Of a DNA stretch of 64,000 nt, positions 1 to 64,000 are shown one piece after another (within the stretch, counting starts at the first letter, position 1; each line of letters starts with the position of its first letter). A program made the translations under genes and the position numbers. The notes under the pieces are model-generated. The model did not search any database. It was not told where the DNA came from and was given only the letters and a program-made list of their open reading frames with translations. The stretch lies in assembly GCF_009617755.1 (NCBI RefSeq), contig NZ_BGZH01000002.1, positions 310,001 to 374,000 on the forward strand, written 5' to 3'. The DNA comes from Marinobacter salsuginis (lineage in GTDB: Bacteria; Pseudomonadota; Gammaproteobacteria; Pseudomonadales; Oleiphilaceae).

Positions 1-1149
1 GATATCCAGCACCCTGGGCAGGGGCAGTAACCGGCCGGATCTGCCGAATTCACTGAGCGGCCGCCCTTTCGCATAGTCCATGGCGATGTAGGCGAGGTCG
101 GCCTCCTCTCCCACGTCATACACGGTAACGATAGCCGGGTGGCTCAGGCGGCCAGCGGCTTCCGCTTCCCGGAAGAATCGCTCCTTGAGATCCTGCAGCT
201 GGCCATCATCAAACGCCTGGTAGCTGAGGGTCTTGATAGCAACGGTTCGGGCAATCTTCGGATCCTTGCCCAGATAGACCACACCCATGGCACCACGACC
301 AATCTCCCGCTCGATTTCATAGCGCCCCAGGGTCGGGCGACTCACTGACGGTTCCGGCATCAACAGGGTGCGGGTGTTGTCGAAACTCCCTCCCTGCACC
401 AACGAGTTATCCGGTGCGAGCTTCTCCAGTGCCGACAGCCTCGCGGCGGTGTCCCGAAAACCTTTTTTTCGTTCCTGAATACTGCGGTAGGTGCTGACCG
501 CCTTGTCGTACTGGCGTTTGCGCTCTTGCTGGATGGCGACATCGTAGCGCAGCTCGATCTCGCTCTCACAGTCGGGGCAGCGATCCAGCGCTTCAAGGGC
601 CTCGTCTGTATGGCCTTGCTGCAGAAACACCTTGGCCAGCTTCAGCCGCGCATCGCGCACATTGTCTGTCAGTGCACGGATGTGTTTCCGTGGCTGCAGC
701 CAGAACAGCATCACCACATAACCAACCACCAGCAAAGTGAGCACAACGCCAAACGGAACCCAGGCGTTGTGGTAGAACATCAACGCGGCCTGGATCACCA
801 CGAGCGAGCCGCCAAGCAAAAGCGTGACAGGCAGGGAAACGGCTGCGCCCATCACCGGGATAGCAAGCACCAGATACAGGGCCGCAATTGCCAGCCCTGC
901 GGTCACTGCCATGTCGGACCAGAGTGGTTCCGAAAGGCCCCGATCAGCCATGGCCGGCCCGAATGCCTCCTGCGGGACAATCGTGGACGGGTCAGAGCCG
1001 TCTGGCACGCCGAGAATGCTGAACAGTGCGCGGTCGGCCCAGCCAACGAGAGCAAGCTGGTCCCCCATCAGGGCAAACACAACAGCCAGAACGAGAATAA
1101 CGGCCCGCAAACTGAACAGGCGCGGTATGAAAGAGAGTATGGCGTTCAC
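1..1149 (-). CDS. Membrane-anchored eukaryotic-like Ser/Thr protein kinase (C-terminus outside window)
   Basis: Only the first ~383 codons are present; the frame is still open at base 1. The N-terminus has a hydrophobic segment, a short loop ending in negatively charged and proline residues, then two more membrane segments around residues 95-150. A charged, probably helical, TPR-like stretch follows (DARLKLAKVFLQQGHTDEAL). From about residue 275 comes a Hanks-type kinase domain: a glycine loop reading GRGAMGVVYLG, the ATP-binding lysine in VAIKTL, and a helix-C glutamate in FFREAEAA. The catalytic HRD and DFG motifs lie beyond the window. No ATG is available near the start; GTG at 1149 or TTG at 1155 are the candidates, and neither has a strong Shine-Dalgarno. 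It probably phosphorylates cytoplasmic targets; the signal is unknown. The domain layout resembles CHASE2-type kinases, but the extracytoplasmic loop is too short for a full CHASE2. Confidence 0.88.
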   Translation of the reverse strand, partial: MNAILSFIPRLFSLRAVILVLAVVFALMGDQLALVGWADRALFSILGVPDGSDPSTIVPQEAFGPAMADRGLSEPLWSDMAVTAGLAIAALYLVLAIPVMGAAVSLPVTLLLGGSLVVIQAALMFYHNAWVPFGVVLTLLVVGYVVMLFWLQPRKHIRALTDNVRDARLKLAKVFLQQGHTDEALEALDRCPDCESEIELRYDVAIQQERKRQYDKAVSTYRSIQERKKGFRDTAARLSALEKLAPDNSLVQGGSFDNTRTLLMPEPSVSRPTLGRYEIEREIGRGAMGVVYLGKDPKIARTVAIKTLSYQAFDDGQLQDLKERFFREAEAAGRLSHPAIVTVYDVGEEADLAYIAMDYAKGRPLSEFGRSGRLLPLPRVLDI

Positions 1150-1240
1150 AGGCAACTTTGTTATAAATGGTTGATCTGACTAGTTTAGGAAGCGTGGCGG
1201 AACTTCGATACAACGGCCGGGGTGTTTTTTGTAAGTGTTT

Positions 1241-1289
1241 GTTTACCTGAGAGAGAGGTCACGTATAGTTATGCCGTCGTTTACCTCAG
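1241..1289. repeat. Pair of direct 11-mers in the kinase/PLD divergent intergenic region
   Basis: GTTTACCTGAG at 1241-1251 and GTTTACCTCAG at 1279-1289 are direct repeats with one mismatch, 38 bp apart. They lie between the leftward kinase gene and the rightward phospholipase D-like gene, where an activator or repressor could bind. No promoter hexamers were assigned, so this is a weak candidate operator. Confidence 0.35.
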
Positions 1290-1308
1290 GGATGATGGAA
1301 ATACACAC

Positions 1309-2757
1309 ATGACACTGAAGTTACTGATTCTCCTGCTGTTGCTCACCCTGGCCGGCATCGGCCTGTACCACACTCAAAAGCCACTGCCACCGGGCATCAG
1401 CTACCGTGGAACCGCGGTGCCGTTGGAAGAACCCGTGCTGCTGACAGACGTCACCCGTCACTATCAGGACGGCCGGGAAGAGCGCGACCATGAAATCTTC
1501 GACGAGGTGTTCCGGCTTGTGGGACAGGCCAACGAGTTCATTCTCGTCGACATGTTTCTATTTAACAGCACCGCACCGGAGAATGTCGCCCACCGCCCTC
1601 TGGCACAACAACTGACCGAGGCACTGCTGGCCAGGAAAGCTGAGAAACCGGAGCTCTCCATTACGGTGATCTCCGATCCTCTGAACACCATGTACGGCGG
1701 CACTATCTCACCCTGGTTCGAGGCCCTGCGTAATGGTGGCATTCCAGTTGTGGAGACCGCGCTTCGTCCACTCAGAGACAGCAACCCGACCTGGTCTGCG
1801 ATCTGGCGCCTGTGTTGCCAGTGGTTCGGAAACAACCCACGGGACGGCTGGCTGGACAACGCCCTGGGCACCAGGCCCGTTACCCTTCGAAGCTACCTCG
1901 CGCTGCTGAACTTCAAGGCCAACCATCGCAAGGTTGTAGTTGCGGATGAGGCCGGTTCCCTCAGAGCCATTGTTACCTCGGCCAACCCCCACGACGGCAG
2001 CAGCCGGCACAGCAACCTGGGGCTGAGTTTCAAGGGCCCGGCGGTGATTGATCTGCTGAAAAGCGAGCGTGCCGTGCTCGCCATGTCCGGCGCCAACACC
2101 CAACCGATCGATGAGCAAATCAGTCAGGTTTCCGAAGCGACTGCGCCACCCGATGAACCTGCAATGCCCCGGGTGGCAGTGCTGACCGAATCAGCCATCC
2201 TGGATGAGGCCCTGGCGATGATTCGAAAGGCCTCAGCAGGCGACCAACTGGATATGGCCATGTTCTATCTTTCCCACCGCGATATCGTCGAAGCCCTGAT
2301 AGATGCGGCAAAACGGAACGTGGCGCTGCGGGTCTTGCTTGATGCCAACAACGAGGCCTTCGGCCACCAGAAGAGTGGCATTCCCAATCGACAGGTAGCC
2401 ATGGAACTGGTTCGGGCAGGCGTTCCCGTCCGTTGGTGTAATACCCTGGGCGAGCAATGTCACAGTAAGCTTCTGTTGCTGGGCAAACAAAACGGCGCAA
2501 CAGAGCTGTTGCTGGGATCGGCGAATTTTACCCGGCGCAATCTTGACGACCTGAATCTCGAAGCCGATGTCTGGGTGTCGGTGGCCGACCAGTCGCAGGT
2601 TGCCACCCGGGCCAGAGACTTTTTCGACCAACAATGGCAACAAGGGTCCGGGGACGATCCGGTAATGAGCCTGCCCTACGAGGACTGGGCCGATGAATCC
2701 AGGCTTCGCTACTGGCGCTACCGGATAATGGAGGCCACCGGCCTGTCGACCTTCTGA
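1309..2757 (+). CDS. Phospholipase D-like domain protein, membrane-anchored
   Basis: The protein (482 aa from ATG 1309) has an N-terminal hydrophobic helix (LKLLILLLLLTLAGIGL), so it is probably anchored or exported. Two HKD-type half-sites are visible: HRKVVVAD followed by SANPHDGSSRHSN in the first half, and HSKLLLLG followed by GSANFTRRNLDDLN in the second. This is the two-copy arrangement of the PLD superfamily (cardiolipin synthases, phosphatidyltransferases, nucleases). The first half diverges from the canonical HxKxxxxD(x6)GSxN spacing more than the second. A frame-open extension upstream to 1222 lacks a ribosome site and would hide the signal helix, so the ATG after TGGAAATACACAC was chosen. 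The likely role is phospholipid transphosphatidylation or hydrolysis; the substrate cannot be told from sequence. The carbonic-anhydrase-like gene starts 18 bp downstream and is probably co-transcribed. Confidence 0.85.
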   Translation: MTLKLLILLLLLTLAGIGLYHTQKPLPPGISYRGTAVPLEEPVLLTDVTRHYQDGREERDHEIFDEVFRLVGQANEFILVDMFLFNSTAPENVAHRPLAQQLTEALLARKAEKPELSITVISDPLNTMYGGTISPWFEALRNGGIPVVETALRPLRDSNPTWSAIWRLCCQWFGNNPRDGWLDNALGTRPVTLRSYLALLNFKANHRKVVVADEAGSLRAIVTSANPHDGSSRHSNLGLSFKGPAVIDLLKSERAVLAMSGANTQPIDEQISQVSEATAPPDEPAMPRVAVLTESAILDEALAMIRKASAGDQLDMAMFYLSHRDIVEALIDAAKRNVALRVLLDANNEAFGHQKSGIPNRQVAMELVRAGVPVRWCNTLGEQCHSKLLLLGKQNGATELLLGSANFTRRNLDDLNLEADVWVSVADQSQVATRARDFFDQQWQQGSGDDPVMSLPYEDWADESRLRYWRYRIMEATGLSTF

Positions 2758-2775
2758 ACATCACAGGACACAGCC

Positions 2776-3840
2776 ATGACAACACCGGTACATGCACGCC
2801 CCATTTCAGAACGGATCGACTGGCTGATGGAACTGAGCCGGGCCCACTCGGCCAGCTTCTGCAGTCCGGAAAACCATCTGGCCAGGCAGCGTTACCTGGC
2901 GGAGCACAACACCCAGATCATTGCCATGAAGTGCATGGACGGTCGCATTCACCTGCCCTACGTGACCCAGACGCCCCTTGGGGTCATACACCCCTTCAGG
3001 AATCTCGGCGGCATCTTTGAGCTGGGCTGGCCCTATCTGGGCGACATGCTTGCGGACACGGTACAGCAGGCAGTCAGTCAGGGGCGCCGGGTGCTGATCA
3101 TCATTACCTATCACTACTCAAAAGGTTTACGGGAACGGGGCTGCGCCGGCTTTGACTGCGACCGTGAGGCCGCCATGCGCCATGCGTTCCAGATCCGCAG
3201 CCAGGTGGAAAAACTGTTCGGGAACGGCCACCGCACGGTCTATCCCCTGGTATGTGGTTTCGAGAGTGACGAGGATGCGCTGGTTCTGCACGGTAGCCAG
3301 GAGCGAACGCTGGATCTGTCCACCATTCCTGTGTCGAGACTTGACGACATGGCCTCCGAAATCGCCTCCCTTTGTCCGGATATGCCGGAACCGGTGCAAC
3401 GCGATCTGCTGCCCCTGGTTGAGGGCAATATCCGACACGTCAACGAGATCCGCCAGTTTGACCGGGAGCTGAACATCGAGCACCGGGAATGGGTAATCTG
3501 CCTCGGCCGGGGATTCGATTTCCTGCACGCGCCGAACGTGGCCCTGATCATTGGTCCCTACAGTCCGGATCTATCTCACCCCATCCGCCAGGCGGCAGGG
3601 ATTATCAAAAGCAATATGGACAGCGGCCGGATTCCCGACGATGGTTTCCTGCTGCTTTGCTCTGCGCCCTATCAGGAGCCGGGCACGCAGAAAGCCCGGG
3701 CGGAACTGAAATCGGCATTCCTGGCAGACTTCGGGGCCGAGGTTATCCGCCAGGCTTTTCCTGAGCTGGCCACCAGGATGGTTACTCGCTCAGCGATCCT
3801 CCATTGGCCGGAGCGCAAGCTTGAAGTCCGGGGATCATGA
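2776..3840 (+). CDS. CsoSCA-like beta-carbonic anhydrase homologue, free-standing
   Basis: This 354-residue protein has no signal peptide. It carries a CxDxR motif (CMDGR, C53-D55-R57), a RNLGGI segment near residue 76, and H113...C123 in TYHYSKGLRERGC. In beta-type carbonic anhydrases the zinc is held by Cys-His-Cys, with an Asp/Arg pair next to the first Cys. The long His-to-Cys spacing here (10 residues, against HxxC in classical enzymes) resembles the shell enzyme CsoSCA rather than ordinary beta enzymes. No carboxysome shell or RuBisCO gene is in the window, so any role would be cytoplasmic CO2/bicarbonate exchange or something derived. It follows the PLD-like gene closely. Family placement rests on motif spacing only; a non-enzymatic zinc protein is the main alternative. 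Confidence 0.6.
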   Translation: MTTPVHARPISERIDWLMELSRAHSASFCSPENHLARQRYLAEHNTQIIAMKCMDGRIHLPYVTQTPLGVIHPFRNLGGIFELGWPYLGDMLADTVQQAVSQGRRVLIIITYHYSKGLRERGCAGFDCDREAAMRHAFQIRSQVEKLFGNGHRTVYPLVCGFESDEDALVLHGSQERTLDLSTIPVSRLDDMASEIASLCPDMPEPVQRDLLPLVEGNIRHVNEIRQFDRELNIEHREWVICLGRGFDFLHAPNVALIIGPYSPDLSHPIRQAAGIIKSNMDSGRIPDDGFLLLCSAPYQEPGTQKARAELKSAFLADFGAEVIRQAFPELATRMVTRSAILHWPERKLEVRGS

Positions 3841-3947
3841 ACATTTTGTAGGTTGAGGGAACGCAACAGACTGATCTATCGTGAAAGTAGTGCAACATGA
3901 CCCAACACATCAGCTACAGCGGAAGTAGCCAATAACAGGAGTGAATC

Positions 3948-4349
3948 ATGTCAGGCATTCGCAAACACCTGAGGTACGTTTCCTTTTTCATGGCGATGAT
4001 GATGGCGCTGGGCTCTGTCTGGTCGGCTACCGCTACTGCCGGCATGGTTGGAACCGGCGAGATGATCGGCCAACAACAGGTTCAACTGGATCGGCAAGAG
4101 CTTATCAGCATGCTCGACAGACAGGACGTTCAGGCCAAGCTGGCAGACCTCGGGGTCAGCCAGGACCAGGTCAAGGAACGCATCCAGAACCTCACGCCCG
4201 CGGAACTGGCGGATTTCGAGCGTCAGCTTGCCGAAGCACCTGCAGGGCAGGATGTTGTCGGCATTATTGTGCTGTTCCTGCTGGTGTTCATCATCACCGA
4301 TATGCTCTGCGCCACGAACATCTTCCCGTTCGTGAACTGCATCCGCTAG
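3948..4349 (+). CDS. PA2779 family small membrane protein
   Basis: The 133-residue product has a signal-like N-terminal helix (FFMAMMMALGSVWSATATAG), a polar middle region rich in Gln, Asp and Glu, and a second hydrophobic helix (VVGIIVLFLLVFIITDML) near the C-terminus that ends in a Cys-containing tail. This matches the conserved PA2779 family of unknown function. An ATG preceded by AACAGGAGTGAATC gives a good ribosome site. The PA2778-type cysteine peptidase gene begins 10 bp after its stop. That linkage is typical and suggests the two act together at the inner membrane or periplasm. Confidence 0.85.
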   Translation: MSGIRKHLRYVSFFMAMMMALGSVWSATATAGMVGTGEMIGQQQVQLDRQELISMLDRQDVQAKLADLGVSQDQVKERIQNLTPAELADFERQLAEAPAGQDVVGIIVLFLLVFIITDMLCATNIFPFVNCIR

Positions 4350-4358
4350 CAGCGGGCA

Positions 4359-5360
4359 GTGACAGTCCTGTTCTCCAGACTGAAAGCCATTTCCGGCGGG
4401 CTGACCGTGTTTTTGACGGTCAGCCTGCTGGCTGGCTGTGCGAGCACGCCAGAATGGCCGTCACCTAAAGACGACCAGCTCTCAAGGCCCGATCGGGTTA
4501 CTCTGGACGATGTGCCTTTCTACCCGCAGGAGAAGTATCAGTGCGGGCCGGCGTCCCTGGCAATGATGCTCAATAGCCAGGGACTTCACACCGACCCCGA
4601 CATCCTTAAAGAACTCGTCTACATCCCCGGTCGCGAAGGGTCCCTTCAGGTCGAGATGGTGGCCGCCGCGCGGGCGCACGGCATGCTGGTTTACCCGCTG
4701 GATGGAGAGCTCGAGAGCCTGCTGGTCGAAATCGACTCGGGCAACCCGGTGCTGGTGATGCAGAATCTGAGATTCGACTGGTGGCCCCAATGGCACTTTG
4801 CAGTTGTCATGGGCTACGACTCGGAGGAGCGAGACCTGATCCTCCATACCGATACCCGCAAGCGGGAGGCCATAGATCTGGAGGTTTTCAGCAACACCTG
4901 GGGGCGGGCGGACAACTGGGCCGTGACCATTCTGCCGCCGGACCGGGTGCCTGCGACCGCAAAACCACTTCGTTTTCTGCAATCCGCCCATGACCTTGAA
5001 ACAACCGGGCGAACCACCGCCGCTGGCATCGCCTATGAGACGGCCGAAATCACCTGGCCAGACCAACCGACGGCCACCATGGCCAGAGGCAACCTGGCCT
5101 GGAAACTGGGCCGCCGGGATGAGGCAAGGGGCCATTTCCTGCGCGCGGCAACACGTTTTCCGGAGTTCGCCGAGGGCTGGAACAACCTTGCTTTCGCATT
5201 GCAGGAAAGCGGCTGTTCGGGGACAGCAAAGCAGGCTGCGCGGTGTGCTGCGTCTCTGGCACCGGATCGTTTTGGTCAGTCGGAATTGCTGAGCCATGAC
5301 GATGCCAAATCCGCAGAACACTGTCCTGCACTACCGGAGTGCTCGCAAAAAAGGCCCTAG
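4359..5360 (+). CDS. PA2778 family C39-like cysteine peptidase lipoprotein with TPR tail
   Basis: GTG start, 333 aa. A lipobox (LLAGC, Cys27) marks a lipoprotein. A C39-type papain-like domain follows: DVPFYPQEKYQCGPASLAMM places the catalytic Cys at 62 in the usual QCGPAS context, and WHFAVVMGYD places the catalytic His at 146. After ~residue 205 the sequence becomes helical and TPR-like (ARGNLAWKLGRRDEARGHFLRA, then FPEFAEGWNNLAFAL), suited to binding a peptide or partner. It is probably a periplasmic peptidase paired with the upstream PA2779-type protein; the substrate is unknown. The stop codon overlaps the converging methyltransferase gene by 4 bp. Confidence 0.88.
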   Translation: MTVLFSRLKAISGGLTVFLTVSLLAGCASTPEWPSPKDDQLSRPDRVTLDDVPFYPQEKYQCGPASLAMMLNSQGLHTDPDILKELVYIPGREGSLQVEMVAAARAHGMLVYPLDGELESLLVEIDSGNPVLVMQNLRFDWWPQWHFAVVMGYDSEERDLILHTDTRKREAIDLEVFSNTWGRADNWAVTILPPDRVPATAKPLRFLQSAHDLETTGRTTAAGIAYETAEITWPDQPTATMARGNLAWKLGRRDEARGHFLRAATRFPEFAEGWNNLAFALQESGCSGTAKQAARCAASLAPDRFGQSELLSHDDAKSAEHCPALPECSQKRP

Positions 5361-5995
5361 GCTGGCTTCCGGAACAGCGCCACATCCTTTCTCGGTATCT
5401 CCAGATGCCAACCAAACCGGTTGGCCAGCAGCTTGAAGGTGAATTCCCGGTAGAAAACCACATGGGTCGGGTCGCGGCGATAGTGCCAGTTGTCGAACCG
5501 GTCATCGTCGGTCTGGAAGCAGGTCATCACGCCCAGCCAGCCACCAGGCCTGAGCATCCGGTCCAGATCCCTGAATACGGCAGCCGGCGCATAGAGATGT
5601 TCGACCACCTCGGTGCAGGTGATGAAATCGTAGGTTTGATCAAGGACGGACGTCGATGAATAAAAGTAGGGATCGTAGAGACTGACGTCCATACCTTCCG
5701 CCTCAAGCATCTGCGCCAGAGCCGGGCCTGGACCACAGCCGAAATCGAGGCCGCTGGCGCCCGGTGGCAGTCGCTCAAGAAGAGGTTCCGTCAGTTTTGA
5801 GAGAAATTTCCGGTAACCCGCATCAGACGGGTCATTGTCATGGAGCTGATAGATGTCCCGTTCCTGCTCGGGCGATAGCCGGCAGGACGCATCCATCACC
5901 GTGGCCTGGCAGACATCGCATCGAAGGTAACGCTGGGTATTTACCACCCGGAACTTCAAGAGACTGCCCTGCTCACATACCGGACAAAGGCTCAC
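5357..5995 (-). CDS. Class I SAM methyltransferase with N-terminal zinc ribbon
   Basis: The protein opens with a CxxC...CxxC pair (CPVC and, 22 residues on, CDVC) typical of a zinc ribbon. A methyltransferase-11/23 type Rossmann domain follows, with the SAM-binding glycine motif LDFGCGPGPAL, then YDPYF, and FITCTEVVEHL as the motif-IV region. The start was set at GTG 5995, which follows a good ribosome site (GAGGTG) inside the end of the upstream GTPase gene; a longer frame exists but would run into that gene. Only 4 bp separate it from the CobW-type gene, so the two are probably translationally coupled. The methyl acceptor is unknown. It overlaps the converging peptidase gene by 4 bp. Confidence 0.85.
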   Translation of the reverse strand: MSLCPVCEQGSLLKFRVVNTQRYLRCDVCQATVMDASCRLSPEQERDIYQLHDNDPSDAGYRKFLSKLTEPLLERLPPGASGLDFGCGPGPALAQMLEAEGMDVSLYDPYFYSSTSVLDQTYDFITCTEVVEHLYAPAAVFRDLDRMLRPGGWLGVMTCFQTDDDRFDNWHYRRDPTHVVFYREFTFKLLANRFGWHLEIPRKDVALFRKPA

Positions 5996-5999
5996 TCGT

Positions 6000-6986
6000 T
6001 CACCTCGGATCCAGACCTGCGGCCGCCCGCATGCGGGCATCAAGTTCCCGGGCATCAATCTGATCAGACGCGATTATTTCCGCCCGGCTATAGGCCTGCG
6101 GTTCACCCTGAATAACGGTCAGAGCACCATCCACAACATTGATAGCCCGCCAGCCATCGACTGTGTGAACGACCGCCTTGAAGCGCACAAACGCCGAGTC
6201 CATGGCCATCACCAGCAATGCGTTCTCGTCCAGGATCAGTTCCGGATGAATCCGCCAGCCAACACTGAAGTGCCCCTGCCCCTGATTGGTCATCTGCTGC
6301 CAGGGTTCGTCATCAATAGCGGGGGCCGGCGCTGAGTTCTTGTGATGGTGGTGATGGTGAGCGTCCGGATTGGTCACTGGCAGGGCATCGGACTGGCCGT
6401 CCAGCCATCCCGGCGCAAGCTGTCCGAACCGTGTGTGGTGAATCGCCCGCTTGGCCGGCTCCAGCTGAGCCGCCCAGTTATCGAAATGGGCCAGTTGTTC
6501 GGGAGTGCAAAGATCAGTCTTGTTGGCGACAAGAATATCTGCCGCAGCCACCTGATCCCGGAACTGGACATTGCCCAGCACTTTCGGCTCCTCGAGCCTG
6601 CGAGGGTTCACAAGGCAGATCACCGGCCCCATCGACAGCACATCCTGGTAGTGTTCGCTGGTCAGGGTATCCAGAATCTGGGAGGGGTGCCCTAACCCGG
6701 TGGGCTCAATCAGCAGCCGATCCGGCTTGGCCTTGTGGATCAGCTGGTTGAGCCCGATCTGCATCGGCAGGCCGGCCACGCAGCACATGCAGCCACCGGG
6801 TATTTCCTTGATGAAGGCGCCCTCGGTTTGCAGCATGGCGCCATCAATGCCCACCTCGCCGAATTCGTTGACCAGAACGGCCCAGACCTCGTTTTCCGGT
6901 TTGTTTTTCAGCAAATCCAGAATGGCGGTGGTTTTACCGACACCGAGAAAACCAAGTATCAGACTGGTGGGAATAGGTTGAGCCAT
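6000..6986 (-). CDS. CobW/ZNG1-type metal chaperone GTPase
   Basis: The 328-residue protein has a Walker A (GFLGVGKTT, residues 12-20), the metal-binding CxCC motif (GGCMCC), a G3-like region, and NKTD as the guanine-specificity motif. A His-rich stretch (DAHHHHHHK) lies before a C-terminal CobW domain beginning near GHFSVGWRI. Such GTPases (CobW, YeiR, YjiA, ZNG1) hand zinc or cobalt to client proteins using GTP hydrolysis. The gene sits directly upstream of a zinc-ribbon methyltransferase. The start codon is an ATG preceded by a purine-rich stretch. No Zur box was recognised upstream. Confidence 0.93.
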   Translation of the reverse strand: MAQPIPTSLILGFLGVGKTTAILDLLKNKPENEVWAVLVNEFGEVGIDGAMLQTEGAFIKEIPGGCMCCVAGLPMQIGLNQLIHKAKPDRLLIEPTGLGHPSQILDTLTSEHYQDVLSMGPVICLVNPRRLEEPKVLGNVQFRDQVAAADILVANKTDLCTPEQLAHFDNWAAQLEPAKRAIHHTRFGQLAPGWLDGQSDALPVTNPDAHHHHHHKNSAPAPAIDDEPWQQMTNQGQGHFSVGWRIHPELILDENALLVMAMDSAFVRFKAVVHTVDGWRAINVVDGALTVIQGEPQAYSRAEIIASDQIDARELDARMRAAAGLDPR

Positions 6987-7034
6987 GGCGTCGGAGGCAC
7001 TCCTTGAAGAATCGAAACGTTATATTGTAACACC

Positions 7035-7430
7035 TTATCCCCCAGGACGATCCTTCTTCAGGAACATCCCGACGGCCTTATCCGATAGCAGCGCATGCGC
7101 GAGAGCCGGATAGGGCAAATAGTGAACAAACAGGGTGGCAAGGGTGACCGCATCCATCCCGGCATCCAGGAACATCCAGGCGCCGAAAGCGACGAACAGG
7201 GCTCCGAGAAAACCGCCATAAATCCATAGCGCCCGTGAGCGCTCCTCCGGCATTGGCAAACGCTCGAGGGTCCGGGCCACCGAGAAGCTCATGTAGACGG
7301 CAATCAGGGCCGCAATGACCAATGAAGCCAACAACCCGGTAAATCCGATCAGATACCGGAACAGGTAGTTGGTCAGGAAGAACAGGGCAATACAGGTAAC
7401 GGCAACAATAGTGATGCGTGTCTTTTCCAT
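7035..7430 (-). CDS. Hypothetical small membrane protein, four predicted helices
   Basis: From the internal ATG at 7430 the product is 131 residues with four hydrophobic segments: ITIVAVTCIALFFLTNYLF, LLASLVIAALIAVYMSF, ALWIYGGFLGALFVAFGAW and VTLATLFVHYLPYPALAHALL. I do not recognise a family. A slightly longer frame (from 7469) adds 13 hydrophilic residues with no better ribosome site. It is transcribed toward the GTPase gene, with about 48 bp between them, and away from rluF. Confidence 0.7.
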   Translation of the reverse strand: MEKTRITIVAVTCIALFFLTNYLFRYLIGFTGLLASLVIAALIAVYMSFSVARTLERLPMPEERSRALWIYGGFLGALFVAFGAWMFLDAGMDAVTLATLFVHYLPYPALAHALLSDKAVGMFLKKDRPGG

Positions 7431-7564
7431 GATGGTCTTTTTTGTTTGATTGGTTGAGGGCGCCGCCAAGAATGGCAGAGACGGTTAGAAAGAACCAGCC
7501 CTGCTGCGACCGGTGTTCCAGACTGATATGATGCCCGACATTCTCACTGGCAACCGGACTCCCG

Positions 7565-8503
7565 ATGACCTCTGGCAATTCCACCCGGCTCAACAAATAC
7601 ATCAGCGAAAGCGGTATGTGCTCCCGCCGGGAGGCTGACCGATACATCGAGCAAGGCAATGTTTACATCAACGGCAAACGGGCGACCGTCGGCGACCAGG
7701 TGCTTCCGGGTGACACGGTCAAGGTGAACGGCCAGGTGATCGAGCCACGGGCTGAAGAAGATCTCGTGTTCATTGCACTGAACAAACCGGTAGGGATTGT
7801 CAGTACCACGGACAGCGCGGAGAAACACAATATCCAGCGCTTTGTGGGTCACAGCGAACGCATCTTCCCGATCGGACGCCTGGACAAGGACTCCCAGGGC
7901 CTGATCTTCATGACCAGCAACGGCGACCTGGTCAACAAGATCCTGCGGGCGGGCAACAACCACGAAAAGGAATACCTGGTTACCGTCGACAAGCCCGTCA
8001 CCCGGGAATTCGTGGAGGGTATGGCCAATGGTGTGCCGATCCTCGGAACCATGACGAAAAAGTGCAAGGTGTCGCGGGAGTCACGATTTGTCTTCCGGAT
8101 CATCCTGGTTCAGGGCCTTAACCGCCAGATTCGCCGGATGTGTGAGTATTTTGGTTACGAGGTTACCAAACTCGAACGTATCCGGATCATGAACGTCAGT
8201 CTGAAAGGGCTCGCGGTGGGCCAATGGCGGGACCTGACCGAGAAAGAACTGGCCGGGCTGTTCGATGCCATACGGGATTCGTCGTCAGAGGCGCCGCCCA
8301 ACTCTGGCAAGCCTGCAAAAAAGAAGCCCGGGGCGAAGACCAAACCACAGACCAATCGAAAGCTTGGATCTTCATCAGCACCGGGCAAGCCCGGCGTTGC
8401 TCGGCGACCAGGCCCTAAAGGAAAACCCACGCCTGGCAAAAGACCCACCTCCGGTAAACGGCCCAAAGGCGGCAAACCAAGGCAGAAGAGCGTTAAACGG
8501 TAA
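7565..8503 (+). CDS. rluF: 23S rRNA pseudouridine(2604) synthase
   Basis: An N-terminal S4 RNA-binding domain ([20 protein letters not shown]) precedes an RsuA/RluB-type synthase domain. The catalytic Asp is in [14 protein letters not shown], and [15 protein letters not shown] is the characteristic later motif. RluF modifies U2604 of 23S rRNA and is the best-matching member of the RsuA/RluB/RluE/RluF group. The last ~75 residues are a low-complexity tail rich in Lys, Pro, Gly and Ser ([14 protein letters not shown] and similar), which probably adds non-specific RNA contact. Length is 312 residues, near that of E. coli RluF (about 290). Confidence 0.9.
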
Positions 8504-8530
8504 GCGAGGCTTGCATCTGGCCGCGTCGGG

Positions 8531-8875
8531 CTACTTTTTCACCCACTTGCCGCCCATTTGCACGTACTGGCCGGACGGAGTCTTCTCGATCGCCTTCTTG
8601 CCTGCAACCGTCTCCACCTGGGTGACGGGAATGTTGTGTTTCTCAGCGATCCGCTTGTACTCATCCCGGCGGGCGCTATTGATGGCTTCCACCACTTCGC
8701 TGGCCTGCCCTTCGGCGCGCACCACCTCCAGATAACCCGTTGGCGTTTCTCCAACCAGCCCCTGTTGCTTGACCGATTCCAGTTTCTGCTTGGCTTCGTC
8801 CAGCCCCATGGCAAGAACGGAGGCGCTGATACCGAACGCCAGAACCAGCGCAAACATCTGCATCAATCGTTTCAT
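8531..8875 (-). CDS. ydbL: YdbL family periplasmic protein (DUF1318)
   Basis: The 114-residue product has a signal peptide (LMQMFALVLAFGISASVLA) and a small alpha/beta domain ending in QMGGKWVKK, the YdbL/DUF1318 pattern. It is the last gene of a ydbH-ynbE-ydbL operon, in the order known from enterobacteria. YdbL is thought to assist assembly of the YnbE-YdbH bridge that moves phospholipids between the two membranes. The start ATG has a ribosome site in AGGGGTTAACG. Confidence 0.9.
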   Translation of the reverse strand: MKRLMQMFALVLAFGISASVLAMGLDEAKQKLESVKQQGLVGETPTGYLEVVRAEGQASEVVEAINSARRDEYKRIAEKHNIPVTQVETVAGKKAIEKTPSGQYVQMGGKWVKK

Positions 8876-8904
8876 CGTTAACCCCTCAAACTTTCCGCGT
8901 ACAG

Positions 8905-9120
8905 TCAGAACAGACCCTGTTCGCTGAACAGGTCATCCACTTCCTTATCCACTTTCACGTAGATTTCGTGCTGGATTTTCACGTTCAGGTTGACCGTAAT
9001 CGGCTCTTTGGGTGCCGCCATCTGCACTGTGGGTGTGCAGGCCGCCATGGCCATTGGCAGCATCGCTGTCATCAGTATTCTCGCATATGGCGGCCTTTCC
9101 GGCCGCAAGGGCTTTCTCAT
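8905..9120 (-). CDS. ynbE: YnbE family outer-membrane lipoprotein
   Basis: A 71-residue protein with a lipobox (MAMAACTP) and the YnbE signature NLNVKIQHEIYVKVDKEVDDLF. Known YnbE multimerises on the end of YdbH and links it to the outer membrane. The ATG overlaps the ydbH stop by 4 bp, so translation is probably coupled. The N-terminal leader is longer than usual because of the basic stretch RKPLRPERPPYAR; a later start at the next Met would give a tighter signal peptide. Confidence 0.88.
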   Translation of the reverse strand: MRKPLRPERPPYARILMTAMLPMAMAACTPTVQMAAPKEPITVNLNVKIQHEIYVKVDKEVDDLFSEQGLF

Positions 9121-10664
9121 GGTGCTGTCTCCTCACCGGATTCCTGCAGCAACTCCCGGACACGTCTGGTAACGGCTTCATTCACCCGGCCACTCAACTG
9201 AAGACTGGTCAGCAGCGCCGGAATGTCTTCCTCAAGATTGACATTGAGCACGACTGGCTGCCCGCCCCTGAGCTCCGGGTTTTTACCTTCAAGTCGTAGG
9301 CCCAGCGTCAACTTACCCTGTTCATCGTAGTCTATCGTGCTGTTAAGCACTGAATAGTGAAAGTTTTGCAACGCCTGAACCACAACATCCATGGCCTGAT
9401 TGCCACCCAGCATTGCCTGAAGCTTGTCCGCCGGCAGCTGCAAACGGCCACCCGGGTCTATGGCTGACACTGTTCCTGCACTCACCTGCACCCCGTCGCC
9501 ACTGATACCCAGAGGGATTCTTCCACGAAGCTGCCCGCTTCCGGACAACCCCTCCGCTGGATACACCGCCATCAGACGGCTCAGGGAGATATCCTCAACC
9601 TCAACGGGGATACGGCCAGAGCCACCTGCCAACTCGTACACCGCAGGAGGAACTCTGAGCGTACCTTCAAGGAACCGGGCTCTGGCCTGCTGAACCTCCA
9701 GAGTTCCGGCCAGCAGTTCCGTCATCGGGGCGTTGTAGTTCGCCGAGAACCGAACCGAGCTGACGGGGATGCCGGCATTGATCTCACCAACGGCCAGGTC
9801 CCTGAAACTGCCCGCCACCTGCGAATTCTCAAGAGATACCCGCACCCGGCCTGAGAGTCCGGACACGGCCGTGCGGTTATACACACCCCCGACATCCTGC
9901 AAATCCGCGATCCCACTGGCTTCAAGCTCACCGCCCCTGCCGGTGGAAACTGCCATCCGAAGGCGGGCATTGCCGGAATCGACGGTCAGAAGATCCGGCC
10001 AGCCAGACAGAGTGCCTGCCAGGGCCCGAACGCCCTGTTTACCGTCGATAACAGACTCGATAGCAACCGAAACGCCGCCATCGGGGTCAAGCTGAACGTC
10101 GAGATCGGCGGAGAAACCAGAGTCAGAAACCAAGGTTCCCTGGACGCGGAGTTCGGAAAGGCGACCTTCTGCCCTTCCCTCGAAGTTCCATGCCTGCGGC
10201 AACAGGATCGGATGCTCAACACGGGTGGCAGAAACGGCGATATCGCCGTCAATCGCAATTCGGTCTGCCCAGGAGCCTGACGCGCCATAGTCCAATGTAA
10301 CGGTGGAATTGCTCAGGTCTGTGCGCAGGGTGTTGAACCTCAACGGCTGCTCCGCCCCGGTATAGGCGAGATATTCCGTGATAATCAGGGAGGAAGGAGC
10401 AAATTCGATAATCGCAGAATCACTATCGGCCGTGACAGAGGGTCTGATATCCGCCTGGCTTCCGGTGACTTCCCAACCACCAGACCGGATATCCGGCAAC
10501 GCCATGCCTATCGAGCCCTGATCAATGGCAAAAGACCAGCCTGCGACTGCCAGGGGCCAGGCGAGCAGTGCCGGGCCACCGATCCAGAAAAGCCGACGTC
10601 CGATGCGTCTGGACTGTACGGACCCTTTATCGGGCAAAACGACACTCCTGTCGATCCGGTTCAC
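9117..10664 (-). CDS. ydbH: YdbH family AsmA-like intermembrane lipid transport protein (short form)
   Basis: A single N-terminal membrane helix (ALLAWPLAVAGWSFAI) is followed by a long beta-rich region of repeated strands typical of AsmA-like bridge proteins, and by the C-terminal YdbH domain (DYDEQGKLTLGLRLEGKNPEL, LNVNLEEDIPALLTSLQLSGRV). YdbH spans the periplasm and, with YnbE and YdbL, moves phospholipids to the outer membrane, in partial redundancy with TamB and YhdP. At 515 residues it is much shorter than E. coli YdbH (about 880). The frame is intact, so this is a short homologue and not an obvious truncation. Its start overlaps the stop of the upstream GNAT/nitrilase gene by 4 bp. 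Confidence 0.85.
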   Translation of the reverse strand: MNRIDRSVVLPDKGSVQSRRIGRRLFWIGGPALLAWPLAVAGWSFAIDQGSIGMALPDIRSGGWEVTGSQADIRPSVTADSDSAIIEFAPSSLIITEYLAYTGAEQPLRFNTLRTDLSNSTVTLDYGASGSWADRIAIDGDIAVSATRVEHPILLPQAWNFEGRAEGRLSELRVQGTLVSDSGFSADLDVQLDPDGGVSVAIESVIDGKQGVRALAGTLSGWPDLLTVDSGNARLRMAVSTGRGGELEASGIADLQDVGGVYNRTAVSGLSGRVRVSLENSQVAGSFRDLAVGEINAGIPVSSVRFSANYNAPMTELLAGTLEVQQARARFLEGTLRVPPAVYELAGGSGRIPVEVEDISLSRLMAVYPAEGLSGSGQLRGRIPLGISGDGVQVSAGTVSAIDPGGRLQLPADKLQAMLGGNQAMDVVVQALQNFHYSVLNSTIDYDEQGKLTLGLRLEGKNPELRGGQPVVLNVNLEEDIPALLTSLQLSGRVNEAVTRRVRELLQESGEETAP

Positions 10665-12235
10665 TCACCGCGCCAGGTCACGCTGTAAAGATCGTGCCGG
10701 CGGTCCTGAAGGTTTTTCACGGTACCACTGTTGCGGGCGGTGATCAGCACTTCCGGGCGCAGATCGGCAAAAGCGACGGTTTCCACGTTGGGTTCCGTGT
10801 CAGCAGCAATGCCATCCCGGGCAAACGGAAAGTCGCAGGGTGTCAGGATGCAACTCTGTCCGTACTGGATTTCCATGTTCGGAACGTTCGGCAGGTTGCC
10901 CACGTTGCCGGACAACACCAAGTAGACCTGGTTTTCAACGGCCCTGGCCTGACAGCAGTAGCGCACCCGCAAATAGCTTTGCCGTTCGTCGGTACAGAAG
11001 GGCACAAAGATAATATGCACGCCCTGATCCACCAGATGCCGGGTCAACTCCGGAAACTCCGCGTCATAGCAAATCAGCACGCCAATTGTGCCACAGTCGG
11101 TCTCGATGGCGCTGACCCGGTTACCGCCCTGCACGTTCCACCAAAAGGCCTCGTTGGGCGTCGGATGGATCTTGGGCTGGCTGAACACCTGGCCATCCCT
11201 GAGAAACACGTACGCCATGTTCCGGATGGTGCCGTCTTCCTCACGGACCGGGGTGGAGCCGGCCACAATATTGATGTTATAGCGCAACGCCAGATCGCGC
11301 ATCAGTTCGCGGTAGCGCTCGGCGTAATGAGTAACGGCGGCAAAGGTCTCGGCGGGGCTGCCCTTGCGGGCCTCAATGGACAGAAGCTGCAGGGTGAACA
11401 GCTCCGGAAACACGACAAAGTCGCCTTTGTAGGTGGAAACAACGTCCACGAAATACCGGACAATCTCACTGAATTCATCGAACGACGCTACCGGGCGTTG
11501 CTGATACTGAACCGTGCCGATTCGCACGGTATCGCGCATGCGCTGACCGTACCGTTTCCTGCGCCCGTTTTTCTCGGATTGGGGTACTTTCGGATTGCGC
11601 CAGACCAGGTGAATGCCATAGCCCATGGAGTCGTGATCGGCGTCGAGATAATGCGGAATGATACCGTGTACCTCGAACCCCTGATGAAGCTGGAAGGACA
11701 GCACCGGATCCTTCTGTTCCTTGCTCCGGATCGCTTCGACGTATTCTTCGACACTGGTGAATTTCTTGAGGCGCTGGCGCAGACTCGGCAATCTCCCGGC
11801 GAAGACCACACCCTGCAACCCCAGCGTCTGGCATAACTGCTTGCGCTCGTTGTAGAGCCGCTCACCGATGCGGTAGCCACGGCATTCCGGATCAACACAG
11901 ACTTCCATTCCGTAGAGCCAGTCGCCTTCCGGATCATGCCTTGAGGCATAGCCATTGCCGGTTATGGACGTCCAGTCGTGAGCGGCCAGGGCGATCTCCT
12001 CGGCGATCCGGAACGTGGCACAGTAGCCGACTACAGTATCCCCAAGCATGGCGACAAACTGCCCGTCAGGAAAGGTATTGATCTGCCCGGTCAGCGGCCC
12101 CTTGGTGTAGCCGTACATGCCTGTGCCTTCATAAACCCGACGGCTGAGCTGGATGATGCCGGGAATATCCGCCAGCGTGGCATTGCGGACATACAGGCGC
12201 TGATCAGGATCGGAAAACGGGGGACACATAGACAC
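10661..12235 (-). CDS. GNAT acetyltransferase fused to a nitrilase-family carbon-nitrogen hydrolase
   Basis: The 524-residue protein has a GNAT N-acetyltransferase domain at about residues 14-215 (acetyl-CoA loop around RGYRIGERLYNERKQL) and a carbon-nitrogen hydrolase domain from about 235. The hydrolase triad is visible: Glu278 in FPELFT, Lys355 in QPKIHPTP and Cys389 in LICYDAEFPE. This two-domain layout is a known conserved family with no firm substrate; it could acylate and deamidate the same small metabolite or peptide. The stop overlaps the ydbH start by 4 bp, which places it first in that operon. No ThpR-operon coupling is seen (67 bp gap upstream). Confidence 0.9.
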   Translation of the reverse strand: MSMCPPFSDPDQRLYVRNATLADIPGIIQLSRRVYEGTGMYGYTKGPLTGQINTFPDGQFVAMLGDTVVGYCATFRIAEEIALAAHDWTSITGNGYASRHDPEGDWLYGMEVCVDPECRGYRIGERLYNERKQLCQTLGLQGVVFAGRLPSLRQRLKKFTSVEEYVEAIRSKEQKDPVLSFQLHQGFEVHGIIPHYLDADHDSMGYGIHLVWRNPKVPQSEKNGRRKRYGQRMRDTVRIGTVQYQQRPVASFDEFSEIVRYFVDVVSTYKGDFVVFPELFTLQLLSIEARKGSPAETFAAVTHYAERYRELMRDLALRYNINIVAGSTPVREEDGTIRNMAYVFLRDGQVFSQPKIHPTPNEAFWWNVQGGNRVSAIETDCGTIGVLICYDAEFPELTRHLVDQGVHIIFVPFCTDERQSYLRVRYCCQARAVENQVYLVLSGNVGNLPNVPNMEIQYGQSCILTPCDFPFARDGIAADTEPNVETVAFADLRPEVLITARNSGTVKNLQDRRHDLYSVTWRGE

Positions 12236-12301
12236 CTCAGCAAAGGCGTTGATTTGCCCTCATCTTTGGTGGAGCAACGGCTTTTCGTCAAGCTAAATCC
12301 G

Positions 12302-12844
12302 TTACCCGGGCCCACTCAGCGGGAAGCGTTCGATGACACGATACTCAGACCCTGCCGGGCCCGGTTTGCTATCGAACAGGGCGAACTCGGTTACCGCAAA
12401 TTGCCCGAACACGGATGCACCCTGTTCGGCCAGCAGGCGCTCAACAGAGCCCGGCTGTCGCTTGAATCTGGCCAGGGTAATATGCGGAAGAAAGGACCGG
12501 CGCTCCGCCTCAAACCCGAGCTTCTCCATTCGCTGCCCAAGCGCCTCGTGGATGTCGGCCACCGGCGCTTCCGGCTGAACGCCGGCCCAAAGGTTCCGCG
12601 GCCTCCGCGACTGGCCGAAACAGCCCAGGCCAGAGACTTCCAGCTCGAAAGGGGTTGGTCGAATTGCACGGGCAGAATCAACCACGGCTTCCAGACGGCT
12701 CTCTTCCACCCCACCCAGGAACAGCAGTGTGATGTGCAATTGTTCGGCACTCTGCCATTTGGCGCCCGGCACCGAGACCCTGACGTTCAGCAAGCGCTCC
12801 TTGATTTCGGAGGGGAGCTCCAGGCCGAAGAAGATCCGTGGCAA
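12302..12844 (-). CDS. thpR: RNA 2',3'-cyclic phosphodiesterase (2'-5' RNA ligase family)
   Basis: Two HxTx motifs mark the 2H phosphoesterase family: HITLLFLG (His37) and HITLARF (His121). Length (180 aa) and the start MPRIFFGLELP fit ThpR/LigT. The enzyme opens 2',3'-cyclic phosphates and can join tRNA halves in a reversible reaction. The gene follows the SDR gene by only 4 bp and is probably co-transcribed with it. Confidence 0.92.
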   Translation of the reverse strand: MPRIFFGLELPSEIKERLLNVRVSVPGAKWQSAEQLHITLLFLGGVEESRLEAVVDSARAIRPTPFELEVSGLGCFGQSRRPRNLWAGVQPEAPVADIHEALGQRMEKLGFEAERRSFLPHITLARFKRQPGSVERLLAEQGASVFGQFAVTEFALFDSKPGPAGSEYRVIERFPLSGPG

Positions 12845-12848
12845 TTCC

Positions 12849-13607
12849 TTATTCCTCGTAGATCATCTTGCGTACCATGCCGCCATCTGCCACGAAGTTC
12901 TGACCGGTGATAAACGAAGCTTCGGGCGATATCAGGTAAGCCGCCAATGAGGCGATATCACCGGGCTGCCCTACTCTGCCCGCCGGATGTTGCAAGTGAT
13001 CGGTTTCGGAGAGCGGTTCAAACTCTTCTGAGTCCCCCTGCCAGGCCCGGGTATCGATCCAGCCCGGACTGATACAGTTAACCCGGACATCCGGACCAAG
13101 GCTCACGGCCAGGGCATGGGTCAGAGCCACAATGCCTCCCTTGGTGGCGGCATACGCCTCCGTGTCTGGCTCGGATTGAAGCGCCCTTGTCGAGGCCATG
13201 TTTACGATAGCGCCTTTCGTTTTTCGAAGGTGCGGTACCGAGTGTTTGGTGACCAGGAACGGCCCGGTCAGGTTCACATCCAGCCGACGCTGCCACTGTT
13301 CAAGGCTCAGCTCCTCCACCGGTCCGGTCTCCGGATTGGCGATTCCGGCGTTGTTGATAACGGCGTCCAGGCGGCCGCCCCAGCGGAGAGTCTCGGCAAC
13401 GATACGCTCCACATCGGTTTCCGAGGTCACATCGCCTGGCAGAAAGCGCAGTTGGTGCTCGGCACTGGCGGCCAATCGCTCACCCACGGCCTTGTCGGTA
13501 TCACAGAACGCCACTTTCCAACCGGCACCGGCCAGGTGAAGCACGATGCCCCGGCCGATGCCCCGAGCGCCGCCCGTTACCAATGCGACGCGATCTGTTT
13601 GGCTCAA
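12849..13607 (-). CDS. Short-chain dehydrogenase/reductase
   Basis: A classical SDR of 252 residues. It has TGGARGIG as the nucleotide-binding loop, NNAGIA, the catalytic YAATK pair, and SPGWIDTRAW after it, with an ending (FVADGGMVRKM) close to the FabG-type C-terminus. An Asp/Lys pair after strand 2 (CDTDKA) would suit NAD(H). The substrate is unknown. A good ribosome site (AGGAGG) precedes the ATG. It is linked to thpR downstream. Confidence 0.88.
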   Translation of the reverse strand: MSQTDRVALVTGGARGIGRGIVLHLAGAGWKVAFCDTDKAVGERLAASAEHQLRFLPGDVTSETDVERIVAETLRWGGRLDAVINNAGIANPETGPVEELSLEQWQRRLDVNLTGPFLVTKHSVPHLRKTKGAIVNMASTRALQSEPDTEAYAATKGGIVALTHALAVSLGPDVRVNCISPGWIDTRAWQGDSEEFEPLSETDHLQHPAGRVGQPGDIASLAAYLISPEASFITGQNFVADGGMVRKMIYEE

Positions 13608-13637
13608 AACAACCTCCTTTTTGGCTGATCCGCCGAC

Positions 13638-14330
13638 TTACTCAACCTTCGGCGTGGGCCTGACAAGAATTTCGTTGACATCCACATGTGCCGGTTGCGC
13701 CACGGCATACATGACCGCATTGGCAATGTCTTCCGGCTTCAGTGCGTGGCCAGGACGTTCATCGAAGAAAGGCGTGTCTACCATGCCTGGCTCAATCAGG
13801 GTAACGCGGATACCGGAGCCACGAAGCTCCTCACGAACACCATATCCAATGGCGGAAACCGCCCATTTGGTCGCACTGTACATGGAACCGGGGATGGTGG
13901 TACGGCCTGCCGCAGAGCCGGTAAGCAGCAAGTGGCCCTTGCTCTCCCTGAGTGCTGGCATGCAGTGCTGAAGCGTGAGCCCGACACCGTAGATATTGGT
14001 GAGGATCATGTCCTTCCAGACCTCAGGATCAGCGCCACTGAATCCGCCCGGCTCACCGCCCCGGCCGGCATTGGCGAACACCGCATCAATACGGCCAAAG
14101 GCTTTCAGAGCCTGGTCGACCATGTTCTTCTGATCATCACCGCTCTGGACGTCACACTGCACCGTCAACACCGTGTCCTCGCCACCCAGTTCCTGTTGCA
14201 GGCCTTTGAGCTTGTCTTCGGAACGGGCCGCCAGCACCAGACGATAGCCTTGTTTCGCCGCTGCTCGCGCTGTCTCTGCACCAATACCCGACGACGCGCC
14301 GGTGATCAGCATTACAGGTTGGTCTGCCAT
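13638..14330 (-). CDS. Short-chain dehydrogenase/reductase (YdfG/classical type)
   Basis: From ATG 14330, which has AGGAGA seven bases upstream, the product is 230 residues. Motifs are TGASSGIG, NAGRGGEPGG, the catalytic YSATK and EPGMVDTPFF. AARSEDKL after the second strand carries the Arg found in NADP(H)-preferring enzymes. A longer frame to 14384 lacks a ribosome site. The gene lies 30 bp upstream of the next SDR; the substrate is unknown. Confidence 0.87.
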   Translation of the reverse strand: MADQPVMLITGASSGIGAETARAAAKQGYRLVLAARSEDKLKGLQQELGGEDTVLTVQCDVQSGDDQKNMVDQALKAFGRIDAVFANAGRGGEPGGFSGADPEVWKDMILTNIYGVGLTLQHCMPALRESKGHLLLTGSAAGRTTIPGSMYSATKWAVSAIGYGVREELRGSGIRVTLIEPGMVDTPFFDERPGHALKPEDIANAVMYAVAQPAHVDVNEILVRPTPKVE

Positions 14331-14396
14331 AAGATTCGTCTCCTGTTGCTTGTGATATGTGGTTAGGGCTACGCCCGCTGACACCAGATCGATCAG

Positions 14397-14723
14397 TCAG
14401 TAGATTTGCAGCAGGATCAGGGTGAGGATGGCGAAGGCGAACAGGAACCAGCGGGCGTAGTGGTCGGGGCGATCCTCATCGTCGCTGACCGCGCGGCTGA
14501 CACTGCCACCGGAAGTCTGCTCATACTCTGACACCAGTTGTCTTGCCCGGTAGAGATCCTCGTCATCGACATGGACATTACTGAAACCTGCGGCACCGAT
14601 CTCGCCCATTGCCCCCTGGAGATAGTGGCCGCCCACATAAGCCTCAATACCGTTGGCTTCCAACAGACCTGCCACGATGTGGGCTTCGGTTATGTCTTTG
14701 GCCCGATAGGCAATTTGCAACAC
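14397..14723 (-). CDS. DUF2007-domain membrane-tail protein
   Basis: 108 residues from a GTG start with GAAGGAG five bases upstream. The N-terminal ~70 residues form a small alpha/beta domain (IAYRAKDITEAHIVAGLLEANGIEAYV, then NVHVDDEDLYRARQLV), the DUF2007 'putative signal transducing protein' fold. An acidic linker and one C-terminal hydrophobic helix (WFLFAFAILTLILLQIY) follow. That layout suggests a tail-anchored sensor or adaptor. The function is unknown. Confidence 0.82.
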   Translation of the reverse strand: MLQIAYRAKDITEAHIVAGLLEANGIEAYVGGHYLQGAMGEIGAAGFSNVHVDDEDLYRARQLVSEYEQTSGGSVSRAVSDDEDRPDHYARWFLFAFAILTLILLQIY

Positions 14724-14829
14724 GCGACTCCTTCTGTGACCGTTCCGGGCAGAACCGGGACAAATCTGCGAGTATTATTTAAAGGATAGTTCGCCCCGCA
14801 ATGAGGGGCCAATAACGTACGGATCGACC

Positions 14830-15900
14830 ATGCTCTGGATTATTCTTGCCGTCATCGTATTCATTGTTGCCGCAACGTTTCTGCTGTTCCGGCTTGAAGA
14901 TCTGTCGCATCTGGACGGAGACAATCCTCCGGTTCGGGAGGGCAAACCAAGCCCGGCAAATCGCGAGGTACTGGGGCGCATCCGGGAGATGGGCGAGTCC
15001 TCCCGGGGACTTCGGGGCAAGGCAAGACTGATGGCGCTCCGCAAGCACATGGATGGCCTGAGTGAAGGGCTGGAACTGGCTTCCGAGTTTCGTTTCAACG
15101 CATCGCCCAGGGGAGAGTGGGTCCTGGCCCCGGGTTGCGATACGCGGCGGCGAGTTCTGTACATCCACGGGGGTGCCTGGGCTGCCGGCAGCCCCAGAAG
15201 CCATCGGGCGATTACGGACAGGCTGTCGGCGATCACTGGTGCCGCTGTTTTTGCCGTGGATTATCGGCTGATGCCTGAGAACCGTTTCATGGACGGTGTC
15301 CGGGATTGCCGGGATGCCTACTCCTGGCTGCTGAAGCACGGGCCGGACGGTGACGAGCCTTCAGACTTTATGTTGATCGCCGGGGATTCGGCCGGCGGCA
15401 GTCATACCCTGGGGCTCATTGCGTGGATTCGTGACAATGGCCTGCGACAGGCCGACGCCGCAATCGCTTTTTCGCCTTCCACCGATCTGACCCTGACGGC
15501 GCCGAGCAACCGCAACAACATTGGTACCGATCCCCTGCTCGGGCCTGTGTTCGGCGGCTTGTCGAAAATCCCCCTGCCAGTGATCTGGTGGGCCACCTTG
15601 GCGGCATTCCGGGTCTCACCGACAAGTCCTGTTGCCTCGCCACTGCGCGGGGACCTGAGGGACCTGCCACCAACACTGATACAGGCCAGCGACACCGAGA
15701 TGTTGCTGGACAATGCCCGTCGCTATGCCGCCAGGGCAAAGGCTGCCGGCTCTCCGGTCGCGCTCCACACCTGGCCAGGCATGGTGCATGTGTGGCAGAT
15801 ATTCGTGCCACTGCTCCCGGAAGCCGAAGAGGCCTTCGAGGATATCCGGGCCTTCCTGGCAGAGGTTGAATCTGGCGACCTGAGCCCGGCTTCGGCCTGA
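14830..15900 (+). CDS. Alpha/beta hydrolase of the hormone-sensitive lipase family
   Basis: The 356-residue protein begins with a membrane helix (LWIILAVIVFIVAATFLLF). The HSL oxyanion-hole motif HGGAW (113-117) and the nucleophile elbow GDSAGGS (Ser187) are clear. Later ASDTEMLLDNA and GMVHVW supply the likely Asp and His of the triad. Enzymes of this group hydrolyse short acyl esters. The N-terminal helix suggests anchoring at the inner membrane. The ATG at 14830 directly follows GGATCGACC. Confidence 0.88.
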   Translation: MLWIILAVIVFIVAATFLLFRLEDLSHLDGDNPPVREGKPSPANREVLGRIREMGESSRGLRGKARLMALRKHMDGLSEGLELASEFRFNASPRGEWVLAPGCDTRRRVLYIHGGAWAAGSPRSHRAITDRLSAITGAAVFAVDYRLMPENRFMDGVRDCRDAYSWLLKHGPDGDEPSDFMLIAGDSAGGSHTLGLIAWIRDNGLRQADAAIAFSPSTDLTLTAPSNRNNIGTDPLLGPVFGGLSKIPLPVIWWATLAAFRVSPTSPVASPLRGDLRDLPPTLIQASDTEMLLDNARRYAARAKAAGSPVALHTWPGMVHVWQIFVPLLPEAEEAFEDIRAFLAEVESGDLSPASA

Positions 15901-15925
15901 CTTTGAACAGTCGGTCGGGAACTGG

Positions 15926-16339
15926 CTAGACCGACACCTTGCCCCGCAGGGCCTTGGTTTTGCCTCGCTGGGTTTTACGATCCACCCGCTTGCGCTGGGC
16001 AGCGCGGGTCGGTTTGGTGGGTCGGCGGGCCTTGCGGGGCTTTACCGCCTCAAGAATCAGCTCTTTCAGCCGCTCCAGTGCATCTTCCTTGTTCAGTTCC
16101 AGGGTCCGAAAAGATTGCGCCTTGATGATCAGCACACCCTCTTTGCTGATTCGCTGATCATTGAGCGACATCAGCCGCTCCTTATAGAAAGGCGGCAAGG
16201 AAGAGTGTGGGATATCAAAGCGCAGGTGTACGGCGGAGGCCACTTTGTTCACGTTCTGGCCACCGGCACCCTGGGCGCGGATCTGGGTGATTTCGATCTC
16301 CCAGTCGCCAATTTCAACAGCGTTGGATATTTTCAGCAT
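15926..16339 (-). CDS. arfB: Ribosome-rescue peptidyl-tRNA hydrolase
   Basis: The GGQ motif (RAQGAGGQNVNKV) and a basic C-terminal tail (KARRPTKPTRAAQRKRVDRKTQRGKTK) are diagnostic of ArfB/YaeJ, which frees stalled ribosomes on non-stop mRNA. The tail enters the empty mRNA channel while GGQ drives peptidyl-tRNA hydrolysis. The 137-residue length matches the family. It converges on the hydrolase gene, with a 25-bp gap. Confidence 0.95.
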   Translation of the reverse strand: MLKISNAVEIGDWEIEITQIRAQGAGGQNVNKVASAVHLRFDIPHSSLPPFYKERLMSLNDQRISKEGVLIIKAQSFRTLELNKEDALERLKELILEAVKPRKARRPTKPTRAAQRKRVDRKTQRGKTKALRGKVSV

Positions 16340-16423
16340 CTGCTAAGGTTAACAAAATACGAACCAGCGGGCTCCCATGAGGACCGCTCCCCATTAAACC
16401 CGGGACAGGAAGCAGCCGACACC

Positions 16424-17092
16424 ATGTGCGGACGATTCACGTTTTATACACCTCCGGATACGCTGATCCTCGAGTTTTTTCCCGAAGGTATGGAAGTGGA
16501 CGGGCGCTTTAATCCCAGCTACAACATTCCGCCCGGTACTGGCATTCCCATGATCCGCATGAGCATGAACGGTAGCCTGATCATGGCGCACTCCCATTGG
16601 GGCTTTCGCCCGTCCTGGGCAGATGAAAAGGCCCCCGCCCCGATCAATGCCCGGGCAGAAACAGCGGCTACCTCGAAGTACTTCCGGGACGCCTTTGCCC
16701 ACCACCGCTGCCTGATTCCTGCCAATGGCTGGTACGAATGGCAGCAGAGTGAACAGGGCAAGACGCCTTACTACATCACGCCATCGGACACCGGGGAGAA
16801 TCCGGCCATTTTCTTTGCCGGTCTCTGGACACCGAGGGAGGGCGACGAAACCACCGCCTGCGCCATTATTACCGAGCCCGCCAGCGAGAGCCTGAAACAC
16901 ATTCATGATCGCCAACCAGTGGTACTCCACCCCGGCTGTCTGAGGGACTGGCTGAACCCGGAAATCAGTGATCGCACCCGGATACGGGCAGTAACCCACC
17001 GCCTGGACCCGGAACATCTGAAAGCCGTTCCCGTGTCCCAGGAGGTCAATAACCCGAGACATGACAGGCCGGACCTGATCCGGGAAACCTGA
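16424..17092 (+). CDS. yedK: HMCES/YedK-type abasic-site DNA-protein crosslinking protein
   Basis: The start is MCGRF at 16424; removal of Met exposes Cys2, which forms the thiazolidine link with abasic sites in single-stranded DNA. The other SRAP signatures are present: NPSYNIPPG, the NARAET segment holding the active-site Glu, GWYEW and the HDRQPVV segment with the active-site His. The ribosome site is in GGACAGGAAGC. Length (222 aa) is typical. The gene diverges from arfB. Confidence 0.93.
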   Translation: MCGRFTFYTPPDTLILEFFPEGMEVDGRFNPSYNIPPGTGIPMIRMSMNGSLIMAHSHWGFRPSWADEKAPAPINARAETAATSKYFRDAFAHHRCLIPANGWYEWQQSEQGKTPYYITPSDTGENPAIFFAGLWTPREGDETTACAIITEPASESLKHIHDRQPVVLHPGCLRDWLNPEISDRTRIRAVTHRLDPEHLKAVPVSQEVNNPRHDRPDLIRET

Positions 17093-17241
17093 TTGTCCGG
17101 AGGTTCGTGATCCCGGTTCGAGGCCTCCGGAATCAGCCGGTAAACCAATAACGAGATCTACAAAATCTCACGAATCGTAACCTGACATCAGGCGGCCCGG
17201 GGCTTAGAGTGTAGGCTGAGGACACCGATACAGGATTGAGC

Positions 17242-17742
17242 ATGCGCAATTCCCTGCAAAATCTTCTCGCTCTGGCAGTCATGGCGCTCTTACTTGGCGG
17301 CTGCGCCAGCAGCGGAAATATCAAGCCGTCCTCATCCGCGCCGGTGCAGCCGTTGCCTGTTGAGGCATCCGGTTCCGACAAGGCACAAAAGCTCTGGCAG
17401 GTGTTCGAGCGCTACCGGGGAACCCCCTACGAATACGGCGGCACCTCTTCTGACGGCTTCGATTGCTCCGGATTTATTCTTACCGCCTATCAGGAAGGCC
17501 TCGGCAAACAGTTGCCCAGGACAACCGGCCAAATGCTGGCCAGTGGTGATGTAGTACATCCTGGCGAGATTCAGCCGGGCGACGTGGTGTTCTTCCAGAT
17601 TGGCGGCAAGGAGCAGCACGCGGGCATCTACATGGGCGGAGACCGGTTTATCCACGCCTCCACGTCTGCCGGCGTTATCCAGTCTTCAATCAGCGGTTAT
17701 TACTGGAAAGGGCGCCTGACCGAAGCGCGGCGCTTCGACTGA
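17242..17742 (+). CDS. NlpC/P60 cell-wall peptidase lipoprotein
   Basis: 166 residues from ATG 17242 (preceded by CAGGATTGAG). The lipobox is LLLGGC. The NlpC/P60 catalytic residues are Cys in DGFDCSGFI, His in QHAGIYMGG and a third polar residue in FIHASTSAG. Such enzymes cut peptide stems in peptidoglycan (MepS/Spr-like). A slightly upstream TTG start adds two residues with no benefit. The gene converges on the DUF4442 gene, with a small GC-rich hairpin in between. Confidence 0.9.
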   Translation: MRNSLQNLLALAVMALLLGGCASSGNIKPSSSAPVQPLPVEASGSDKAQKLWQVFERYRGTPYEYGGTSSDGFDCSGFILTAYQEGLGKQLPRTTGQMLASGDVVHPGEIQPGDVVFFQIGGKEQHAGIYMGGDRFIHASTSAGVIQSSISGYYWKGRLTEARRFD

Positions 17743-17762
17743 GCCGGGCTGACCAGCCCGCT

Positions 17763-18236
17763 TCAACGATTTTTGCGACGCACGTAGAGTACTTTGTGCA
17801 CGCGCGCGACCAGATCACCGGATTCATCAACAATATCCACGTCCCACTCTGGCAGCATTTTGTCTCCGTTTGCCGTTGCGGCGCGGATCTCGTCAACACG
17901 CTCATCGGTCAGCTCAAACCGGGCCATCACCTTGCCTTTGCCGGGGCGAATAAAATCGATGCTCGCGGATTTGTCCCACACGATGTAGTCGTTCCCCAGC
18001 CTACGCATCAGTAGCAGCATGTACATGGGATCAACCATGCTGTAGAGAGAGCCGCCGAAGTGGGTGCCGACGTAGTTGGTGTTGTACCAGTGCTGGCCCA
18101 TCTCCACCGTTGCCGAGCTGAAGTCATCGGCAATATCGGTAACGCGAATGCCTGCTCCGAGATAGGGAGCAAACGTGGACAGCATGCGGCGCATGGCCCC
18201 TGCGCTGGCAAGCCAGCGACGTATGGTGGAATTCAT
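17763..18236 (-). CDS. DUF4442 hotdog-fold thioesterase-like protein
   Basis: 157 residues from ATG 18236, with GAGGAT six bases upstream. The sequence has the hotdog-fold pattern of DUF4442: NTNYVGTHFGGSLYSMVDPMYMLLLM, then DKSASIDFIRPGKGKV. The strand-helix arrangement and the GTHFGG segment resemble PaaI/YbgC-like thioesterases, but the usual catalytic Asp or Glu is not obvious. It may bind or hydrolyse acyl-CoA. Confidence 0.85.
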   Translation of the reverse strand: MNSTIRRWLASAGAMRRMLSTFAPYLGAGIRVTDIADDFSSATVEMGQHWYNTNYVGTHFGGSLYSMVDPMYMLLLMRRLGNDYIVWDKSASIDFIRPGKGKVMARFELTDERVDEIRAATANGDKMLPEWDVDIVDESGDLVARVHKVLYVRRKNR

Positions 18237-18332
18237 CACATATCCTCGGTGGTAAAAATGACTGCAAATTCAGTAGCACACTATCTTCCTCTGTGTCGTG
18301 CGCTGATGCAAGAAATTCATACGACCGTTTGA

Positions 18333-18362
18333 ATATTAAAGACCACCGATATTAAAGACCAC
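18333..18362. repeat. 16-bp-period tandem duplication over the argO stop codon
   Basis: ATATTAAAGACCAC occurs at 18333-18346 and again at 18349-18362, a direct tandem repeat with a period of 16 bp. The second copy contains the argO stop codon (18352-18354, minus strand). It looks like a recent slippage duplication at the 3' end of the gene and has no assigned function. Confidence 0.8.
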
Positions 18363-18957
18363 TGAACGTGAGGTGCAGGGCGATAGCAGCCATCATAACG
18401 CCGATGACGCCATCAATAATGCGCCAGGCCAGCGGCCGCGCGAGAATCGGGGCCAGCGCCGAGCCACCCCAGGCCAGCAGGCCGAACCAGAGAATCGAGG
18501 CGCTACTCGCACCAGCCACGAAGGTAGTCGCGTCTTCCTGCTGGGCGCCGACAGCCGGAATCAGAAGCAGCGTATCCAGGTAAACCTGAGGGTTGAGCAG
18601 TGTGACCGCCAGGGTCGTGAACACGACGGCCTTCAGGCTTCGCTTGGTCACCTCACCCGCTTCCAGGGCTGCCCTGCCGCGGCTGGCGCGAACAAATGAC
18701 TGGATTGCAAGCCAGCCAAGGAACGCCACCCCCAGCCAGCGGAGAATCTCAAGGGCCTCCGGCATGGCCATCAGGGCAGCACTGATGCCGAACATACCCA
18801 GCGTGAAAAGCGTGACATCCGCCACCATGCACAAGCCGGCTGACCACCAGTGGTGTTCCCGGCGAATTGCCTGGCTCAGCAAATAGGCGTTCTGCGCGCC
18901 AATCGCCACGATAATGCCGCCACACACGATCAATCCGGTCAGGTAACTCTCAAGCAC
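18352..18957 (-). CDS. argO: LysE/ArgO family arginine-type amino acid exporter
   Basis: 201 residues with six hydrophobic segments. Typical LysE-family marks are IAIGAQNAYLLSQAIRREHH in the first loop and LLNPQVYLDTLLLIP in the fourth helix. It exports arginine or related basic amino acids. It is divergent from a LysR regulator of the ArgP type with only 88 bp between the starts, the classical argP-argO arrangement in which ArgP binds the intergenic region. Confidence 0.92.
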   Translation of the reverse strand: MLESYLTGLIVCGGIIVAIGAQNAYLLSQAIRREHHWWSAGLCMVADVTLFTLGMFGISAALMAMPEALEILRWLGVAFLGWLAIQSFVRASRGRAALEAGEVTKRSLKAVVFTTLAVTLLNPQVYLDTLLLIPAVGAQQEDATTFVAGASSASILWFGLLAWGGSALAPILARPLAWRIIDGVIGVMMAAIALHLTFSGL

Positions 18958-19045
18958 GTTGGTTTCTCCTCACTCAATGGCGCAAGGTTACCGGTTTACA
19001 TCTATACTGGAAATTCATACTCATTATGCTGCATCAGTTTTCCTT

Positions 19046-19927
19046 ATGATTGACTACAAACTGCTGGAAGCGCTGGCGACGGTTGTTGAGTGCGGGGGGT
19101 TCGAGCGCGCCGGTCTGGCGCTTGGGCTGAGCCAGTCGGCCGTTTCCCAACGCATTCGGACACTTGAAATCCGGCTGGGGCAACCGGTTCTGGTCCGAAG
19201 TCCGGTACTCAAAGCGACACCCGCCGGGCAGCGCCTGCTCAATCACGTTCAGCAGGTGCAACTGCTGGAAAGAGACCTGACCAAATCCATTCCGGCGCTC
19301 TCGGAACCCACCGCCAGACTCCGCATTGCACTGAATGCCGACAGCCTGGCCACCTGGTGGGCGGCCGCCGTAGGCAGTTTCTGCGCGGACGAAACCCTGC
19401 TACTGGATCTCGTGGTAGAGGACCAGGACATCGGCCTTCGCCGAATGCGCGAGGGGGATGTGGCGGCCTGCCTGTGCAGCAGCCCCCAGCCAGTTGCCGG
19501 TGCGCGATGCGTGCCAATTGGCACCATGATCTACATGCCCCTGGCAACGCCGGAGTATGTTGACCGATATTTCGGGAACGGACTCAGTGAGGCCAGCCTG
19601 CAGAATGCCCCGGCCATCGTTTTTGGGCCAAATGACCAGCTGCAACACAGGTTTCTGGCCCAGTGCGGCTATCACGGCACCTTCCCCCACCACCTCTGTC
19701 CTTCCTCGGAAGGTTTTGTGAACCTTGCGCTGGCCGGCATGGGCTACGGCATGATTCCGGAAATGCAGGCACGCCCGGAAATTGCTGCGGGACGGCTGGT
19801 AAGCATTGCGCCTGAACAAACCCTGGAAGTACGGCTATACTGGCACTTCTGGCGCCACGGTGGCGGCGTGATGGACCGACTGACTTCTGCCCTGCGCTCT
19901 GCTGCCATGCTCAATTCAAGCGCATGA
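19046..19927 (+). CDS. argP: LysR-type regulator, ArgP/IciA family
   Basis: 293 residues from ATG 19046. The N-terminal winged helix-turn-helix reads DYKLLEALATVVECGGFERAGLALGLSQSAVSQRIRTLE, close to ArgP. The C-terminal half is a LysR-type effector-binding domain. It is adjacent to and divergent from argO, so it should activate argO in response to arginine and possibly lysine. A longer upstream frame to 18959 would cover the shared promoter region and is rejected. The last four bases overlap the next gene. Confidence 0.93.
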   Translation: MIDYKLLEALATVVECGGFERAGLALGLSQSAVSQRIRTLEIRLGQPVLVRSPVLKATPAGQRLLNHVQQVQLLERDLTKSIPALSEPTARLRIALNADSLATWWAAAVGSFCADETLLLDLVVEDQDIGLRRMREGDVAACLCSSPQPVAGARCVPIGTMIYMPLATPEYVDRYFGNGLSEASLQNAPAIVFGPNDQLQHRFLAQCGYHGTFPHHLCPSSEGFVNLALAGMGYGMIPEMQARPEIAAGRLVSIAPEQTLEVRLYWHFWRHGGGVMDRLTSALRSAAMLNSSA

Positions 19928-20304
19928 ACAAAGGAGGAGCACCAATCAGATTCAAGCACCGTGTAGCGGTTTACGGCACATTGAAGCGAGGCCGAAACAA
20001 CAGCCATATTCTGCGAGGCGAGCGGTTTGTTGGAACCGACTGGATGCCGAAGCTGAGCCTGTATCATCTGGGCCCCTACCCAGGCGCTGTAGAGGAACCT
20101 TCCACGGGCGTTCGCGTGGAAATCTATGAAGTGAACGATTCCACGCTGAAGATTTTGGACGAGTTGGAAGACTTCTTTCCTGAACGCCCGCAGAGCAGTC
20201 TGTATATCCGTCGGACCATGGACACCCGCCACGGGCCGGCCTGGGTGTATCTTTACAACCGGCCGGTCAAAACAATCCAACGGCTGAACTCCGGAAGCTG
20301 GTAG
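19924..20304 (+). CDS. Gamma-glutamylcyclotransferase family protein (YtfP-like)
   Basis: 126 residues. The substrate-binding loop YGTLKRG near the N-terminus and DELEDFF, holding the putative catalytic acid, mark the GGCT/GGACT fold. Such proteins cyclise gamma-glutamyl amino acids to 5-oxoproline. A 4-bp overlap with argP suggests they share a transcript. The specific substrate is not determined. Confidence 0.85.
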   Translation: MNKGGAPIRFKHRVAVYGTLKRGRNNSHILRGERFVGTDWMPKLSLYHLGPYPGAVEEPSTGVRVEIYEVNDSTLKILDELEDFFPERPQSSLYIRRTMDTRHGPAWVYLYNRPVKTIQRLNSGSW

Positions 20305-20340
20305 GCCAGCTCACACCCCGCCACAAAAAAGGACACGAGA

Positions 20341-20760
20341 TTGGATCTGACAACACCTGCCCTGCTCTTCCCCGCCATTTCGTTGCTATTGCTCGCTTAC
20401 ACCAACCGTTTTCTGGTGCTCGCGCAGCTCATACGCCAGCTCAAGCAGATGGACACCGAGGAAGATCACGCGCTCATCGCCCGGCAGATCAGCATGCTGC
20501 GCAAACGGATTGTGCTGACCAAACGCATGCAGGCATTCGGGGTACTCAGTTTCTTCCTGTGTACCGTCTCCATGTTCCTGCTGTTCCTGGGCGCGGAATT
20601 GCCGGGCGTGGTGGCGTTTGGCGCCAGCCTGGTGCTGCTGTCTCTCTCGCTGCTGTACTCACTGTATGAAATCCAGATCTCGACCAATGCGATCAACGTT
20701 GAGCTGTCCAACTTTGAGGCGCGCAAGAGTGCCGGCCGGGAAGATGTCGACTATTCATGA
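20341..20760 (+). CDS. DUF2721 domain membrane protein
   Basis: 139 residues from a TTG start with GGACACGAGA upstream. Three hydrophobic segments are seen: TPALLFPAISLLLLAYTNRFLVLAQLI, FGVLSFFLCTVSMFLLFLGAEL and VVAFGASLVLLSLSLLYSLYEI. Between the first two lies a basic region (ARQISMLRKRIVLTKRMQA), the DUF2721 pattern. The function is unknown. The gene converges on, and overlaps by about 10 bp, the CPBP protease gene. Confidence 0.85.
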   Translation: MDLTTPALLFPAISLLLLAYTNRFLVLAQLIRQLKQMDTEEDHALIARQISMLRKRIVLTKRMQAFGVLSFFLCTVSMFLLFLGAELPGVVAFGASLVLLSLSLLYSLYEIQISTNAINVELSNFEARKSAGREDVDYS

Positions 20761-21371
20761 GGCCGGTTTGCGGCGGGCTCGACAATCTTCACACCAAACC
20801 AGCGCGGAAACCGGAGCAGACAATAGAGCGCGATCATGTCGTAAACGGCATGCCAGATCATAACCAGCGCCAGGCTCTCTGATAGCGCATAGGCCGCGCC
20901 CAGTATCAAACCGAGCCCGGTTGCTACCAGAAAGTAGGTGAACGATACGTAGTGCACCAGCCCGAACAGCACAGATGCCGCCAACACGGCGGTCACCGGA
21001 TCGGTATGCGCCATCAGCCAGCCTTGGATTGCGCCGCGAAACAACAGCTCTTCACCAACGCCGGCCAATAGGGACAGCAAGACCAACACCAACGGAGAAT
21101 AACTGGAGGCAAAGTCATACAGCCCCTGCATCTGGCGTTCAAGATTCTCCGGAAACAGGCGTGGCACGCGCGTCAGCAGAAGCAGCAAGCCGTAAGTCGC
21201 AACGGCACCCAATGTGCCGTAAATCAGGCTTGGCCAGAGCCCCGGGCCGATAAGCAGCACCGGAATCCCGAATACCAGAATGGCCACCAACCCTACGACC
21301 CCAATGCCGCCCTGGAACAGCAGCGCAGCATTGGGGGAAATACCGGATTTTCGCCGTTTACCAAGCGCCAT
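20751..21371 (-). CDS. CPBP family intramembrane metalloprotease
   Basis: 206 residues, multi-pass membrane. CPBP/Abi motifs are EELLFRG (glutamate pair), FGLVHY (first His) and MIWHAVYD (second His). The family (Rce1-like, Abi) cleaves within membranes or processes prenyl-protein-like substrates; bacterial members are linked to self-immunity or stress. Helical segments cover most of the protein. Its start codon directly abuts the stop of the crotonase gene upstream, so the two probably share a transcript. Confidence 0.87.
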   Translation of the reverse strand: MALGKRRKSGISPNAALLFQGGIGVVGLVAILVFGIPVLLIGPGLWPSLIYGTLGAVATYGLLLLLTRVPRLFPENLERQMQGLYDFASSYSPLVLVLLSLLAGVGEELLFRGAIQGWLMAHTDPVTAVLAASVLFGLVHYVSFTYFLVATGLGLILGAAYALSESLALVMIWHAVYDMIALYCLLRFPRWFGVKIVEPAANRPHE

Positions 21372-22226
21372 TTACTGATCGAACAGCCGCTTCAGCGGAA
21401 ACAGCGCATCGTACTGGGGCGCCTGCTTCTGGGCTTTCGCCTGGAAGGATTTCATCATGTCCGTCGGACGGAACATGCCCGCCTGCCAGGTGGCCATGTA
21501 CTTCAGGCTGTCTTCCACACTGTGATCGCGGCTGTAATTGAGCATTTCCTTGCAACCAGTCACCGCCAGTGGTGAGTTCGCGGCAATCTGACCGGCAATG
21601 CCCATGACCGCTTCCAGCATGGTTTCCTGATCAGGGTATACTGCGTTTACAAAGCCGAGATTCCGGGCTTCAGCAGCGGAGAATTTGCGCCCGGTGTACG
21701 CCAGTTCGCGCACCACACCCTCGGGCATCAGTTTGGGCAGGCGCTGAAGCGTGCCAACGTCGGCGGTCATGCCCAGCTCGGTTTCCTTGATGGTGAAGTA
21801 GGCATCTTCCGTGCAATAACGGCTGTCCGCCGCACACACCAGATCAAGAGCTCCGCCAATGCAACCACCATGGATGGCAGCAAGTACCGGCAGGCGGATT
21901 TTTTCCAGGGAGGTCAGCGTATCCTGCAACTGCAGCACAACCCTGCGCAGGTTCTCCGCCATACGGCCAGGGTCCCCATTCATGGGCACCGCTTTGGGAT
22001 CGCTGAACACACCCAGGTCCATGCCGGCCGAAAAGTGTTTGCCGGTGGAAGAGATGACAATCACGCGAGCGTCGGTGTTGGCTTCAATATCCTGCATGCA
22101 ACGGGGCAACTCGAGCCAGAACGCCTTGTTCATGGTGTTCAGCGCCTCAGGGCGGTTGAACTGGACATGGGCGATATGGTCTTTGACCTCGATCGAAAAA
22201 CTCTCGTAACTGGACAACTCAGACAA
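21372..22226 (-). CDS. Crotonase-fold delta3,5-delta2,4-dienoyl-CoA isomerase-like protein
   Basis: 284 residues with crotonase oxyanion-hole loops (HFSAGMDLG and IHGGCIGGALDLV). The motif KETELGMTADVGTLQRLPK matches the mitochondrial ECH1 isomerase. Glu148 and Asp156 sit at the spacing of that enzyme's two acidic catalytic residues (eight apart). This predicts isomerisation of 3,5-dienoyl-CoA to 2,4-dienoyl-CoA in the beta-oxidation of unsaturated fatty acids. It is immediately followed by the CPBP protease gene. No FadR or PsrA box was recognised upstream. Confidence 0.9.
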   Translation of the reverse strand: MSELSSYESFSIEVKDHIAHVQFNRPEALNTMNKAFWLELPRCMQDIEANTDARVIVISSTGKHFSAGMDLGVFSDPKAVPMNGDPGRMAENLRRVVLQLQDTLTSLEKIRLPVLAAIHGGCIGGALDLVCAADSRYCTEDAYFTIKETELGMTADVGTLQRLPKLMPEGVVRELAYTGRKFSAAEARNLGFVNAVYPDQETMLEAVMGIAGQIAANSPLAVTGCKEMLNYSRDHSVEDSLKYMATWQAGMFRPTDMMKSFQAKAQKQAPQYDALFPLKRLFDQ

Positions 22227-22356
22227 GACAGCACTCCTTATTATGTATTCCGAAAACCGGCTCTTAAGCGATCACCGCGAATAATGGTTTCTCTATTCTG
22301 CTACCTTCGTATTATGGCGGACAGAGAGACGACACGTTAACCCGAAAAGGCCTGGT

Positions 22357-23328
22357 ATGGAATTCACCTTCCTCGGCACGTCAGCCGGAACACCCACGAA
22401 AGCTCGCAACGTAACCGGCCTGGCATTGAGTCATGGAGGCCCCAAACACTGGTACCTGATTGACTGCGGGGAAGGCACCCAGCACCAGTTGTTGCGAACG
22501 CATCATTCGGTGATGCAACTCCAGGCCATATTTATCACCCACATTCACGGCGACCACACATTCGGGCTGCCGGGGCTGCTCACAAGCGCCTCCATGCTGG
22601 GCCGAACCGCCCCGCTCTACCTGATCGCGCCCCGTCCGGTAAAAACCTTCGTTGAGGCAGCGCTGGGCAACAGTGACTCAAGCCTCAGTTTTGAAATACG
22701 ATTTGTTGATTCCGAGGCAGAAAGCTTCCACTGGGAGGACGAAGCGCTGTCAGTTACGGCAGTTGCCCTCTCCCATCGCGTATCCTGCCGGGCATTTGTG
22801 TTCACTGAAAAGAACCTCGAACGCCAGCTGCTGCGTGACAAGCTTGAAGCTGACGGTATTGAGGCCGGCCCAGCCTGGGGCCGACTGCAACAGGGCCACG
22901 ATGTGGTTCTGGAAGATGGCCGCCTGGCCCATTGCGACGACTACACCCAAATTGCCAGAAAACCACGCAAAGTGATTGTTGCCGGTGACAATGACCAACC
23001 TGACCTGCTTCTCGAAGCAAGCACGAATGTCCAGGTTGTGATTCACGAGGCAACTTACACGCAGGAGGTCTCGGACCGGGTCGGCCCCTGGCCACAACAC
23101 AGCTCCGCGGCCCAGGTAGCCCGTTTCGCTGAGGCCGCCGGTGTTCCGCATCTCGTGTTGACCCATTTCAGCTCCCGCTACCAGCTCAACCCGAACGCCT
23201 ATCCACACATTGGTGAGATCGAATCCGAAGCCAGGGGCATCTATAGAGGGAACCTGTATCTGGCAAACGACTTTGCCTGCTATGAGCTTGGCAGGGATCT
23301 GATACTGAGACCTTCCGAGCGTCTATAA
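22357..23328 (+). CDS. rnz: Ribonuclease Z
   Basis: 323 residues, metallo-beta-lactamase fold. The di-zinc motif THIHGDH is followed by FGLPGLL and, further on, AGDN, HEATYTQE and LTHFSSRY, the full set of ElaC-type residues. RNase Z trims tRNA 3' ends. The start MEFTFLGTSAGTPTK is the family N-terminus. The gene diverges from the crotonase gene. Confidence 0.95.
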   Translation: MEFTFLGTSAGTPTKARNVTGLALSHGGPKHWYLIDCGEGTQHQLLRTHHSVMQLQAIFITHIHGDHTFGLPGLLTSASMLGRTAPLYLIAPRPVKTFVEAALGNSDSSLSFEIRFVDSEAESFHWEDEALSVTAVALSHRVSCRAFVFTEKNLERQLLRDKLEADGIEAGPAWGRLQQGHDVVLEDGRLAHCDDYTQIARKPRKVIVAGDNDQPDLLLEASTNVQVVIHEATYTQEVSDRVGPWPQHSSAAQVARFAEAAGVPHLVLTHFSSRYQLNPNAYPHIGEIESEARGIYRGNLYLANDFACYELGRDLILRPSERL

Positions 23329-23470
23329 TGAGGGCGTGGCTCCTGGGCCGTCAGCAAATTGATGTGTCGCTTTTGTAGATTCGCCTTTGCGTTCGGCGAA
23401 GTTCAAATTACACTGCAATCGGGGATAATCTGAACAACAATTCACTTTTCACTGCTCAGGAAGGCGGTCA

Positions 23471-26400
23471 ATGGCCCGGTTTAACGCAAAACAGTCCAGT
23501 CTCAGCAAGGATGCGGTCGTCGTCACTCCCGGCCTCATTCCTTGTGGCTGTATCATCGACAGCGTGACTCTGGACAGCAAAGAACTCCGCCTCGGCCTGA
23601 AGCATTTCTCCTCACCCGCTGTGCTTGATCAACTGTCATCGTCTGCCTCCGCCCAGGCGGATCTGCACGTTTTCCTCGATCATGATCATGACAAGCAACA
23701 TCTCCATTTTCGGGGAGCGGTTCGCAGCGGCCGGGGCGACAGTATTTCGCTCGAACTCCAGGGCATCACCCCGGACCTCGAACGCGAAGTTGATCTTCTG
23801 GTGCAGCACACGGGCAAGAGCAAACTGGCGGACCCCGGGCCGGCGCCCGCGCTGAAACAACTTTATCACCAGCATTGCCGGCGACTTCTGGAACAGTTGC
23901 TTCCGGAATTTATGGAGGGCACGTTCGAAGGCATTGAAGCCGATCTGGAACAAGCGGCCGAGCTCCGTGAAATCACCCGACTCAAGGATATGCGCTTCAT
24001 CTTCCAGAGCCGACAGCAGCGGATGCTCCAGGATTTTCAGGCGCAGTTTCAGGCCAACCAGACAACTCTTGAACCAGCTCCCGAATCCGGCAACAACGCC
24101 AAAGAATTGCATCTGCTGCAACAGCACGAGTTTGAAGACTGGCTTGATTTGCAGGCCATCGCCACGGGCATAAGTAAAGCAAACTCCGGCGCAACCTTTT
24201 TGCTCAACCAGTTCCTTAACCAGATCTTCCGTCAGGACGTCAACGACGACAACAACCCGCTAACGCCTCGCGCACTGTGCGTGTGCCTGCAATACATGGT
24301 CGACCACCTGGGTATTGCGCGGGAGCACCGCCTGACCATCTACCGGGCCTGGGAGAGCGCTCTGGGCAGGGTGTGGCCCGCAGCCATCCGCTCCCTGATC
24401 AATGATTGCCGCCGGGCAGGACTGGAAGCCCTGGACATCACCGAGCTGCCGGCGAACTGGTCGCTCAGGGAATACGCCCAGGAGGACACAGGTTCTCCAG
24501 GTGAAACGGACAAGGGCACATCGGACAAGCCGGCGGAAGCCGACGCCACCGGGCACTCAATGTCAGGGATGCCATCGGCTGGCCGTTCCCTGTTCCAGTT
24601 GATGGCGCTTGAGGCAAGCCCCTCGTCTGAACCCGCAGACTGGGAGGAACCCAATCCGAAGCTCTCGGAAAACCTCCGTTCCAGGCGCCGCGAACTCCTG
24701 AACAGGTTGCACGAGGATGAACCGAATATGGCAGGTTTGCTGCGGGAACTGGCCGACTCGGACGCCGAACTGGCCAGCGCCCTTGACCGGACAGCCGTGG
24801 AAAAAGCCAACCTGGTGGACCGGTTGTTTGCACCGCTGGAAACAAACGAAGGACTCTCGGGTTCGCTTCGCCACCAACTGCAGAAACTTCGGCTGCCGGT
24901 GTTTGAAACGCTGGTCGAAACACCGGACTTTCTGAATACCGACGATCACCCCGCCCGGGACATAATCAATAACCTGATGCACATCTGCCTTGCAGAGAGG
25001 GCATCGAGCAAGAAACTGGAAGCGACGGTTGCCGACATTGTCGAGGAACTGACGGAAATCGAGGTATCGGATCCAGACCTGCTGGAAAGTCTGGGCCAAC
25101 GCCTGAAACAGCTGGTTGAGCGGCAGGACCAATCATTTATCCGAAACTCGGAACGGCTGGCCAAAACCCTGGAGGGCAAAGAGCGCCTGCGCAAAACTCG
25201 CAAGGAAGCCCGGCAACGACTGAATGAACTCCTCGGCGGCAGGCAGGTTCCAAAAACGCTGATTCGACTGCTTCAGGCGGGCTGGGAACAATTGATCGTC
25301 CTGACAATGTTGCGGGAAGGCCCGGAAAGCCGACACTGTGAGGAACTTGTTGATGTCGTAGCACAGCTCCAGGCCTGGCTGTCTCCAGCCGGCACCTCTG
25401 GTGAGCTGGCATTTGAACGGGAACTTGAAAGCAGTGTTATGCTGCAATTCATTGAGCGGGAACTCAAAACCACCGGTGATATTTCCCGAACCCGACCAGC
25501 CATAGACGAGCTATCCGGAATCCTGCAGGGCACTACGGAGGCAGAGACCACCTGGGTGGAGGAATACGGCGACGCCGATGAGACACCATTGACGCTGCCC
25601 CCGGAGCTCGAAGACAGCCGTTGGGTTTCCAGGGCAAAGGACATTGCCGTCGGCGATTGGGTTGAAGCCTGGTTTGAAAACGGGGAGACCCGTCGCATGC
25701 GCCTGGTCTGGGGTGGCGAGGATTCACTCCGGTTTGTTTTTCTCTCGCCCAAAGGTATGAGTGAAGTCAGTTACGGATTCCCGGAGTTTGTCCAGAAACT
25801 CGCCGAAGGCGAAGCCTGGCTGGTTGAAGATGGCGACATCCCGTTCCTTGATCAAAGCCTGTTCAGCATTGTTGAGGACGTGTACCGGAAGCTGAATTTT
25901 CAGGCCACACATGACGCCCTGACCGGCTGTATGCACCGCCACGACTTCGAAAAACAGGTATCAAGGCTGATCAGCGCGGCACCCTCGTCGCCGGACGAGA
26001 GTGATTCCGCACTTATGGTCCTGGATATAGACGAGTTCAGTGTCATCAACGCCTCCTATGGTGCGGAAGCCGGCGATGCCCTGTTGCGAGATGTCGCCGA
26101 ACTGCTGCGGAGAGCGTGCGGTTCCAAGTTCCCGGAATCCTACGTTGGCCGAATCAGCGGTAATGAGTTTGCCGTGCTCATCAATAACATCAGCACGGAG
26201 GACTGCCTGGATTTCGCAGAATCCCTGCGGCGAAACTTCGAGCAGCAGGTTTTCCAGCATGGGCCGGCGGAATACAAGGCAACGGTCAGTATCAGTATTC
26301 GACCGGTTACTGGTGCCGCTCACTCCCCCGGCGATCTTCTCAACCAGGCGAGCCTATCCCTCAAGGCGGCCAAGAAACTGGGAGGAAACCGGATTGAGCT

Positions 26401-27226
26401 GGCGAAAGGACAGAGGGACCCGTCAAAGCTTGGCACGCCTCAGTGGGTTACGGAAATCGACCGGACCATCCGCGACGGCAGCCTCTACCTCCGGGCACAG
26501 CCAATTGTTGCACTCGCTCCTGAAAGCGGCGAAGGCAAGATGTATGAACTCCTGCTGGGCCTGAAAGACAGCTCGGGCAATGAGATTTCGCCCCAGGGTT
26601 ACATTGAGGCGGCCGAACAATTCAAACGCAGTACCCGGGTTGATCTGTGGGTCATTTCCGAAGTGTTGGCGTGGATGCGTAACAACCCCGAGTCGCTCGA
26701 CAGGATTGCCACCCTGAACGTCAACCTGTCAGGCTCCTCACTGAGCGATGACAGCTTTATGCTCGGGCTGGAGTCAAACCTCCGGGCCCATCAGGAACTG
26801 GCGCACAAGCTGTGTTTCGAGGTCACCGAGACCTCGGCTGTCGCCAACCTCCACTTTGCCTCGGATTTCATGCGTGAAATGAAGCGCCTGAACTGTCGGT
26901 TCGCGCTGGACGACTTTGGCACCGGGCTATCTTCCTACGCCTACCTTCAGAAACTGCCCGTGGACTTCGTGAAAATCGACGGCATTTTCGTGCGGGACAT
27001 GGCCACCAACCTGACCAACTACGCTATGGTGCGGTCGATCAACGAACTGTGCCACTTCCTCGATCTGCAGACCATTGCGGAGTACGTCGAGGACATGGAA
27101 ATCATGGACACACTCAAGGAGATCCAGGTGGACTACGCCCAGGGCTTTGCCATTGCCAAACCGCGCAGGCTGGACAGCCTTGGTACCGGGACTTCTACTA
27201 ACCCGGTTTATGCCTACAAGAAATAG
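23471..27226 (+). CDS. DUF1631 protein with degenerate GGDEF and near-complete EAL domains
   Basis: A 1251-residue multi-domain protein. Residues ~1-790 form a DUF1631 region: an N-terminal part that may be PilZ-like, long helical stretches and a conserved section near residues 700-780. A GGDEF domain spans ~795-980, with the signature reading SGNEF in place of GGDEF (near 895) and no RxxD inhibitory site. The cyclase is therefore probably inactive. The EAL domain (~1000-1240) begins YELLLG, not EALLR. It keeps NVNLSG, EVTET, DDFGTG, VKIDGIF, AEYVE and AQGFAIAKP, so phosphodiesterase activity or c-di-GMP binding remains possible. It is cytoplasmic, with no membrane segment. A c-di-GMP receptor or scaffold role is an inference. 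Confidence 0.88.
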   Translation: MARFNAKQSSLSKDAVVVTPGLIPCGCIIDSVTLDSKELRLGLKHFSSPAVLDQLSSSASAQADLHVFLDHDHDKQHLHFRGAVRSGRGDSISLELQGITPDLEREVDLLVQHTGKSKLADPGPAPALKQLYHQHCRRLLEQLLPEFMEGTFEGIEADLEQAAELREITRLKDMRFIFQSRQQRMLQDFQAQFQANQTTLEPAPESGNNAKELHLLQQHEFEDWLDLQAIATGISKANSGATFLLNQFLNQIFRQDVNDDNNPLTPRALCVCLQYMVDHLGIAREHRLTIYRAWESALGRVWPAAIRSLINDCRRAGLEALDITELPANWSLREYAQEDTGSPGETDKGTSDKPAEADATGHSMSGMPSAGRSLFQLMALEASPSSEPADWEEPNPKLSENLRSRRRELLNRLHEDEPNMAGLLRELADSDAELASALDRTAVEKANLVDRLFAPLETNEGLSGSLRHQLQKLRLPVFETLVETPDFLNTDDHPARDIINNLMHICLAERASSKKLEATVADIVEELTEIEVSDPDLLESLGQRLKQLVERQDQSFIRNSERLAKTLEGKERLRKTRKEARQRLNELLGGRQVPKTLIRLLQAGWEQLIVLTMLREGPESRHCEELVDVVAQLQAWLSPAGTSGELAFERELESSVMLQFIERELKTTGDISRTRPAIDELSGILQGTTEAETTWVEEYGDADETPLTLPPELEDSRWVSRAKDIAVGDWVEAWFENGETRRMRLVWGGEDSLRFVFLSPKGMSEVSYGFPEFVQKLAEGEAWLVEDGDIPFLDQSLFSIVEDVYRKLNFQATHDALTGCMHRHDFEKQVSRLISAAPSSPDESDSALMVLDIDEFSVINASYGAEAGDALLRDVAELLRRACGSKFPESYVGRISGNEFAVLINNISTEDCLDFAESLRRNFEQQVFQHGPAEYKATVSISIRPVTGAAHSPGDLLNQASLSLKAAKKLGGNRIELAKGQRDPSKLGTPQWVTEIDRTIRDGSLYLRAQPIVALAPESGEGKMYELLLGLKDSSGNEISPQGYIEAAEQFKRSTRVDLWVISEVLAWMRNNPESLDRIATLNVNLSGSSLSDDSFMLGLESNLRAHQELAHKLCFEVTETSAVANLHFASDFMREMKRLNCRFALDDFGTGLSSYAYLQKLPVDFVKIDGIFVRDMATNLTNYAMVRSINELCHFLDLQTIAEYVEDMEIMDTLKEIQVDYAQGFAIAKPRRLDSLGTGTSTNPVYAYKK

Positions 27227-27431
27227 CTTTGCTTTTCTCATTGGCAGGAGTACAGTGGGGCTCGTTGGAAAGATTGAGCAAAGCATTTCATCAATAAGAC
27301 CGCTCAGCTGTAATAAGTAGCTTGTCCTGTTTTTGATCCCGCCAGTTTTTTGTTTCCCGCATACCGCCGATCAATGATCACGAATGATGATCTGACGGCA
27401 CACTAAATGATTGAAATCAGGAAAGAATACT

Positions 27432-27638
27432 ATGTCTACAGTTACCGGCAACGTTAAGTTTTTCAACGAAGCAAAAGGTTTTGGTTTTATTACTCGCGAA
27501 GGCGGCCCGGACGTTTTTGTTCACTACAGCGCTATTCAGGGCGGCGGTTTCAAGACTCTGGCTGAAGGCCAGCAGGTCGAGTTCACCGTTACCCAGGGCC
27601 AGAAAGGTCCTCAGGCGGAAAACGTAGTTGCCCTGTAA
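27432..27638 (+). CDS. Cold-shock protein, CspA family
   Basis: 68 residues from ATG 27432. The fold is a single cold-shock domain with RNP1 (KGFGFI) and RNP2 (VFVHY). It binds single-stranded RNA and DNA and melts RNA structure. About 200 bp of non-coding sequence before the start leaves room for the long 5' leader typical of cold-shock mRNAs. A strong hairpin terminator follows the stop by 20 bp. Confidence 0.95.
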
Positions 27639-27658
27639 ATAACAGGCTACACGTTTAG

Positions 27659-27685
27659 AAAAAGGCAGCCGAGGCTGCCTTTTTT
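27659..27685 (+). terminator. Rho-independent terminator after cspA-like gene
   Basis: A stem GGCAGCC/GGCTGCC with a 2-nt loop, flanked by AAAAA on the left and TTTTTT on the right. The oligo-T tract works for the cold-shock gene, and the A tract would allow the same hairpin to stop leftward transcription of the Lrp-type gene. Confidence 0.9.
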
Positions 27686-27706
27686 CGTTGTTGCTCCCAA
27701 CCAAAC

Positions 27707-28186
27707 CTACTGCATCCCTTCCACCGGGATCGTCTCGGTATTCTTTATCTCCCGCAACGCAAAGTTTGAATTCACCTGGGCAATGCCCTGCAGGGTGAAG
27801 ATCTTTTCGTTCAGGAACCGATCGTAACTGGCCATGTCCGGCACGATGACCCTGAGCACAAAGTCGGCATTCCCGGTCACCGCGAAACACTGAAGCACCT
27901 CCGGGTAACTGCTCACCTGCTGCTCGATCTCCGCGGTGCTATCGATGTTATGCCGCTGCAGTGACAAATTGACCAGTACGCACAGGCCCTGACCAATGCG
28001 CTCCGGATCCACTCTGGCGCTGTACCCCTGAATCACGCCGCTTTCTTCAAGTGTCCGCACGCGGCGCCAGCAAGCGGCCGGTGACAACCCCACCTGCTCT
28101 GCCAGCAACTGGTTACTGATGCGCCCATCCTGCTGCAGTGCCGAGAGGATTTTCCGGTCCAACTTGTCCAATCCCACCTGTTTCAT
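27707..28186 (-). CDS. Lrp/AsnC family transcriptional regulator
   Basis: 159 residues from ATG 28186. N-terminal helix-turn-helix: LDRKILSALQQDGRISNQLLAEQVGLSPAACWRRV. The C-terminal RAM effector domain has the usual YPEVLQCFAVTGNADFVLRVIV and KNTETIPVEGMQ end. It is divergent from the 2-oxoacid ferredoxin oxidoreductase and aminotransferase genes and probably controls them according to an aromatic or branched amino acid. A longer frame to 28240 lacks a ribosome site and overlaps the candidate operator. Confidence 0.92.
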   Translation of the reverse strand: MKQVGLDKLDRKILSALQQDGRISNQLLAEQVGLSPAACWRRVRTLEESGVIQGYSARVDPERIGQGLCVLVNLSLQRHNIDSTAEIEQQVSSYPEVLQCFAVTGNADFVLRVIVPDMASYDRFLNEKIFTLQGIAQVNSNFALREIKNTETIPVEGMQ

Positions 28187-28208
28187 TTGGTAACACCTGA
28201 TTTTAATC

Positions 28209-28249
28209 AAAGGTTCTTTCTCTTTATTGTCATTTATCAAAGAACCTTT
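28209..28249. promoter_or_regulatory. Candidate Lrp-type operator: two AAAG-N3-CTTT dyads 30 bp apart
   Basis: AAAGGTTCTTT at 28209-28219 and AAAGAACCTTT at 28239-28249 are perfect reverse complements (11 of 11). Each is itself a short dyad, AAAG-N3-CTTT. Their centres are 30 bp apart, about three DNA turns, so the two would face the same side of the helix. Both lie in the divergent region between the Lrp/AsnC gene and the oxidoreductase gene. Lrp family proteins commonly bind in phased arrays, so this is a good candidate operator. The promoter hexamers were not assigned. Confidence 0.6.
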
Positions 28250-28343
28250 CGCAAACTCTCAAAACCCTGACCCAATAAGCAAGCACCTTTTGCGGACTTC
28301 CCTCTAGAATTTTGGTCATAAAACGCACAAAAAGGAGGGCGCC

Positions 28344-31300
28344 ATGTCCGCCGATACCCCCCAGCTCGACAATTACAAACTCGAAGACCGTTACTTGCGG
28401 GAATCCGGCCGGGTTTTCCTGACCGGCACGCAGGCCCTGGTTCGAATTCCCCTGATGCAGGCCGCCCTGGATCGAAAACAGGGATTGAACACCGCAGGCA
28501 TGGTCAGTGGCTACCGGGGATCCCCCCTCGGTGCCGTCGACCAGGCGCTCTGGCAGGCCAAGGGCCTGCTGGACGAGAACCGGATCGATTTTGTTCCCGC
28601 CATCAACGAGGATCTCGCCGCGACGATCATGCTGGGGACCCAGCAGGTGGAGACCGATGAAGACCGGCAGGTGGATGGGGTTTTCGGCCTCTGGTATGGC
28701 AAGGGCCCGGGCGTGGATCGGGCCGGCGATGCCCTGAAACACGGCACCACCTACGGTTCTTCGCCTCATGGCGGTGTGCTGGTCGTGGCGGGTGACGACC
28801 ACGGGTGCGTGTCGTCGTCCATGCCCCATCAGTCCGATGTGGCGTTTATGAGCTTTTTCATGCCGACGATCAACCCGGCCAACATCGCCGAGTACCTGGA
28901 GTTCGGCCTCTGGGGTTACGCCCTGTCCCGCTACAGCGGCTGCTGGGTCGGTTTCAAGGCGATCTCGGAAACCGTGGAAAGCGCGGCGTCTGTCGAAATC
29001 CCGCCGGAACCGGATTTCATCACGCCGGATGACTTCACCGCCCCTGAAAGCGGTTTGCATTACCGTTGGCCGGATCTGCCGGGTCCGCAACTGGAAACCC
29101 GCATCGAACACAAGCTTGCGGCCGTTCAGGCCTTTGCCCGCGCCAACCGCATAGACCGTTGCCTGTACGATAACAAGCAAGCCCGCTTCGGCATTGTCAC
29201 TACCGGCAAGAGCCATCTGGACCTGCTTGAAGCCCTGGACCTGCTGGGCATTGATGAAGACAAGGCCCGGGACACGGGGCTGGATATCTACAAGGTTGGC
29301 ATGGTCTGGCCCCTGGAGCGTCGCGGCATCCTGGACTTCGTGCACGGCAAGGAAGAAGTCCTGGTGATCGAGGAAAAGCGCGGCATTATTGAGAGCCAGA
29401 TCAAGGAATACATGTCCGAGCCGGACCGCCCCGGCGAGGTTCTGATCACCGGCAAGCAGGACGAACTGGGCAGACCGCTGATCCCCTACGTTGGTGAACT
29501 GAGTCCCAAACTGGTTGCTGGCTTTCTGGCCGCCCGTCTAGGGCGCTTTTTCTCGATGGACTTCAGCGAGCGGATGGCAGAGATCAGCGCCATGACCAAC
29601 GCCCAGGACCCCGGTGGCGTCAAGCGTATGCCCTATTTCTGCTCCGGCTGCCCCCACAATACCTCCACAAAGGTGCCGGAGGGGAGCAAGGCCCTGGCCG
29701 GCATTGGCTGCCACTTCATGGCATCCTGGATGGGCAGAAACACCGAATCCCTCATCCAGATGGGTGGCGAAGGCGTCAACTGGATTGGCAAGAGCCGCTA
29801 TACCGGCAACCCCCACGTGTTCCAGAACCTGGGTGAAGGCACCTACTTCCACTCCGGTTCCATGGCGATCCGCCAGGCGGTGGCCGCCGGCGTCAACATT
29901 ACCTACAAGATCCTGTTCAACGACGCCGTGGCGATGACCGGCGGTCAGCCCGTGGACGGGCAGATCACCGTCGACCGGATTGCCCAGCAAATGGCCGCAG
30001 AAGGGGTGAAGCGGGTTGTCGTGCTCAGCGATGAGCCGGAGAAATACGATGGTCATCATGATCTGTTCCCCGAAGATGTCACCTTCCACGATCGATCCGA
30101 GCTCGACCAGGTGCAGCGTGAATTGCGCGACATCCCTGGCTGTACTGTTCTGATCTACGACCAGACCTGTGCTGCCGAGAAGCGCCGCCGGCGCAAGCGC
30201 AAGCAGTTCCCGGATCCGGCCAAGCGGGCCTTTATCAACCACCATGTGTGCGAGGGCTGCGGCGACTGCTCGGTACAGTCCAACTGCCTTTCGGTTGTAC
30301 CCCGCAAGACGGAACTGGGGCGCAAGCGGAAGATCGACCAGTCCTCGTGCAACAAGGACTTCTCCTGCGTCAACGGCTTCTGCCCCAGTTTCGTTACCAT
30401 TGAAGGCGGGCAGCTACGCAAATCCCGGGGCGTGGACACCGGCTCCGTACTCACCCGCAAGTTGGCTGACATTCCAGCTCCGAAATTACCGGAGATGAGC
30501 GGCTCCTACGATCTGCTCGTGGGCGGTGTCGGCGGCACGGGCGTAGTGACCGTGGGACAGCTGATCACCATGGCTGCTCATCTGGAATCCCGCGGTGCCT
30601 CGGTACTGGATTTCATGGGTTTCGCCCAGAAAGGCGGCACGGTACTGAGCTACGTGCGCATGGCACCGTCTCCGGACAAGCTTCATCAGGTGCGGATCAG
30701 CAATGGCCAGGCCGATGCGGTCATCGCCTGCGATCTGGTGGTGGCGTCTTCCCAGAAGGCCCTGAGCGTGCTCCGGCCAAACCACACACGGATTGTCGCG
30801 AACGAGGCGGAACTGCCGACTGCCGACTACGTGCTCTTCCGCGACGCCGATATGAAGGCCGACAAGCGCCTTGGGCTACTGAAGAACGCCGTGGGCGAGG
30901 ATCACTTCGACCAGCTGGACGCCAACGGTATCGCTGAAAAGCTGATGGGCGACACCGTGTTCTCCAACGTGATGATGCTCGGTTTTGCCTGGCAGAAAGG
31001 CCTGCTGCCCCTGTCAGAGGCGGCTCTGATGAAAGCCATCGAACTCAATGGCGTCGCCATCGACAGGAACAAGGAAGCCTTCGGCTGGGGCCGTCTGGCA
31101 GCCGTGGATCCGAGCGCTGTCACCGATCTGCTGGACGACAACAACGCCCAGGTGGTCGAGGTTAAGCCCGAACCAACCCTGGACGAGCTGATCAACACCC
31201 GTCACAAGCATCTGATCAACTACCAGAACCAGCGCTGGGCCGACCAATACCGGGACGCCGTTGCCGGAGTCCGCAAGGCCGAGGAAGCCCTCGGTGAAAC

Positions 31301-31862
31301 CAATCTTCTGCTGACCCGCGCAGTGGCCCAACAGCTGTATCGGTTCATGGCCTACAAGGATGAGTACGAAGTGGCCCGACTGTTTGCCGAAACCGACTTC
31401 ATGAAAGAGGTCAAGGAAACCTTCGAAGGCGATTACAAGGTTCATTTCCACCTCGCCCCGCCACTGCTCAGCGGTGAAACCGATGCCCAGGGTCGCCCGA
31501 AAAAGCGCCGTTTCGGCCCCTGGATGTTCCGGGCTTTCCGACTTCTGGCCAAACTTCGCGGCCTGCGAGGAACCGCAGTGGACCCGTTCAGCTACTCCGC
31601 AGACCGCAAGCTTGATCGCGCCATGCTGAAGGACTACCAGAACCTGGTTGCGCGAATTTGCCGTGAACTCAATGCCAGCAACTACGAAACCTTCCTGCAA
31701 CTGGCAGAACTGCCCGCTGATGTCCGGGGCTACGGTCCTGTCAGGGAACAAGCTGCAGAGAGCATCCGTGAAAAACAGACACAGCTGATCAAGGCGCTCG
31801 ACACCGGTCGCCCGACGCTGATCCGCACGCAACAGGCCGACAAGGAGGCAAACCATGTTTGA
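28344..31862 (+). CDS. Indolepyruvate:ferredoxin oxidoreductase, single-chain (IorA-IorB fusion type)
   Basis: An 1172-residue fused 2-oxoacid ferredoxin oxidoreductase. The N-terminal half is pyruvate-ferredoxin-oxidoreductase-like with thiamine-diphosphate segments (GYRGSPLGAVDQAL, then GGEGVNWIGKSRY). The middle has cysteine clusters for iron-sulfur centres: CSGCPHNTSTKVPEG, CEGCGDCSVQSNC and CNKDFSCVNGFCPSF. The final third is the gamma-like domain (GVGGTGVVTVGQLI). It oxidatively decarboxylates arylpyruvates to aryl-acyl-CoA, feeding electrons to ferredoxin. A good ribosome site (AAAGGAGGGCGCC) precedes the ATG. The aminotransferase gene overlaps its end by 8 bp. Confidence 0.92.
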   Translation: MSADTPQLDNYKLEDRYLRESGRVFLTGTQALVRIPLMQAALDRKQGLNTAGMVSGYRGSPLGAVDQALWQAKGLLDENRIDFVPAINEDLAATIMLGTQQVETDEDRQVDGVFGLWYGKGPGVDRAGDALKHGTTYGSSPHGGVLVVAGDDHGCVSSSMPHQSDVAFMSFFMPTINPANIAEYLEFGLWGYALSRYSGCWVGFKAISETVESAASVEIPPEPDFITPDDFTAPESGLHYRWPDLPGPQLETRIEHKLAAVQAFARANRIDRCLYDNKQARFGIVTTGKSHLDLLEALDLLGIDEDKARDTGLDIYKVGMVWPLERRGILDFVHGKEEVLVIEEKRGIIESQIKEYMSEPDRPGEVLITGKQDELGRPLIPYVGELSPKLVAGFLAARLGRFFSMDFSERMAEISAMTNAQDPGGVKRMPYFCSGCPHNTSTKVPEGSKALAGIGCHFMASWMGRNTESLIQMGGEGVNWIGKSRYTGNPHVFQNLGEGTYFHSGSMAIRQAVAAGVNITYKILFNDAVAMTGGQPVDGQITVDRIAQQMAAEGVKRVVVLSDEPEKYDGHHDLFPEDVTFHDRSELDQVQRELRDIPGCTVLIYDQTCAAEKRRRRKRKQFPDPAKRAFINHHVCEGCGDCSVQSNCLSVVPRKTELGRKRKIDQSSCNKDFSCVNGFCPSFVTIEGGQLRKSRGVDTGSVLTRKLADIPAPKLPEMSGSYDLLVGGVGGTGVVTVGQLITMAAHLESRGASVLDFMGFAQKGGTVLSYVRMAPSPDKLHQVRISNGQADAVIACDLVVASSQKALSVLRPNHTRIVANEAELPTADYVLFRDADMKADKRLGLLKNAVGEDHFDQLDANGIAEKLMGDTVFSNVMMLGFAWQKGLLPLSEAALMKAIELNGVAIDRNKEAFGWGRLAAVDPSAVTDLLDDNNAQVVEVKPEPTLDELINTRHKHLINYQNQRWADQYRDAVAGVRKAEEALGETNLLLTRAVAQQLYRFMAYKDEYEVARLFAETDFMKEVKETFEGDYKVHFHLAPPLLSGETDAQGRPKKRRFGPWMFRAFRLLAKLRGLRGTAVDPFSYSADRKLDRAMLKDYQNLVARICRELNASNYETFLQLAELPADVRGYGPVREQAAESIREKQTQLIKALDTGRPTLIRTQQADKEANHV

Positions 31863-33042
31863 AGCGCTCCAGCCCCTGCCCCAGGATCCGATCCTGAAGC
31901 TGATGCAGACCTTCCGCGAGGACACCCGGCCGGACAAGGTAGATCTGGGCATCGGAGTCTACAAGGATGATGCCGGCAATACGCCCATCATGGCCGCCGT
32001 GCATGAAGCAGAACGTCGCCTGCTTGAGGGAGAAACCACCAAGAGCTACGTGGGGCCTGCCGGTTCTGCCAGCTTCAACAGTGCCATGGCGGAGTTGATT
32101 CTGGGCAGCAACAGCCCGCTGATCCGGGACGGCCGTGTATCGGTAATACAGACGCCGGGAGGCTGCGGCGCATTGCGCATGGCCGCCGAATTCCTGCGCC
32201 TGTGCAAGGCGGATACAAAAGTCTGGGTCAGCACGCCCACCTGGGCCAACCACCTCCCCCTGCTGGGTGGCGCAGGCCTGACCATTCGCGAATATCCCTA
32301 CCTCAATCCACAGACGCTGCAGGTAGACTTCGGCGCCATGCTGGAAACCCTGGAGCAGGCCGACGCGGGCGATGTGGTGCTGCTACACGGTTGCTGCCAC
32401 AACCCGTCTGGCGCCGACCTGAGCCTGGCCCAGTGGCAGGAAGTGACCAGCCTGATCCAGCGGAAGGGTCTGCTGCCGTTTGTGGATATGGCCTATCAGG
32501 GCCTTGGCGAGGGCCTGGATGCGGATGCGGCGGGCCTGCGGCATCTGGCCGGAGCGGTACCGGAAATGCTGGTGGCAGCGTCGTGCTCCAAAAACTTTGG
32601 GCTTTATCGGGAGCGCACCGGCGCTCTCGCATTGATTTCGGGAACAGCATCGGTGAACGCAGCTGCCACCAGTCAACTGCTCAGCGTTATCCGGTCCCAC
32701 TATTCGATGCCGCCCGCCCATGGTGCCGCGATTGTGGAGACCATCCTCGACGATGACGGCCTGCGATCCCAGTGGCAGCAGGAACTTGACGGCATGTGCG
32801 AGCGCATCCTGCACCTGCGGCACGCCTTTGCTGACGCCCTCGCGCCGGTGGGCGATTTCAGCTTCATCGCCCGTCAGCGGGGCATGTTCTCGTTCCTCGG
32901 TATCAGCCCCGAGCAGGTTAGCGAATTACGCAAGGAGCATGGCATCTACATGCTCGACAGCAGCCGGGTGAATGTCGCCGGCCTGAATGACCGCGTTTTG
33001 CCACAAGTGGCTCCAGCCCTGCGCGAGGTGCTCGGCAAGTAA
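31855..33042 (+). CDS. Aromatic/aspartate-type aminotransferase (class I, TyrB-like)
   Basis: 395 residues. The fold-type I PLP enzyme has the Schiff-base lysine in SCSKNFGLYRERTGAL (near residue 245) and a class-I arginine in the C-terminal part. MFEALQPLPQDPILKLM is typical of TyrB/AspC. It supplies 2-oxo acids to the upstream ferredoxin oxidoreductase, with which it overlaps by 8 bp, so the two form one unit. The preference is probably aromatic. Transport follows in the same direction downstream. Confidence 0.93.
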   Translation: MFEALQPLPQDPILKLMQTFREDTRPDKVDLGIGVYKDDAGNTPIMAAVHEAERRLLEGETTKSYVGPAGSASFNSAMAELILGSNSPLIRDGRVSVIQTPGGCGALRMAAEFLRLCKADTKVWVSTPTWANHLPLLGGAGLTIREYPYLNPQTLQVDFGAMLETLEQADAGDVVLLHGCCHNPSGADLSLAQWQEVTSLIQRKGLLPFVDMAYQGLGEGLDADAAGLRHLAGAVPEMLVAASCSKNFGLYRERTGALALISGTASVNAAATSQLLSVIRSHYSMPPAHGAAIVETILDDDGLRSQWQQELDGMCERILHLRHAFADALAPVGDFSFIARQRGMFSFLGISPEQVSELRKEHGIYMLDSSRVNVAGLNDRVLPQVAPALREVLGK

Positions 33043-33097
33043 TTACTGTTGAGACAATAACCATCAATCCGACAAAAACAATTAGCCGGAGAAAAGA

Positions 33098-34480
33098 ATG
33101 AGTGAGAGTACCCAACCACACCAGCAGGCCAACAACCTCTGGTCTTCACGGATGGCGTTTATCCTGGCCGCTGCCGGCTCGGCGGTAGGCCTCGGGAATA
33201 TCTGGAAGTTTCCATACATTACCGGAGAGAACGGCGGCGGCGCCTTCGTTCTGATCTACCTGGCCTGCATCTTCCTGATTGGTGTGCCGGTTCTGATTGC
33301 CGAGACCATGATTGGCCGCCGGGGCGGACAGAGCCCTGTAGCGACCATGCGCACCCTGACCAAAACCGAAGGCACCGCCAGAGGCTGGAGGGCGATCGGC
33401 TGGAATGGCGTTATTGCCTCGTTCCTGGTGCTGTCTTTTTACGCCGTGATTGGCGGCTGGGCGCTGGTCTATATCGGCAAGGCTGCAACCGGACTGTTTA
33501 CCGGTGCCGATGCCGAGGCCATTGGCGGCCAGTTCGGCGGGTTGCTGGCCAATCCCTGGGAACTGCTGATGTGGCATTCCGTGTTCATGGCCATCGTCGC
33601 GTTTATCGTCGGTCGGGGCATTCGCTCCGGGCTTGAGAAAGCCGTGAACATGCTTATGCCATTGCTGTTCGTGCTGCTGATTGCGATGGTGATCTACGCC
33701 ATGAACAGCGGCAGCTTTGGCCGGGCCGTGAGTTTCATGTTCTCGCCGGACTTCAGCAAGCTCACCACCGCTGGTGTTCTGACCGCCCTGGGTCACGCAG
33801 CATTCACCCTGAGCATCGGCATTGGTGTTCTGATGGCCTACGGCTCTTACCTGCCAAAGACGGTGAATATTGCCAGAACCGCCATGACCATTGCCGTTCT
33901 GGACACCAGCGTCGCCCTTCTTGCGGGACTCGCCATCTTCCCGCTGGTGTTTGCCAATGGCCTGGAACCTGGTGCCGGCCCCGGCCTCATCTTTGTCACC
34001 CTGCCACTGGCCTTTGGCCAGATGAGTGGTGGCGCTCTGTTTGGCACTATTTTCTTCGCCCTGCTACTGGTCGCAGCCATCACGTCTGCCATTTCCATGT
34101 TGGAGCCGGTGGTGGAATGGCTGGAGGAACACAAAGGCGTCAGCCGGGCGAAAAGCGCGCTTGGTGGTGGCCTCGCGATCTGGTTTATCGGTATCGGTAC
34201 CGTGCTGTCGTTCAACGTCTGGGATAGCGTGCATCCGCTCGGCTTCATCCCGTTCTTCGAGGGCAAGACGGTGTTCGACCTGCTCGACTTCCTGGTCTCC
34301 AACCTGATGATGCCACTCGGCGGGCTGGCCATTGCCCTGTTTGCCGGATGGGCAATGAAACGTGAAGGCCTGCCGGCCGATATTGGTCTGCAGGGAAGCA
34401 GCTACAGGGCATTCATGTTCATTCTTCGATACCTGACGCCTGCGGGTATCGCCGTGGTGTTTCTTTACAACCTGGTGTAA
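33098..34480 (+). CDS. Sodium-dependent amino-acid transporter (SNF/NSS family)
   Basis: 460 residues with about a dozen hydrophobic segments. The NSS signature is FILAAAGSAVGLGNIWKFPY in helix 1, which contains the substrate and Na+ site of LeuT-type proteins. It lies downstream of an aromatic aminotransferase with a 55-bp gap, so import of an aromatic amino acid is likely, but not shown. A hairpin terminator sits just after the stop. Confidence 0.92.
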   Translation: MSESTQPHQQANNLWSSRMAFILAAAGSAVGLGNIWKFPYITGENGGGAFVLIYLACIFLIGVPVLIAETMIGRRGGQSPVATMRTLTKTEGTARGWRAIGWNGVIASFLVLSFYAVIGGWALVYIGKAATGLFTGADAEAIGGQFGGLLANPWELLMWHSVFMAIVAFIVGRGIRSGLEKAVNMLMPLLFVLLIAMVIYAMNSGSFGRAVSFMFSPDFSKLTTAGVLTALGHAAFTLSIGIGVLMAYGSYLPKTVNIARTAMTIAVLDTSVALLAGLAIFPLVFANGLEPGAGPGLIFVTLPLAFGQMSGGALFGTIFFALLLVAAITSAISMLEPVVEWLEEHKGVSRAKSALGGGLAIWFIGIGTVLSFNVWDSVHPLGFIPFFEGKTVFDLLDFLVSNLMMPLGGLAIALFAGWAMKREGLPADIGLQGSSYRAFMFILRYLTPAGIAVVFLYNLV

Positions 34481-34507
34481 CGGTAACCAGGCACCTTGGA
34501 CCGCAAC

Positions 34508-34537
34508 AGCCCGGTGAACTTCACCGGGCTTTTTTTG
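34508..34537 (+). terminator. Rho-independent terminator after NSS transporter
   Basis: A stem AGCCCGGTGA/TCACCGGGCT, with 3 bases in the loop, is followed by seven T residues. It begins 27 bp after the transporter stop and ends the aromatic amino acid operon. Confidence 0.93.
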
Positions 34538-34619
34538 ACATACCTGAAAGGGTACTGCCAATCTGGGTTCAGGACAGAAGACCAAGGTTCTGCGGCTCAG
34601 GCGGAAAAGGAGAACTCGT

Positions 34620-35039
34620 ATGTACAGCAAGATACTCGTTCCGGTCGACCTCGCCCATACCGATAAAATGGTCAAGGCGCTCAATACCTCCATTGATATT
34701 GCCAAACACTACAACGCCACCCTGTGCTACGTAAGCGTGACAAACAGCACCCCGGGAGCGGCTGCCCATAACCCGAAAGAGCTTGCCGAGAAGCTGAGTG
34801 TGTTCGCGGAAGAGCAGGGGAAATCCCATGGGATCGACACCGACAGCATGGTGATTGAATCTGCTGATACGGCCGTAGAGCTTGATGACAAGTTGCTTGA
34901 GGCGATCAAAACAACCGGCACTGACCTGGTGGTGATGGCCTCACATCCTCCGGGAATTGGCGACCGGCTACACATTCTCCACTCGAACGGCGCCAATATC
35001 GTCAAACACAGTGATATTTCGGTATTTGTTGTTCGTTAA
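34620..35039 (+). CDS. Universal stress protein (UspA family)
   Basis: 139 residues with the Usp fold start MYSKILVPVDLA and end SDISVFVVR. The ATP-binding loop is altered: where UspF/MJ0577-type proteins have G-2x-G-9x-G-S/T, this has GIGDRLHILHSNGANI. It is therefore probably the non-nucleotide-binding UspA type. Usp proteins help cells survive stress and starvation. A strong ribosome site (AAAAGGAGAACTCGT) precedes the ATG. Confidence 0.92.
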   Translation: MYSKILVPVDLAHTDKMVKALNTSIDIAKHYNATLCYVSVTNSTPGAAAHNPKELAEKLSVFAEEQGKSHGIDTDSMVIESADTAVELDDKLLEAIKTTGTDLVVMASHPPGIGDRLHILHSNGANIVKHSDISVFVVR

Positions 35040-35061
35040 AGATAGCGGGGCATCCGGGGCC

Positions 35062-35922
35062 CTATTCCGGGTGCCCGAGTGCGTCATGCTTCGGAAATTC
35101 GATGCCCGTTACGCTTGCAATGAAGAAAGGAAAATAATTTTCCGTGGCGAAGAAGTTCCCGGCTTCCACCCGGGTCGGTAAATGAAACCCGTCAAACTCC
35201 CGAAACTCTGACAGGTAGCCGCCAAAGGGCTGCAAGCGATGGACTTTTTCCGAATTCGCGTTGGTCCACCTGTCAAAATTCACCTGGAGCGGCCGGCCGT
35301 CCTCGGCCACCACAACATCCACTGCCTGCTCCATACCGTTATGGCGGACAATCACACGCGCCGTATTGACATCAACAAGCTCCCACTTGACCCCCTGGCC
35401 CGGCAGCAGGGCTGCGGGTGTCCAGAACACCGACTCTGCCACATAGCGACCGAAAGCCGAACGGGTGTGATCCGCATCTCCGCCCATCCTGGCCACTGGC
35501 AACAAACCCATCAGCCAGAACCGCGTCCACTTTTCGGTGTCTGAGCCAGAAACCCTCAGGGCGCCACGGCTGGCACCCATCTTCCACACAAAGCCTTCGG
35601 GCATGGCCAGAACCTGTGAGGCCTGCATATCCATGTAGTCGGGCGACTCCCGATTGCCCATGCCAAACTTCCCGGTCATCGATATCCGCGCCACGGTATA
35701 CAGAGGTGTACCAGGCTGAATGGTGTACCGGAAATAGCGCTGGGCAGGCTCCGGCAGTCCCTCCAGAAGAGAAACATCAAAGCGCTCTGGTGCAGTTGGT
35801 TGCAGAGCCGCCAACCTGGCCATGGCGGCATGATCCGAAGCGTGGTCGGTCTGGCGCCAGAACCAGAGGGCCAAGGCAGTCGCGACCAGCACAATCAACA
35901 GGATCAGGAAAAAGATTTTCAT
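35062..35922 (-). CDS. DUF6544-like protein with N-terminal membrane anchor
   Basis: 286 residues. One N-terminal hydrophobic helix (MKIFFLILLIVLVATALALWFW) is followed by a soluble domain rich in Trp, Arg and Gly. PEPAQRYFRYTIQPGTPL and FWLMGLLPVARMGGDAD match the DUF6544 pattern. The function is unknown. The gene converges on uspA, and a GC-rich hairpin (GGGCATCCGG/CCGGGTGCCC) at the junction could serve as a shared weak terminator. Confidence 0.72.
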   Translation of the reverse strand: MKIFFLILLIVLVATALALWFWRQTDHASDHAAMARLAALQPTAPERFDVSLLEGLPEPAQRYFRYTIQPGTPLYTVARISMTGKFGMGNRESPDYMDMQASQVLAMPEGFVWKMGASRGALRVSGSDTEKWTRFWLMGLLPVARMGGDADHTRSAFGRYVAESVFWTPAALLPGQGVKWELVDVNTARVIVRHNGMEQAVDVVVAEDGRPLQVNFDRWTNANSEKVHRLQPFGGYLSEFREFDGFHLPTRVEAGNFFATENYFPFFIASVTGIEFPKHDALGHPE

Positions 35923-36028
35923 GTAAGCTATGCTCCGTAGCAGTCATTGTCCCTGCCCTGCCCAGATCCAGCCTTGTTCCAGATCAATCAACGCGGCTGG
36001 CCGACTCACTTTCCGCCTGAAAGGTTTT

Positions 36029-36883
36029 ATGAAAGTACCGAAGAGATTGCAACCGCTTGTCGATGACGGCATGGTGGATGAGGTGCTCTACCAGCTGATG
36101 AGCGGTAAAGAAGCGCAGGTTTATGTAGTGCGCTGTGGCGATCAGACCCGCTGCGCCAAGGTTTTCAAGGAAGCCGCCAAGCGAAGCTTCAAGCAGGCGG
36201 TGAAGTACCAGGAAGGTCGAAAGGTCCGGAACAGCCGCCGGGCCCGGGCCATGAGCAAGAAAACCAGGTACGGCCAGAAGGAGCAGGAAGATGCATGGCT
36301 CAACGCCGAGGTAGACGCCCTCTACCGGCTTGCCGCCGCCGGTGTCCGGGTTCCCGAACCCCTGGGCTTCGTGGACGGTGTACTGCTGATGGAACTGGTG
36401 ACGGATGAAGATGGCCGGGCCGCGCCCAGGCTGGATGATGTTACGCTCTCCCCAGAACAGGCCCGCGACTTCCACGGCCAGATTATCCGCGAGGTCGTCC
36501 GCATGTTGAGTGCCGGTCTGATCCATGGGGATCTCTCGGAATTCAACGTTCTGATCGATGCCAACGGGCCGGTCATCATTGATCTCCCCCAGGCAGTCAA
36601 TGCAGCCGGGAATAATAACGCGGAGCGCATGCTGGAGCGCGACGTGGACAATATGCGCCGGTATTTTGGCCGCTTCGCGCCGGAACTTTTGAATACCGAT
36701 TACGGCAAGGAGATCTGGGCGCTCTACGAGTCAGGCGACCTGCACCCGGACAGCAAGCTCACCGGCTGCTTCCAGCACGATGATACCGCTGCCAACGTTG
36801 ACGAACTGATGGAAATCATCGATGCGGCAAAAGAGGAAGAATGGGAGCGACAGGAACGCATGAGGGACGCCGAGGAGGACTGA
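36029..36883 (+). CDS. RIO-type protein kinase (PA4780 family)
   Basis: 284 residues from ATG 36029. RIO1-like signatures are SGKEAQVYVVRCGDQTRCAKVFKEA, the catalytic loop HGDLSEFNVLI and the metal-binding IIDLPQAV. The basic region QEGRKVRNSRRARAMSKKTRYG is typical of bacterial RIO1-like proteins. The kinase may act in ribosome maturation or signalling; targets in bacteria are poorly known. The longer frame to 35930 has no good ribosome site. Confidence 0.92.
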   Translation: MKVPKRLQPLVDDGMVDEVLYQLMSGKEAQVYVVRCGDQTRCAKVFKEAAKRSFKQAVKYQEGRKVRNSRRARAMSKKTRYGQKEQEDAWLNAEVDALYRLAAAGVRVPEPLGFVDGVLLMELVTDEDGRAAPRLDDVTLSPEQARDFHGQIIREVVRMLSAGLIHGDLSEFNVLIDANGPVIIDLPQAVNAAGNNNAERMLERDVDNMRRYFGRFAPELLNTDYGKEIWALYESGDLHPDSKLTGCFQHDDTAANVDELMEIIDAAKEEEWERQERMRDAEED

Positions 36884-36901
36884 TGCATTGAACGGTGCGG
36901 G

Positions 36902-37372
36902 TTAGTCGGAAGGCTCCGTTTTCTGTTCGCTGACAAGTGCCGACATCACCTGCTGTTCTCTGGGCCCCGGAAGAACCCCCGTCAACCAGGCATCGATGAC
37001 CGGCTCTCCGTGTTGATTCGAGAGTATCGCTTCGGCCCGGGCCCGGTTACGCTCATCCACCTCGGTGATGGTGAACACACAGGTGATGGTATCGCCAAAA
37101 TACACCGGCCGGCGGAAGCGAAAATTCATGCCGGACGCCAGCCAGCCGATCTGCCCGCCCACTTCCGTGATCATTCCTCCAACTAGCAGGCCATGGCAGA
37201 TTTTGCCCTTGAGGTTCTTGGCTTGCGCGAATTCATCGCTATAGTGAACCGGGTTCTGATCGCGGCTGATGTCGCCGAAGGAAAGGGTTTCATCTTCGGT
37301 GAACGTTCGTGCCAGGGTAAACGAATCGCCGGCTTTCAGGCCGGCAATGGCTCTCTTTCGAATATCAGACAT
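36902..37372 (-). CDS. MaoC-type (hotdog) dehydratase family protein
   Basis: 156 residues. The hydratase 2 motif reads ISRDQNPVHYSDEFAQAKNLKGKICHGLLVGGMITEVGGQIG. The Asp-x4-His pair (DQNPVH) is the catalytic site of MaoC/R-specific enoyl-CoA hydratases. The likely role is hydration of enoyl-CoA in lipid metabolism. The stop is next to the RIO kinase gene, which converges on it. Confidence 0.88.
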   Translation of the reverse strand: MSDIRKRAIAGLKAGDSFTLARTFTEDETLSFGDISRDQNPVHYSDEFAQAKNLKGKICHGLLVGGMITEVGGQIGWLASGMNFRFRRPVYFGDTITCVFTITEVDERNRARAEAILSNQHGEPVIDAWLTGVLPGPREQQVMSALVSEQKTEPSD

Positions 37373-37399
37373 GGTATTGGTCCCCGATCGCTCAGCCGG

Positions 37400-37855
37400 T
37401 TAAAGGTACCGCCCGCCAGACCCAATGGCGACCACAATCAGGCCAAGGATCAGGTTGATCCCCACAAGCCGGCGAATCTTGCCCACCTGAACGCCCCCAG
37501 CCTGCGGATCCTTGTTTGCGACCGCCTGCTTGAGCCGCCTGAACGGCGCGAAATAAACGTGAAAATAGAGCAACATCATCACCAAACCGAGCGTCTGCAT
37601 GACGTGGATATGCCATCCAGCACCAGCCATACCGCCAAAAACACTGAAAATCATCCAATAGCCGGTAACCAGGAGCAGCGCAACGGCGAGCCACACCCAT
37701 CGAAAGAACCGCTCAAGCGTCCGTGACCATAGAACACCACGCTGAGAAGCTTCCACCACCTCAACCACGGCCGGACGCATCGCCATGTAGGCGAAGAACA
37801 TACCGCCAACCCAGATAACCGCGGACAGAACGTGCAGTGCAATTGCCAGACTCAT
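37400..37855 (-). CDS. CopD family integral membrane protein
   Basis: 151 residues with four hydrophobic helices. IALHVLSAVIWVGGMFFAYMAM, VWLAVALLLVTGYWMIFSVFGG, HIHVMQTLGLVMMLLYFHVYFA and LVGINLILGLIVVAIG fit the CopD/PcoD fold. The histidines in helices 1 and 3 may hold heme or copper. It lies 27 bp from the MaoC gene, so co-transcription is possible. Its role in copper handling is inferred from the family only. Confidence 0.8.
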   Translation of the reverse strand: MSLAIALHVLSAVIWVGGMFFAYMAMRPAVVEVVEASQRGVLWSRTLERFFRWVWLAVALLLVTGYWMIFSVFGGMAGAGWHIHVMQTLGLVMMLLYFHVYFAPFRRLKQAVANKDPQAGGVQVGKIRRLVGINLILGLIVVAIGSGGRYL

Positions 37856-37876
37856 TAACGCTACCCCTGTGTCTTG

Positions 37877-38938
37877 TCAGATGGTTTCCAGCTCGACCCG
37901 ATTCCGACCGGCAGTCTTACCCCGGTAAAGCGCTTCATCTGCCCGGCTGACTGCCGCACTCAGGTCCTCGCCGGATCGCAACTCGCTCACGCCGACACTG
38001 ATCGTAACATCGGCATCACCGCCAGTAATTGCGCTCCAGTCCTTGGCCAAAAACGCATTTCGTATCCGCTCCGCACTTGCGCGCGCGTTGATGGAATCCG
38101 TGTCAGGGAGTATCACCAGGAACTCCTCACCACCCCATCTACCGATCAGATCCTGGGCCCGAAGCTCCTCTCTAATCACATCGGCAACAAAGCCCAATAC
38201 CCGGTCGCCGGCTTCATGGCCATAGGCATCGTTGATTGACTTGAAATGATCGACATCCAGCAGCAGAAATCCAACCGGGTGACCACTGCGCCGGAATCGA
38301 GCCACTTCCTTCTCAGCCAGATAAGTCATATGACGCCGGTTGAAAAGTCCGGTCAGGGAATCCGTTGTCGCCATTTCCCGAAGTTTGCGCTGGGCCGTCA
38401 CTACCATCCTGAGGTAGTAGGAAGCCAGGTAACTGAACATGGCAAAGACCACACTCAGGTTGAACAAATGGACGATGTGCAGAGCCGTTTGCGGAATCGG
38501 CTGCAATGGCTCCACGTACCACATCAGGACATCCAGGGCGATGTAATACCCCCACAGGGCCAACAGTGCATAGACCGCCCATCTTCGGGACGCGGACACA
38601 CAAATCGCAGGTATGAACATCAGAAGGTAGTAGTGGAATCCGCTCTCCCAACCGATCAGGACAATACCGAGTCCAGCATGGCCCAACACTTCTGCCCAGA
38701 TAAGTACGACCGCAATCTTGTTCCTTTGGTATTTGAGTGCGTAATAGGCACCGGCGTACATGGCCACACTGACCACATTAACCCACGCCAGAATCGGCGA
38801 CCCCAAGGCATGGAAAAGAAAGAAAAAGATAACGTCCACAGTTCCGGCAATCTGGGCACACCGCATGGCCAGACGCCAGAACTGGGGTCTGCGCTCCTGC
38901 GCAGGCTCATAATTCGCGAGATGGTTTACCCGTTCCAT
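37877..38938 (-). CDS. Membrane diguanylate cyclase (GGDEF)
   Basis: 353 residues from ATG 38938. The N-terminal half has about six hydrophobic helices ending in SYLASYYLRMVVTAQRKL. The C-terminal half is a GGDEF domain with the active GGEEF motif and an intact RxxD inhibitory site (RAQD, five residues before it). It should make c-di-GMP under product inhibition. Unlike the large protein at 23.5 kb, both key motifs are present, so this is the likely cyclase of the window. Confidence 0.92.
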   Translation of the reverse strand: MERVNHLANYEPAQERRPQFWRLAMRCAQIAGTVDVIFFFLFHALGSPILAWVNVVSVAMYAGAYYALKYQRNKIAVVLIWAEVLGHAGLGIVLIGWESGFHYYLLMFIPAICVSASRRWAVYALLALWGYYIALDVLMWYVEPLQPIPQTALHIVHLFNLSVVFAMFSYLASYYLRMVVTAQRKLREMATTDSLTGLFNRRHMTYLAEKEVARFRRSGHPVGFLLLDVDHFKSINDAYGHEAGDRVLGFVADVIREELRAQDLIGRWGGEEFLVILPDTDSINARASAERIRNAFLAKDWSAITGGDADVTISVGVSELRSGEDLSAAVSRADEALYRGKTAGRNRVELETI

Positions 38939-39031
38939 AAACTGCAGAATTCCTTTGATTTGACACAAGATTACTCTTAAACCCGAAATTCTGCTTGTTG
39001 GAACTGTCAACAATTGGAAATTGTTTCAGTA

Positions 39032-39703
39032 TCACCAGGGCAGTTCTTCGCCGTTGCTATGCCAGAATGACCCGGTGTTCTCGATGCTCAGGCCATCGAT
39101 GCGTTCAGCTAGCCCTCTCGCCGATTCCTCAGGAGTGATCAACCCGCCAAAATTCACCATGCGGGTTTTAACGTAGCCCGGATGCAATTGTGCCACGGCG
39201 ATACCCCGGGGCTTCAGATCCATCGCCAGGGACTTGCCGAAGGCATTGAGCGCTGCCTTGGAGGCGCGGTACCCGTAGCGGCCGCCTGAGTCATTGTCTG
39301 CGATAGAGCCCATGCGGCTGGTAATGTTGGCGATTTTGCCTCCCGAGGGAATCTGGTCAACCAGCGCTTCAGCCACCCTAAGCGGGGCATAGGCGTTTAT
39401 TTCCATCTGCGTTCGAATGGAATCAAAGTCGATGCTGCCCAGCTTCTCATCCTTAAGCAGACCGGCATTATTGATCAGCAGGTCGATGTGCTCGCCTTCC
39501 AGTCCGGCCACGAGTCTTGCCATGCCCTCATCAGTCGTCACATCAACTCTGTCAATGATCCGCGCCGCGACCTCTTTCAACTCCGGCGAAGCTTCCCGAC
39601 ACACACCGATCACCGAGCAGCCGCGGCTTGCGTACAGCCGGGCAAGTTCCAGACCAATGCCCCGGTTTGCTCCGGTGATCACAACAATGGAATTCTCCGA
39701 CAT
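39032..39703 (-). CDS. Short-chain dehydrogenase/reductase
   Basis: 223 residues from ATG 39703, which has AGGAGG five bases before it. Motifs are TGANRGIG, NNAGLL and the catalytic YRASK. It is a compact classical SDR with no cofactor-specificity residue that decides NAD or NADP. An upstream frame extension to 39772 has no ribosome site. Confidence 0.88.
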   Translation of the reverse strand: MSENSIVVITGANRGIGLELARLYASRGCSVIGVCREASPELKEVAARIIDRVDVTTDEGMARLVAGLEGEHIDLLINNAGLLKDEKLGSIDFDSIRTQMEINAYAPLRVAEALVDQIPSGGKIANITSRMGSIADNDSGGRYGYRASKAALNAFGKSLAMDLKPRGIAVAQLHPGYVKTRMVNFGGLITPEESARGLAERIDGLSIENTGSFWHSNGEELPW

Positions 39704-39847
39704 ATCAACCTCCTTGACGATGAGTGCAGCCCAATCAGCTTTACATCCCCTGCGCTCGAGAACAACCAGCAATATGCAACCTCGCCCCTTGCAGATGGGA
39801 TTTTTCTGTAAGATAGGGCTAACCCATCAACGGTCGCCGGGAGCGCC

Positions 39848-40678
39848 ATGTCAGCAGCACTTGTTTTCGCAGTCTTTGCAGTGACCCTGATCGCGGCCAC
39901 CACTTTTTACCTCTTTTTTTACCGTACCTGGCGGAGAGAGAGGGAACTGAGAGCCCCCTTTCCAGCCCCGTGGCGCCATCATCTTGAGGAGAGCGTGCCG
40001 CTTTACCGGCAGCTTCCTGAAACCATGAAGCAGACGTTGGAGCAGCGGGTACAGCTTTTTCTCGCCGAAAAAGAATTCTATGGCTGTGACGGCTTTGAAG
40101 TGGACGACAGGGTTAGAGTGACCATTGCCGGCCACGCCTGCTTGCTCATTCTTGCCCGCCCATACTCGGACTTTGACGAGGTAAGCAGCATTCTGGTCTA
40201 TCCCGACGCCTATCATGTCAGAGACATTGAAAGCGACGGACTGGTTGTCAGCGAAAGCCACGAAATACGTGCCGGCGAGGCTTCAAGCCGGGGTCAGGTG
40301 GTTCTGGCCTGGAAAGAGTGTGAGGAAGCCGCCAGGAATCGGCACAGCAGCCACAACGTGATACTCCATGAATTCGCCCACCAGCTGGATTATCTCGACG
40401 GCACCGCGGACGGTGCGCCACCCCTCAGCGGTGAACAGGCCAGGCACTGGCAAACGTCGATGACCCACGCCTACGAACATCTCAGGCACACCCTGCATCA
40501 CCACCAGAAGCCATGGCTTGACCCCTACGGTGCCACTGAACCGGCCGAATTCTTTGCAGTACTGACTGAGGCGTTTTTCCAGCAACCGAGTCATCTCAAA
40601 CACGAGCAGCCCGAGGTTTATGCGGCACTGCAAGGGTACTACCGGCTGGACCCGACAACCCTCTGGCAAGATGCCTGA
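39848..40678 (+). CDS. mtfA: M90 family zinc peptidase, MtfA-like
   Basis: 276 residues. The zinc-binding HExxH reads HEFAHQLD, and a downstream acidic residue in EPAEFFAVLTEAFF is the likely third ligand. An N-terminal hydrophobic helix (ALVFAVFAVTLIAATTFYLFFY) distinguishes it from cytosolic E. coli MtfA and suggests a membrane anchor. MtfA binds the Mlc regulator and has peptidase activity; the partner in this organism is unknown. Confidence 0.9.
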   Translation: MSAALVFAVFAVTLIAATTFYLFFYRTWRRERELRAPFPAPWRHHLEESVPLYRQLPETMKQTLEQRVQLFLAEKEFYGCDGFEVDDRVRVTIAGHACLLILARPYSDFDEVSSILVYPDAYHVRDIESDGLVVSESHEIRAGEASSRGQVVLAWKECEEAARNRHSSHNVILHEFAHQLDYLDGTADGAPPLSGEQARHWQTSMTHAYEHLRHTLHHHQKPWLDPYGATEPAEFFAVLTEAFFQQPSHLKHEQPEVYAALQGYYRLDPTTLWQDA

Positions 40679-40742
40679 CGGTTGTGACAGATGAACGCGT
40701 GGTCCACTATGTAGTAAACGGGATCAATTGAGGGAGGTAGAC

Positions 40743-40919
40743 ATGCCAGCCATAGGATGGGTCTTCATAATTCTCGCCCTGGCCTTGATCGTCGGCAGCC
40801 TGCTGATACTGCGTGACAGTGCACACAGCATGAAAATCTCCGATGAAAAAATGAAGAAGATTCAAGCCAGGAAGGCCGAGATCGAAGCTGAGGAAAGCGC
40901 CGAAGACAGGGAGTGGTAG
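40743..40919 (+). CDS. DUF2897 small membrane protein
   Basis: 58 residues from ATG 40743, with GGGAGGTAG five bases upstream. One hydrophobic helix (GWVFIILALALIVGSLLIL) is followed by a highly charged tail (KKIQARKAEIEAEESAEDREW). This matches the DUF2897 family. The function is unknown. Confidence 0.85.
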   Translation: MPAIGWVFIILALALIVGSLLILRDSAHSMKISDEKMKKIQARKAEIEAEESAEDREW

Positions 40920-40955
40920 CCCGGTCAGTCTACAGAACCAAGCCGGGCAGATACG

Positions 40956-41465
40956 TCAGTGCCCGCTGTGGTCCATTTCCTTGCCGGAGTGGTCCATGCT
41001 CTGTTTCTTCATCACCTCGCCATCCAGCGGTTCAACATTGAGCTCAACCTGCATTTCTTGCGCACCCTCAAAACGCAGGGTCAGCGGAATGCTCTCTCCC
41101 TCGCGCAACGGGCTTTCCAGTTTTTCCAGCATCAGGTGAAAACTGTGGGGCTTCAACTCAACCGTAGTGCCCGCAGGTATGGGTAGCCCATCTTTTACCG
41201 GCGCCATACGCATCACACCATCGTGCATGCTGGTTTCATGAATCGAGACGTTGCCTGCCCGCGGGGTCGCAGCACCTACCAGGGAGATATCACTGCTGCC
41301 ATTATTGGAGATACTCATATATCCGACTCCCATCGGGATTCCGGGCGGTGTGGGCCGGCTCCAGGGATGATCGACCGTCACAGGACCCTGGCTGTAATCA
41401 TGGGTCATGGCTGCAGGCGCCACCAGAGCCAATGCCAGCACAAACACACTCAGGCAGTACTTCAT
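40956..41465 (-). CDS. Periplasmic copper chaperone PCu(A)C
   Basis: 169 residues from ATG 41465. A signal peptide (CLSVFVLALALVAPAAMT) precedes the PCuAC fold with the Cu(I) ligands in HETSMHDGVMRM and KPHSFHLMLE, the H-M-H-M pattern of the family. It delivers copper to the CuA site of cytochrome oxidase. The Met- and His-rich tail (MKKQSMDHSGKEMDHSGH) probably adds copper binding. A preferred start downstream of 41519 was chosen because the signal peptide begins there. Confidence 0.92.
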   Translation of the reverse strand: MKYCLSVFVLALALVAPAAMTHDYSQGPVTVDHPWSRPTPPGIPMGVGYMSISNNGSSDISLVGAATPRAGNVSIHETSMHDGVMRMAPVKDGLPIPAGTTVELKPHSFHLMLEKLESPLREGESIPLTLRFEGAQEMQVELNVEPLDGEVMKKQSMDHSGKEMDHSGH

Positions 41466-41611
41466 TTCCGGTATTCCTTGTCGATGATGTCGGGGTACAG
41501 AATAGAAAGTCAGTCCCATGCATCCAAGTTTTTCAGTGCGACAAATAGCCGCAGATAATCCGGAGAATCACCAACGGAGACAGAGACAGAATCCGGACGC
41601 AACGCTGGGAA

Positions 41612-41950
41612 TCAGGCCTTCTTGACAAATTCCGACTTCAGTTTCATGGCACCAATCCCATCGATCTTGCAGTCGATGTCGTGATCACCGTCCACCAGGC
41701 GGATATTCTTCACCTTGGTGCCAACTTTAACCACGGAACTGGAGCCCTTTACCTTCAGATCCTTAATGACCGTAACCGTATCACCATCCTGAAGCTCATT
41801 GCCGTTCGCGTCCCGAATCACCTTCGCGGCGTCCGCAGCCGCAGCCTCCGCCTCAGACCACTCGTGTCCACACTCGGGACAAACCAGTTGAACGCCGTCC
41901 TCATAGGTGTACTCGGAACTGCACTGCGGGCATGGGGGAAGCTGCGACAT
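41612..41950 (-). CDS. yjdM: YjdM/PhnA-type zinc-ribbon protein
   Basis: 112 residues. The zinc ribbon is [25 protein letters not shown], and the PhnA domain has [21 protein letters not shown]. The start was set at the second ATG (41950), which lies six bases after AGGAA. The role is unknown; the historical phosphonate link of PhnA/YjdM is uncertain. Confidence 0.93.
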
Positions 41951-41990
41951 TATCATTTCCTGTTAATTAAATGAGCGCAGCATTATACCA

Positions 41991-42563
41991 TCAACGTCCG
42001 GGCGAGACGCGCGCCAGCACCGTGGGATCTTCCGACAAAGGCAAGGCGATAATGGCCCCCTCGTTCGACGAGGGGAAGATCCCGGTCAGCCCCGTGATGT
42101 TCACCTGATGGGACACAAGAATAACCGGCGCGCCTTCTTCGAGCTGGTTCACCAGAGAAATCGTCTGCCGCGTCTGAGTCGGCCCGTCGCCACGATTCCG
42201 GAAAAACGAATTCAACGACGGCCACTCCGTCACGTCCCCCATGTTCATTCCGGTAGCGGTATCCATACAGCGACACCACTGACTGCTGAACACCCGCGCT
42301 TCGGTAATCCCATGGTCCGCCAGAAACGGCTTCCACGCCCGGGCCTGTTCCCGACCGACGTCGTTCAGATTCCGCTGGGTGCTGCAATCGTTAAGGTCAA
42401 AGTTACCCGGGTCCCCAGTCCCTGGTGCCAATGCATGACGCAGCATCAGAACAGCCCGCCCGTCTCTCAGAGCGTCCCAGGCTTCTTCGTTGCTATCAGC
42501 AGCAACGGCCGGTAAAGAAAACAGAAGAGTTAAAAAACCTGAAAGCAGAATTCGATTAATCAT
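41991..42563 (-). CDS. Exported histidine-phosphatase family protein
   Basis: 190 residues from ATG 42563. A signal peptide (ILLSGFLTLLFSLPAVAA) leads into a histidine phosphatase domain. The phosphohistidine motif reads LRHALAPG, with Ala in place of the usual Gly of RHG, and the second catalytic His is in VSHQVNITGL. It is probably a periplasmic phosphatase. A longer frame to 42683 covers the palindromic element and is rejected. Confidence 0.88.
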   Translation of the reverse strand: MINRILLSGFLTLLFSLPAVAADSNEEAWDALRDGRAVLMLRHALAPGTGDPGNFDLNDCSTQRNLNDVGREQARAWKPFLADHGITEARVFSSQWCRCMDTATGMNMGDVTEWPSLNSFFRNRGDGPTQTRQTISLVNQLEEGAPVILVSHQVNITGLTGIFPSSNEGAIIALPLSEDPTVLARVSPGR

Positions 42564-42620
42564 CTCCAACACCTCTTCTTTTGTTGCAGTGAACGCGGGT
42601 AAACCGCCGATGTCCGAGAG

Positions 42621-42728
42621 AGGCGTTGGGGCCGTTGTTCCAAAAATGTAGAGGGCCATGGATGGCCCGAAACAAGCGCACATGGATGTGCTCGTAGCGG
42701 TTTTTGGAACAACGGCTCCAACGCCTCA
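42621..42728. repeat. Nested palindrome element, copy 1 (CATGGATG core inside 27-bp inverted arms)
   Basis: The outer arms are 42621-42647 and 42702-42728, reverse complements at 26 of 27 positions (arm begins GAGGCGTTGG, ends GTTCCAAAAA). They enclose a 54-bp core holding two small hairpins: GGGCCATGGATGGCCC and GCACATGGATGTGC. The core resembles that of the element at 54132, but the arms do not. It lies between divergent genes (histidine phosphatase and YaiI), so it is not at the end of an operon on either side. Confidence 0.85.
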
Positions 42729-42834
42729 AACACTCAAGCCGAACCACAGTCTTGAATACGCGGATACCAACTACCAAGCTCACAACAACAAAAGGTAAAC
42801 TTTCACCAGAACCAAGCCAAAAGAAGGAACCACC

Positions 42835-43287
42835 ATGCCAATCTGGGTCGACGCCGACGCCTGCCCCGTCCCAATCCGGGAAATCCTCTGCCGCGCCGCC
42901 ACCCGCTGGCAAATCGACACCACCTTCATCGCCAACCACGCCATCAACCTGCCCCCGAGCCCCTACATCAAGCGACGCCAGGTCCCCCACGGTTTTGATG
43001 TCGCCGACAACGAAATCATGGACCAGATGCAGGAGGGCGACCTGGTGATCACCCAGGACATACCACTGGCCGCAGAGGCCATCGAAAAAGGGGCCGATGT
43101 CTTCAACCCGAGGGGCCAGGCCTTCACCAAAGAGAACATCCGCCAGCGCCTTGCCATGCGCAACTTCATGGAAGAAATGCGCAACGCCGGTCAGGTCACC
43201 GGCGGGCCAGCCCCGTTCAGCCAGACCGACCGCAAGGAATTCGCCGACAAACTCGACCGCTGGCTCCAAAGAAACGCCCGCAGGTGA
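42835..43287 (+). CDS. yaiI: YaiI/YqxD family protein (UPF0178)
   Basis: 150 residues. The start [18 protein letters not shown] and the segment [27 protein letters not shown] are the family signatures (DUF188). The fold is NYN/PIN-like, and DADACP suggests a metal-binding site; a nuclease role is possible but not proven. Good ribosome site in AAGAAGGAACCACC. Confidence 0.93.
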
Positions 43288-43389
43288 TAATGATTCTATT
43301 TTAAAACCAAGACAGATCCGCTACCCTTCCCGCCTTACTATTTGCAGGCTTACCTCTGGCCTGCCTGATACACGGGAGAGAAGCGGAGT

Positions 43390-45192
43390 ATGTCCTCACA
43401 CAGCCACAAAACCACCAGCAGTTTTGCTGCCCTGGCTCGCCTGCTCAGATACGCCCGGGGATATCGCCGGCAGATCATCGCCGCTACAACCTGCTCGATC
43501 ATCAACAAACTGTTCGATATTGCCCCTGAAATCCTGATCGGCGTCGCCATTGATGTGGTCGTCAACCAGGAAGAAAGCTTTGTGGCAGGCCTGGGCTTTG
43601 AAACCGCTCAGGAACAGATCACCATTCTGGCGGTACTCACCTTCTTTATCTGGGCCGGTGAATCCCTGTTCGAATACCTGTTCCAGATCCTCTGGCGCAA
43701 TCTGGCCCAGCGACTGCAATCGGATCTGCGTCAGGACGCCTACGAGCATGCCCAGCGCCTCGACATGAGCTTCTTCGAGGCCCGCAGCTCTGGTCAGCTG
43801 GTGGCCACCATGAACGACGACGTCAACCAGCTAGAGCGCTTCCTTGATGGTGGCGCCAACGCAATGATTCAGGTTCTGGTGACCGTCGTTGCCGTGGGCG
43901 CCGTCTTCTTCGTGCTCTCACCACTCATTGCGCTGCTGGCCTTCACTCCCATTCCCCTGATTATCTGGGGTGCCTTCTATTTCCAGCGCAAAGCCGGGCC
44001 GCTGTATGCGGACGTTCGGGAAAAAGTGGGCGACCTGTCCAGCCGTCTGGCGAACAACCTGGGCGGCATTGCCACCATCAAGAGTTTTACCGCCGAACAG
44101 CGGGAAGCCAAACGCCTCAAGGAGAGCAGCGAAGCGTACGTAGAGGCCAATCGCCGTGCCATCCGTATCAGCTCCGCGTTTATTCCCGTCATCCGGATGG
44201 CTATCCTCGCCGGCTTCCTCGCCACCTTTACGGTGGGCGGCATGATGGCCCTCGAAGGCAGCCTGAACGTGGGGGCCTATGGCGTGCTGGTATTCCTGAC
44301 CCAGCGCCTGCTCTGGCCACTGACAGGCCTTGCCGAGGTGATTGACCTGTTCGAGCGTGCGATGGCAAGCACACGCCGGATTCTGGATCTTCTGGCCGAA
44401 CCCGTGCACGTTCGTGATGAGGGCGGGAAGGCCCTCGAGGCACCGGTAAAAGGCAACGTTGAGCTGGACAAAGTAAGCTTTCACTATCCCTCCAGCGGCG
44501 CCGGTATCCGGGATATCAGCCTGACCGTGCCAGCGGGCAACACCCTTGCGCTGGTGGGCGCTACCGGCTCCGGCAAATCCACCCTGATCAAGTTGCTGCT
44601 CCGGTTCTACGACCCGAGCAACGGCGAAATCCGCATCGATGGCCAACCCATTCGGGACCTCAGCCTGAATTCCCTGCGCGGCTCGATCGGGCTTGTGAGC
44701 CAGGATGTCTATCTATTCGAGGGCACGATCCGGGAAAACCTTGCTTACGGAAATCCGGCTGCCACCGATGCCGACATCATCAATGCAGCGAAAACCGCGG
44801 AAGCCTGGTCCTTCATCGAAGCCCTGCCTGAGGGTCTGGATACGCCTGTAGGTGAACGCGGTGTTCGTCTGTCGGGAGGACAGCGGCAACGCCTCTCGCT
44901 GGCGCGGGCACTACTGAAGAACCCGCCAATACTGGTACTCGATGAAGCTACCAGCGCCGTGGACAACGAAACAGAGGCCGCCATCCAGCGGTCCCTGAAG
45001 CGCATCGGCCATAACCGTACCGTCATCATGATCGCCCATCGACTCTCCACGATCGTTGACGCGGACTCCATTGCGGTCATTGAAGGCGGCAAAGTGCTGG
45101 AACAGGGAACTCACCGGGAACTGTTGGACCAGGATGGCGCTTACGCCAATCAGTGGCGGGTCCAGACCGGCCAGATCCAGGCCGCCATTTAA
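43390..45192 (+). CDS. ABC exporter, fused membrane and ATPase domains
   Basis: A 600-residue half-transporter. About six hydrophobic helices occupy residues 30-310. The ATPase has Walker A GATGSGKST (near 390), the signature LSGGQRQRLSLARALL (near 494), Walker B ILVLDEATSAVD and the H-loop MIAHRLSTI. This is the type I exporter form (MsbA/Atm1-like). It sits 68 bp before a Fur-controlled ferric-siderophore import operon, so it could be a siderophore or metal-related exporter, but the substrate is not visible. Confidence 0.92.
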   Translation: MSSHSHKTTSSFAALARLLRYARGYRRQIIAATTCSIINKLFDIAPEILIGVAIDVVVNQEESFVAGLGFETAQEQITILAVLTFFIWAGESLFEYLFQILWRNLAQRLQSDLRQDAYEHAQRLDMSFFEARSSGQLVATMNDDVNQLERFLDGGANAMIQVLVTVVAVGAVFFVLSPLIALLAFTPIPLIIWGAFYFQRKAGPLYADVREKVGDLSSRLANNLGGIATIKSFTAEQREAKRLKESSEAYVEANRRAIRISSAFIPVIRMAILAGFLATFTVGGMMALEGSLNVGAYGVLVFLTQRLLWPLTGLAEVIDLFERAMASTRRILDLLAEPVHVRDEGGKALEAPVKGNVELDKVSFHYPSSGAGIRDISLTVPAGNTLALVGATGSGKSTLIKLLLRFYDPSNGEIRIDGQPIRDLSLNSLRGSIGLVSQDVYLFEGTIRENLAYGNPAATDADIINAAKTAEAWSFIEALPEGLDTPVGERGVRLSGGQRQRLSLARALLKNPPILVLDEATSAVDNETEAAIQRSLKRIGHNRTVIMIAHRLSTIVDADSIAVIEGGKVLEQGTHRELLDQDGAYANQWRVQTGQIQAAI

Positions 45193-45203
45193 CGATATGA
45201 ATA

Positions 45204-45232
45204 TTGATAGTGATTCGCATTTAAATTATCCT
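45204..45232 (+). promoter_or_regulatory. Promoter with overlapping Fur box for fhuCDB-fhuF
   Basis: TTGATA (45204-45209) and TATCCT (45227-45232) are spaced 17 bp, a good sigma-70 promoter. The spacer overlaps a Fur-like AT-rich box, TGATAGTGATTCGCATTT. The reverse strand contains AATGCGAAT, which also appears in the second Fur-like box at 49892-49912. Iron-replete Fur would cover this promoter and shut the operon. A short GC hairpin (GCAGGC/GCCTGC, 45233-45260) lies directly before the fhuC ATG. Confidence 0.75.
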
Positions 45233-45260
45233 GCAGGCCCTCAGAATTCCGGGAGCCTGC

Positions 45261-46034
45261 ATGCCTGTTTTTTTTGACGTTTCCAATCTCGGTGTTCGTA
45301 TTGGCGACACCACCATACTGCAAAACCTCAACCTCGGTTTCGTTGAGGGTGAGGTGACCGCCCTGCTCGGGCATAACGGCTCCGGCAAGTCCACCCTGCT
45401 CAAGGTGCTTGCCCGTCAGCATGTACCGTCTTCTGGCGAAGTACAGCTTCTGGGAAAATCTTTCCGGAACACAGGGGCCCGGGAGTTTGCCCGCAATGTA
45501 GGCTACCTCCCCCAGCATCCCCCGGGCACTGATGGTTTGACGGTGCGCGAGCTGGTTGCCCTGGGCCGCTATCCCTGGCGCGGCCCGCTGGGCCGCTATA
45601 ACGACGAAGACCACCAACTGATTACCGGGGCTATCGACGACACCGGGCTCGGAGCCTTCCAGCATCGCTCCGTGGACACACTCTCTGGTGGTGAACGCCA
45701 GCGCGCCTGGATTGCCATGCTGCTGGCCCAGCAAACCCGATGCCTGCTTCTTGATGAACCCATATCGGCCCTGGATGTAAAACATCAGGTTGAAACCCTG
45801 CGCCTGGTACATCGTCTTGCCGAACAAAGGGACCTCACGGTTGTCGTTGTGTTGCACGATGTGGATCTTGCGGCACGATTCTGCGACCGCCTGGTGGCCC
45901 TGAAATCCGGGCAGCTTGTGGCCGATGGCAGCCCCCGTGAAATCATGGATTCCGGCATCCTGGAATCCATTTATGGCGTACCCATGGGGGTGATGGAGCG
46001 GGCGCCCGGCCAGTGGGTGTCCTATGTTCACTAG
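45261..46034 (+). CDS. fhuC: Ferric-siderophore ABC transporter, ATPase
   Basis: 257 residues with Walker A GHNGSGKST (near 37), signature LSGGERQRAWIAMLL (near 140), Walker B LLLDEPISALD and H-loop VVLHDVD. It energises import of an iron-siderophore through the FhuB-like permease. The start is ATG 45261 with GGGAG seven bases upstream. The stop overlaps the binding-protein gene by 11 bp. The family also contains FecE and BtuD types; operon context favours the Fhu type. Confidence 0.93.
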   Translation: MPVFFDVSNLGVRIGDTTILQNLNLGFVEGEVTALLGHNGSGKSTLLKVLARQHVPSSGEVQLLGKSFRNTGAREFARNVGYLPQHPPGTDGLTVRELVALGRYPWRGPLGRYNDEDHQLITGAIDDTGLGAFQHRSVDTLSGGERQRAWIAMLLAQQTRCLLLDEPISALDVKHQVETLRLVHRLAEQRDLTVVVVLHDVDLAARFCDRLVALKSGQLVADGSPREIMDSGILESIYGVPMGVMERAPGQWVSYVH

Positions 46035-46959
46035 TCGTGTCCCGGGATTTCGATTCTGCTTCATACTTCTTGTGGGTTTGCTGCCAGTGTTTGCCGGCGC
46101 GGAGACATGGCAGCATGAGCAAGGCACGCTCAGCCTGGATAAAACCCCGCAACGTGTTATTGCCCTGAACTGGGCAGCGACAGAGGCGCTTTTGTTACTC
46201 GGGGTGACTCCAGTTGGCGTTGCCGATCGCGACGGCTACAGTGTCTGGGTCAAGGAACCGGAACTTCCCGAGGGCGTGGCCAACATCGGTACCCGGGTGG
46301 CGCCGAGCCTGGAAGCCATCGCCGAACTCAAGCCAGACCTGATCGTCACCAGCTCCGAAATGGCACCCGCCGCTAACCTCCTTGAACGCATTGCGCCGAC
46401 CTACGTTGTCAGTGTTTACAAAAAAGGCTCCAACCCCTACGAAAAAGCCAGCGATATGCTCACCACTCTGGGCGACATGCTGGACCGAGAGGAACGCGCC
46501 GCAGCTGTTCTCAACGACATAAACCGGACTCTGCAGACTCAGCGCCGTCGTCTTGAGAATGCCAACCTCACCGAGCGGCCGGTGGCGCTGGTGAATTTCC
46601 TGGACGACCGCCACGTTCGCGTTTATGCGCCAAACGGTCTTTATCAGAGTGCCCTCGACGCCCTTGGTCTTGAAAACGCCTGGTCCCAGCCCGGTAATTA
46701 TTGGGGTTTCTCGGTCGCTGGGCTTGAGGCGCTCGCGCCCTATCAGGACACCCGGATTGTTGTCATTGCTCCGACCCTGCCCGGGTTGTCCGACACCCTG
46801 GCAGACAGCCCTTTCTGGACCTATCTGCCGCCTGTTCAACGCGATCAGGTGTACCAGATCGATCCGGTCTGGCCGTTCGGAGGCGTCTTCCCAGTCAAGC
46901 GGCTGGCGACGTTACTGGCCGACAGCCTGATAGCAGGAGGTTCAGACAATGTACGCTGA
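46024..46959 (+). CDS. fhuD: Ferric-siderophore periplasmic binding protein
   Basis: 311 residues. A signal peptide (FRFCFILLVGLLPVFAGA) leads into a class III binding protein: PQRVIALNWAATEALLLLGVTPVGVAD, PSLEAIAELKPDLIVTS and the second lobe near AVAGLEALAPYQDTRIVVI. It captures hydroxamate-type siderophore-iron and docks on the permease. It overlaps fhuC upstream and the permease gene downstream by 11 bp each. Confidence 0.92.
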   Translation: MFTSRVPGFRFCFILLVGLLPVFAGAETWQHEQGTLSLDKTPQRVIALNWAATEALLLLGVTPVGVADRDGYSVWVKEPELPEGVANIGTRVAPSLEAIAELKPDLIVTSSEMAPAANLLERIAPTYVVSVYKKGSNPYEKASDMLTTLGDMLDREERAAAVLNDINRTLQTQRRRLENANLTERPVALVNFLDDRHVRVYAPNGLYQSALDALGLENAWSQPGNYWGFSVAGLEALAPYQDTRIVVIAPTLPGLSDTLADSPFWTYLPPVQRDQVYQIDPVWPFGGVFPVKRLATLLADSLIAGGSDNVR

Positions 46960-48979
46960 ATCCGCAAACAGCCCTGTCGGTCGCCCCTCCCTGCCAGCAA
47001 GGTTACCGGTGGCTGCGGCGCTGATCTGGTTTGGCGCCTTTCTCGCGAGCGCTGTACCCTGGTTTGACCAACTCAATGCCGCCGATCTGATCGCCGCCTT
47101 CTGGACGTTCGAAGCCGATGATTACGCGTCGGTACTCGCCCACTTCAGCTGGGCACCGCGGGTCGCCATGGCCGTCCTGATTGGTTGTGGCCTTGGCCTT
47201 GCGGGCGCGGTTACCCAGCAGATCCTGGGCAACCCCCTGGCCTCACCCACAACGCTGGGTGTTGAAGCCGGTGGTCAGTTCGGCATAACGGTCGCGACCC
47301 TGTTCTTCCCCGGCTTGCTGGCTCTTAGCCCGGATCTGGCGGCAGTCTCCGGTGGCTTTCTGGCCATCGGGCTGGTTATCGCACTCACCTGGCGCCTGGG
47401 CTTTTCACCAGTCACCGTGATCCTGGCCGGTCTTGTTGTCACCTTTTTCCTGGGCGCAGTAAACATGGCGTTCCTGCTGCTCAAGGGAGAGTGGCTAGGA
47501 AACCTGTTTATCTGGGGCGCCGGTTCCCTGGTCCAGAACAACTGGCAACCGTTCACGGATCTCTGGCCCCGGGTGCTGGTGCTGGGTGTATTCATGATTC
47601 TGTTGATGCGCCCGCTTCAGGTTATGCAACTGGGGCAAACCTCCGCCCGCTCTCTTGGCGCCAAGGTTGGCCTGATCCGCGTCCTGGCCCTGTTTCTGGT
47701 TGTAATGATGAGTGCCACTGTGGTGAGCCGGGTCGGCGTCGTGGCGTTTATCGGTCTTGCGGCACCGGTACTGGCGAGACTGCTGGGGGCCCGCACCCTG
47801 TCTGAACGGCTTATCTGGAGCAGTGTTCTGGGCGCGGGTCTACTGTTGCTGGCCGATACCCTCGCCCACTGGGCATCCACCTGGGGTGACGGGTCTCTGG
47901 TGCCAACCGGCACCACCACCGCCCTGATCGGCGGGCCGATCATTCTGCTGGCTCTGCAAGGCTTGAAGAATACCCATCATATGCCCGGGCAGGACGACAG
48001 CCCCGCCGGCTTCCTGCCGAAGCGACGTTCCAGCCTTGTGATCGGTGGGGCCTTAGCCATGCTCCTTCTGATCACCATCTGCATCTCCATGGCCTGGTCC
48101 CCCGGGCTGACCGAGTGGAGCTGGACTCCGATCACCCAGTGGCACGAGGCCTGGGTCTGGCGCGGCCCCAGGCTCATGGCTGCAATTCTTGCTGGCATGG
48201 CCCTCGGCCTTGCTGGAACATTGATCCAGCGCATGACAGGCAACCCCATGGCCAGCCCGGAACTGCTGGGCATCAGCGGCGGCGCGGCGGTGGTCATGGT
48301 CATGATTGTCCTGTTCGGCGCCGACGTCGGCCGGGGCGGACAGCTGGGTGCAGCCACCCTCGGCGCTGGAGCGGCTCTGGGTTTACTGATCTTGCTGGCT
48401 CGCAAGCACCGATTTGCCGGTAACCAGCTTTTACTTGGCGGGCTCGCTCTGTATGTCTTTATGGACGCTGGCCTTCGCCTGGTGATGGCTTCCGGTGGCA
48501 CCGTGGCCTCGCAGCTTCTCAACTGGATGTACGGTTCCACCTGGCTGGTCTCGGAAGCCGAGGCTCTCGGCCTGTTGGCGCTCATCGTGTTGATCTCGGC
48601 CAGCCTGCTGGTGATTATCCGGCCCCTGAGCATTCTTCCCCTGGGAGAGACATCGGCCAGCTCACTGGGTTTGCCGGTGACAAAAGTGCGTCTGCTTTTA
48701 CTTCTGTTGGCCGCATTACTGACTGCGTCGGCAACGGTCGTGATCGGCCCGCTGAGTTTCGTGGGCCTCATAGCTCCTCACCTCGCCCGGGTACTGGGCC
48801 AGCAGATCGTTGGACGGCAGCTCGTTGTCGCAGCCCTTGCCGGTGGCCTGTTGTTGGGAGTAGCCGACTACCTGTCACGAATTGTGGTTTACCCAAACCA
48901 GCTTCCGGCGGGGCTTCTGGCAGCCCTGGTCGGCGGCCTGTACTTCCTCTGGGGGTTGAGTCGCCATGGCAGAGCCTGA
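46949..48979 (+). CDS. fhuB: Ferric-siderophore permease, tandem duplicated (FhuB type)
   Basis: 676 residues with two homologous halves, each with about ten helices. The repeat is easy to see: GCGLGLAGAVTQQILGNPLASPTTLGVEAGGQFG against GMALGLAGTLIQRMTGNPMASPELLGISGGAAVV, and GLAAPVLARLLG against GLIAPHLARVLG. The fused double-length form is diagnostic of FhuB, whereas BtuC and FepD are single-length. It overlaps fhuF by 14 bp. Confidence 0.94.
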   Translation: MYAESANSPVGRPSLPARLPVAAALIWFGAFLASAVPWFDQLNAADLIAAFWTFEADDYASVLAHFSWAPRVAMAVLIGCGLGLAGAVTQQILGNPLASPTTLGVEAGGQFGITVATLFFPGLLALSPDLAAVSGGFLAIGLVIALTWRLGFSPVTVILAGLVVTFFLGAVNMAFLLLKGEWLGNLFIWGAGSLVQNNWQPFTDLWPRVLVLGVFMILLMRPLQVMQLGQTSARSLGAKVGLIRVLALFLVVMMSATVVSRVGVVAFIGLAAPVLARLLGARTLSERLIWSSVLGAGLLLLADTLAHWASTWGDGSLVPTGTTTALIGGPIILLALQGLKNTHHMPGQDDSPAGFLPKRRSSLVIGGALAMLLLITICISMAWSPGLTEWSWTPITQWHEAWVWRGPRLMAAILAGMALGLAGTLIQRMTGNPMASPELLGISGGAAVVMVMIVLFGADVGRGGQLGAATLGAGAALGLLILLARKHRFAGNQLLLGGLALYVFMDAGLRLVMASGGTVASQLLNWMYGSTWLVSEAEALGLLALIVLISASLLVIIRPLSILPLGETSASSLGLPVTKVRLLLLLLAALLTASATVVIGPLSFVGLIAPHLARVLGQQIVGRQLVVAALAGGLLLGVADYLSRIVVYPNQLPAGLLAALVGGLYFLWGLSRHGRA

Positions 48980-49787
48980 CCACAACTCCGGGATCGGCCC
49001 ATGGGCCCGGCTTTACAACCACCTTCTGAGCCAGTCAGAACTGAACAGGGAATTGGTCCTGAATGAGGCGCTGAGACCTGCCGAAGACGAGCGCAGCAGC
49101 GTATTGTCTTTGGCCCAGTGCCTGGAGCAACCGTCGCTACTACTTGACCAGGTTGGCACCGACTATCCGGACAACACCGGCACCCGGGCCGCACGTGCGT
49201 TGGTTTCTGTGCTGCAGCAGGATCTGGCGCTCAGCGTAATTGCGCCGCTGACCCTCAGACTGTTCCGCGATGGCCAGACGCCTTTGCCGGACGCCAAACG
49301 AATCTTCCTGGCCCCCATGGACCAACAGTCGCAAACAACGTCCCGTTGGTTTCAGATGCCAGGCGGGGAAATGGCTGGTGAGAGGACTTTCGTCCAGTCG
49401 GTAGGAGAAATAACCGCACAATGGTACCCGGTTTTCAGACGCCAGCTGGGCGTCAGCCCTGGCGCTTACTGGAGCAGCATCGGATTGGGATTGGGAGCAC
49501 CTTTTTCAGCCGTGTGGAACCTGGCAGAGCCCCATGCGCTGTGCCAATTGGCGCAGGGCTGGCTGGAGCAGTTTCAGAACGATGCGAACCGGTTTATCGA
49601 CTGGATTCCGGCCGTGTTCGGTGAGCAGGCCACGGCAATCCCCCAGCGCAGAGGGTGTTGCCTGAAATATCTCTTGCCGGAAGGCGGTTATTGCGGCACC
49701 TGCGGCGTGCATCGTAAGGAACGACTGGCCACACTCATGCCCCAAGAGCGGTCGACAAAGCCAGCCCAATGGCCGCAAGGCCAATAA
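48966..49787 (+). CDS. fhuF: Siderophore-iron reductase FhuF
   Basis: 273 residues. The C-terminal 2Fe-2S binding pattern is CC-x10-C-x2-C in GCCLKYLLPEGGYCGTC, the hallmark of FhuF. The enzyme reduces ferric iron off hydroxamate siderophores in the cytoplasm. It closes the fhuCDB-fhuF operon. The last ~17 residues (after the conserved GVHRKERL) are poorly conserved-looking and are encoded across a region that carries an antisense ORF. Confidence 0.93.
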   Translation: MAEPDHNSGIGPWARLYNHLLSQSELNRELVLNEALRPAEDERSSVLSLAQCLEQPSLLLDQVGTDYPDNTGTRAARALVSVLQQDLALSVIAPLTLRLFRDGQTPLPDAKRIFLAPMDQQSQTTSRWFQMPGGEMAGERTFVQSVGEITAQWYPVFRRQLGVSPGAYWSSIGLGLGAPFSAVWNLAEPHALCQLAQGWLEQFQNDANRFIDWIPAVFGEQATAIPQRRGCCLKYLLPEGGYCGTCGVHRKERLATLMPQERSTKPAQWPQGQ

Positions 49788-49845
49788 GCACACCTGCGCC
49801 TGCCGCCAACTTCAAACCCTCAATCATTTCCTGTTCGGGTGCCAT
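49735..49845 (-). CDS. Candidate 36-residue membrane peptide, Fur-box promoter upstream
   Basis: A 36-codon frame runs from ATG 49845 to TGA at 49735-49737 and was read by hand from the reverse strand. The product begins MAPEQEMIEGLK and then has a Gly/Ala/Leu-rich hydrophobic helix (LAAGAGVLIGLAAIGLALST) that spans the rest. A strong purine-rich ribosome site (GGGAGAAAAGGGA) is placed just before the ATG. A Fur-like box and a plausible promoter lie upstream on the same strand. It overlaps the fhuF 3' end by 53 bp in antisense. No homology could be checked, so it may be an antisense RNA and not a protein. Confidence 0.45.
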   Translation of the reverse strand: MAPEQEMIEGLKLAAGAGVLIGLAAIGLALSTALGA

Positions 49846-49891
49846 TCCCTTTTCTCCCGCTCTGAACTGAACCAACTCTATGCAACTTTAA

Positions 49892-49912
49892 TGCGAATAA
49901 TTGTTATTTGCA
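49892..49912 (-). promoter_or_regulatory. Fur-like palindrome with leftward promoter
   Basis: TGCGAATAATTGTTATTTGCA is a 9-3-9 dyad with 8 of 9 positions matched, and shares AATGCGAAT with the fhuC promoter box. On the minus strand TTGCAA, 17 bp and TAAAGT give a plausible sigma-70 promoter that runs through it toward the small ORF at 49735-49845. Control of the rightward sugar-dehydrogenase gene (start 50041, about 130 bp away) is the alternative. Confidence 0.6.
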
Positions 49913-50040
49913 ATGCTGGATCAATGATCCGTAATTGACCCGGCGCCCTATACATTCTCTGTCTGGGGTATGCCTCGGCGACGCCGGCTTCAACTGCTAC
50001 TCTGAATGTTCTGATGACACCGTTAAAAACGGAGGCTCCA

Positions 50041-51162
50041 ATGGGTATTCTCAAGCACCTTCTCCTGACCGGCACCCTGTTACTGGTCGCTGTCTCGAGC
50101 CAGGCAAATCAGACCTTCTCCTCAGATAGAGCGGATTTTCGCCTCGAAACCGTGGCACAGAACCTGGAACACCCCTGGAGCCTGGCATTTTTACCGGATG
50201 GCGCCATGCTGGTCACAGAACGGGAAGGTCGGCTGCGGATGATCCGGAACGGTTCGTTGGTGGAGGCGCCCATCAGTGGCGTACCGGAGCTCGTTGTATC
50301 CGGGCAGGGAGGATTGCTGGACATTATTCTGCATCCGGACTTCAAGCAGAATCAGGTGCTGTTCCTGAGCTACGCCCACAGAAACCGGGAGGGTATGACT
50401 ACCCGGGTAGCTCGCGCGCGTTTAAATGGTGATCGCCTCAGCGACGTTGAAGTGATTTTTGAAGCCCTGCCTCGCTCCAACGGCGGCCGCCACTTCGCCG
50501 GCCGGATGGAATTCGACCGGGAGGGCAACCTGTACGTGGCGGTCGGCGACCGTGGCGACATGGATCGCGCTCAGGACAACGCAGACGATGCCGGAGGCGT
50601 TCACCGGATTACGACCGACGGCTCTCCTGCTCCGGGCAATCCGTTCCTCGACACCGCCGGCGTCAACGACACCTTTTACACAACCGGCAACCGAAATATC
50701 CAGGGCATGACCATCCATCCGGAAACGGGCGAGATCTGGAGCCACGAGCATGGCCCCCGGGGTGGTGACGAAATCAATATTATCCGTGCCGGAACGGACT
50801 ATGGCTGGCCAACAATCACCTACGGCATCGACTACTCTGGCCTGCCCATCAGCAGTAAAACCAGCCAGGAAGGCATGGCCCAGCCACTGCATTACTGGGA
50901 CCCATCCATCGCGCCCTCAGGCATGGCGTTCTATACCGGGGATCTGTTCCCGGAATGGCAGGGGGATCTGTTCGTCGGGGCGCTAAAAATGCGCAAGCTG
51001 GTTCGCCTGCGCATTCAGGACGGCAAAGTGACCGAAGAGGAAGATCTTTTGACCGATCTCGGCGAACGGATCCGCGATGTGCGCATGGGCCCGGACGGCG
51101 CTCTCTGGCTACTCACGGATTCACCAAGAGGACAGGTTTACCGGATGGTTTCGGTTCAGTGA
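50041..51162 (+). CDS. PQQ-dependent sugar dehydrogenase (soluble GDH / Hhip type)
   Basis: 373 residues from ATG 50041, preceded by CGGAGGCTCCA. A signal peptide (ILKHLLLTGTLLLVAVSSQA) indicates export. A beta-propeller aldose dehydrogenase of the Asd/YliI type is shown by NLEHPWSLAFLPDGAMLVTEREGRLRM, SGQGGLLDIILHP, GGRHFAGRM and WSHEHGPRGGDE. The histidine and arginine residues that hold PQQ sit in these loops. No PQQ biosynthesis gene is in the window. Confidence 0.9.
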   Translation: MGILKHLLLTGTLLLVAVSSQANQTFSSDRADFRLETVAQNLEHPWSLAFLPDGAMLVTEREGRLRMIRNGSLVEAPISGVPELVVSGQGGLLDIILHPDFKQNQVLFLSYAHRNREGMTTRVARARLNGDRLSDVEVIFEALPRSNGGRHFAGRMEFDREGNLYVAVGDRGDMDRAQDNADDAGGVHRITTDGSPAPGNPFLDTAGVNDTFYTTGNRNIQGMTIHPETGEIWSHEHGPRGGDEINIIRAGTDYGWPTITYGIDYSGLPISSKTSQEGMAQPLHYWDPSIAPSGMAFYTGDLFPEWQGDLFVGALKMRKLVRLRIQDGKVTEEEDLLTDLGERIRDVRMGPDGALWLLTDSPRGQVYRMVSVQ

Positions 51163-51569
51163 GGGTCGTTGGTTCTTTCAGTCTTTTCGAACTGCGGGAG
51201 TTGGTCGGTTATCTCGAACCAGTCCGACTTTGAGCCAACAAAAACATGCTGGGAAGGCCCTTTTTCCAAAGGCTCGTTGATGCAACCGACTCTCAGCCTG
51301 AGGATCCCGGGAATCGCATCAACACGGCTATAGAGCTGGCTGCCACAGCGACTGCAGAATCCCCGGTACTTTCCCGGGCGTGATTCGAACTCGGTAATTC
51401 TGTCTTCCCCGGACACGAACCGGAACCGCACCTTTTGTACCGGTGCGCTGGCTGAAAACGCGCTGCCATGGGCACGCCGGCACTGGCTGCAATGGCACAG
51501 GGCAACCGGGCCGAGCGGGCCATCATACTGAAAACTAATATCGCCACACAGGCAACGACCGGTGTACAT
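51156..51569 (-). CDS. GFA family glutathione-dependent formaldehyde-activating-like protein
   Basis: 137 residues from ATG 51569. The cysteine pattern CLCGDISF, CHCSQCRRAHGS and CSRCGSQLYS defines the GFA (Mss4-like) zinc fold. It may be a zinc-binding lyase, though most family members lack a proven substrate. The frame can extend upstream to 51596. It overlaps the converging dehydrogenase gene by 7 bp. Confidence 0.87.
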   Translation of the reverse strand: MYTGRCLCGDISFQYDGPLGPVALCHCSQCRRAHGSAFSASAPVQKVRFRFVSGEDRITEFESRPGKYRGFCSRCGSQLYSRVDAIPGILRLRVGCINEPLEKGPSQHVFVGSKSDWFEITDQLPQFEKTERTNDPH

Positions 51570-51690
51570 CGTCCGGGCCTCAATGCTTCGGTTCACGGGT
51601 TAATTCACGGGCGATGATACCCGCGAGCCACTTGAAGAACCAGTGTGCCGGCACCACTTTAGAAACACACGATTCGCTAAGGAGGACACT

Positions 51691-52500
51691 ATGTCATTCA
51701 GCGCACTTCCGAAAATCGGCATGGGAACATTCCGTCTAAAAGGCAATGATGCCCGAGAGGCCGTCAAGAGTGCCCTGTCTCTGGGCTACCGTCATATCGA
51801 TACCGCCCAGATGTACGAGAACGAAGCGGAAGTTGGCGATGGCATCACCTCCAGCGGCATTCCGCGCCGGGAAATTTTCCTGACCACCAAGATCTGGCAT
51901 GACCAGCTGCACGCCAGCGACCTGATCAACAGCCTCCACGACAGTCTCGCAAGGCTGAAAACCGACCATGTAGATCTGGCGTTGATTCACTGGCCATCAC
52001 CCGGCGACGAAGTACCGATGGAAGAATATCTCGGTGCCCTGAGAGACGCCCAACGCGAGGGTCTTGCAGAGCACATCGGCATTTCCAACTTTACCTGTGC
52101 CCAGATGGATGAGGCGAAAAAGATTCTGGGCGACACGCCCATTTTCACCAACCAGGTTGAAGTGCACCCCTTCCTGGCCAACCGCACGGTTGTGGAGCAT
52201 GCGCAGAAGCTTGGTATCACCGTGACCGGCTACATGCCCCTGGCCGTTGGTAAAGTGATGGAAGATGAAACCCTGCAGCGAATCGCCCGTGAAAGAAATC
52301 TTACCCCCGCCCAAGTAGCAATCGCCTGGGTAGCCTCCAGGGGCGTTGTACCCATCCCCTCCTCCACACGTCCGGCTCACCAAAAGGCCAACCTGGAAGC
52401 TCTGGACGTTCAGTTAAGCGAGGAAGAGATCCGAGCCATTGATGCGCTCGATCGCAACGAGCGAATTGCTAATCCTGACTTCGCGCCGGCCTGGGACTGA
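51691..52500 (+). CDS. Aldo/keto reductase (2,5-diketo-gluconate reductase type)
   Basis: 269 residues from ATG 51691, with AAGGAGGACACT upstream. The AKR tetrad is seen in GYRHIDTAQMYENE (Asp, Tyr), TTKIWHDQ (Lys) and LIHWPSP (His). It reduces ketones or aldehydes with NADPH and is DkgA/DkgB-like. It converges on and overlaps the minus-strand membrane protein gene by about 30 bp. Confidence 0.9.
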   Translation: MSFSALPKIGMGTFRLKGNDAREAVKSALSLGYRHIDTAQMYENEAEVGDGITSSGIPRREIFLTTKIWHDQLHASDLINSLHDSLARLKTDHVDLALIHWPSPGDEVPMEEYLGALRDAQREGLAEHIGISNFTCAQMDEAKKILGDTPIFTNQVEVHPFLANRTVVEHAQKLGITVTGYMPLAVGKVMEDETLQRIARERNLTPAQVAIAWVASRGVVPIPSSTRPAHQKANLEALDVQLSEEEIRAIDALDRNERIANPDFAPAWD

Positions 52501-53146
52501 GCCAGAAGCCGGCTCCAACCAGCAGCAGCGTAGCCAGCGGAGCGATCAGCAACCACCAGGTTTGCAGCACCCAGAACATGGCTGCGCTGAAAAGACTCCA
52601 CAGCACCAGCAGCGGCAGGTAAAGCCAACGCCAGGGACCTGTTACCAGCGCAACGACCAGGGCTCCTGCCGCAGCGGTGGTGCCGGGAGCGATGCCGAAC
52701 AGCGCGACCGACTGCCACTGACCGGAATCCGCCACCGCGAGGAAGGGCAATCCACAAACGGCAACCAGCCAGAGTACGACAAATTGCCTGATCGGAAGCC
52801 GGCCCTTATGGACTCCACCGCAAAACAGGGCGGCCCCGAGCAACGCCCCCTGAGCGACAAAAGCCCAACCAAACCACGTCGCCGGCCAGTTAATGGGGCC
52901 GAAATAGCCCACCAGAAACCCGTAACCACTGGTTACCCAGGCAATTGCCATCAGCCCAAGAGCCAAACGCCTTGCCGCGTCTCCCTGCCGCAGAAGCAGC
53001 GCAGGAATACCGATAGCAGCAACCACCGCCAGCAATTGCCAGGGCCAGAGATCTTGGTTGATCCGGACAAACAACCGCAGAAACACCTGCGGTCCGAACA
53101 TCACGAAATCCTGCAGCGAGTAGCTCAGCCAGTCCGCGCCACTCAC
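52469..53146 (-). CDS. DUF6064-like multi-pass membrane protein
   Basis: 225 residues with about eight hydrophobic segments, starting MSGADWLSYSLQDFVMFGPQVFLRLFVRINQDLWPWQ. I would place it in the DUF6064 family on that opening, with limited certainty. The function is unknown. It is coupled to a Tat-type aldo/keto reductase gene by a 4-bp overlap and converges on another aldo/keto reductase. Confidence 0.7.
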   Translation of the reverse strand: MSGADWLSYSLQDFVMFGPQVFLRLFVRINQDLWPWQLLAVVAAIGIPALLLRQGDAARRLALGLMAIAWVTSGYGFLVGYFGPINWPATWFGWAFVAQGALLGAALFCGGVHKGRLPIRQFVVLWLVAVCGLPFLAVADSGQWQSVALFGIAPGTTAAAGALVVALVTGPWRWLYLPLLVLWSLFSAAMFWVLQTWWLLIAPLATLLLVGAGFWLSPRPARSQD

Positions 53147-54078
53147 AGAGACCTCACATAATCCGCCATCCGCTGGCGCAGATCGTCATCCGGCAATTTG
53201 CCGTACAGCGCACCCATGTTCTCTTTCATATGCTCAACTTTGCTCGTGGCCGGAATGGCACAGGTCACGGCCGGATGGGAAATAATGTACTTGAGGAAAA
53301 ACTCCGCCCAGTTATTGACGCCGGCCTCCCCGGCCCAATCCGGCAGCGGCTTTGACTGGAACCTGCGGAACAGCGAACCACCCTGGAAAGGCCGGTTAAC
53401 GATCACCCCGATACCCCGTTCCCGGGCCAGTGGCAGCAACCGATCTTCAACATCCCGATCCAGAACGTTGTAGGTCAGTTGCACAAAATCCAGCGGCTCC
53501 CGCTCCATGATCTGCGCGAATTCCCGATGCCGGCGACCATGGGACGTAGTGATACCGATATACCGGACCTCACCGTTGGCTTTCATTTCCTTGAGGGTTT
53601 CAAGATGCCCCTGCCAGCCCAACAGATTGTGGACCTGCAACAGATCGAACTGATCAACACCCCAGCGCCTGCTCGAACGGGCTGCCTCCGACCGGGTTTC
53701 TGATTCGTCGCCGGTCCAGATCTTGGTGGCCGCAAAAATCCGGTCGTGGGCGTCCAGAGAATCCAGCGCCTCACCCATAACATCCGCGGCACTGCCATAC
53801 ATCGGCGAACCGTCCACAACGGTTCCGCCCAGATCGAAGAAGGTTTTGAGGACTCTGGTGCGCTGCGCGACCAGTTGCTCGTCACCACCAACGTTAAAGG
53901 TAATCCAGGTGCCCATGCCGATCGCCGGGATGCTTTCGTTCGCTCCCGGGATCCGGCGGGTAATCGGAGATGAAGTGGGAATTCCCGATGCATTTGCAAA
54001 CAACATCGGGGACTTGAGAGCAATTCCCGCAAGGCCGGAAGTGATAAGAAACTTCCTTCGAGTAATCCAATTCGCCAT
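53143..54078 (-). CDS. Exported aldo/keto reductase with Tat-type leader
   Basis: 311 residues. The N-terminus TRRKFLITSGLAGIALKSPMLFANASG fits a twin-arginine (RRKFL) export signal. The AKR domain has Asp and Tyr in GGTVVDGSPMYGSA, Lys in ATKIWTG and His in LLQVHNLL. It should be a periplasmic oxidoreductase that folds before export, perhaps with NADPH bound already. It is coupled to the DUF6064-like gene by a 4-bp overlap. Confidence 0.85.
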   Translation of the reverse strand: MANWITRRKFLITSGLAGIALKSPMLFANASGIPTSSPITRRIPGANESIPAIGMGTWITFNVGGDEQLVAQRTRVLKTFFDLGGTVVDGSPMYGSAADVMGEALDSLDAHDRIFAATKIWTGDESETRSEAARSSRRWGVDQFDLLQVHNLLGWQGHLETLKEMKANGEVRYIGITTSHGRRHREFAQIMEREPLDFVQLTYNVLDRDVEDRLLPLARERGIGVIVNRPFQGGSLFRRFQSKPLPDWAGEAGVNNWAEFFLKYIISHPAVTCAIPATSKVEHMKENMGALYGKLPDDDLRQRMADYVRSL

Positions 54079-54131
54079 ATCAGCTCTCCCACTGACATAA
54101 ATTTCAGTGCGAATAGCACAAAGCGCAAACA

Positions 54132-54240
54132 GCCCGGGTGGGTCATCCCTTCGCCAGACCGTGGAGGGCCATGGATGGCCCGACCGAGCCTACATGGAAG
54201 TATTTACGGCGTGTCTGGAGAAGGGATGACCCACCCGGGC
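54132..54240. repeat. Nested palindrome element, copy 2
   Basis: Outer arms 54132-54159 and 54213-54240 are reverse complements at 27 of 28 positions (the arm begins GCCCGGGTGGGTCATCCCTT). They enclose a 53-bp core. The core opens with the same GGGCCATGGATGGCCC hairpin as copy 1, then a weaker TACATGGAAGTA hairpin. The arm sequence is unrelated to copy 1. It lies between two minus-strand genes, 54 bp upstream of the aldo/keto reductase start. Confidence 0.87.
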
Positions 54241-54273
54241 GACAGCTACATGGCTGACAGTCTTACCAACACA

Positions 54274-55044
54274 TCAGTTCCCGTAATGAGCATCGAGATA
54301 TTTCAGAATACGGGCAGACTCGAACAGGCCTTCCCCGGTGTTGGGATCCTCCAGGTAAGGCACCTGAACCCGCTTGTGCACCTGGAAAAACGCATCCCGC
54401 TTGCCACCGGGAATCGGCGTATAGGGCCCCGGCTTGATACGCTGCTTCGCCGGCCCGATCTCACTCCAGTGCTCCTTGCCCAGGTTGTGCAAGGTATAGG
54501 GAATTTCCAGCTCACAAAGCCGTTCCCGCACCAAACGCGAGAACGGACTGCCCTCGAAACTCCACAGGTGTAATGGCTGCTCCGGACGCTTGCCGGGGCT
54601 GACCCTCAGCCCCCGCATGGCACTGGTCACCGAAGCCACAGAACCCAGAACCGGCTGCCACACCCGGCCGCGATAGTAGGATGGCACCGGCCGGTCCGCG
54701 TATTGCCTGAACAGGTACTCGATGATTTCCTCGGATTCGTGCATGACCGTGCCGGTGTTCTGGTCCGCCAGTAATGGGAACTGTTGCTTGCCTCCCAATG
54801 CCTCCGCCTGGGCCCGGAAAACCGAACCACCCTGCGGACATGGCCGGATTTCCACATCGAGATTCAGGGCCGTCAGGGCCTCACGAACCCGCCGGCAGTA
54901 GGGACAGCCCTCCATGTCGTAGAGCACAATGGGCTTTTCCGGCTGCGGGACGTTTTTAACCACCAGGCAACCGCGCCAGGCAGTGAGGGACGACGTGGCG
55001 ACCGAACCCAGTATGTGGACGTTATGAGACAGCATATTCGACAT
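54274..55044 (-). CDS. Tandem thioredoxin-fold GST/glutaredoxin-like protein
   Basis: 256 residues from ATG 55044. Two thioredoxin-like GST N-terminal domains occur in series. The first has a CxxC site (YDMEGCPYCRRVREALTALN) and ends EEIIEYLFRQY. The second (HLWSFEGSPFSRLVRERLCELEIPY) has no CxxC, and ends SARILKYLDAHYG. No all-helical GST C-terminal domain is present. It may be a glutathione-linked redox protein. An N-terminal stretch of about 35 residues is of unclear role. Confidence 0.85.
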   Translation of the reverse strand: MSNMLSHNVHILGSVATSSLTAWRGCLVVKNVPQPEKPIVLYDMEGCPYCRRVREALTALNLDVEIRPCPQGGSVFRAQAEALGGKQQFPLLADQNTGTVMHESEEIIEYLFRQYADRPVPSYYRGRVWQPVLGSVASVTSAMRGLRVSPGKRPEQPLHLWSFEGSPFSRLVRERLCELEIPYTLHNLGKEHWSEIGPAKQRIKPGPYTPIPGGKRDAFFQVHKRVQVPYLEDPNTGEGLFESARILKYLDAHYGN

Positions 55045-55076
55045 AAACAAACCTTCTGTTGGAGACCGCGCCATTA

Positions 55077-55550
55077 TCACGCAATCTGACGATTTTCCAT
55101 TGGCTCCCGGGTACCCATGATGTGATCAAACCAGGGTTTGGTCACACACCAGTTGGCATTGGGGTTCGGCCCCATATGGTGATCATAGTGCCAGGGCAGA
55201 TTCTCCCGCGCCCAATCCGGATCCAGATGTGAGCGCTTATGTACCCGGTAGTAATTCCAGGCGCTGTAGTAGAGCGTGCCAACAAAGAATGGAGCTAAAG
55301 GCAGTAGCGGAGTGACTGCTACTGCCCCGGCAACCAGGGCAGCCACTTCCTTGGTCTGGGCGTTCCAGGTCAAGGGCGGATGACGGTAATCGTGATCAAG
55401 AAAGCCGTTCCGGCGCACATTGCGATGATGATCGTGCCAATGAAACGACCAGAAACTCTCCCGGTTTCGGCCCAGTTCATGAAGAACGTGTTTATGGAAT
55501 ACCCATTCCACGGCATTGGCGGTCAAAAGACCCAATGGAATACCAATCAT
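55077..55550 (-). CDS. Fatty-acid-hydroxylase/sterol-desaturase-like membrane protein
   Basis: 157 residues from ATG 55550, which has AAAGGAGGGCACC upstream. The histidine clusters of the di-iron family are present: HKHVLHE, HWHDHHR and HYDHHMG. At least one hydrophobic segment lies between them (AALVAGAVAVTPLLPLAPFFV). It should modify a lipid chain with O2, but the substrate is unknown. The gene stops 32 bp before the GST-like gene, on the same strand. Confidence 0.85.
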   Translation of the reverse strand: MIGIPLGLLTANAVEWVFHKHVLHELGRNRESFWSFHWHDHHRNVRRNGFLDHDYRHPPLTWNAQTKEVAALVAGAVAVTPLLPLAPFFVGTLYYSAWNYYRVHKRSHLDPDWARENLPWHYDHHMGPNPNANWCVTKPWFDHIMGTREPMENRQIA

Positions 55551-55864
55551 GGTGCCCTCCTTTTGTTGTTTTCGGAACACTTGGTTACACACTCCCTAGG
55601 AAACGCCCTTTTGGATGCGGATTCCATGACTGAACCGCCGAAAAAAGCACCCATAAATCTGAACGCAAGGTCATTGACAACCCGGGGGTTAATTTTTGTC
55701 CACCTAACCCCATGATTCGCAAGGGCACTTACATCGCGTCACAAAACTTCAATACAAACAACGACACTACTGCCATTTTTTAACGTCATGTAGAGCTTTT
55801 CTGCATAGTACAAACCGCCAGGATGGGCTATTGTGGAAGTATAAGAACTCATTGGATGGTGACC
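55551..55864. other. Intergenic region with a small inverted repeat
   Basis: This 314-bp region separates the divergent hydroxylase-like and PBP4 genes. It contains one clear inverted repeat, GGGGTTA (55685-55691) and TAACCCC (55705-55711), separated by 13 bases, which could be an operator or a short hairpin. No coding frame with a ribosome site was seen in it. The promoter of each flanking gene should lie here, but no convincing -35/-10 pair was found. Confidence 0.5.
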
Positions 55865-57442
55865 ATGGTAATCCCGGGTATGCGACGCTCTGGCTCTTTG
55901 AGAGCCGAAAAACTGTGTCCTCGATTCAGACGCCCCATGCTGGCACCCCTTGTGGCTCTCTCTGTGATCGCGGCTGCTCCTCTTGCCTTTGCCGAGAGCG
56001 ACGCCACCGGTTTCTCCGGGAATCGCCTCTGGACCAATGAGCTGAAAGATTACGCGGCTCAGTCCCTGCAGAATGAAGATGCCATGAGTATGGCGGCCAT
56101 TCCGCTGAATGGCCCCGGCATCAACCAGTACATCAATGCTGATGCCCTGATGAGCCCCGGCTCCATCATGAAGCTGGTAACCACCTTTGCAGCACTGGAG
56201 GTACTCGGCCCCAATCACCACTGGGATACCGATTTCCTGACCGATGGAGTGATGGCGGGCGACACTCTTGAAGGTAATCTCTACGTCCGCTTTGGCGGCG
56301 ACCCCAAGCTCACCATCGAACGACTCTGGACAACGCTGAGCGAGCTGCGCAGCATGGGGATTAACAAAATCGAGGGCGACCTGGTTCTTGATGGCAGTTA
56401 CTTTGAAGTCGATGGTGGTTTTCCTGCGTTTGAAGACAACGGCGACAACCCCCACGCGCCATTTCTGGTAGAACCTTCTGCCTACCTGACGAACCTGAAC
56501 CTGATGCACTTCCAGGTGCGAGCCGATGAGCGCGGCACCCAGGCATGGAGCACACCGTCTCTGGGCGAAGTCGTCATCGATAACCGAGTAGTGGCCACTG
56601 CCGAGGGCCCCTGCCCGTCCCGAAGAAACTTCGAATGGGAACCCATTATTCATGAAGACCATCGGGTGACTGTTCGGGTTACCGGTGAGCTGCCCCAGGG
56701 CTGCCGGAGCACCACCTACCTGTCGCTGCTGCCCCATGAGCAGTACAGCGCCTCGTTGATCCGTTCTTTGCTGGCCGACCTGGGAGTAGTTATTTCAGGC
56801 GGAGACCTCGATGGCGTCACTCCAGAAGACGCACGGCTGGTCATGAAAACCACCTCGCCGGATCTGGTCACTATGGTGAGGGATATCAACAAGTGGAGCA
56901 GCAACGTGATGGCGCGCCAGCTGCTGCTTACCATTGGCGCCGAGAACCGCCTGGAAGATGAGAACGACGACCGGGTTGCCGGCATTCGGGTGATCTATGA
57001 ATGGCTCGAAGACAAAGGCATCAACACCGCAGGTATGGTCATCGACAACGGTGCCGGCCTCACCCGGCACGGTCGCATTACCGCCCGCCAAGGCGCACAG
57101 ATTCTCGAGCATGCCTGGAACAGCGCATACTCGGCTGACCTCATGGCTTCAATGCCAATCATCGCGATGGATGGAACCATGGCACGCCGCCTGCGCAATA
57201 CCGGCATGGACGGCGAAGGTCGCATCAAGACCGGCTATCTGGAAAACGTGAGATCGATCGCCGGGTTCACCCGGGATTCAAACAACACCACCTGGGCAGT
57301 GGTGGGAATGGTCAACAACGATCCCGCCTGGAATGGCCAGGCCGTGCTCGACCGAATTCTGTATTCGCTGCATTTCCGGCCGCCAACAGGGACGGCTATT
57401 TCGCATGCCGATTCCGGCACTTCTGAGACCAGCATTCAATAA
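55865..57442 (+). CDS. dacB: D-alanyl-D-alanine carboxypeptidase/endopeptidase PBP4
   Basis: 525 residues from ATG 55865 (the frame is open further upstream, but no ribosome site is seen there). A signal-like region (APLVALSVIAAAPLAFA) leads into an S13 penicillin-binding domain. The three active-site motifs are SIMK (Ser100, Lys103), SSN near residue 345, and KTG in RIKTGYLENV. PBP4 trims D-Ala and cuts D-Ala-mDAP cross-links in the periplasm. A terminator oriented for the opposite gene overlaps its stop. Confidence 0.92.
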   Translation: MVIPGMRRSGSLRAEKLCPRFRRPMLAPLVALSVIAAAPLAFAESDATGFSGNRLWTNELKDYAAQSLQNEDAMSMAAIPLNGPGINQYINADALMSPGSIMKLVTTFAALEVLGPNHHWDTDFLTDGVMAGDTLEGNLYVRFGGDPKLTIERLWTTLSELRSMGINKIEGDLVLDGSYFEVDGGFPAFEDNGDNPHAPFLVEPSAYLTNLNLMHFQVRADERGTQAWSTPSLGEVVIDNRVVATAEGPCPSRRNFEWEPIIHEDHRVTVRVTGELPQGCRSTTYLSLLPHEQYSASLIRSLLADLGVVISGGDLDGVTPEDARLVMKTTSPDLVTMVRDINKWSSNVMARQLLLTIGAENRLEDENDDRVAGIRVIYEWLEDKGINTAGMVIDNGAGLTRHGRITARQGAQILEHAWNSAYSADLMASMPIIAMDGTMARRLRNTGMDGEGRIKTGYLENVRSIAGFTRDSNNTTWAVVGMVNNDPAWNGQAVLDRILYSLHFRPPTGTAISHADSGTSETSIQ

Positions 57443-57466
57443 AAAGCCCCGGCCGTAGCCGGGGCT
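57441..57466 (-). terminator. Leftward terminator for the DUF4397 gene
   Basis: The stem is AGCCCCGGC/GCCGGGGCT with a 4-base loop, and the left flank AAAAA reads as TTTTT on the minus strand. This suits transcription of the DUF4397 gene, which stops at 57491. The hairpin starts at the PBP4 stop codon, so PBP4 transcription would also run into it, but without a T tract. Confidence 0.85.
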
Positions 57467-57490
57467 CATTCAAAGCTTTAACGAAATACT

Positions 57491-58906
57491 TTACTGGGGC
57501 TCTCCTACGAAGTCATCGAACAGAATAAGCCCCAACGCTTGCAGCGCCGGATCTGCATTATCAGGATCCGCATCCCGCGCAACCACCGTGTAGACGCCAC
57601 CTGCATTCAGCTCAACACCTTCTGCGGTGATCGCCGGTGTGCCTGTGCCGGTTGGCGCGATGTAGACGTTATAGGTGCCATCCGCGATCGGCAGGTAATC
57701 TGTTACCCCTTTGAAGGGCACGTCTGCCAGAGCCGGATCAGCGTTACCGATACCGTCCTGAGTGCCCGGCACCAGATAGACGTCGACATTGCCGGCAGCA
57801 GTAGACGCGTGAACAATTCTCAAAGAGGCCTGGGTCGCGATGCTGCGAGCAGTATCCTCTGCGACGAGCGCTTCGATGTTTTCCAACTGTCCGACCGCAA
57901 GAACGCTGTAGCCCTGGCCGTTGACGAGTGGCAGTGTTTCGTCAATGACAACCTGGCCACCGCTGAGACCGGTTCCAGCGGCAGCAACCCGAACTCGGGT
58001 ATCGCCCGCCGGCAAAGCAGCATAACCATCGAGGAAGGCGAACGGAGAAACACCGCCGAACGGAATGTCAGAGAGGGCCGCCGGACCTGTTTCGCCAACA
58101 AAAACATCAACGTTGGGTGCGTTGGAAGAGGCATGCACAACGCGCACGCCAGCGTCCTGGCCTGCATCGAAAATTTCGGCAACATTACTGCCGTTCAGCA
58201 CGACCAAGCTGATAGGGCTTGCATCTCCATTGGCGCCAGTATTGTCAACGGCGCCGACCAGAAGATCAGAACCTGCTGGCAAGCCGATTTGGCCACTATC
58301 AAAGACAACAGTATCGGAGCCTGCAGGGGTAACCCGAATCTGATAGTCGTTTGAGGCAGGAAGCTCCAACGGGCCTACACTCTCCTTGAAGGAGAAGCTG
58401 AAGGTAGCTTCGGCGGGAAGCGGGTCGCCTGAAGCCGTGACATAAACATCGACAGGACCAGCGGCGGCGGTCTGGGCCTCAGGCGACAGATGGACAACTC
58501 TCAAACGCGCACTATCGGCATCTTCACGGGCGCCATCATCGGTCAGAATCAGCGGCTCAATGGTCTCGTCACCTACTTTTCCGACTGCAATCACGTCATA
58601 GCTGGTATCGGAACGCAGCGAAACCCCATCGGCAGAAATCACTGTCACCGTTTCGCCGCCCGGCAGCAATCCATCGACAGCGATATCAGCGAGACCGGCA
58701 CTCGGCGCCAGAACCGCGGCCTGCTTGTAATCCGCTCCCGGAACGACGACATCACCATTCACAAGAACATTAACCGCAGGTGCATCCGAAGACGCATGCA
58801 GGATTCGGACACTGGTGGTTGCCGGATCATCGTCGTCATCCAGCCAACACCCGGACAGCGCGACACTGCCCGCCAAAACCATCGGTAAAGCGTATTTTGT
58901 CTTCAT
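57491..58906 (-). CDS. DUF4397 repeat lipoprotein
   Basis: 471 residues. The lipobox is VALSGCW, followed by an acidic DDDDDP stretch. Four homologous units can be aligned by their starts: VRILHASSDAPAVNVLVNG, LRVVHLSPEAQ...DVYV, VRVVHASSNAPNVDVFVG and LRIVHASTAAGNVDVYL. Each is a DUF4397 immunoglobulin-like beta domain. It is probably an outer-membrane surface protein that binds something extracellular. The function is unknown. Confidence 0.9.
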   Translation of the reverse strand: MKTKYALPMVLAGSVALSGCWLDDDDDPATTSVRILHASSDAPAVNVLVNGDVVVPGADYKQAAVLAPSAGLADIAVDGLLPGGETVTVISADGVSLRSDTSYDVIAVGKVGDETIEPLILTDDGAREDADSARLRVVHLSPEAQTAAAGPVDVYVTASGDPLPAEATFSFSFKESVGPLELPASNDYQIRVTPAGSDTVVFDSGQIGLPAGSDLLVGAVDNTGANGDASPISLVVLNGSNVAEIFDAGQDAGVRVVHASSNAPNVDVFVGETGPAALSDIPFGGVSPFAFLDGYAALPAGDTRVRVAAAGTGLSGGQVVIDETLPLVNGQGYSVLAVGQLENIEALVAEDTARSIATQASLRIVHASTAAGNVDVYLVPGTQDGIGNADPALADVPFKGVTDYLPIADGTYNVYIAPTGTGTPAITAEGVELNAGGVYTVVARDADPDNADPALQALGLILFDDFVGEPQ

Positions 58907-59060
58907 TTTTCACACTCCCCACTTTTGAAGTTGTTTACCAGGATTTGAGTGGTTCGAACCTGCACATTTTCCGTCCATGAATCGTGCGTCACTGCATTTA
59001 CGGGGAGTCAGAAAGAACGGATTTGCAACTTTTAACATTTAAGCTTACAGATGTACGCAA

Positions 59061-59300
59061 TCAATCAAACCTGCGCATGGTGAACTCAGTCATCTTCCCG
59101 GCAAGCGGCGCGATGAAGGTCACGAGCGGAAAAGCAACGGCCCAGGCAACGAGAAAAGCGGGCCCCCACCGGTAGTGGAATTCACCGTCGATGCCCGTGT
59201 TGATGAAGGTGATCACCCCGGACATCAGCAGCGACATAATTCCGGACATGTAAAAACCGAAAATCATCTGGCGTAGACGTGAAAGTCTCATTTTGCTCAT
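59061..59300 (-). CDS. DUF2798 small membrane protein
   Basis: 79 residues from ATG 59300, with CAGGAGAAGTC just before it. Two hydrophobic segments (MIFGFYMSGIMSLLMSGVITFI and AFLVAWAVAFPLVTFIAPLAG) are joined by a short polar loop (NTGIDGEFHYRWGP), the DUF2798 pattern. The function is unknown. The upstream frame extension to 59462 runs into the neighbouring promoter area and is rejected. Confidence 0.82.
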   Translation of the reverse strand: MSKMRLSRLRQMIFGFYMSGIMSLLMSGVITFINTGIDGEFHYRWGPAFLVAWAVAFPLVTFIAPLAGKMTEFTMRRFD

Positions 59301-59444
59301 GACTTCTCCTGAACAATGCTCCAAGGATCCCCGGAACAGCATCTGAAAGGGGTGATATGACGTACACTGTTGTAACTCAAACCTAAAATGATAGTGAGCT
59401 TGCAATCTTTTTTCGATAAGCCTTTTTACCAAGACAGGTGGGCC

Positions 59445-60323
59445 ATGGATACTGCCAAACACGGGGCACCCGGCTTTTCCAAACCGTTTGTCCTAATTCT
59501 GGTACTGGCGTTTGCTCTGGTTGCCTGCAGTTCAACCAAGCTCGCTTATCGATACGCGGACTGGGGCATCGTGTGGTGGGTAGAAGACTACGTGACACTG
59601 ACGGCCGACCAGAAACAGCAGCTAAACAACGATATCGAGCAACTGCGCCAATGGCATTGCAGTGCCGAGTTGCCCCGCTACCAGGCATGGCTGGATGAGC
59701 TTGAGTCGGACGTAGCCAGTAGCCCGCCCGATCAGGCCACTGTCGAGTACCACCAGCAACAGCTTTTCGGTTTCTTCCCCAGTCTTTTGGAGCGGGCAAC
59801 ACCGGTGGCGGCAAATCTGCTTTCAAGTCTGAGCGACGAGCAGGTCAACGAGTTGGCGGAAAACATGGCTCAGAGTCAGCGGGAAATGGAAGAGGAGTTT
59901 CTGGCCGATTCCCCGGAAGCGACTGCCGAGGCCCGGGCCGAAAGGACAGCAGAGCGGGTTGAGCGTTGGTTGGGGAATCTGAACAACAAGCAGCGCGACA
60001 TCGTGCGGCAATGGTCTGCCAACCGGGGCGCCCAGACTGAAATCTGGCTGCAGGGCCGAAGGAACTGGCAATTGGCCTTACTTGAGGCACTTGAAAGAAG
60101 AAACGAGCCGACGTTTGGGGCAGAACTGGAATACCTGATTCTCAATTCCGAGGAAGTGCGGGGCGAGGATTACAAAGCCATGATGGCAGAAAGTCGGGCG
60201 GCCATGGCCTCGCTGATGCATGACATGATAACGGCAGGTGACGCTGCAACGCTTGCCCACCTTCAGAACCGGGCGGTAGAGCTCAACAGTGACTTTGCAG
60301 CGCTTACCTGCTCACCAGCCTGA
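59445..60323 (+). CDS. DUF6279 family lipoprotein
   Basis: 292 residues from ATG 59445, with ACAGGTGGGCC upstream. The lipobox is ALVACSS. The rest is almost entirely helical and charged (LDELESDVASS, NMAQSQREMEEEF, ARAERTAERVERWLG) and contains DWGIVWWVEDYVTLTADQKQQL, typical of DUF6279. It may act in the envelope as a helical scaffold. A long palindromic region follows the stop. Confidence 0.85.
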   Translation: MDTAKHGAPGFSKPFVLILVLAFALVACSSTKLAYRYADWGIVWWVEDYVTLTADQKQQLNNDIEQLRQWHCSAELPRYQAWLDELESDVASSPPDQATVEYHQQQLFGFFPSLLERATPVAANLLSSLSDEQVNELAENMAQSQREMEEEFLADSPEATAEARAERTAERVERWLGNLNNKQRDIVRQWSANRGAQTEIWLQGRRNWQLALLEALERRNEPTFGAELEYLILNSEEVRGEDYKAMMAESRAAMASLMHDMITAGDAATLAHLQNRAVELNSDFAALTCSPA

Positions 60324-60329
60324 GCATTC

Positions 60330-60383
60330 AGGTTGATCGAAACGAGGTCAGATGAAAGCAATCATCCGACCCCGCCTCAACCT
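60330..60383. other. Nested hairpin between converging genes
   Basis: An outer stem AGGTTGA (60330-60336)/TCAACCT (60377-60383) encloses an inner stem GGTCAGATGA/TCATCCGACC with 9 of 10 positions matched. The hairpin lies in the 70-bp gap between the converging lipoprotein and SDR genes. It lacks a T tract, so it may be a bidirectional weak terminator or an RNA 3' stabiliser. Confidence 0.55.
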
Positions 60384-60393
60384 CAGATAAGCT

Positions 60394-61164
60394 TCAGACT
60401 GTCAGGTAACCACCATCCGCATTAATGCAGGCGCCCGTGGTATAGCTCGAAGCATCAGACACCAGATAAAGCACGGTACCGGCCATCTCGCTTGGATCAG
60501 CCACACGCTTCATCGGGATATGCGCCATGGCCTGCTTCTTGATCGCCTCATTGGTAGTGAGGGCGCTGGCGAACTTGGTATCGGTCAGCCCTGGCAATAG
60601 CGCATTCACGCGAATCTTCTGCTGCCCCAGCTCCATGGCAAACGATTTGGTCATGGAGATCACAGCGGCCTTGGTGACCGAGTAAATTCCCTGGTAGTGC
60701 CCCGGATTAACCCCGTTCACGGAAGCAACATTCACGATGGAACCGCCACCGGCTTTCTTCATCATCTGGGCGCCCCGGGCACACATGAAGAAATAGCCCC
60801 GGATATTCACATCCACGGTTTTGTTGAAGGCACCCAGATCGGTATCTTCAACCGGCCCAAAGTAGGGATTGGCGGCAGCGTTGTTTACCAGAATGTCCAG
60901 TTTGCCGTGGGTCTGCTCAATGTGGGCCCAGATGCTGTCGATCTGATCCATCTCACCGATGTGGCAGGCGTAGGCTTCGGCGCTGCCGCCGGCATCCCGG
61001 ATGCTGCTGGCAACGGCTTCGCAACCATCAATCTTGCGACTGCTGACGATCACGTGCGCGCCGTACTCGGCCAGGGTCCGGGCAATGCTCTCGCCGATGC
61101 CACGGCTGGCGCCGGTAATCAGGGCAACCTTGCCAGTCAGATCAAACAGGTTCTTGCTGCTCAT
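60394..61164 (-). CDS. Short-chain dehydrogenase/reductase
   Basis: 256 residues from ATG 61164, with GAGGTGAACGA upstream. Motifs are TGASRGIG, NNAAANPYFGPVE and the catalytic YSVTK, ending in DGGYLTV. It is the last gene of a four-gene minus-strand cluster (SDR, phosphotransferase, histidine phosphatase, SDR) that looks like fatty acid or acyl-CoA metabolism. The reaction is not defined. Confidence 0.9.
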   Translation of the reverse strand: MSSKNLFDLTGKVALITGASRGIGESIARTLAEYGAHVIVSSRKIDGCEAVASSIRDAGGSAEAYACHIGEMDQIDSIWAHIEQTHGKLDILVNNAAANPYFGPVEDTDLGAFNKTVDVNIRGYFFMCARGAQMMKKAGGGSIVNVASVNGVNPGHYQGIYSVTKAAVISMTKSFAMELGQQKIRVNALLPGLTDTKFASALTTNEAIKKQAMAHIPMKRVADPSEMAGTVLYLVSDASSYTTGACINADGGYLTV

Positions 61165-61181
61165 TCGTTCACCTCGATTCA

Positions 61182-61871
61182 CTATCGGAATGTCACCAGG
61201 GCGGGGTCATCCGCTTCCAGGTGGCTGTAGTTATTAAAAACGGCCAGGCTGCGCCGGGGGCCGGAATAAAGGACCCTCGAAACACTGGTATTCGCGATCA
61301 CCTCATTCAGGCCAAGTGCCCGGGCATCGTCCAGGCCAAGCAAATGCTGCGCAATCACTGAGATCGGTCCGCCCGAGGTGGCCACCAGTACGTCACCCCC
61401 ATCGGCGTACTCGACCATGTCCTCGAACGCAGCGAGAACCCGGGCCTTGAATTCGGGCCAGCTTTCCTCGTACTCATGGTCATGCTCACCCGAGGCCCAA
61501 CGATGTACCGCATGCACGAAGGCCTCCTGGAAGGCTTTGGCCGGTTTCGGGAACGCCTTGAGATCCCGAGCCATCACTGCACGGTCACTCCACTCCGGGC
61601 GGTATCGTGCAACCACCGTCGCGTGGTCGAACTCGTTAAAGCCCGGGGCCACCTGCATATCCGGCAGTGCGCTGCCGTAGCCGGTGGCGATGGCTTCCAC
61701 CGTTTCCCGGTGGCGTTCCAGATCGCCTCCGAAAATCGCTGCGGGTTCCACTTTGCCAGCCAGCCAGCGGCCAAGCACCCTGCCCTGCTCCCAGCCGGTG
61801 GAAGACAGCTGGTCGTAGTTCTCCTTGCCGAAACTGGCCTGGCCGTGGCGAACCAGATAAATCGTCGCCAT
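61182..61871 (-). CDS. Histidine phosphatase family protein (phosphoglycerate-mutase-like)
   Basis: 229 residues. The phosphohistidine site reads LVRHGQASFG and the second His region is in FGGDLERHRETVEA. The C-terminal part includes ATSGGPISVIAQHLL. The substrate is unknown. Its ATG overlaps the phosphotransferase stop by one base (TAATG), which implies translational coupling. Confidence 0.9.
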   Translation of the reverse strand: MATIYLVRHGQASFGKENYDQLSSTGWEQGRVLGRWLAGKVEPAAIFGGDLERHRETVEAIATGYGSALPDMQVAPGFNEFDHATVVARYRPEWSDRAVMARDLKAFPKPAKAFQEAFVHAVHRWASGEHDHEYEESWPEFKARVLAAFEDMVEYADGGDVLVATSGGPISVIAQHLLGLDDARALGLNEVIANTSVSRVLYSGPRRSLAVFNNYSHLEADDPALVTFR

Positions 61872-62935
61872 TACAGGGTGCTCTCCGCAATCAGTCGCTG
61901 GCAGCGCTTCTCAAGGTAATTGGCTGCATGACCAAAGGCCGCGAACCGCTTGTCTTTGGTCTGGCCATGATAGAACCGGTAATAGATCTGCTGGATAATC
62001 ACCGCAAGCCGGAACAAGCCGTAGATCTCATAGAAGTCGAAGTTGTCGACCTTGAAGCCGGACTGCTCCATGTAATACTCCACCACTTCCTTGCGGGTGA
62101 GCATGCCCGGGCGATGGGTCGGCTGCCGGCGCAGCATCTGGAACGGGCCTTCGTCGTCGGCCTCGATCCAGTAGGCCAGGCTATTACCCAGATCCATCAG
62201 CGGATCACCGATGGTGGCCATCTCCCAGTCCAGCACGCCGATCACCTCGAAAGGGTTGTCCGGATTCAGCACCACGTTGTCGAAGCGGAAATCGTTGTGG
62301 ATCACCACCTGGGCAATGTCTTCGGGCATCTTGTCGTTGAGCCAGCCCATGACCTGCTCAAAGTCGCCCACATCGTCGGTGCGGGCCTTGCGGAAGCGGT
62401 CACTCCAGCCGCCAATCTGGCGTTGCACATAACCCTCGCCTTTGCCCAGCTTGTCCAGGCCTGCGGCTTTGGCATCAACCCGGTGAAGATCCACCAGCTT
62501 GTCGATCACATTCAGGCAAAGCTTGCGGGTATCGGCTTCACTGAGCTCGAAATCCTTCGGAAAGTCCTGGCGCAGGATAATGCCCTTCAACCGCTCCATC
62601 ACGTAGAAATCGCAACCCAGCACGTCGTGATCATCGCAGATGGCAATGACGTTGGGCACGTAGGGATAGACCGGCTTGAGCGCCCGCATAACCTTCGCCT
62701 CGCGCAGCATGTCGTGGGCGGACTTGGCGATCTTGCCAAACGGCGGCCGGCGCAGAACATAAGAGCGATCACCGTAATCCACCTGGTAGGTCAGATTGGA
62801 GGCGCCACCCGGGTATTGACGAATCTCCGGCTCGCCTTGCAGGTCCGGAATCGCCGCTTTCATGAACCGGTCTACCGCGCCGGCGTCCAGTTCCTCACCT
62901 TCCCGGATGTCCACGGCCTGGTCGATCTGGGTCAT
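61871..62935 (-). CDS. Aminoglycoside-phosphotransferase-fold protein (ACAD10/11-like)
   Basis: 354 residues. Kinase-like motifs are GGASNLTYQVDYGDRSYVLRRPP, the catalytic loop VIHNDFRFDNVVL and VLDWEMATIGDPLMDLG (metal site). This layout matches the N-terminal domain of ACAD10/11 and related bacterial enzymes, which phosphorylate 4-hydroxyacyl-CoA or similar on the way to beta-oxidation. It is in operon with SDRs and a histidine phosphatase, which supports a hydroxy-acid lipid route. Confidence 0.92.
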   Translation of the reverse strand: MTQIDQAVDIREGEELDAGAVDRFMKAAIPDLQGEPEIRQYPGGASNLTYQVDYGDRSYVLRRPPFGKIAKSAHDMLREAKVMRALKPVYPYVPNVIAICDDHDVLGCDFYVMERLKGIILRQDFPKDFELSEADTRKLCLNVIDKLVDLHRVDAKAAGLDKLGKGEGYVQRQIGGWSDRFRKARTDDVGDFEQVMGWLNDKMPEDIAQVVIHNDFRFDNVVLNPDNPFEVIGVLDWEMATIGDPLMDLGNSLAYWIEADDEGPFQMLRRQPTHRPGMLTRKEVVEYYMEQSGFKVDNFDFYEIYGLFRLAVIIQQIYYRFYHGQTKDKRFAAFGHAANYLEKRCQRLIAESTL

Positions 62936-62986
62936 TCAGGACTCTCCTTTTGAATCTTCACTTTGAGACAGTTAAAAACGGCGCCA

Positions 62987-63805
62987 TCAGGCCTTGCTGC
63001 CACCCATCTTGCTCATCCAGCGCTTGCTTTCCTGGTGCATCAGCCAGTCAAACGCCTTGGGCGCATGGCGCTTGAGCATCCACATGCGACGCTCCTTGGC
63101 GTGGGGCAGCACCCAGAAGCTCTTGTTGTTCACCGAACGGAAAATATCCTCGGCCACATCCTCGGCGGTTACCGTGGAGCGCTTCATCAGCTTGTTCACG
63201 TTCTGCTGAATGCCGGGAATATCTGAACGCATGCTGCTGGTCAGATTGGTCTGGAAAAACGCCGGGCACACGCAGCTCACATGAATACCGGCATCCCGAA
63301 GCTCCTGGCTGAGTGTCTCGGACAGGGCGATCACGCCAGCCTTGGTCACATTGTAGCTATCCATCAATGGCGCGAGCATCAACCCTGCCATCGAAGCCAC
63401 ATTTACAAAGGCCCCGGAGCCCTGCTGCTTGAACTGCGGTGTAAACGCCTTACAGCCGCGAACGACGCCGAGCACGTTGATATCGAGAATCCACTCCCAG
63501 TCCGCCATGGTGGTGTCCTCGATGGAACCGGCCGAGGCCACGCCGGCGTTGTTCACCATCACATCGACGCCACCCCATTTCTTCACCAGATCATCCCGAA
63601 CCTTCTCAAAGTCCGTCAGCCGTCGAACATCACACTCAACGAAGTAGCCCTCGCCCCCGGCGGCGTTGATCTCTTTCTCAACACCAACGCCCTGCTCCGG
63701 ATTGATGTCGCCGATGCAGACTTTCGCGCCTTCTTTGGCATACCGTAATGCAATCGCCCGGCCGAGGCCGCTGGCTCCGCCGGTTATGAATACTCGTTGT
63801 GTCAT
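62987..63805 (-). CDS. Short-chain dehydrogenase/reductase
   Basis: 272 residues. Motifs are TGGASGLG, NNAGVASAG and the catalytic YNVTK. The C-terminus is extended (LPHAKERRMWMLKRHAPKAF, then ESKRWMSKMGGSKA), a basic tail not usual for small SDRs. It is the first gene of the four-gene minus-strand cluster that continues down to 60394. The substrate is unknown, but a long-chain hydroxy or keto compound would suit its neighbours. Confidence 0.9.
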   Translation of the reverse strand: MTQRVFITGGASGLGRAIALRYAKEGAKVCIGDINPEQGVGVEKEINAAGGEGYFVECDVRRLTDFEKVRDDLVKKWGGVDVMVNNAGVASAGSIEDTTMADWEWILDINVLGVVRGCKAFTPQFKQQGSGAFVNVASMAGLMLAPLMDSYNVTKAGVIALSETLSQELRDAGIHVSCVCPAFFQTNLTSSMRSDIPGIQQNVNKLMKRSTVTAEDVAEDIFRSVNNKSFWVLPHAKERRMWMLKRHAPKAFDWLMHQESKRWMSKMGGSKA

Positions 63806-63931
63806 GCTTGGTTTTCTCCGTTATCGTTCGCGCTAGCTATTTGTCATGTTAGGTGCAAGAGCTGCTACCGGGTAGAGCTCCCAGACTCATGTGCAAGCTG
63901 TTCAGAATCCAATCCGAATGTTTGCAGGATC

Positions 63932-64000
63932 GGGTGGGGACAGGTTTCTGAAACTGTGCGGAGCCATGGATGGCGGAGCCCAAGCGTCACAGGGATGTGC
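63932..64000. repeat. Nested palindrome element, copy 3 (right half outside window)
   Basis: The core is recognisable from GCCATGGATGGC (first hairpin) and CACAGGGATGTG (second hairpin), in the same order and spacing as copies 1 and 2. The left arm is about GGGTGGGGACAGGTTTCTGA and a few further bases. The right arm would fall beyond base 64000. It lies upstream of the SDR at 62987-63805, about 125 bp from its start. Confidence 0.7.

What the first reader, a model, noticed from the sequence alone, without database searches (positions are those of the whole stretch)
42621..42728. Family of nested palindromes: a conserved double-hairpin core inside locus-specific near-perfect inverted arms
Seen directly: two complete copies of 108 and 109 bp share a core with two consecutive hairpins whose tips read CATGGATG (GGGCCATGGATGGCCC first). 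Each is enclosed in 27-28-bp arms matched at 26/27 and 27/28. The arms of one copy bear no resemblance to those of the other. In ordinary REP or MITE families the ends are conserved, so this inverted pattern needs a different explanation. Either the core inserts into existing palindromes, or the arms are made locally by copying flanking DNA, or strong selection keeps them paired. As RNA each would fold to a three-way junction.
Basis: partly seen in the sequence, partly recalled or inferred. Interest (0 to 1): 0.78.

Follow-up and report, generated by a model that had tools for sequence, protein, structure and literature searches.

The report
Dispersed double-hairpin RNA repeat family
The odd nested palindrome is one of about ninety copies in this (probably Marinobacter) genome of an RNA-like element that holds up two loops resembling docking sites for the regulator CsrA on a long stem whose letters change freely as long as they still pair.

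Summary
Copies 1 and 2 are complete (108 and 109 bp); a third is cut by the window end. They belong to a large family: 90 strong covariance-model hits in the window's genome, hits in 37 of 37 genus genomes and in 35 of 185 genomes over the class. Arms are mostly 28-29 bp and locus-specific, yet paired: between 18 orthologous copy pairs, 96 stem pairs changed on both sides and 26 on one. Leftover mismatches are G.U rather than A.C on one strand (129:24; own genome 52:7), also where both neighbouring genes run antisense (16:0). That points to folding of one single strand, most simply RNA. On that strand both hairpin tips read CANGGANG, the published RsmA/CsrA site (52 distinct copies). The closest known family is Rfam TwoAYGGAY, already proposed to bind CsrA; copy 1 scores 36.1 bits against its cut-off of 43. 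Best reading: a dispersed, mobile-like, TwoAYGGAY-like CsrA-binding RNA. Transcription and binding are untested.

The parts
42620..42646 (+). copy 1, 5' arm (27 bp)
   Evidence: 26/27 complementary to 42701-42727
42653..42668 (+). copy 1, hairpin 1; tip CATGGATG at 42657-42664
   Evidence: tip matches CANGGANG
42678..42691 (+). copy 1, hairpin 2; tip CATGGATG at 42681-42688 (energy model prefers a shifted register over 42675-42692)
42701..42727 (+). copy 1, 3' arm (27 bp)
42611..42730 (+). copy 1, whole match to covariance model R1 (110.2 bits); Rfam RF01731 at 42613-42734, 36.1 bits, below its cut-off of 43
54132..54159 (+). copy 2, 5' arm (28 bp)
   Evidence: 27/28 complementary to 54213-54240
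54170..54200 (+). copy 2, core with tips CATGGATG (54170-54177) and CATGGAAG (54193-54200)
54213..54240 (+). copy 2, 3' arm (28 bp); ends 33 bp before the 3' end of the minus-strand gene 54274-55080
63958..64000 (+). copy 3, core part of a copy cut by the window end; complete in L040
42835..43287 (+). neighbour of copy 1: DUF188 (YaiI/YqxD) gene
41991..42563 (-). neighbour of copy 1: histidine phosphatase-like gene, divergent (start chosen by me inside the longer ORF)
53143..54078 (-). neighbour of copy 2: aldo/keto reductase gene
54274..55080 (-). neighbour of copy 2: GST/glutaredoxin-like gene

Best explanation
It is a dispersed repeat of about 110-140 bp that works as RNA from the strand carrying CANGGANG. 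The RNA folds into a long stem (mostly 28-29 bp) that carries two short hairpins, each presenting a GGA loop; the two tips are 15-17 nt apart in the window's three copies. A CsrA dimer would grip both loops of one element. The stem needs only to pair, so its letters drift by matched changes while the loops stay fixed. Copies spread as whole units, lie mostly just beyond a gene's stop codon in either orientation, and are lost by deletion. Shown here: family, structure, covariation, one-strand constraint, loop conservation, whole-unit presence/absence, whole-unit duplicates in one relative. Inferred: that it is transcribed, that CsrA binds it, and that the effect is to titrate CsrA or to mark transcripts for it.
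For: Covariation on 45 own copies: cells changed on both sides 525 against a shuffled mean of 163, and 91-139 when partners are slid. Orthologs: 96 both-side and 26 one-side changes over 18 own/G009 pairs; at the copy-1 locus, 18 orthologs have a mean arm identity of 0.62 while their 491 stem cells are 476 WC, 10 GU, 1 AC, 4 other. Strand test: GU 129, AC 24 in 152 copies (p 1.4e-18); own genome only 52 and 7, and 16 and 0 in the 15 copies with both neighbours antisense. Loops: 52 distinct model hits, A at position 2 in 51 and 52 of 52, GGA in 52 of 52 in both hairpins, both N positions variable; in other families the GGA loop stays while the closing pair changes (by eye). Consensus (A/U)CANGGANG(U/A) seen in passages of PMC4353343 and PMC6849547. 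CsrA gene in the own genome and in 57 of 58 relatives. TwoAYGGAY hits coincide with elements; PMC4333381 predicts that family to bind CsrA (passages).
Against: Orientation to genes is near random (own genome, crude gene calls: >E> 17, <E< 15, >E< 20, <E> 11, 2 unassigned; 152 copies: 52, 34, 30, 24, 12 unassigned), so many copies lack an obvious sense transcript, and no shared promoter motif was seen upstream. CsrA does not explain copy number: low-copy genomes have it too. The energy model puts GGA in exactly two loops in 46 of 52 (A2) and 30 of 47 (A3) hits only, and often in another register. Hits were picked by a model that knows these loops, and the tip count used a search form that fixed C, GG and G (all 52 fitted it). 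Among the copy-1 orthologs, found by their neighbour gene, L098 breaks position 2 and L079 and L096 lack the hairpin-2 loop because of an insert. Long perfect hairpins also give sub-threshold hits to unrelated miRNA families of like size, so the sub-threshold TwoAYGGAY scores must be read with care.
Confidence: 0.68

Rival explanations
1. A mobile DNA element whose one strand folds as single-stranded DNA and is recognised by a transposase (as in REP/IS200-type systems), with no host function; the CsrA-like loops are coincidence.
For: Whole-unit presence/absence and duplicates; near-random orientation; 3 to at least 62 model hits per genome in one genus; strand-specific folding fits ssDNA too.
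Against: Y1 transposase PF01797 has no match in 12 of the 26 genus genomes with 46 or more R1 hits, the own genome among them, and 22 matches in G004, which has 6 R1 hits; other transposases were not tested. Long-resident orthologs keep pairing and the G.U bias. Loops match the CsrA site including both free positions.
Confidence: 0.17
2. Neutral upkeep: the arms stay matched because template switching in replication copies one arm onto the other (quasi-palindrome correction, recalled), without selection on a folded product.
For: Both-side changes exceed one-side changes even between close orthologs (96:26), some in contiguous blocks such as 761377/240329.
Against: Does not predict G.U over A.C on one strand nor fixed loops. 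It may act together with selection.
Confidence: 0.07
3. A two-way transcription terminator or 3'-end stabiliser near stop codons.
For: The 3' arm ends 8-50 nt from the facing gene's stop codon in 51 of 64 copies with a convergent downstream gene.
Against: No run of T after the stem; both orientations are used although one strand is constrained; 11 of 65 own copies lie between divergent genes, copy 1 among them; it needs no GGA loops.
Confidence: 0.06
4. The core inserts into pre-existing palindromes.
For: Conserved core with locus-specific arms in two copies.
Against: At 7 of 11 inspected own/G009 sites the empty side lacks the palindrome too; duplicates carry their arms; arm length is nearly fixed.
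Confidence: 0.01

Closest known systems
TwoAYGGAY RNA (Rfam RF01731, clan CL00106)
   Same: [quoted passage not shown] listed for human gut, gamma-Proteobacteria and Clostridiales (table row in PMC2864571); one relative's copy passes the Rfam cut-off (L302, 45.2 bits).
   Different: Window copy 36.1 bits and best own copy 41.8, below 43. Loops vary as ANGGAN rather than AYGGAY. Some 90 copies in one genome, as a dispersed unit with rewritten arms, which the passages I saw do not mention.
RsmX/Y/Z and CsrB/C sponge RNAs
   Same: GGA in hairpin loops, motifs usually in pairs as CsrA is a dimer (PMC4333381 passages).
   Different: Those host numerous sites in one sRNA (same passages); here many small two-site units without a common promoter seen.
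REP repeats and RAYT transposases
   Same: Palindromic, intergenic, many copies, often near gene 3' ends and in inverted pairs (PMC3733652, abstract start and passages).
   Different: REPs are 20-40 bp with a GTAG or CGTC tag at one end (same source); here about 110 bp with variable ends, and no PF01797 match in this genome.
Double inverted repeats in P. putida and P. fluorescens (degenerate GTAG-1 units joined to unrelated stem-loops)
   Same: Composite palindromes, hundreds of copies (PMC3733652 passage).
   Different: Sequences were not compared here; the passage mentions no CsrA-type loops.

Membership tests
TwoAYGGAY RNA (RF01731) | Two hairpins with GGA-bearing AYGGAY-type loops | tested here: met
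   both hairpins of copy 1 align with CAUGGAUG. GGA in both tips of 52 of 52 distinct hits (not all AYGGAY).
TwoAYGGAY RNA (RF01731) | Enclosing outer stem | tested here: met
TwoAYGGAY RNA (RF01731) | Score at or above the Rfam gathering score of 43 | tested here: not met
   Window copy 36.1; 0 of 27 own-genome hits over the cut-off, best 41.8. L302 of another genus 45.2, L185 41.0, L161 39.7, L298 32.9, L281 32.0, and no hit in L283, L270, L182. So I call it TwoAYGGAY-like, not a member.
CsrA/RsmA-binding RNA | (A/U)CANGGANG(U/A) motif in a hairpin loop | tested here: met
   The outer A/U holds for many hairpin-2 copies (ACANGGANGT), not for hairpin-1 copies read GCCA..TGGC.
CsrA/RsmA-binding RNA | Physical binding by CsrA | not testable with these tools
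   Needs gel shift or CLIP.
Csr/Rsm sponge sRNA gene | Own promoter | tested here: inconclusive
   No shared motif in the 70 bp upstream of 137 copies; individual promoters are not ruled out.
REP element with RAYT | Y1 transposase in the genome | tested here: not met
   0 matches in G000.
REP element with RAYT | 20-40 bp palindrome with a conserved tag at one end | tested here: not met
   Unit about 110 bp; ends and flanks not conserved.
MITE | Target-site duplication and conserved terminal repeats | tested here: inconclusive
   No duplication seen by eye at the sites or around the G006 duplicates; ends not conserved.
Intrinsic terminator | U-run directly after the stem | tested here: not met
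   T in only 14-24 of 137 copies at each of positions +2 to +9 after the stem.

The most novel reading that the evidence does not exclude
A self-spreading family of double CsrA-site RNAs acts collectively: tens of small decoys, made from many places in the chromosome, set the free level of the global regulator CsrA. Because only loop and pairing matter, each copy's stem is free to be rewritten, partly by one arm serving as template for the other, so the stems become unique to each locus.
Probability: 0.25. Interest if true: 0.86.

Novelty: new variant of a known kind. Interest (0 to 1): 0.64.

Why it matters
If the reading holds, a global RNA-binding regulator would face about ninety chromosomal decoy or tag sites in one genome, spread and lost like a mobile element. 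That gives a concrete test of how repeats are recruited to regulation, adds a lead on a candidate RNA family of unknown function, and supplies a natural experiment (one genus with 3 to at least 62 model hits per genome). It also offers a rich data set on how paired stems evolve.

Tried and rejected
Rejected: chance palindromes; core inserting into existing palindromes; intrinsic terminator; REP/RAYT; presence or absence of CsrA as the cause of copy number. Arm change faster than neutral was considered; the flanks beside several rewritten arms looked as diverged by eye, so I make no such claim. Gene conversion of the core between loci is suggested by swapped core subclasses at orthologous sites, but the arm comparison within genomes showed no donor.

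Led nowhere: literature on repeats, CsrA and Marinobacter (listings; PMC5864184 passages); RepRanger paper, terms not found; promoter motif upstream. Of 5 listed papers with the word TwoAYGGAY I saw passages of three and did not open PMC11661157 and PMC7657543.

Left out before counts: drop copies with stem score under 14 (number not printed). One search, at threshold 10, dropped 12 pattern hits, of which L059 and L069 look like true cores with poor arms. L026 was left out of the profiles. One search used 137 of 152 copies (orthologs of copy 1 removed). A1 used 45 of 46 own copies (L037 left out for an irregular arm). One search used the top 64 of 82 A2 rows (the other 18: 17 antisense echoes and the partial hit in L091) and the top 55 of 57 A3 rows (left out: an echo and the deleted core in L303), without hits over 150 nt. 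One search left out L097 beforehand, and its finder did not accept L079 and L096. R1 counts are floors or capped: 150 of 1676 first-look candidates scored, 62 per genome, 19 per genome. Gene contexts come from a crude ORF script of mine.

Full report
OBSERVATION. Both palindromes exist as described, one base off: copy 1 at 42620-42727 (26/27), copy 2 at 54132-54240 (27/28). A third copy is cut by the window end and complete in L040. Copy 1 lies between a divergent histidine phosphatase-like gene and a DUF188 gene. Copy 2 lies between two minus-strand genes, aldo/keto reductase and GST/glutaredoxin-like, so it is antisense to both.

FAMILY. A pattern for the two tips gave 43 hits in the genome and none backwards; 42 are elements by eye. 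Most fall in three core subclasses that differ after hairpin 2 (13, 19 and 8 of 42). A covariance model R1 from 45 own copies gives 107 hits in the genome at E up to 0.001: 90 with E below 1e-10, and of the other 17, 14 are antisense echoes of those places. R1 hits all 37 genus genomes searched (G000 included), with 3 to at least 62 hits each, and 5 of the 21 others of the order: G027, G029, G034 and G075 with 18 to 61 hits, G026 with one weak hit. Over the class it hits 35 of 185 genomes, own included. That the window is Marinobacter is my inference from this.

ARMS. Arms are 24-42 columns long with a mode at 28-29. The inner arm follows a pattern, the outer 5' arm is G-rich, and beyond about 46 nt from tip 1 there is little conservation (42 copies pooled on the 5' side). 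In the 45-copy alignment the outer stem is 96.0% paired and 28 of its 29 pairs show changes on both sides. For the gene next to copy 1, 59 of 61 genus genomes had a match and 30 loci were fetched, own included. Of these 30, 20 hold the element at the same place (19 full R1 hits; L096 with a nested insert), one (L091) has a partial hit, and 9 have none (L076, L080, L081, L082, L084, L085, L087, L089, L097); two of the 9 seem to keep one arm (L082, L097, by eye). For the 18 that my stem finder accepted, arm identity averages 0.62 (0.38-0.97), and the 491 stem cells are 476 WC, 10 GU, 1 AC and 4 other.

ORTHOLOGS WITH G009. In 400 kb each, a script found 25 own and 22 G009 elements. In 18 orthologous pairs, of the first 24 stem pairs each, 310 were the same, 26 changed on one side and 96 on both. 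Some copies are nearly identical between the two genomes, others have rewritten arms, and some have a different core subclass at the same place. Of 11 sites scored as unoccupied, six own and one G009 site read as presence or absence of the whole unit with some flank; own 721529 is the same element with a nested insert in G009; G009 87677 faces an own element with a shortened hairpin 1; G009 164770 and 249470 are rearranged pairs. I saw no target duplication by eye. In G006, three copies are 94-99% identical over 119-138 bp, arms included, so units do get copied whole.

STRAND. In 152 copies the stem mismatches, read on the CANGGANG strand, are GU 129, AC 24, GG 26, CC 5, GA 38, CU 10, AA 7, UU 5. 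These copies include related orthologs, so the p-value of 1.4e-18 overstates independence. In 65 own-genome copies alone: GU 52, AC 7 (p 1.4e-9); by context >E> 17:1, <E< 16:0, >E< 11:4, <E> 6:1, one-sided 2:1. A constraint on both DNA strands, or blind correction of one arm by the other, does not predict this; folding of one strand does. Fold energy does not tell the strands apart: both strands of copy 1 fold very well.

LOOPS. Among 52 distinct R1 hits in A2 (from L160-L189 and the copy-1 loci), all fit CNNGGNNG in both hairpins; GGA is complete in 52 of 52, position 2 is A in 51 and 52 of 52, the first N takes all four bases in both hairpins, the second four and three. Position 2 stays A in hairpin 2 where the partner is C (17 copies), so pairing alone does not explain it. 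In other families the loop keeps GGA while the closing pair becomes G-C or U-A, and some loops have five bases (by eye). Exceptions seen: L098 hairpin 1, copies with an insert in hairpin 2, one AGGGGC loop and one deleted core. The energy model places GGA in exactly two loops in 46 of 52 and 30 of 47 hits.

KNOWN FAMILIES. Rfam at gathering level finds nothing at the elements in the window. With a relaxed threshold TwoAYGGAY matches copy 1 at 36.1 bits over the whole structure and 27 places in the genome, all below 43; the same search rang in none of 14 control genomes. One element of another genus, L302, scores 45.2; of the 9 loci it was the only TwoAYGGAY hit at E up to 1. Unrelated miRNA families also give sub-threshold hits there, as long perfect hairpins will. 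PMC2864571 lists the motif for human gut, gamma-Proteobacteria and Clostridiales (table row). PMC4333381 proposes that it binds CsrA (passages). So the CsrA idea for this architecture is in print. In the listings I saw no title or abstract start that describes a dispersed family like this one; the library holds open-licence papers only.

MECHANISM. Most likely RNA from the CANGGANG strand binds CsrA through both loops, with the stem as scaffold. What follows from binding is open: decoys that titrate CsrA would fit the lack of orientation and the turnover of copies. The weak point is transcription: no shared promoter motif, and 15 of 65 own copies have both neighbours antisense. An ssDNA-folding mobile element remains the main rival.

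Noticed in passing
L079, L096, L166 (1809-2009 +), own C1:878051, and the G009 ortholog of own C1:721529: A second element of about 95-98 bp, itself a chain of hairpins, sits nested in the hairpin-2 tip of some copies at different loci and species.
   Followed up: partly
own genome, ten places such as C1:144810/144947 and C3:406110/406336: Neighbouring copies that start within 450 bp are always back to back (minus then plus): 10 of 10 pairs among the 90 strong hits.
   Followed up: partly
G034:C27:404778-405362: Three copies in the same direction at a period of 233 bp, a tandem array.
   Followed up: no
G004: A genus member with only 6 R1 hits has 22 Y1 transposase matches.
   Followed up: no
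L350 (Idiomarina aquatica), L360 (Rhodopirellula MAG): Exact subclass A core outside Marinobacter; transfer or a contaminated bin not resolved.
   Followed up: no
window 27245-27687 (+): cspA thermoregulator RF01766, 81.1 bits.
   Followed up: no
L071-L100, around the copy-1 site: A short CGCGGA-like word lies on both sides of the element in many orthologs, and an ATACGC word once at several empty sites (by eye).
   Followed up: no
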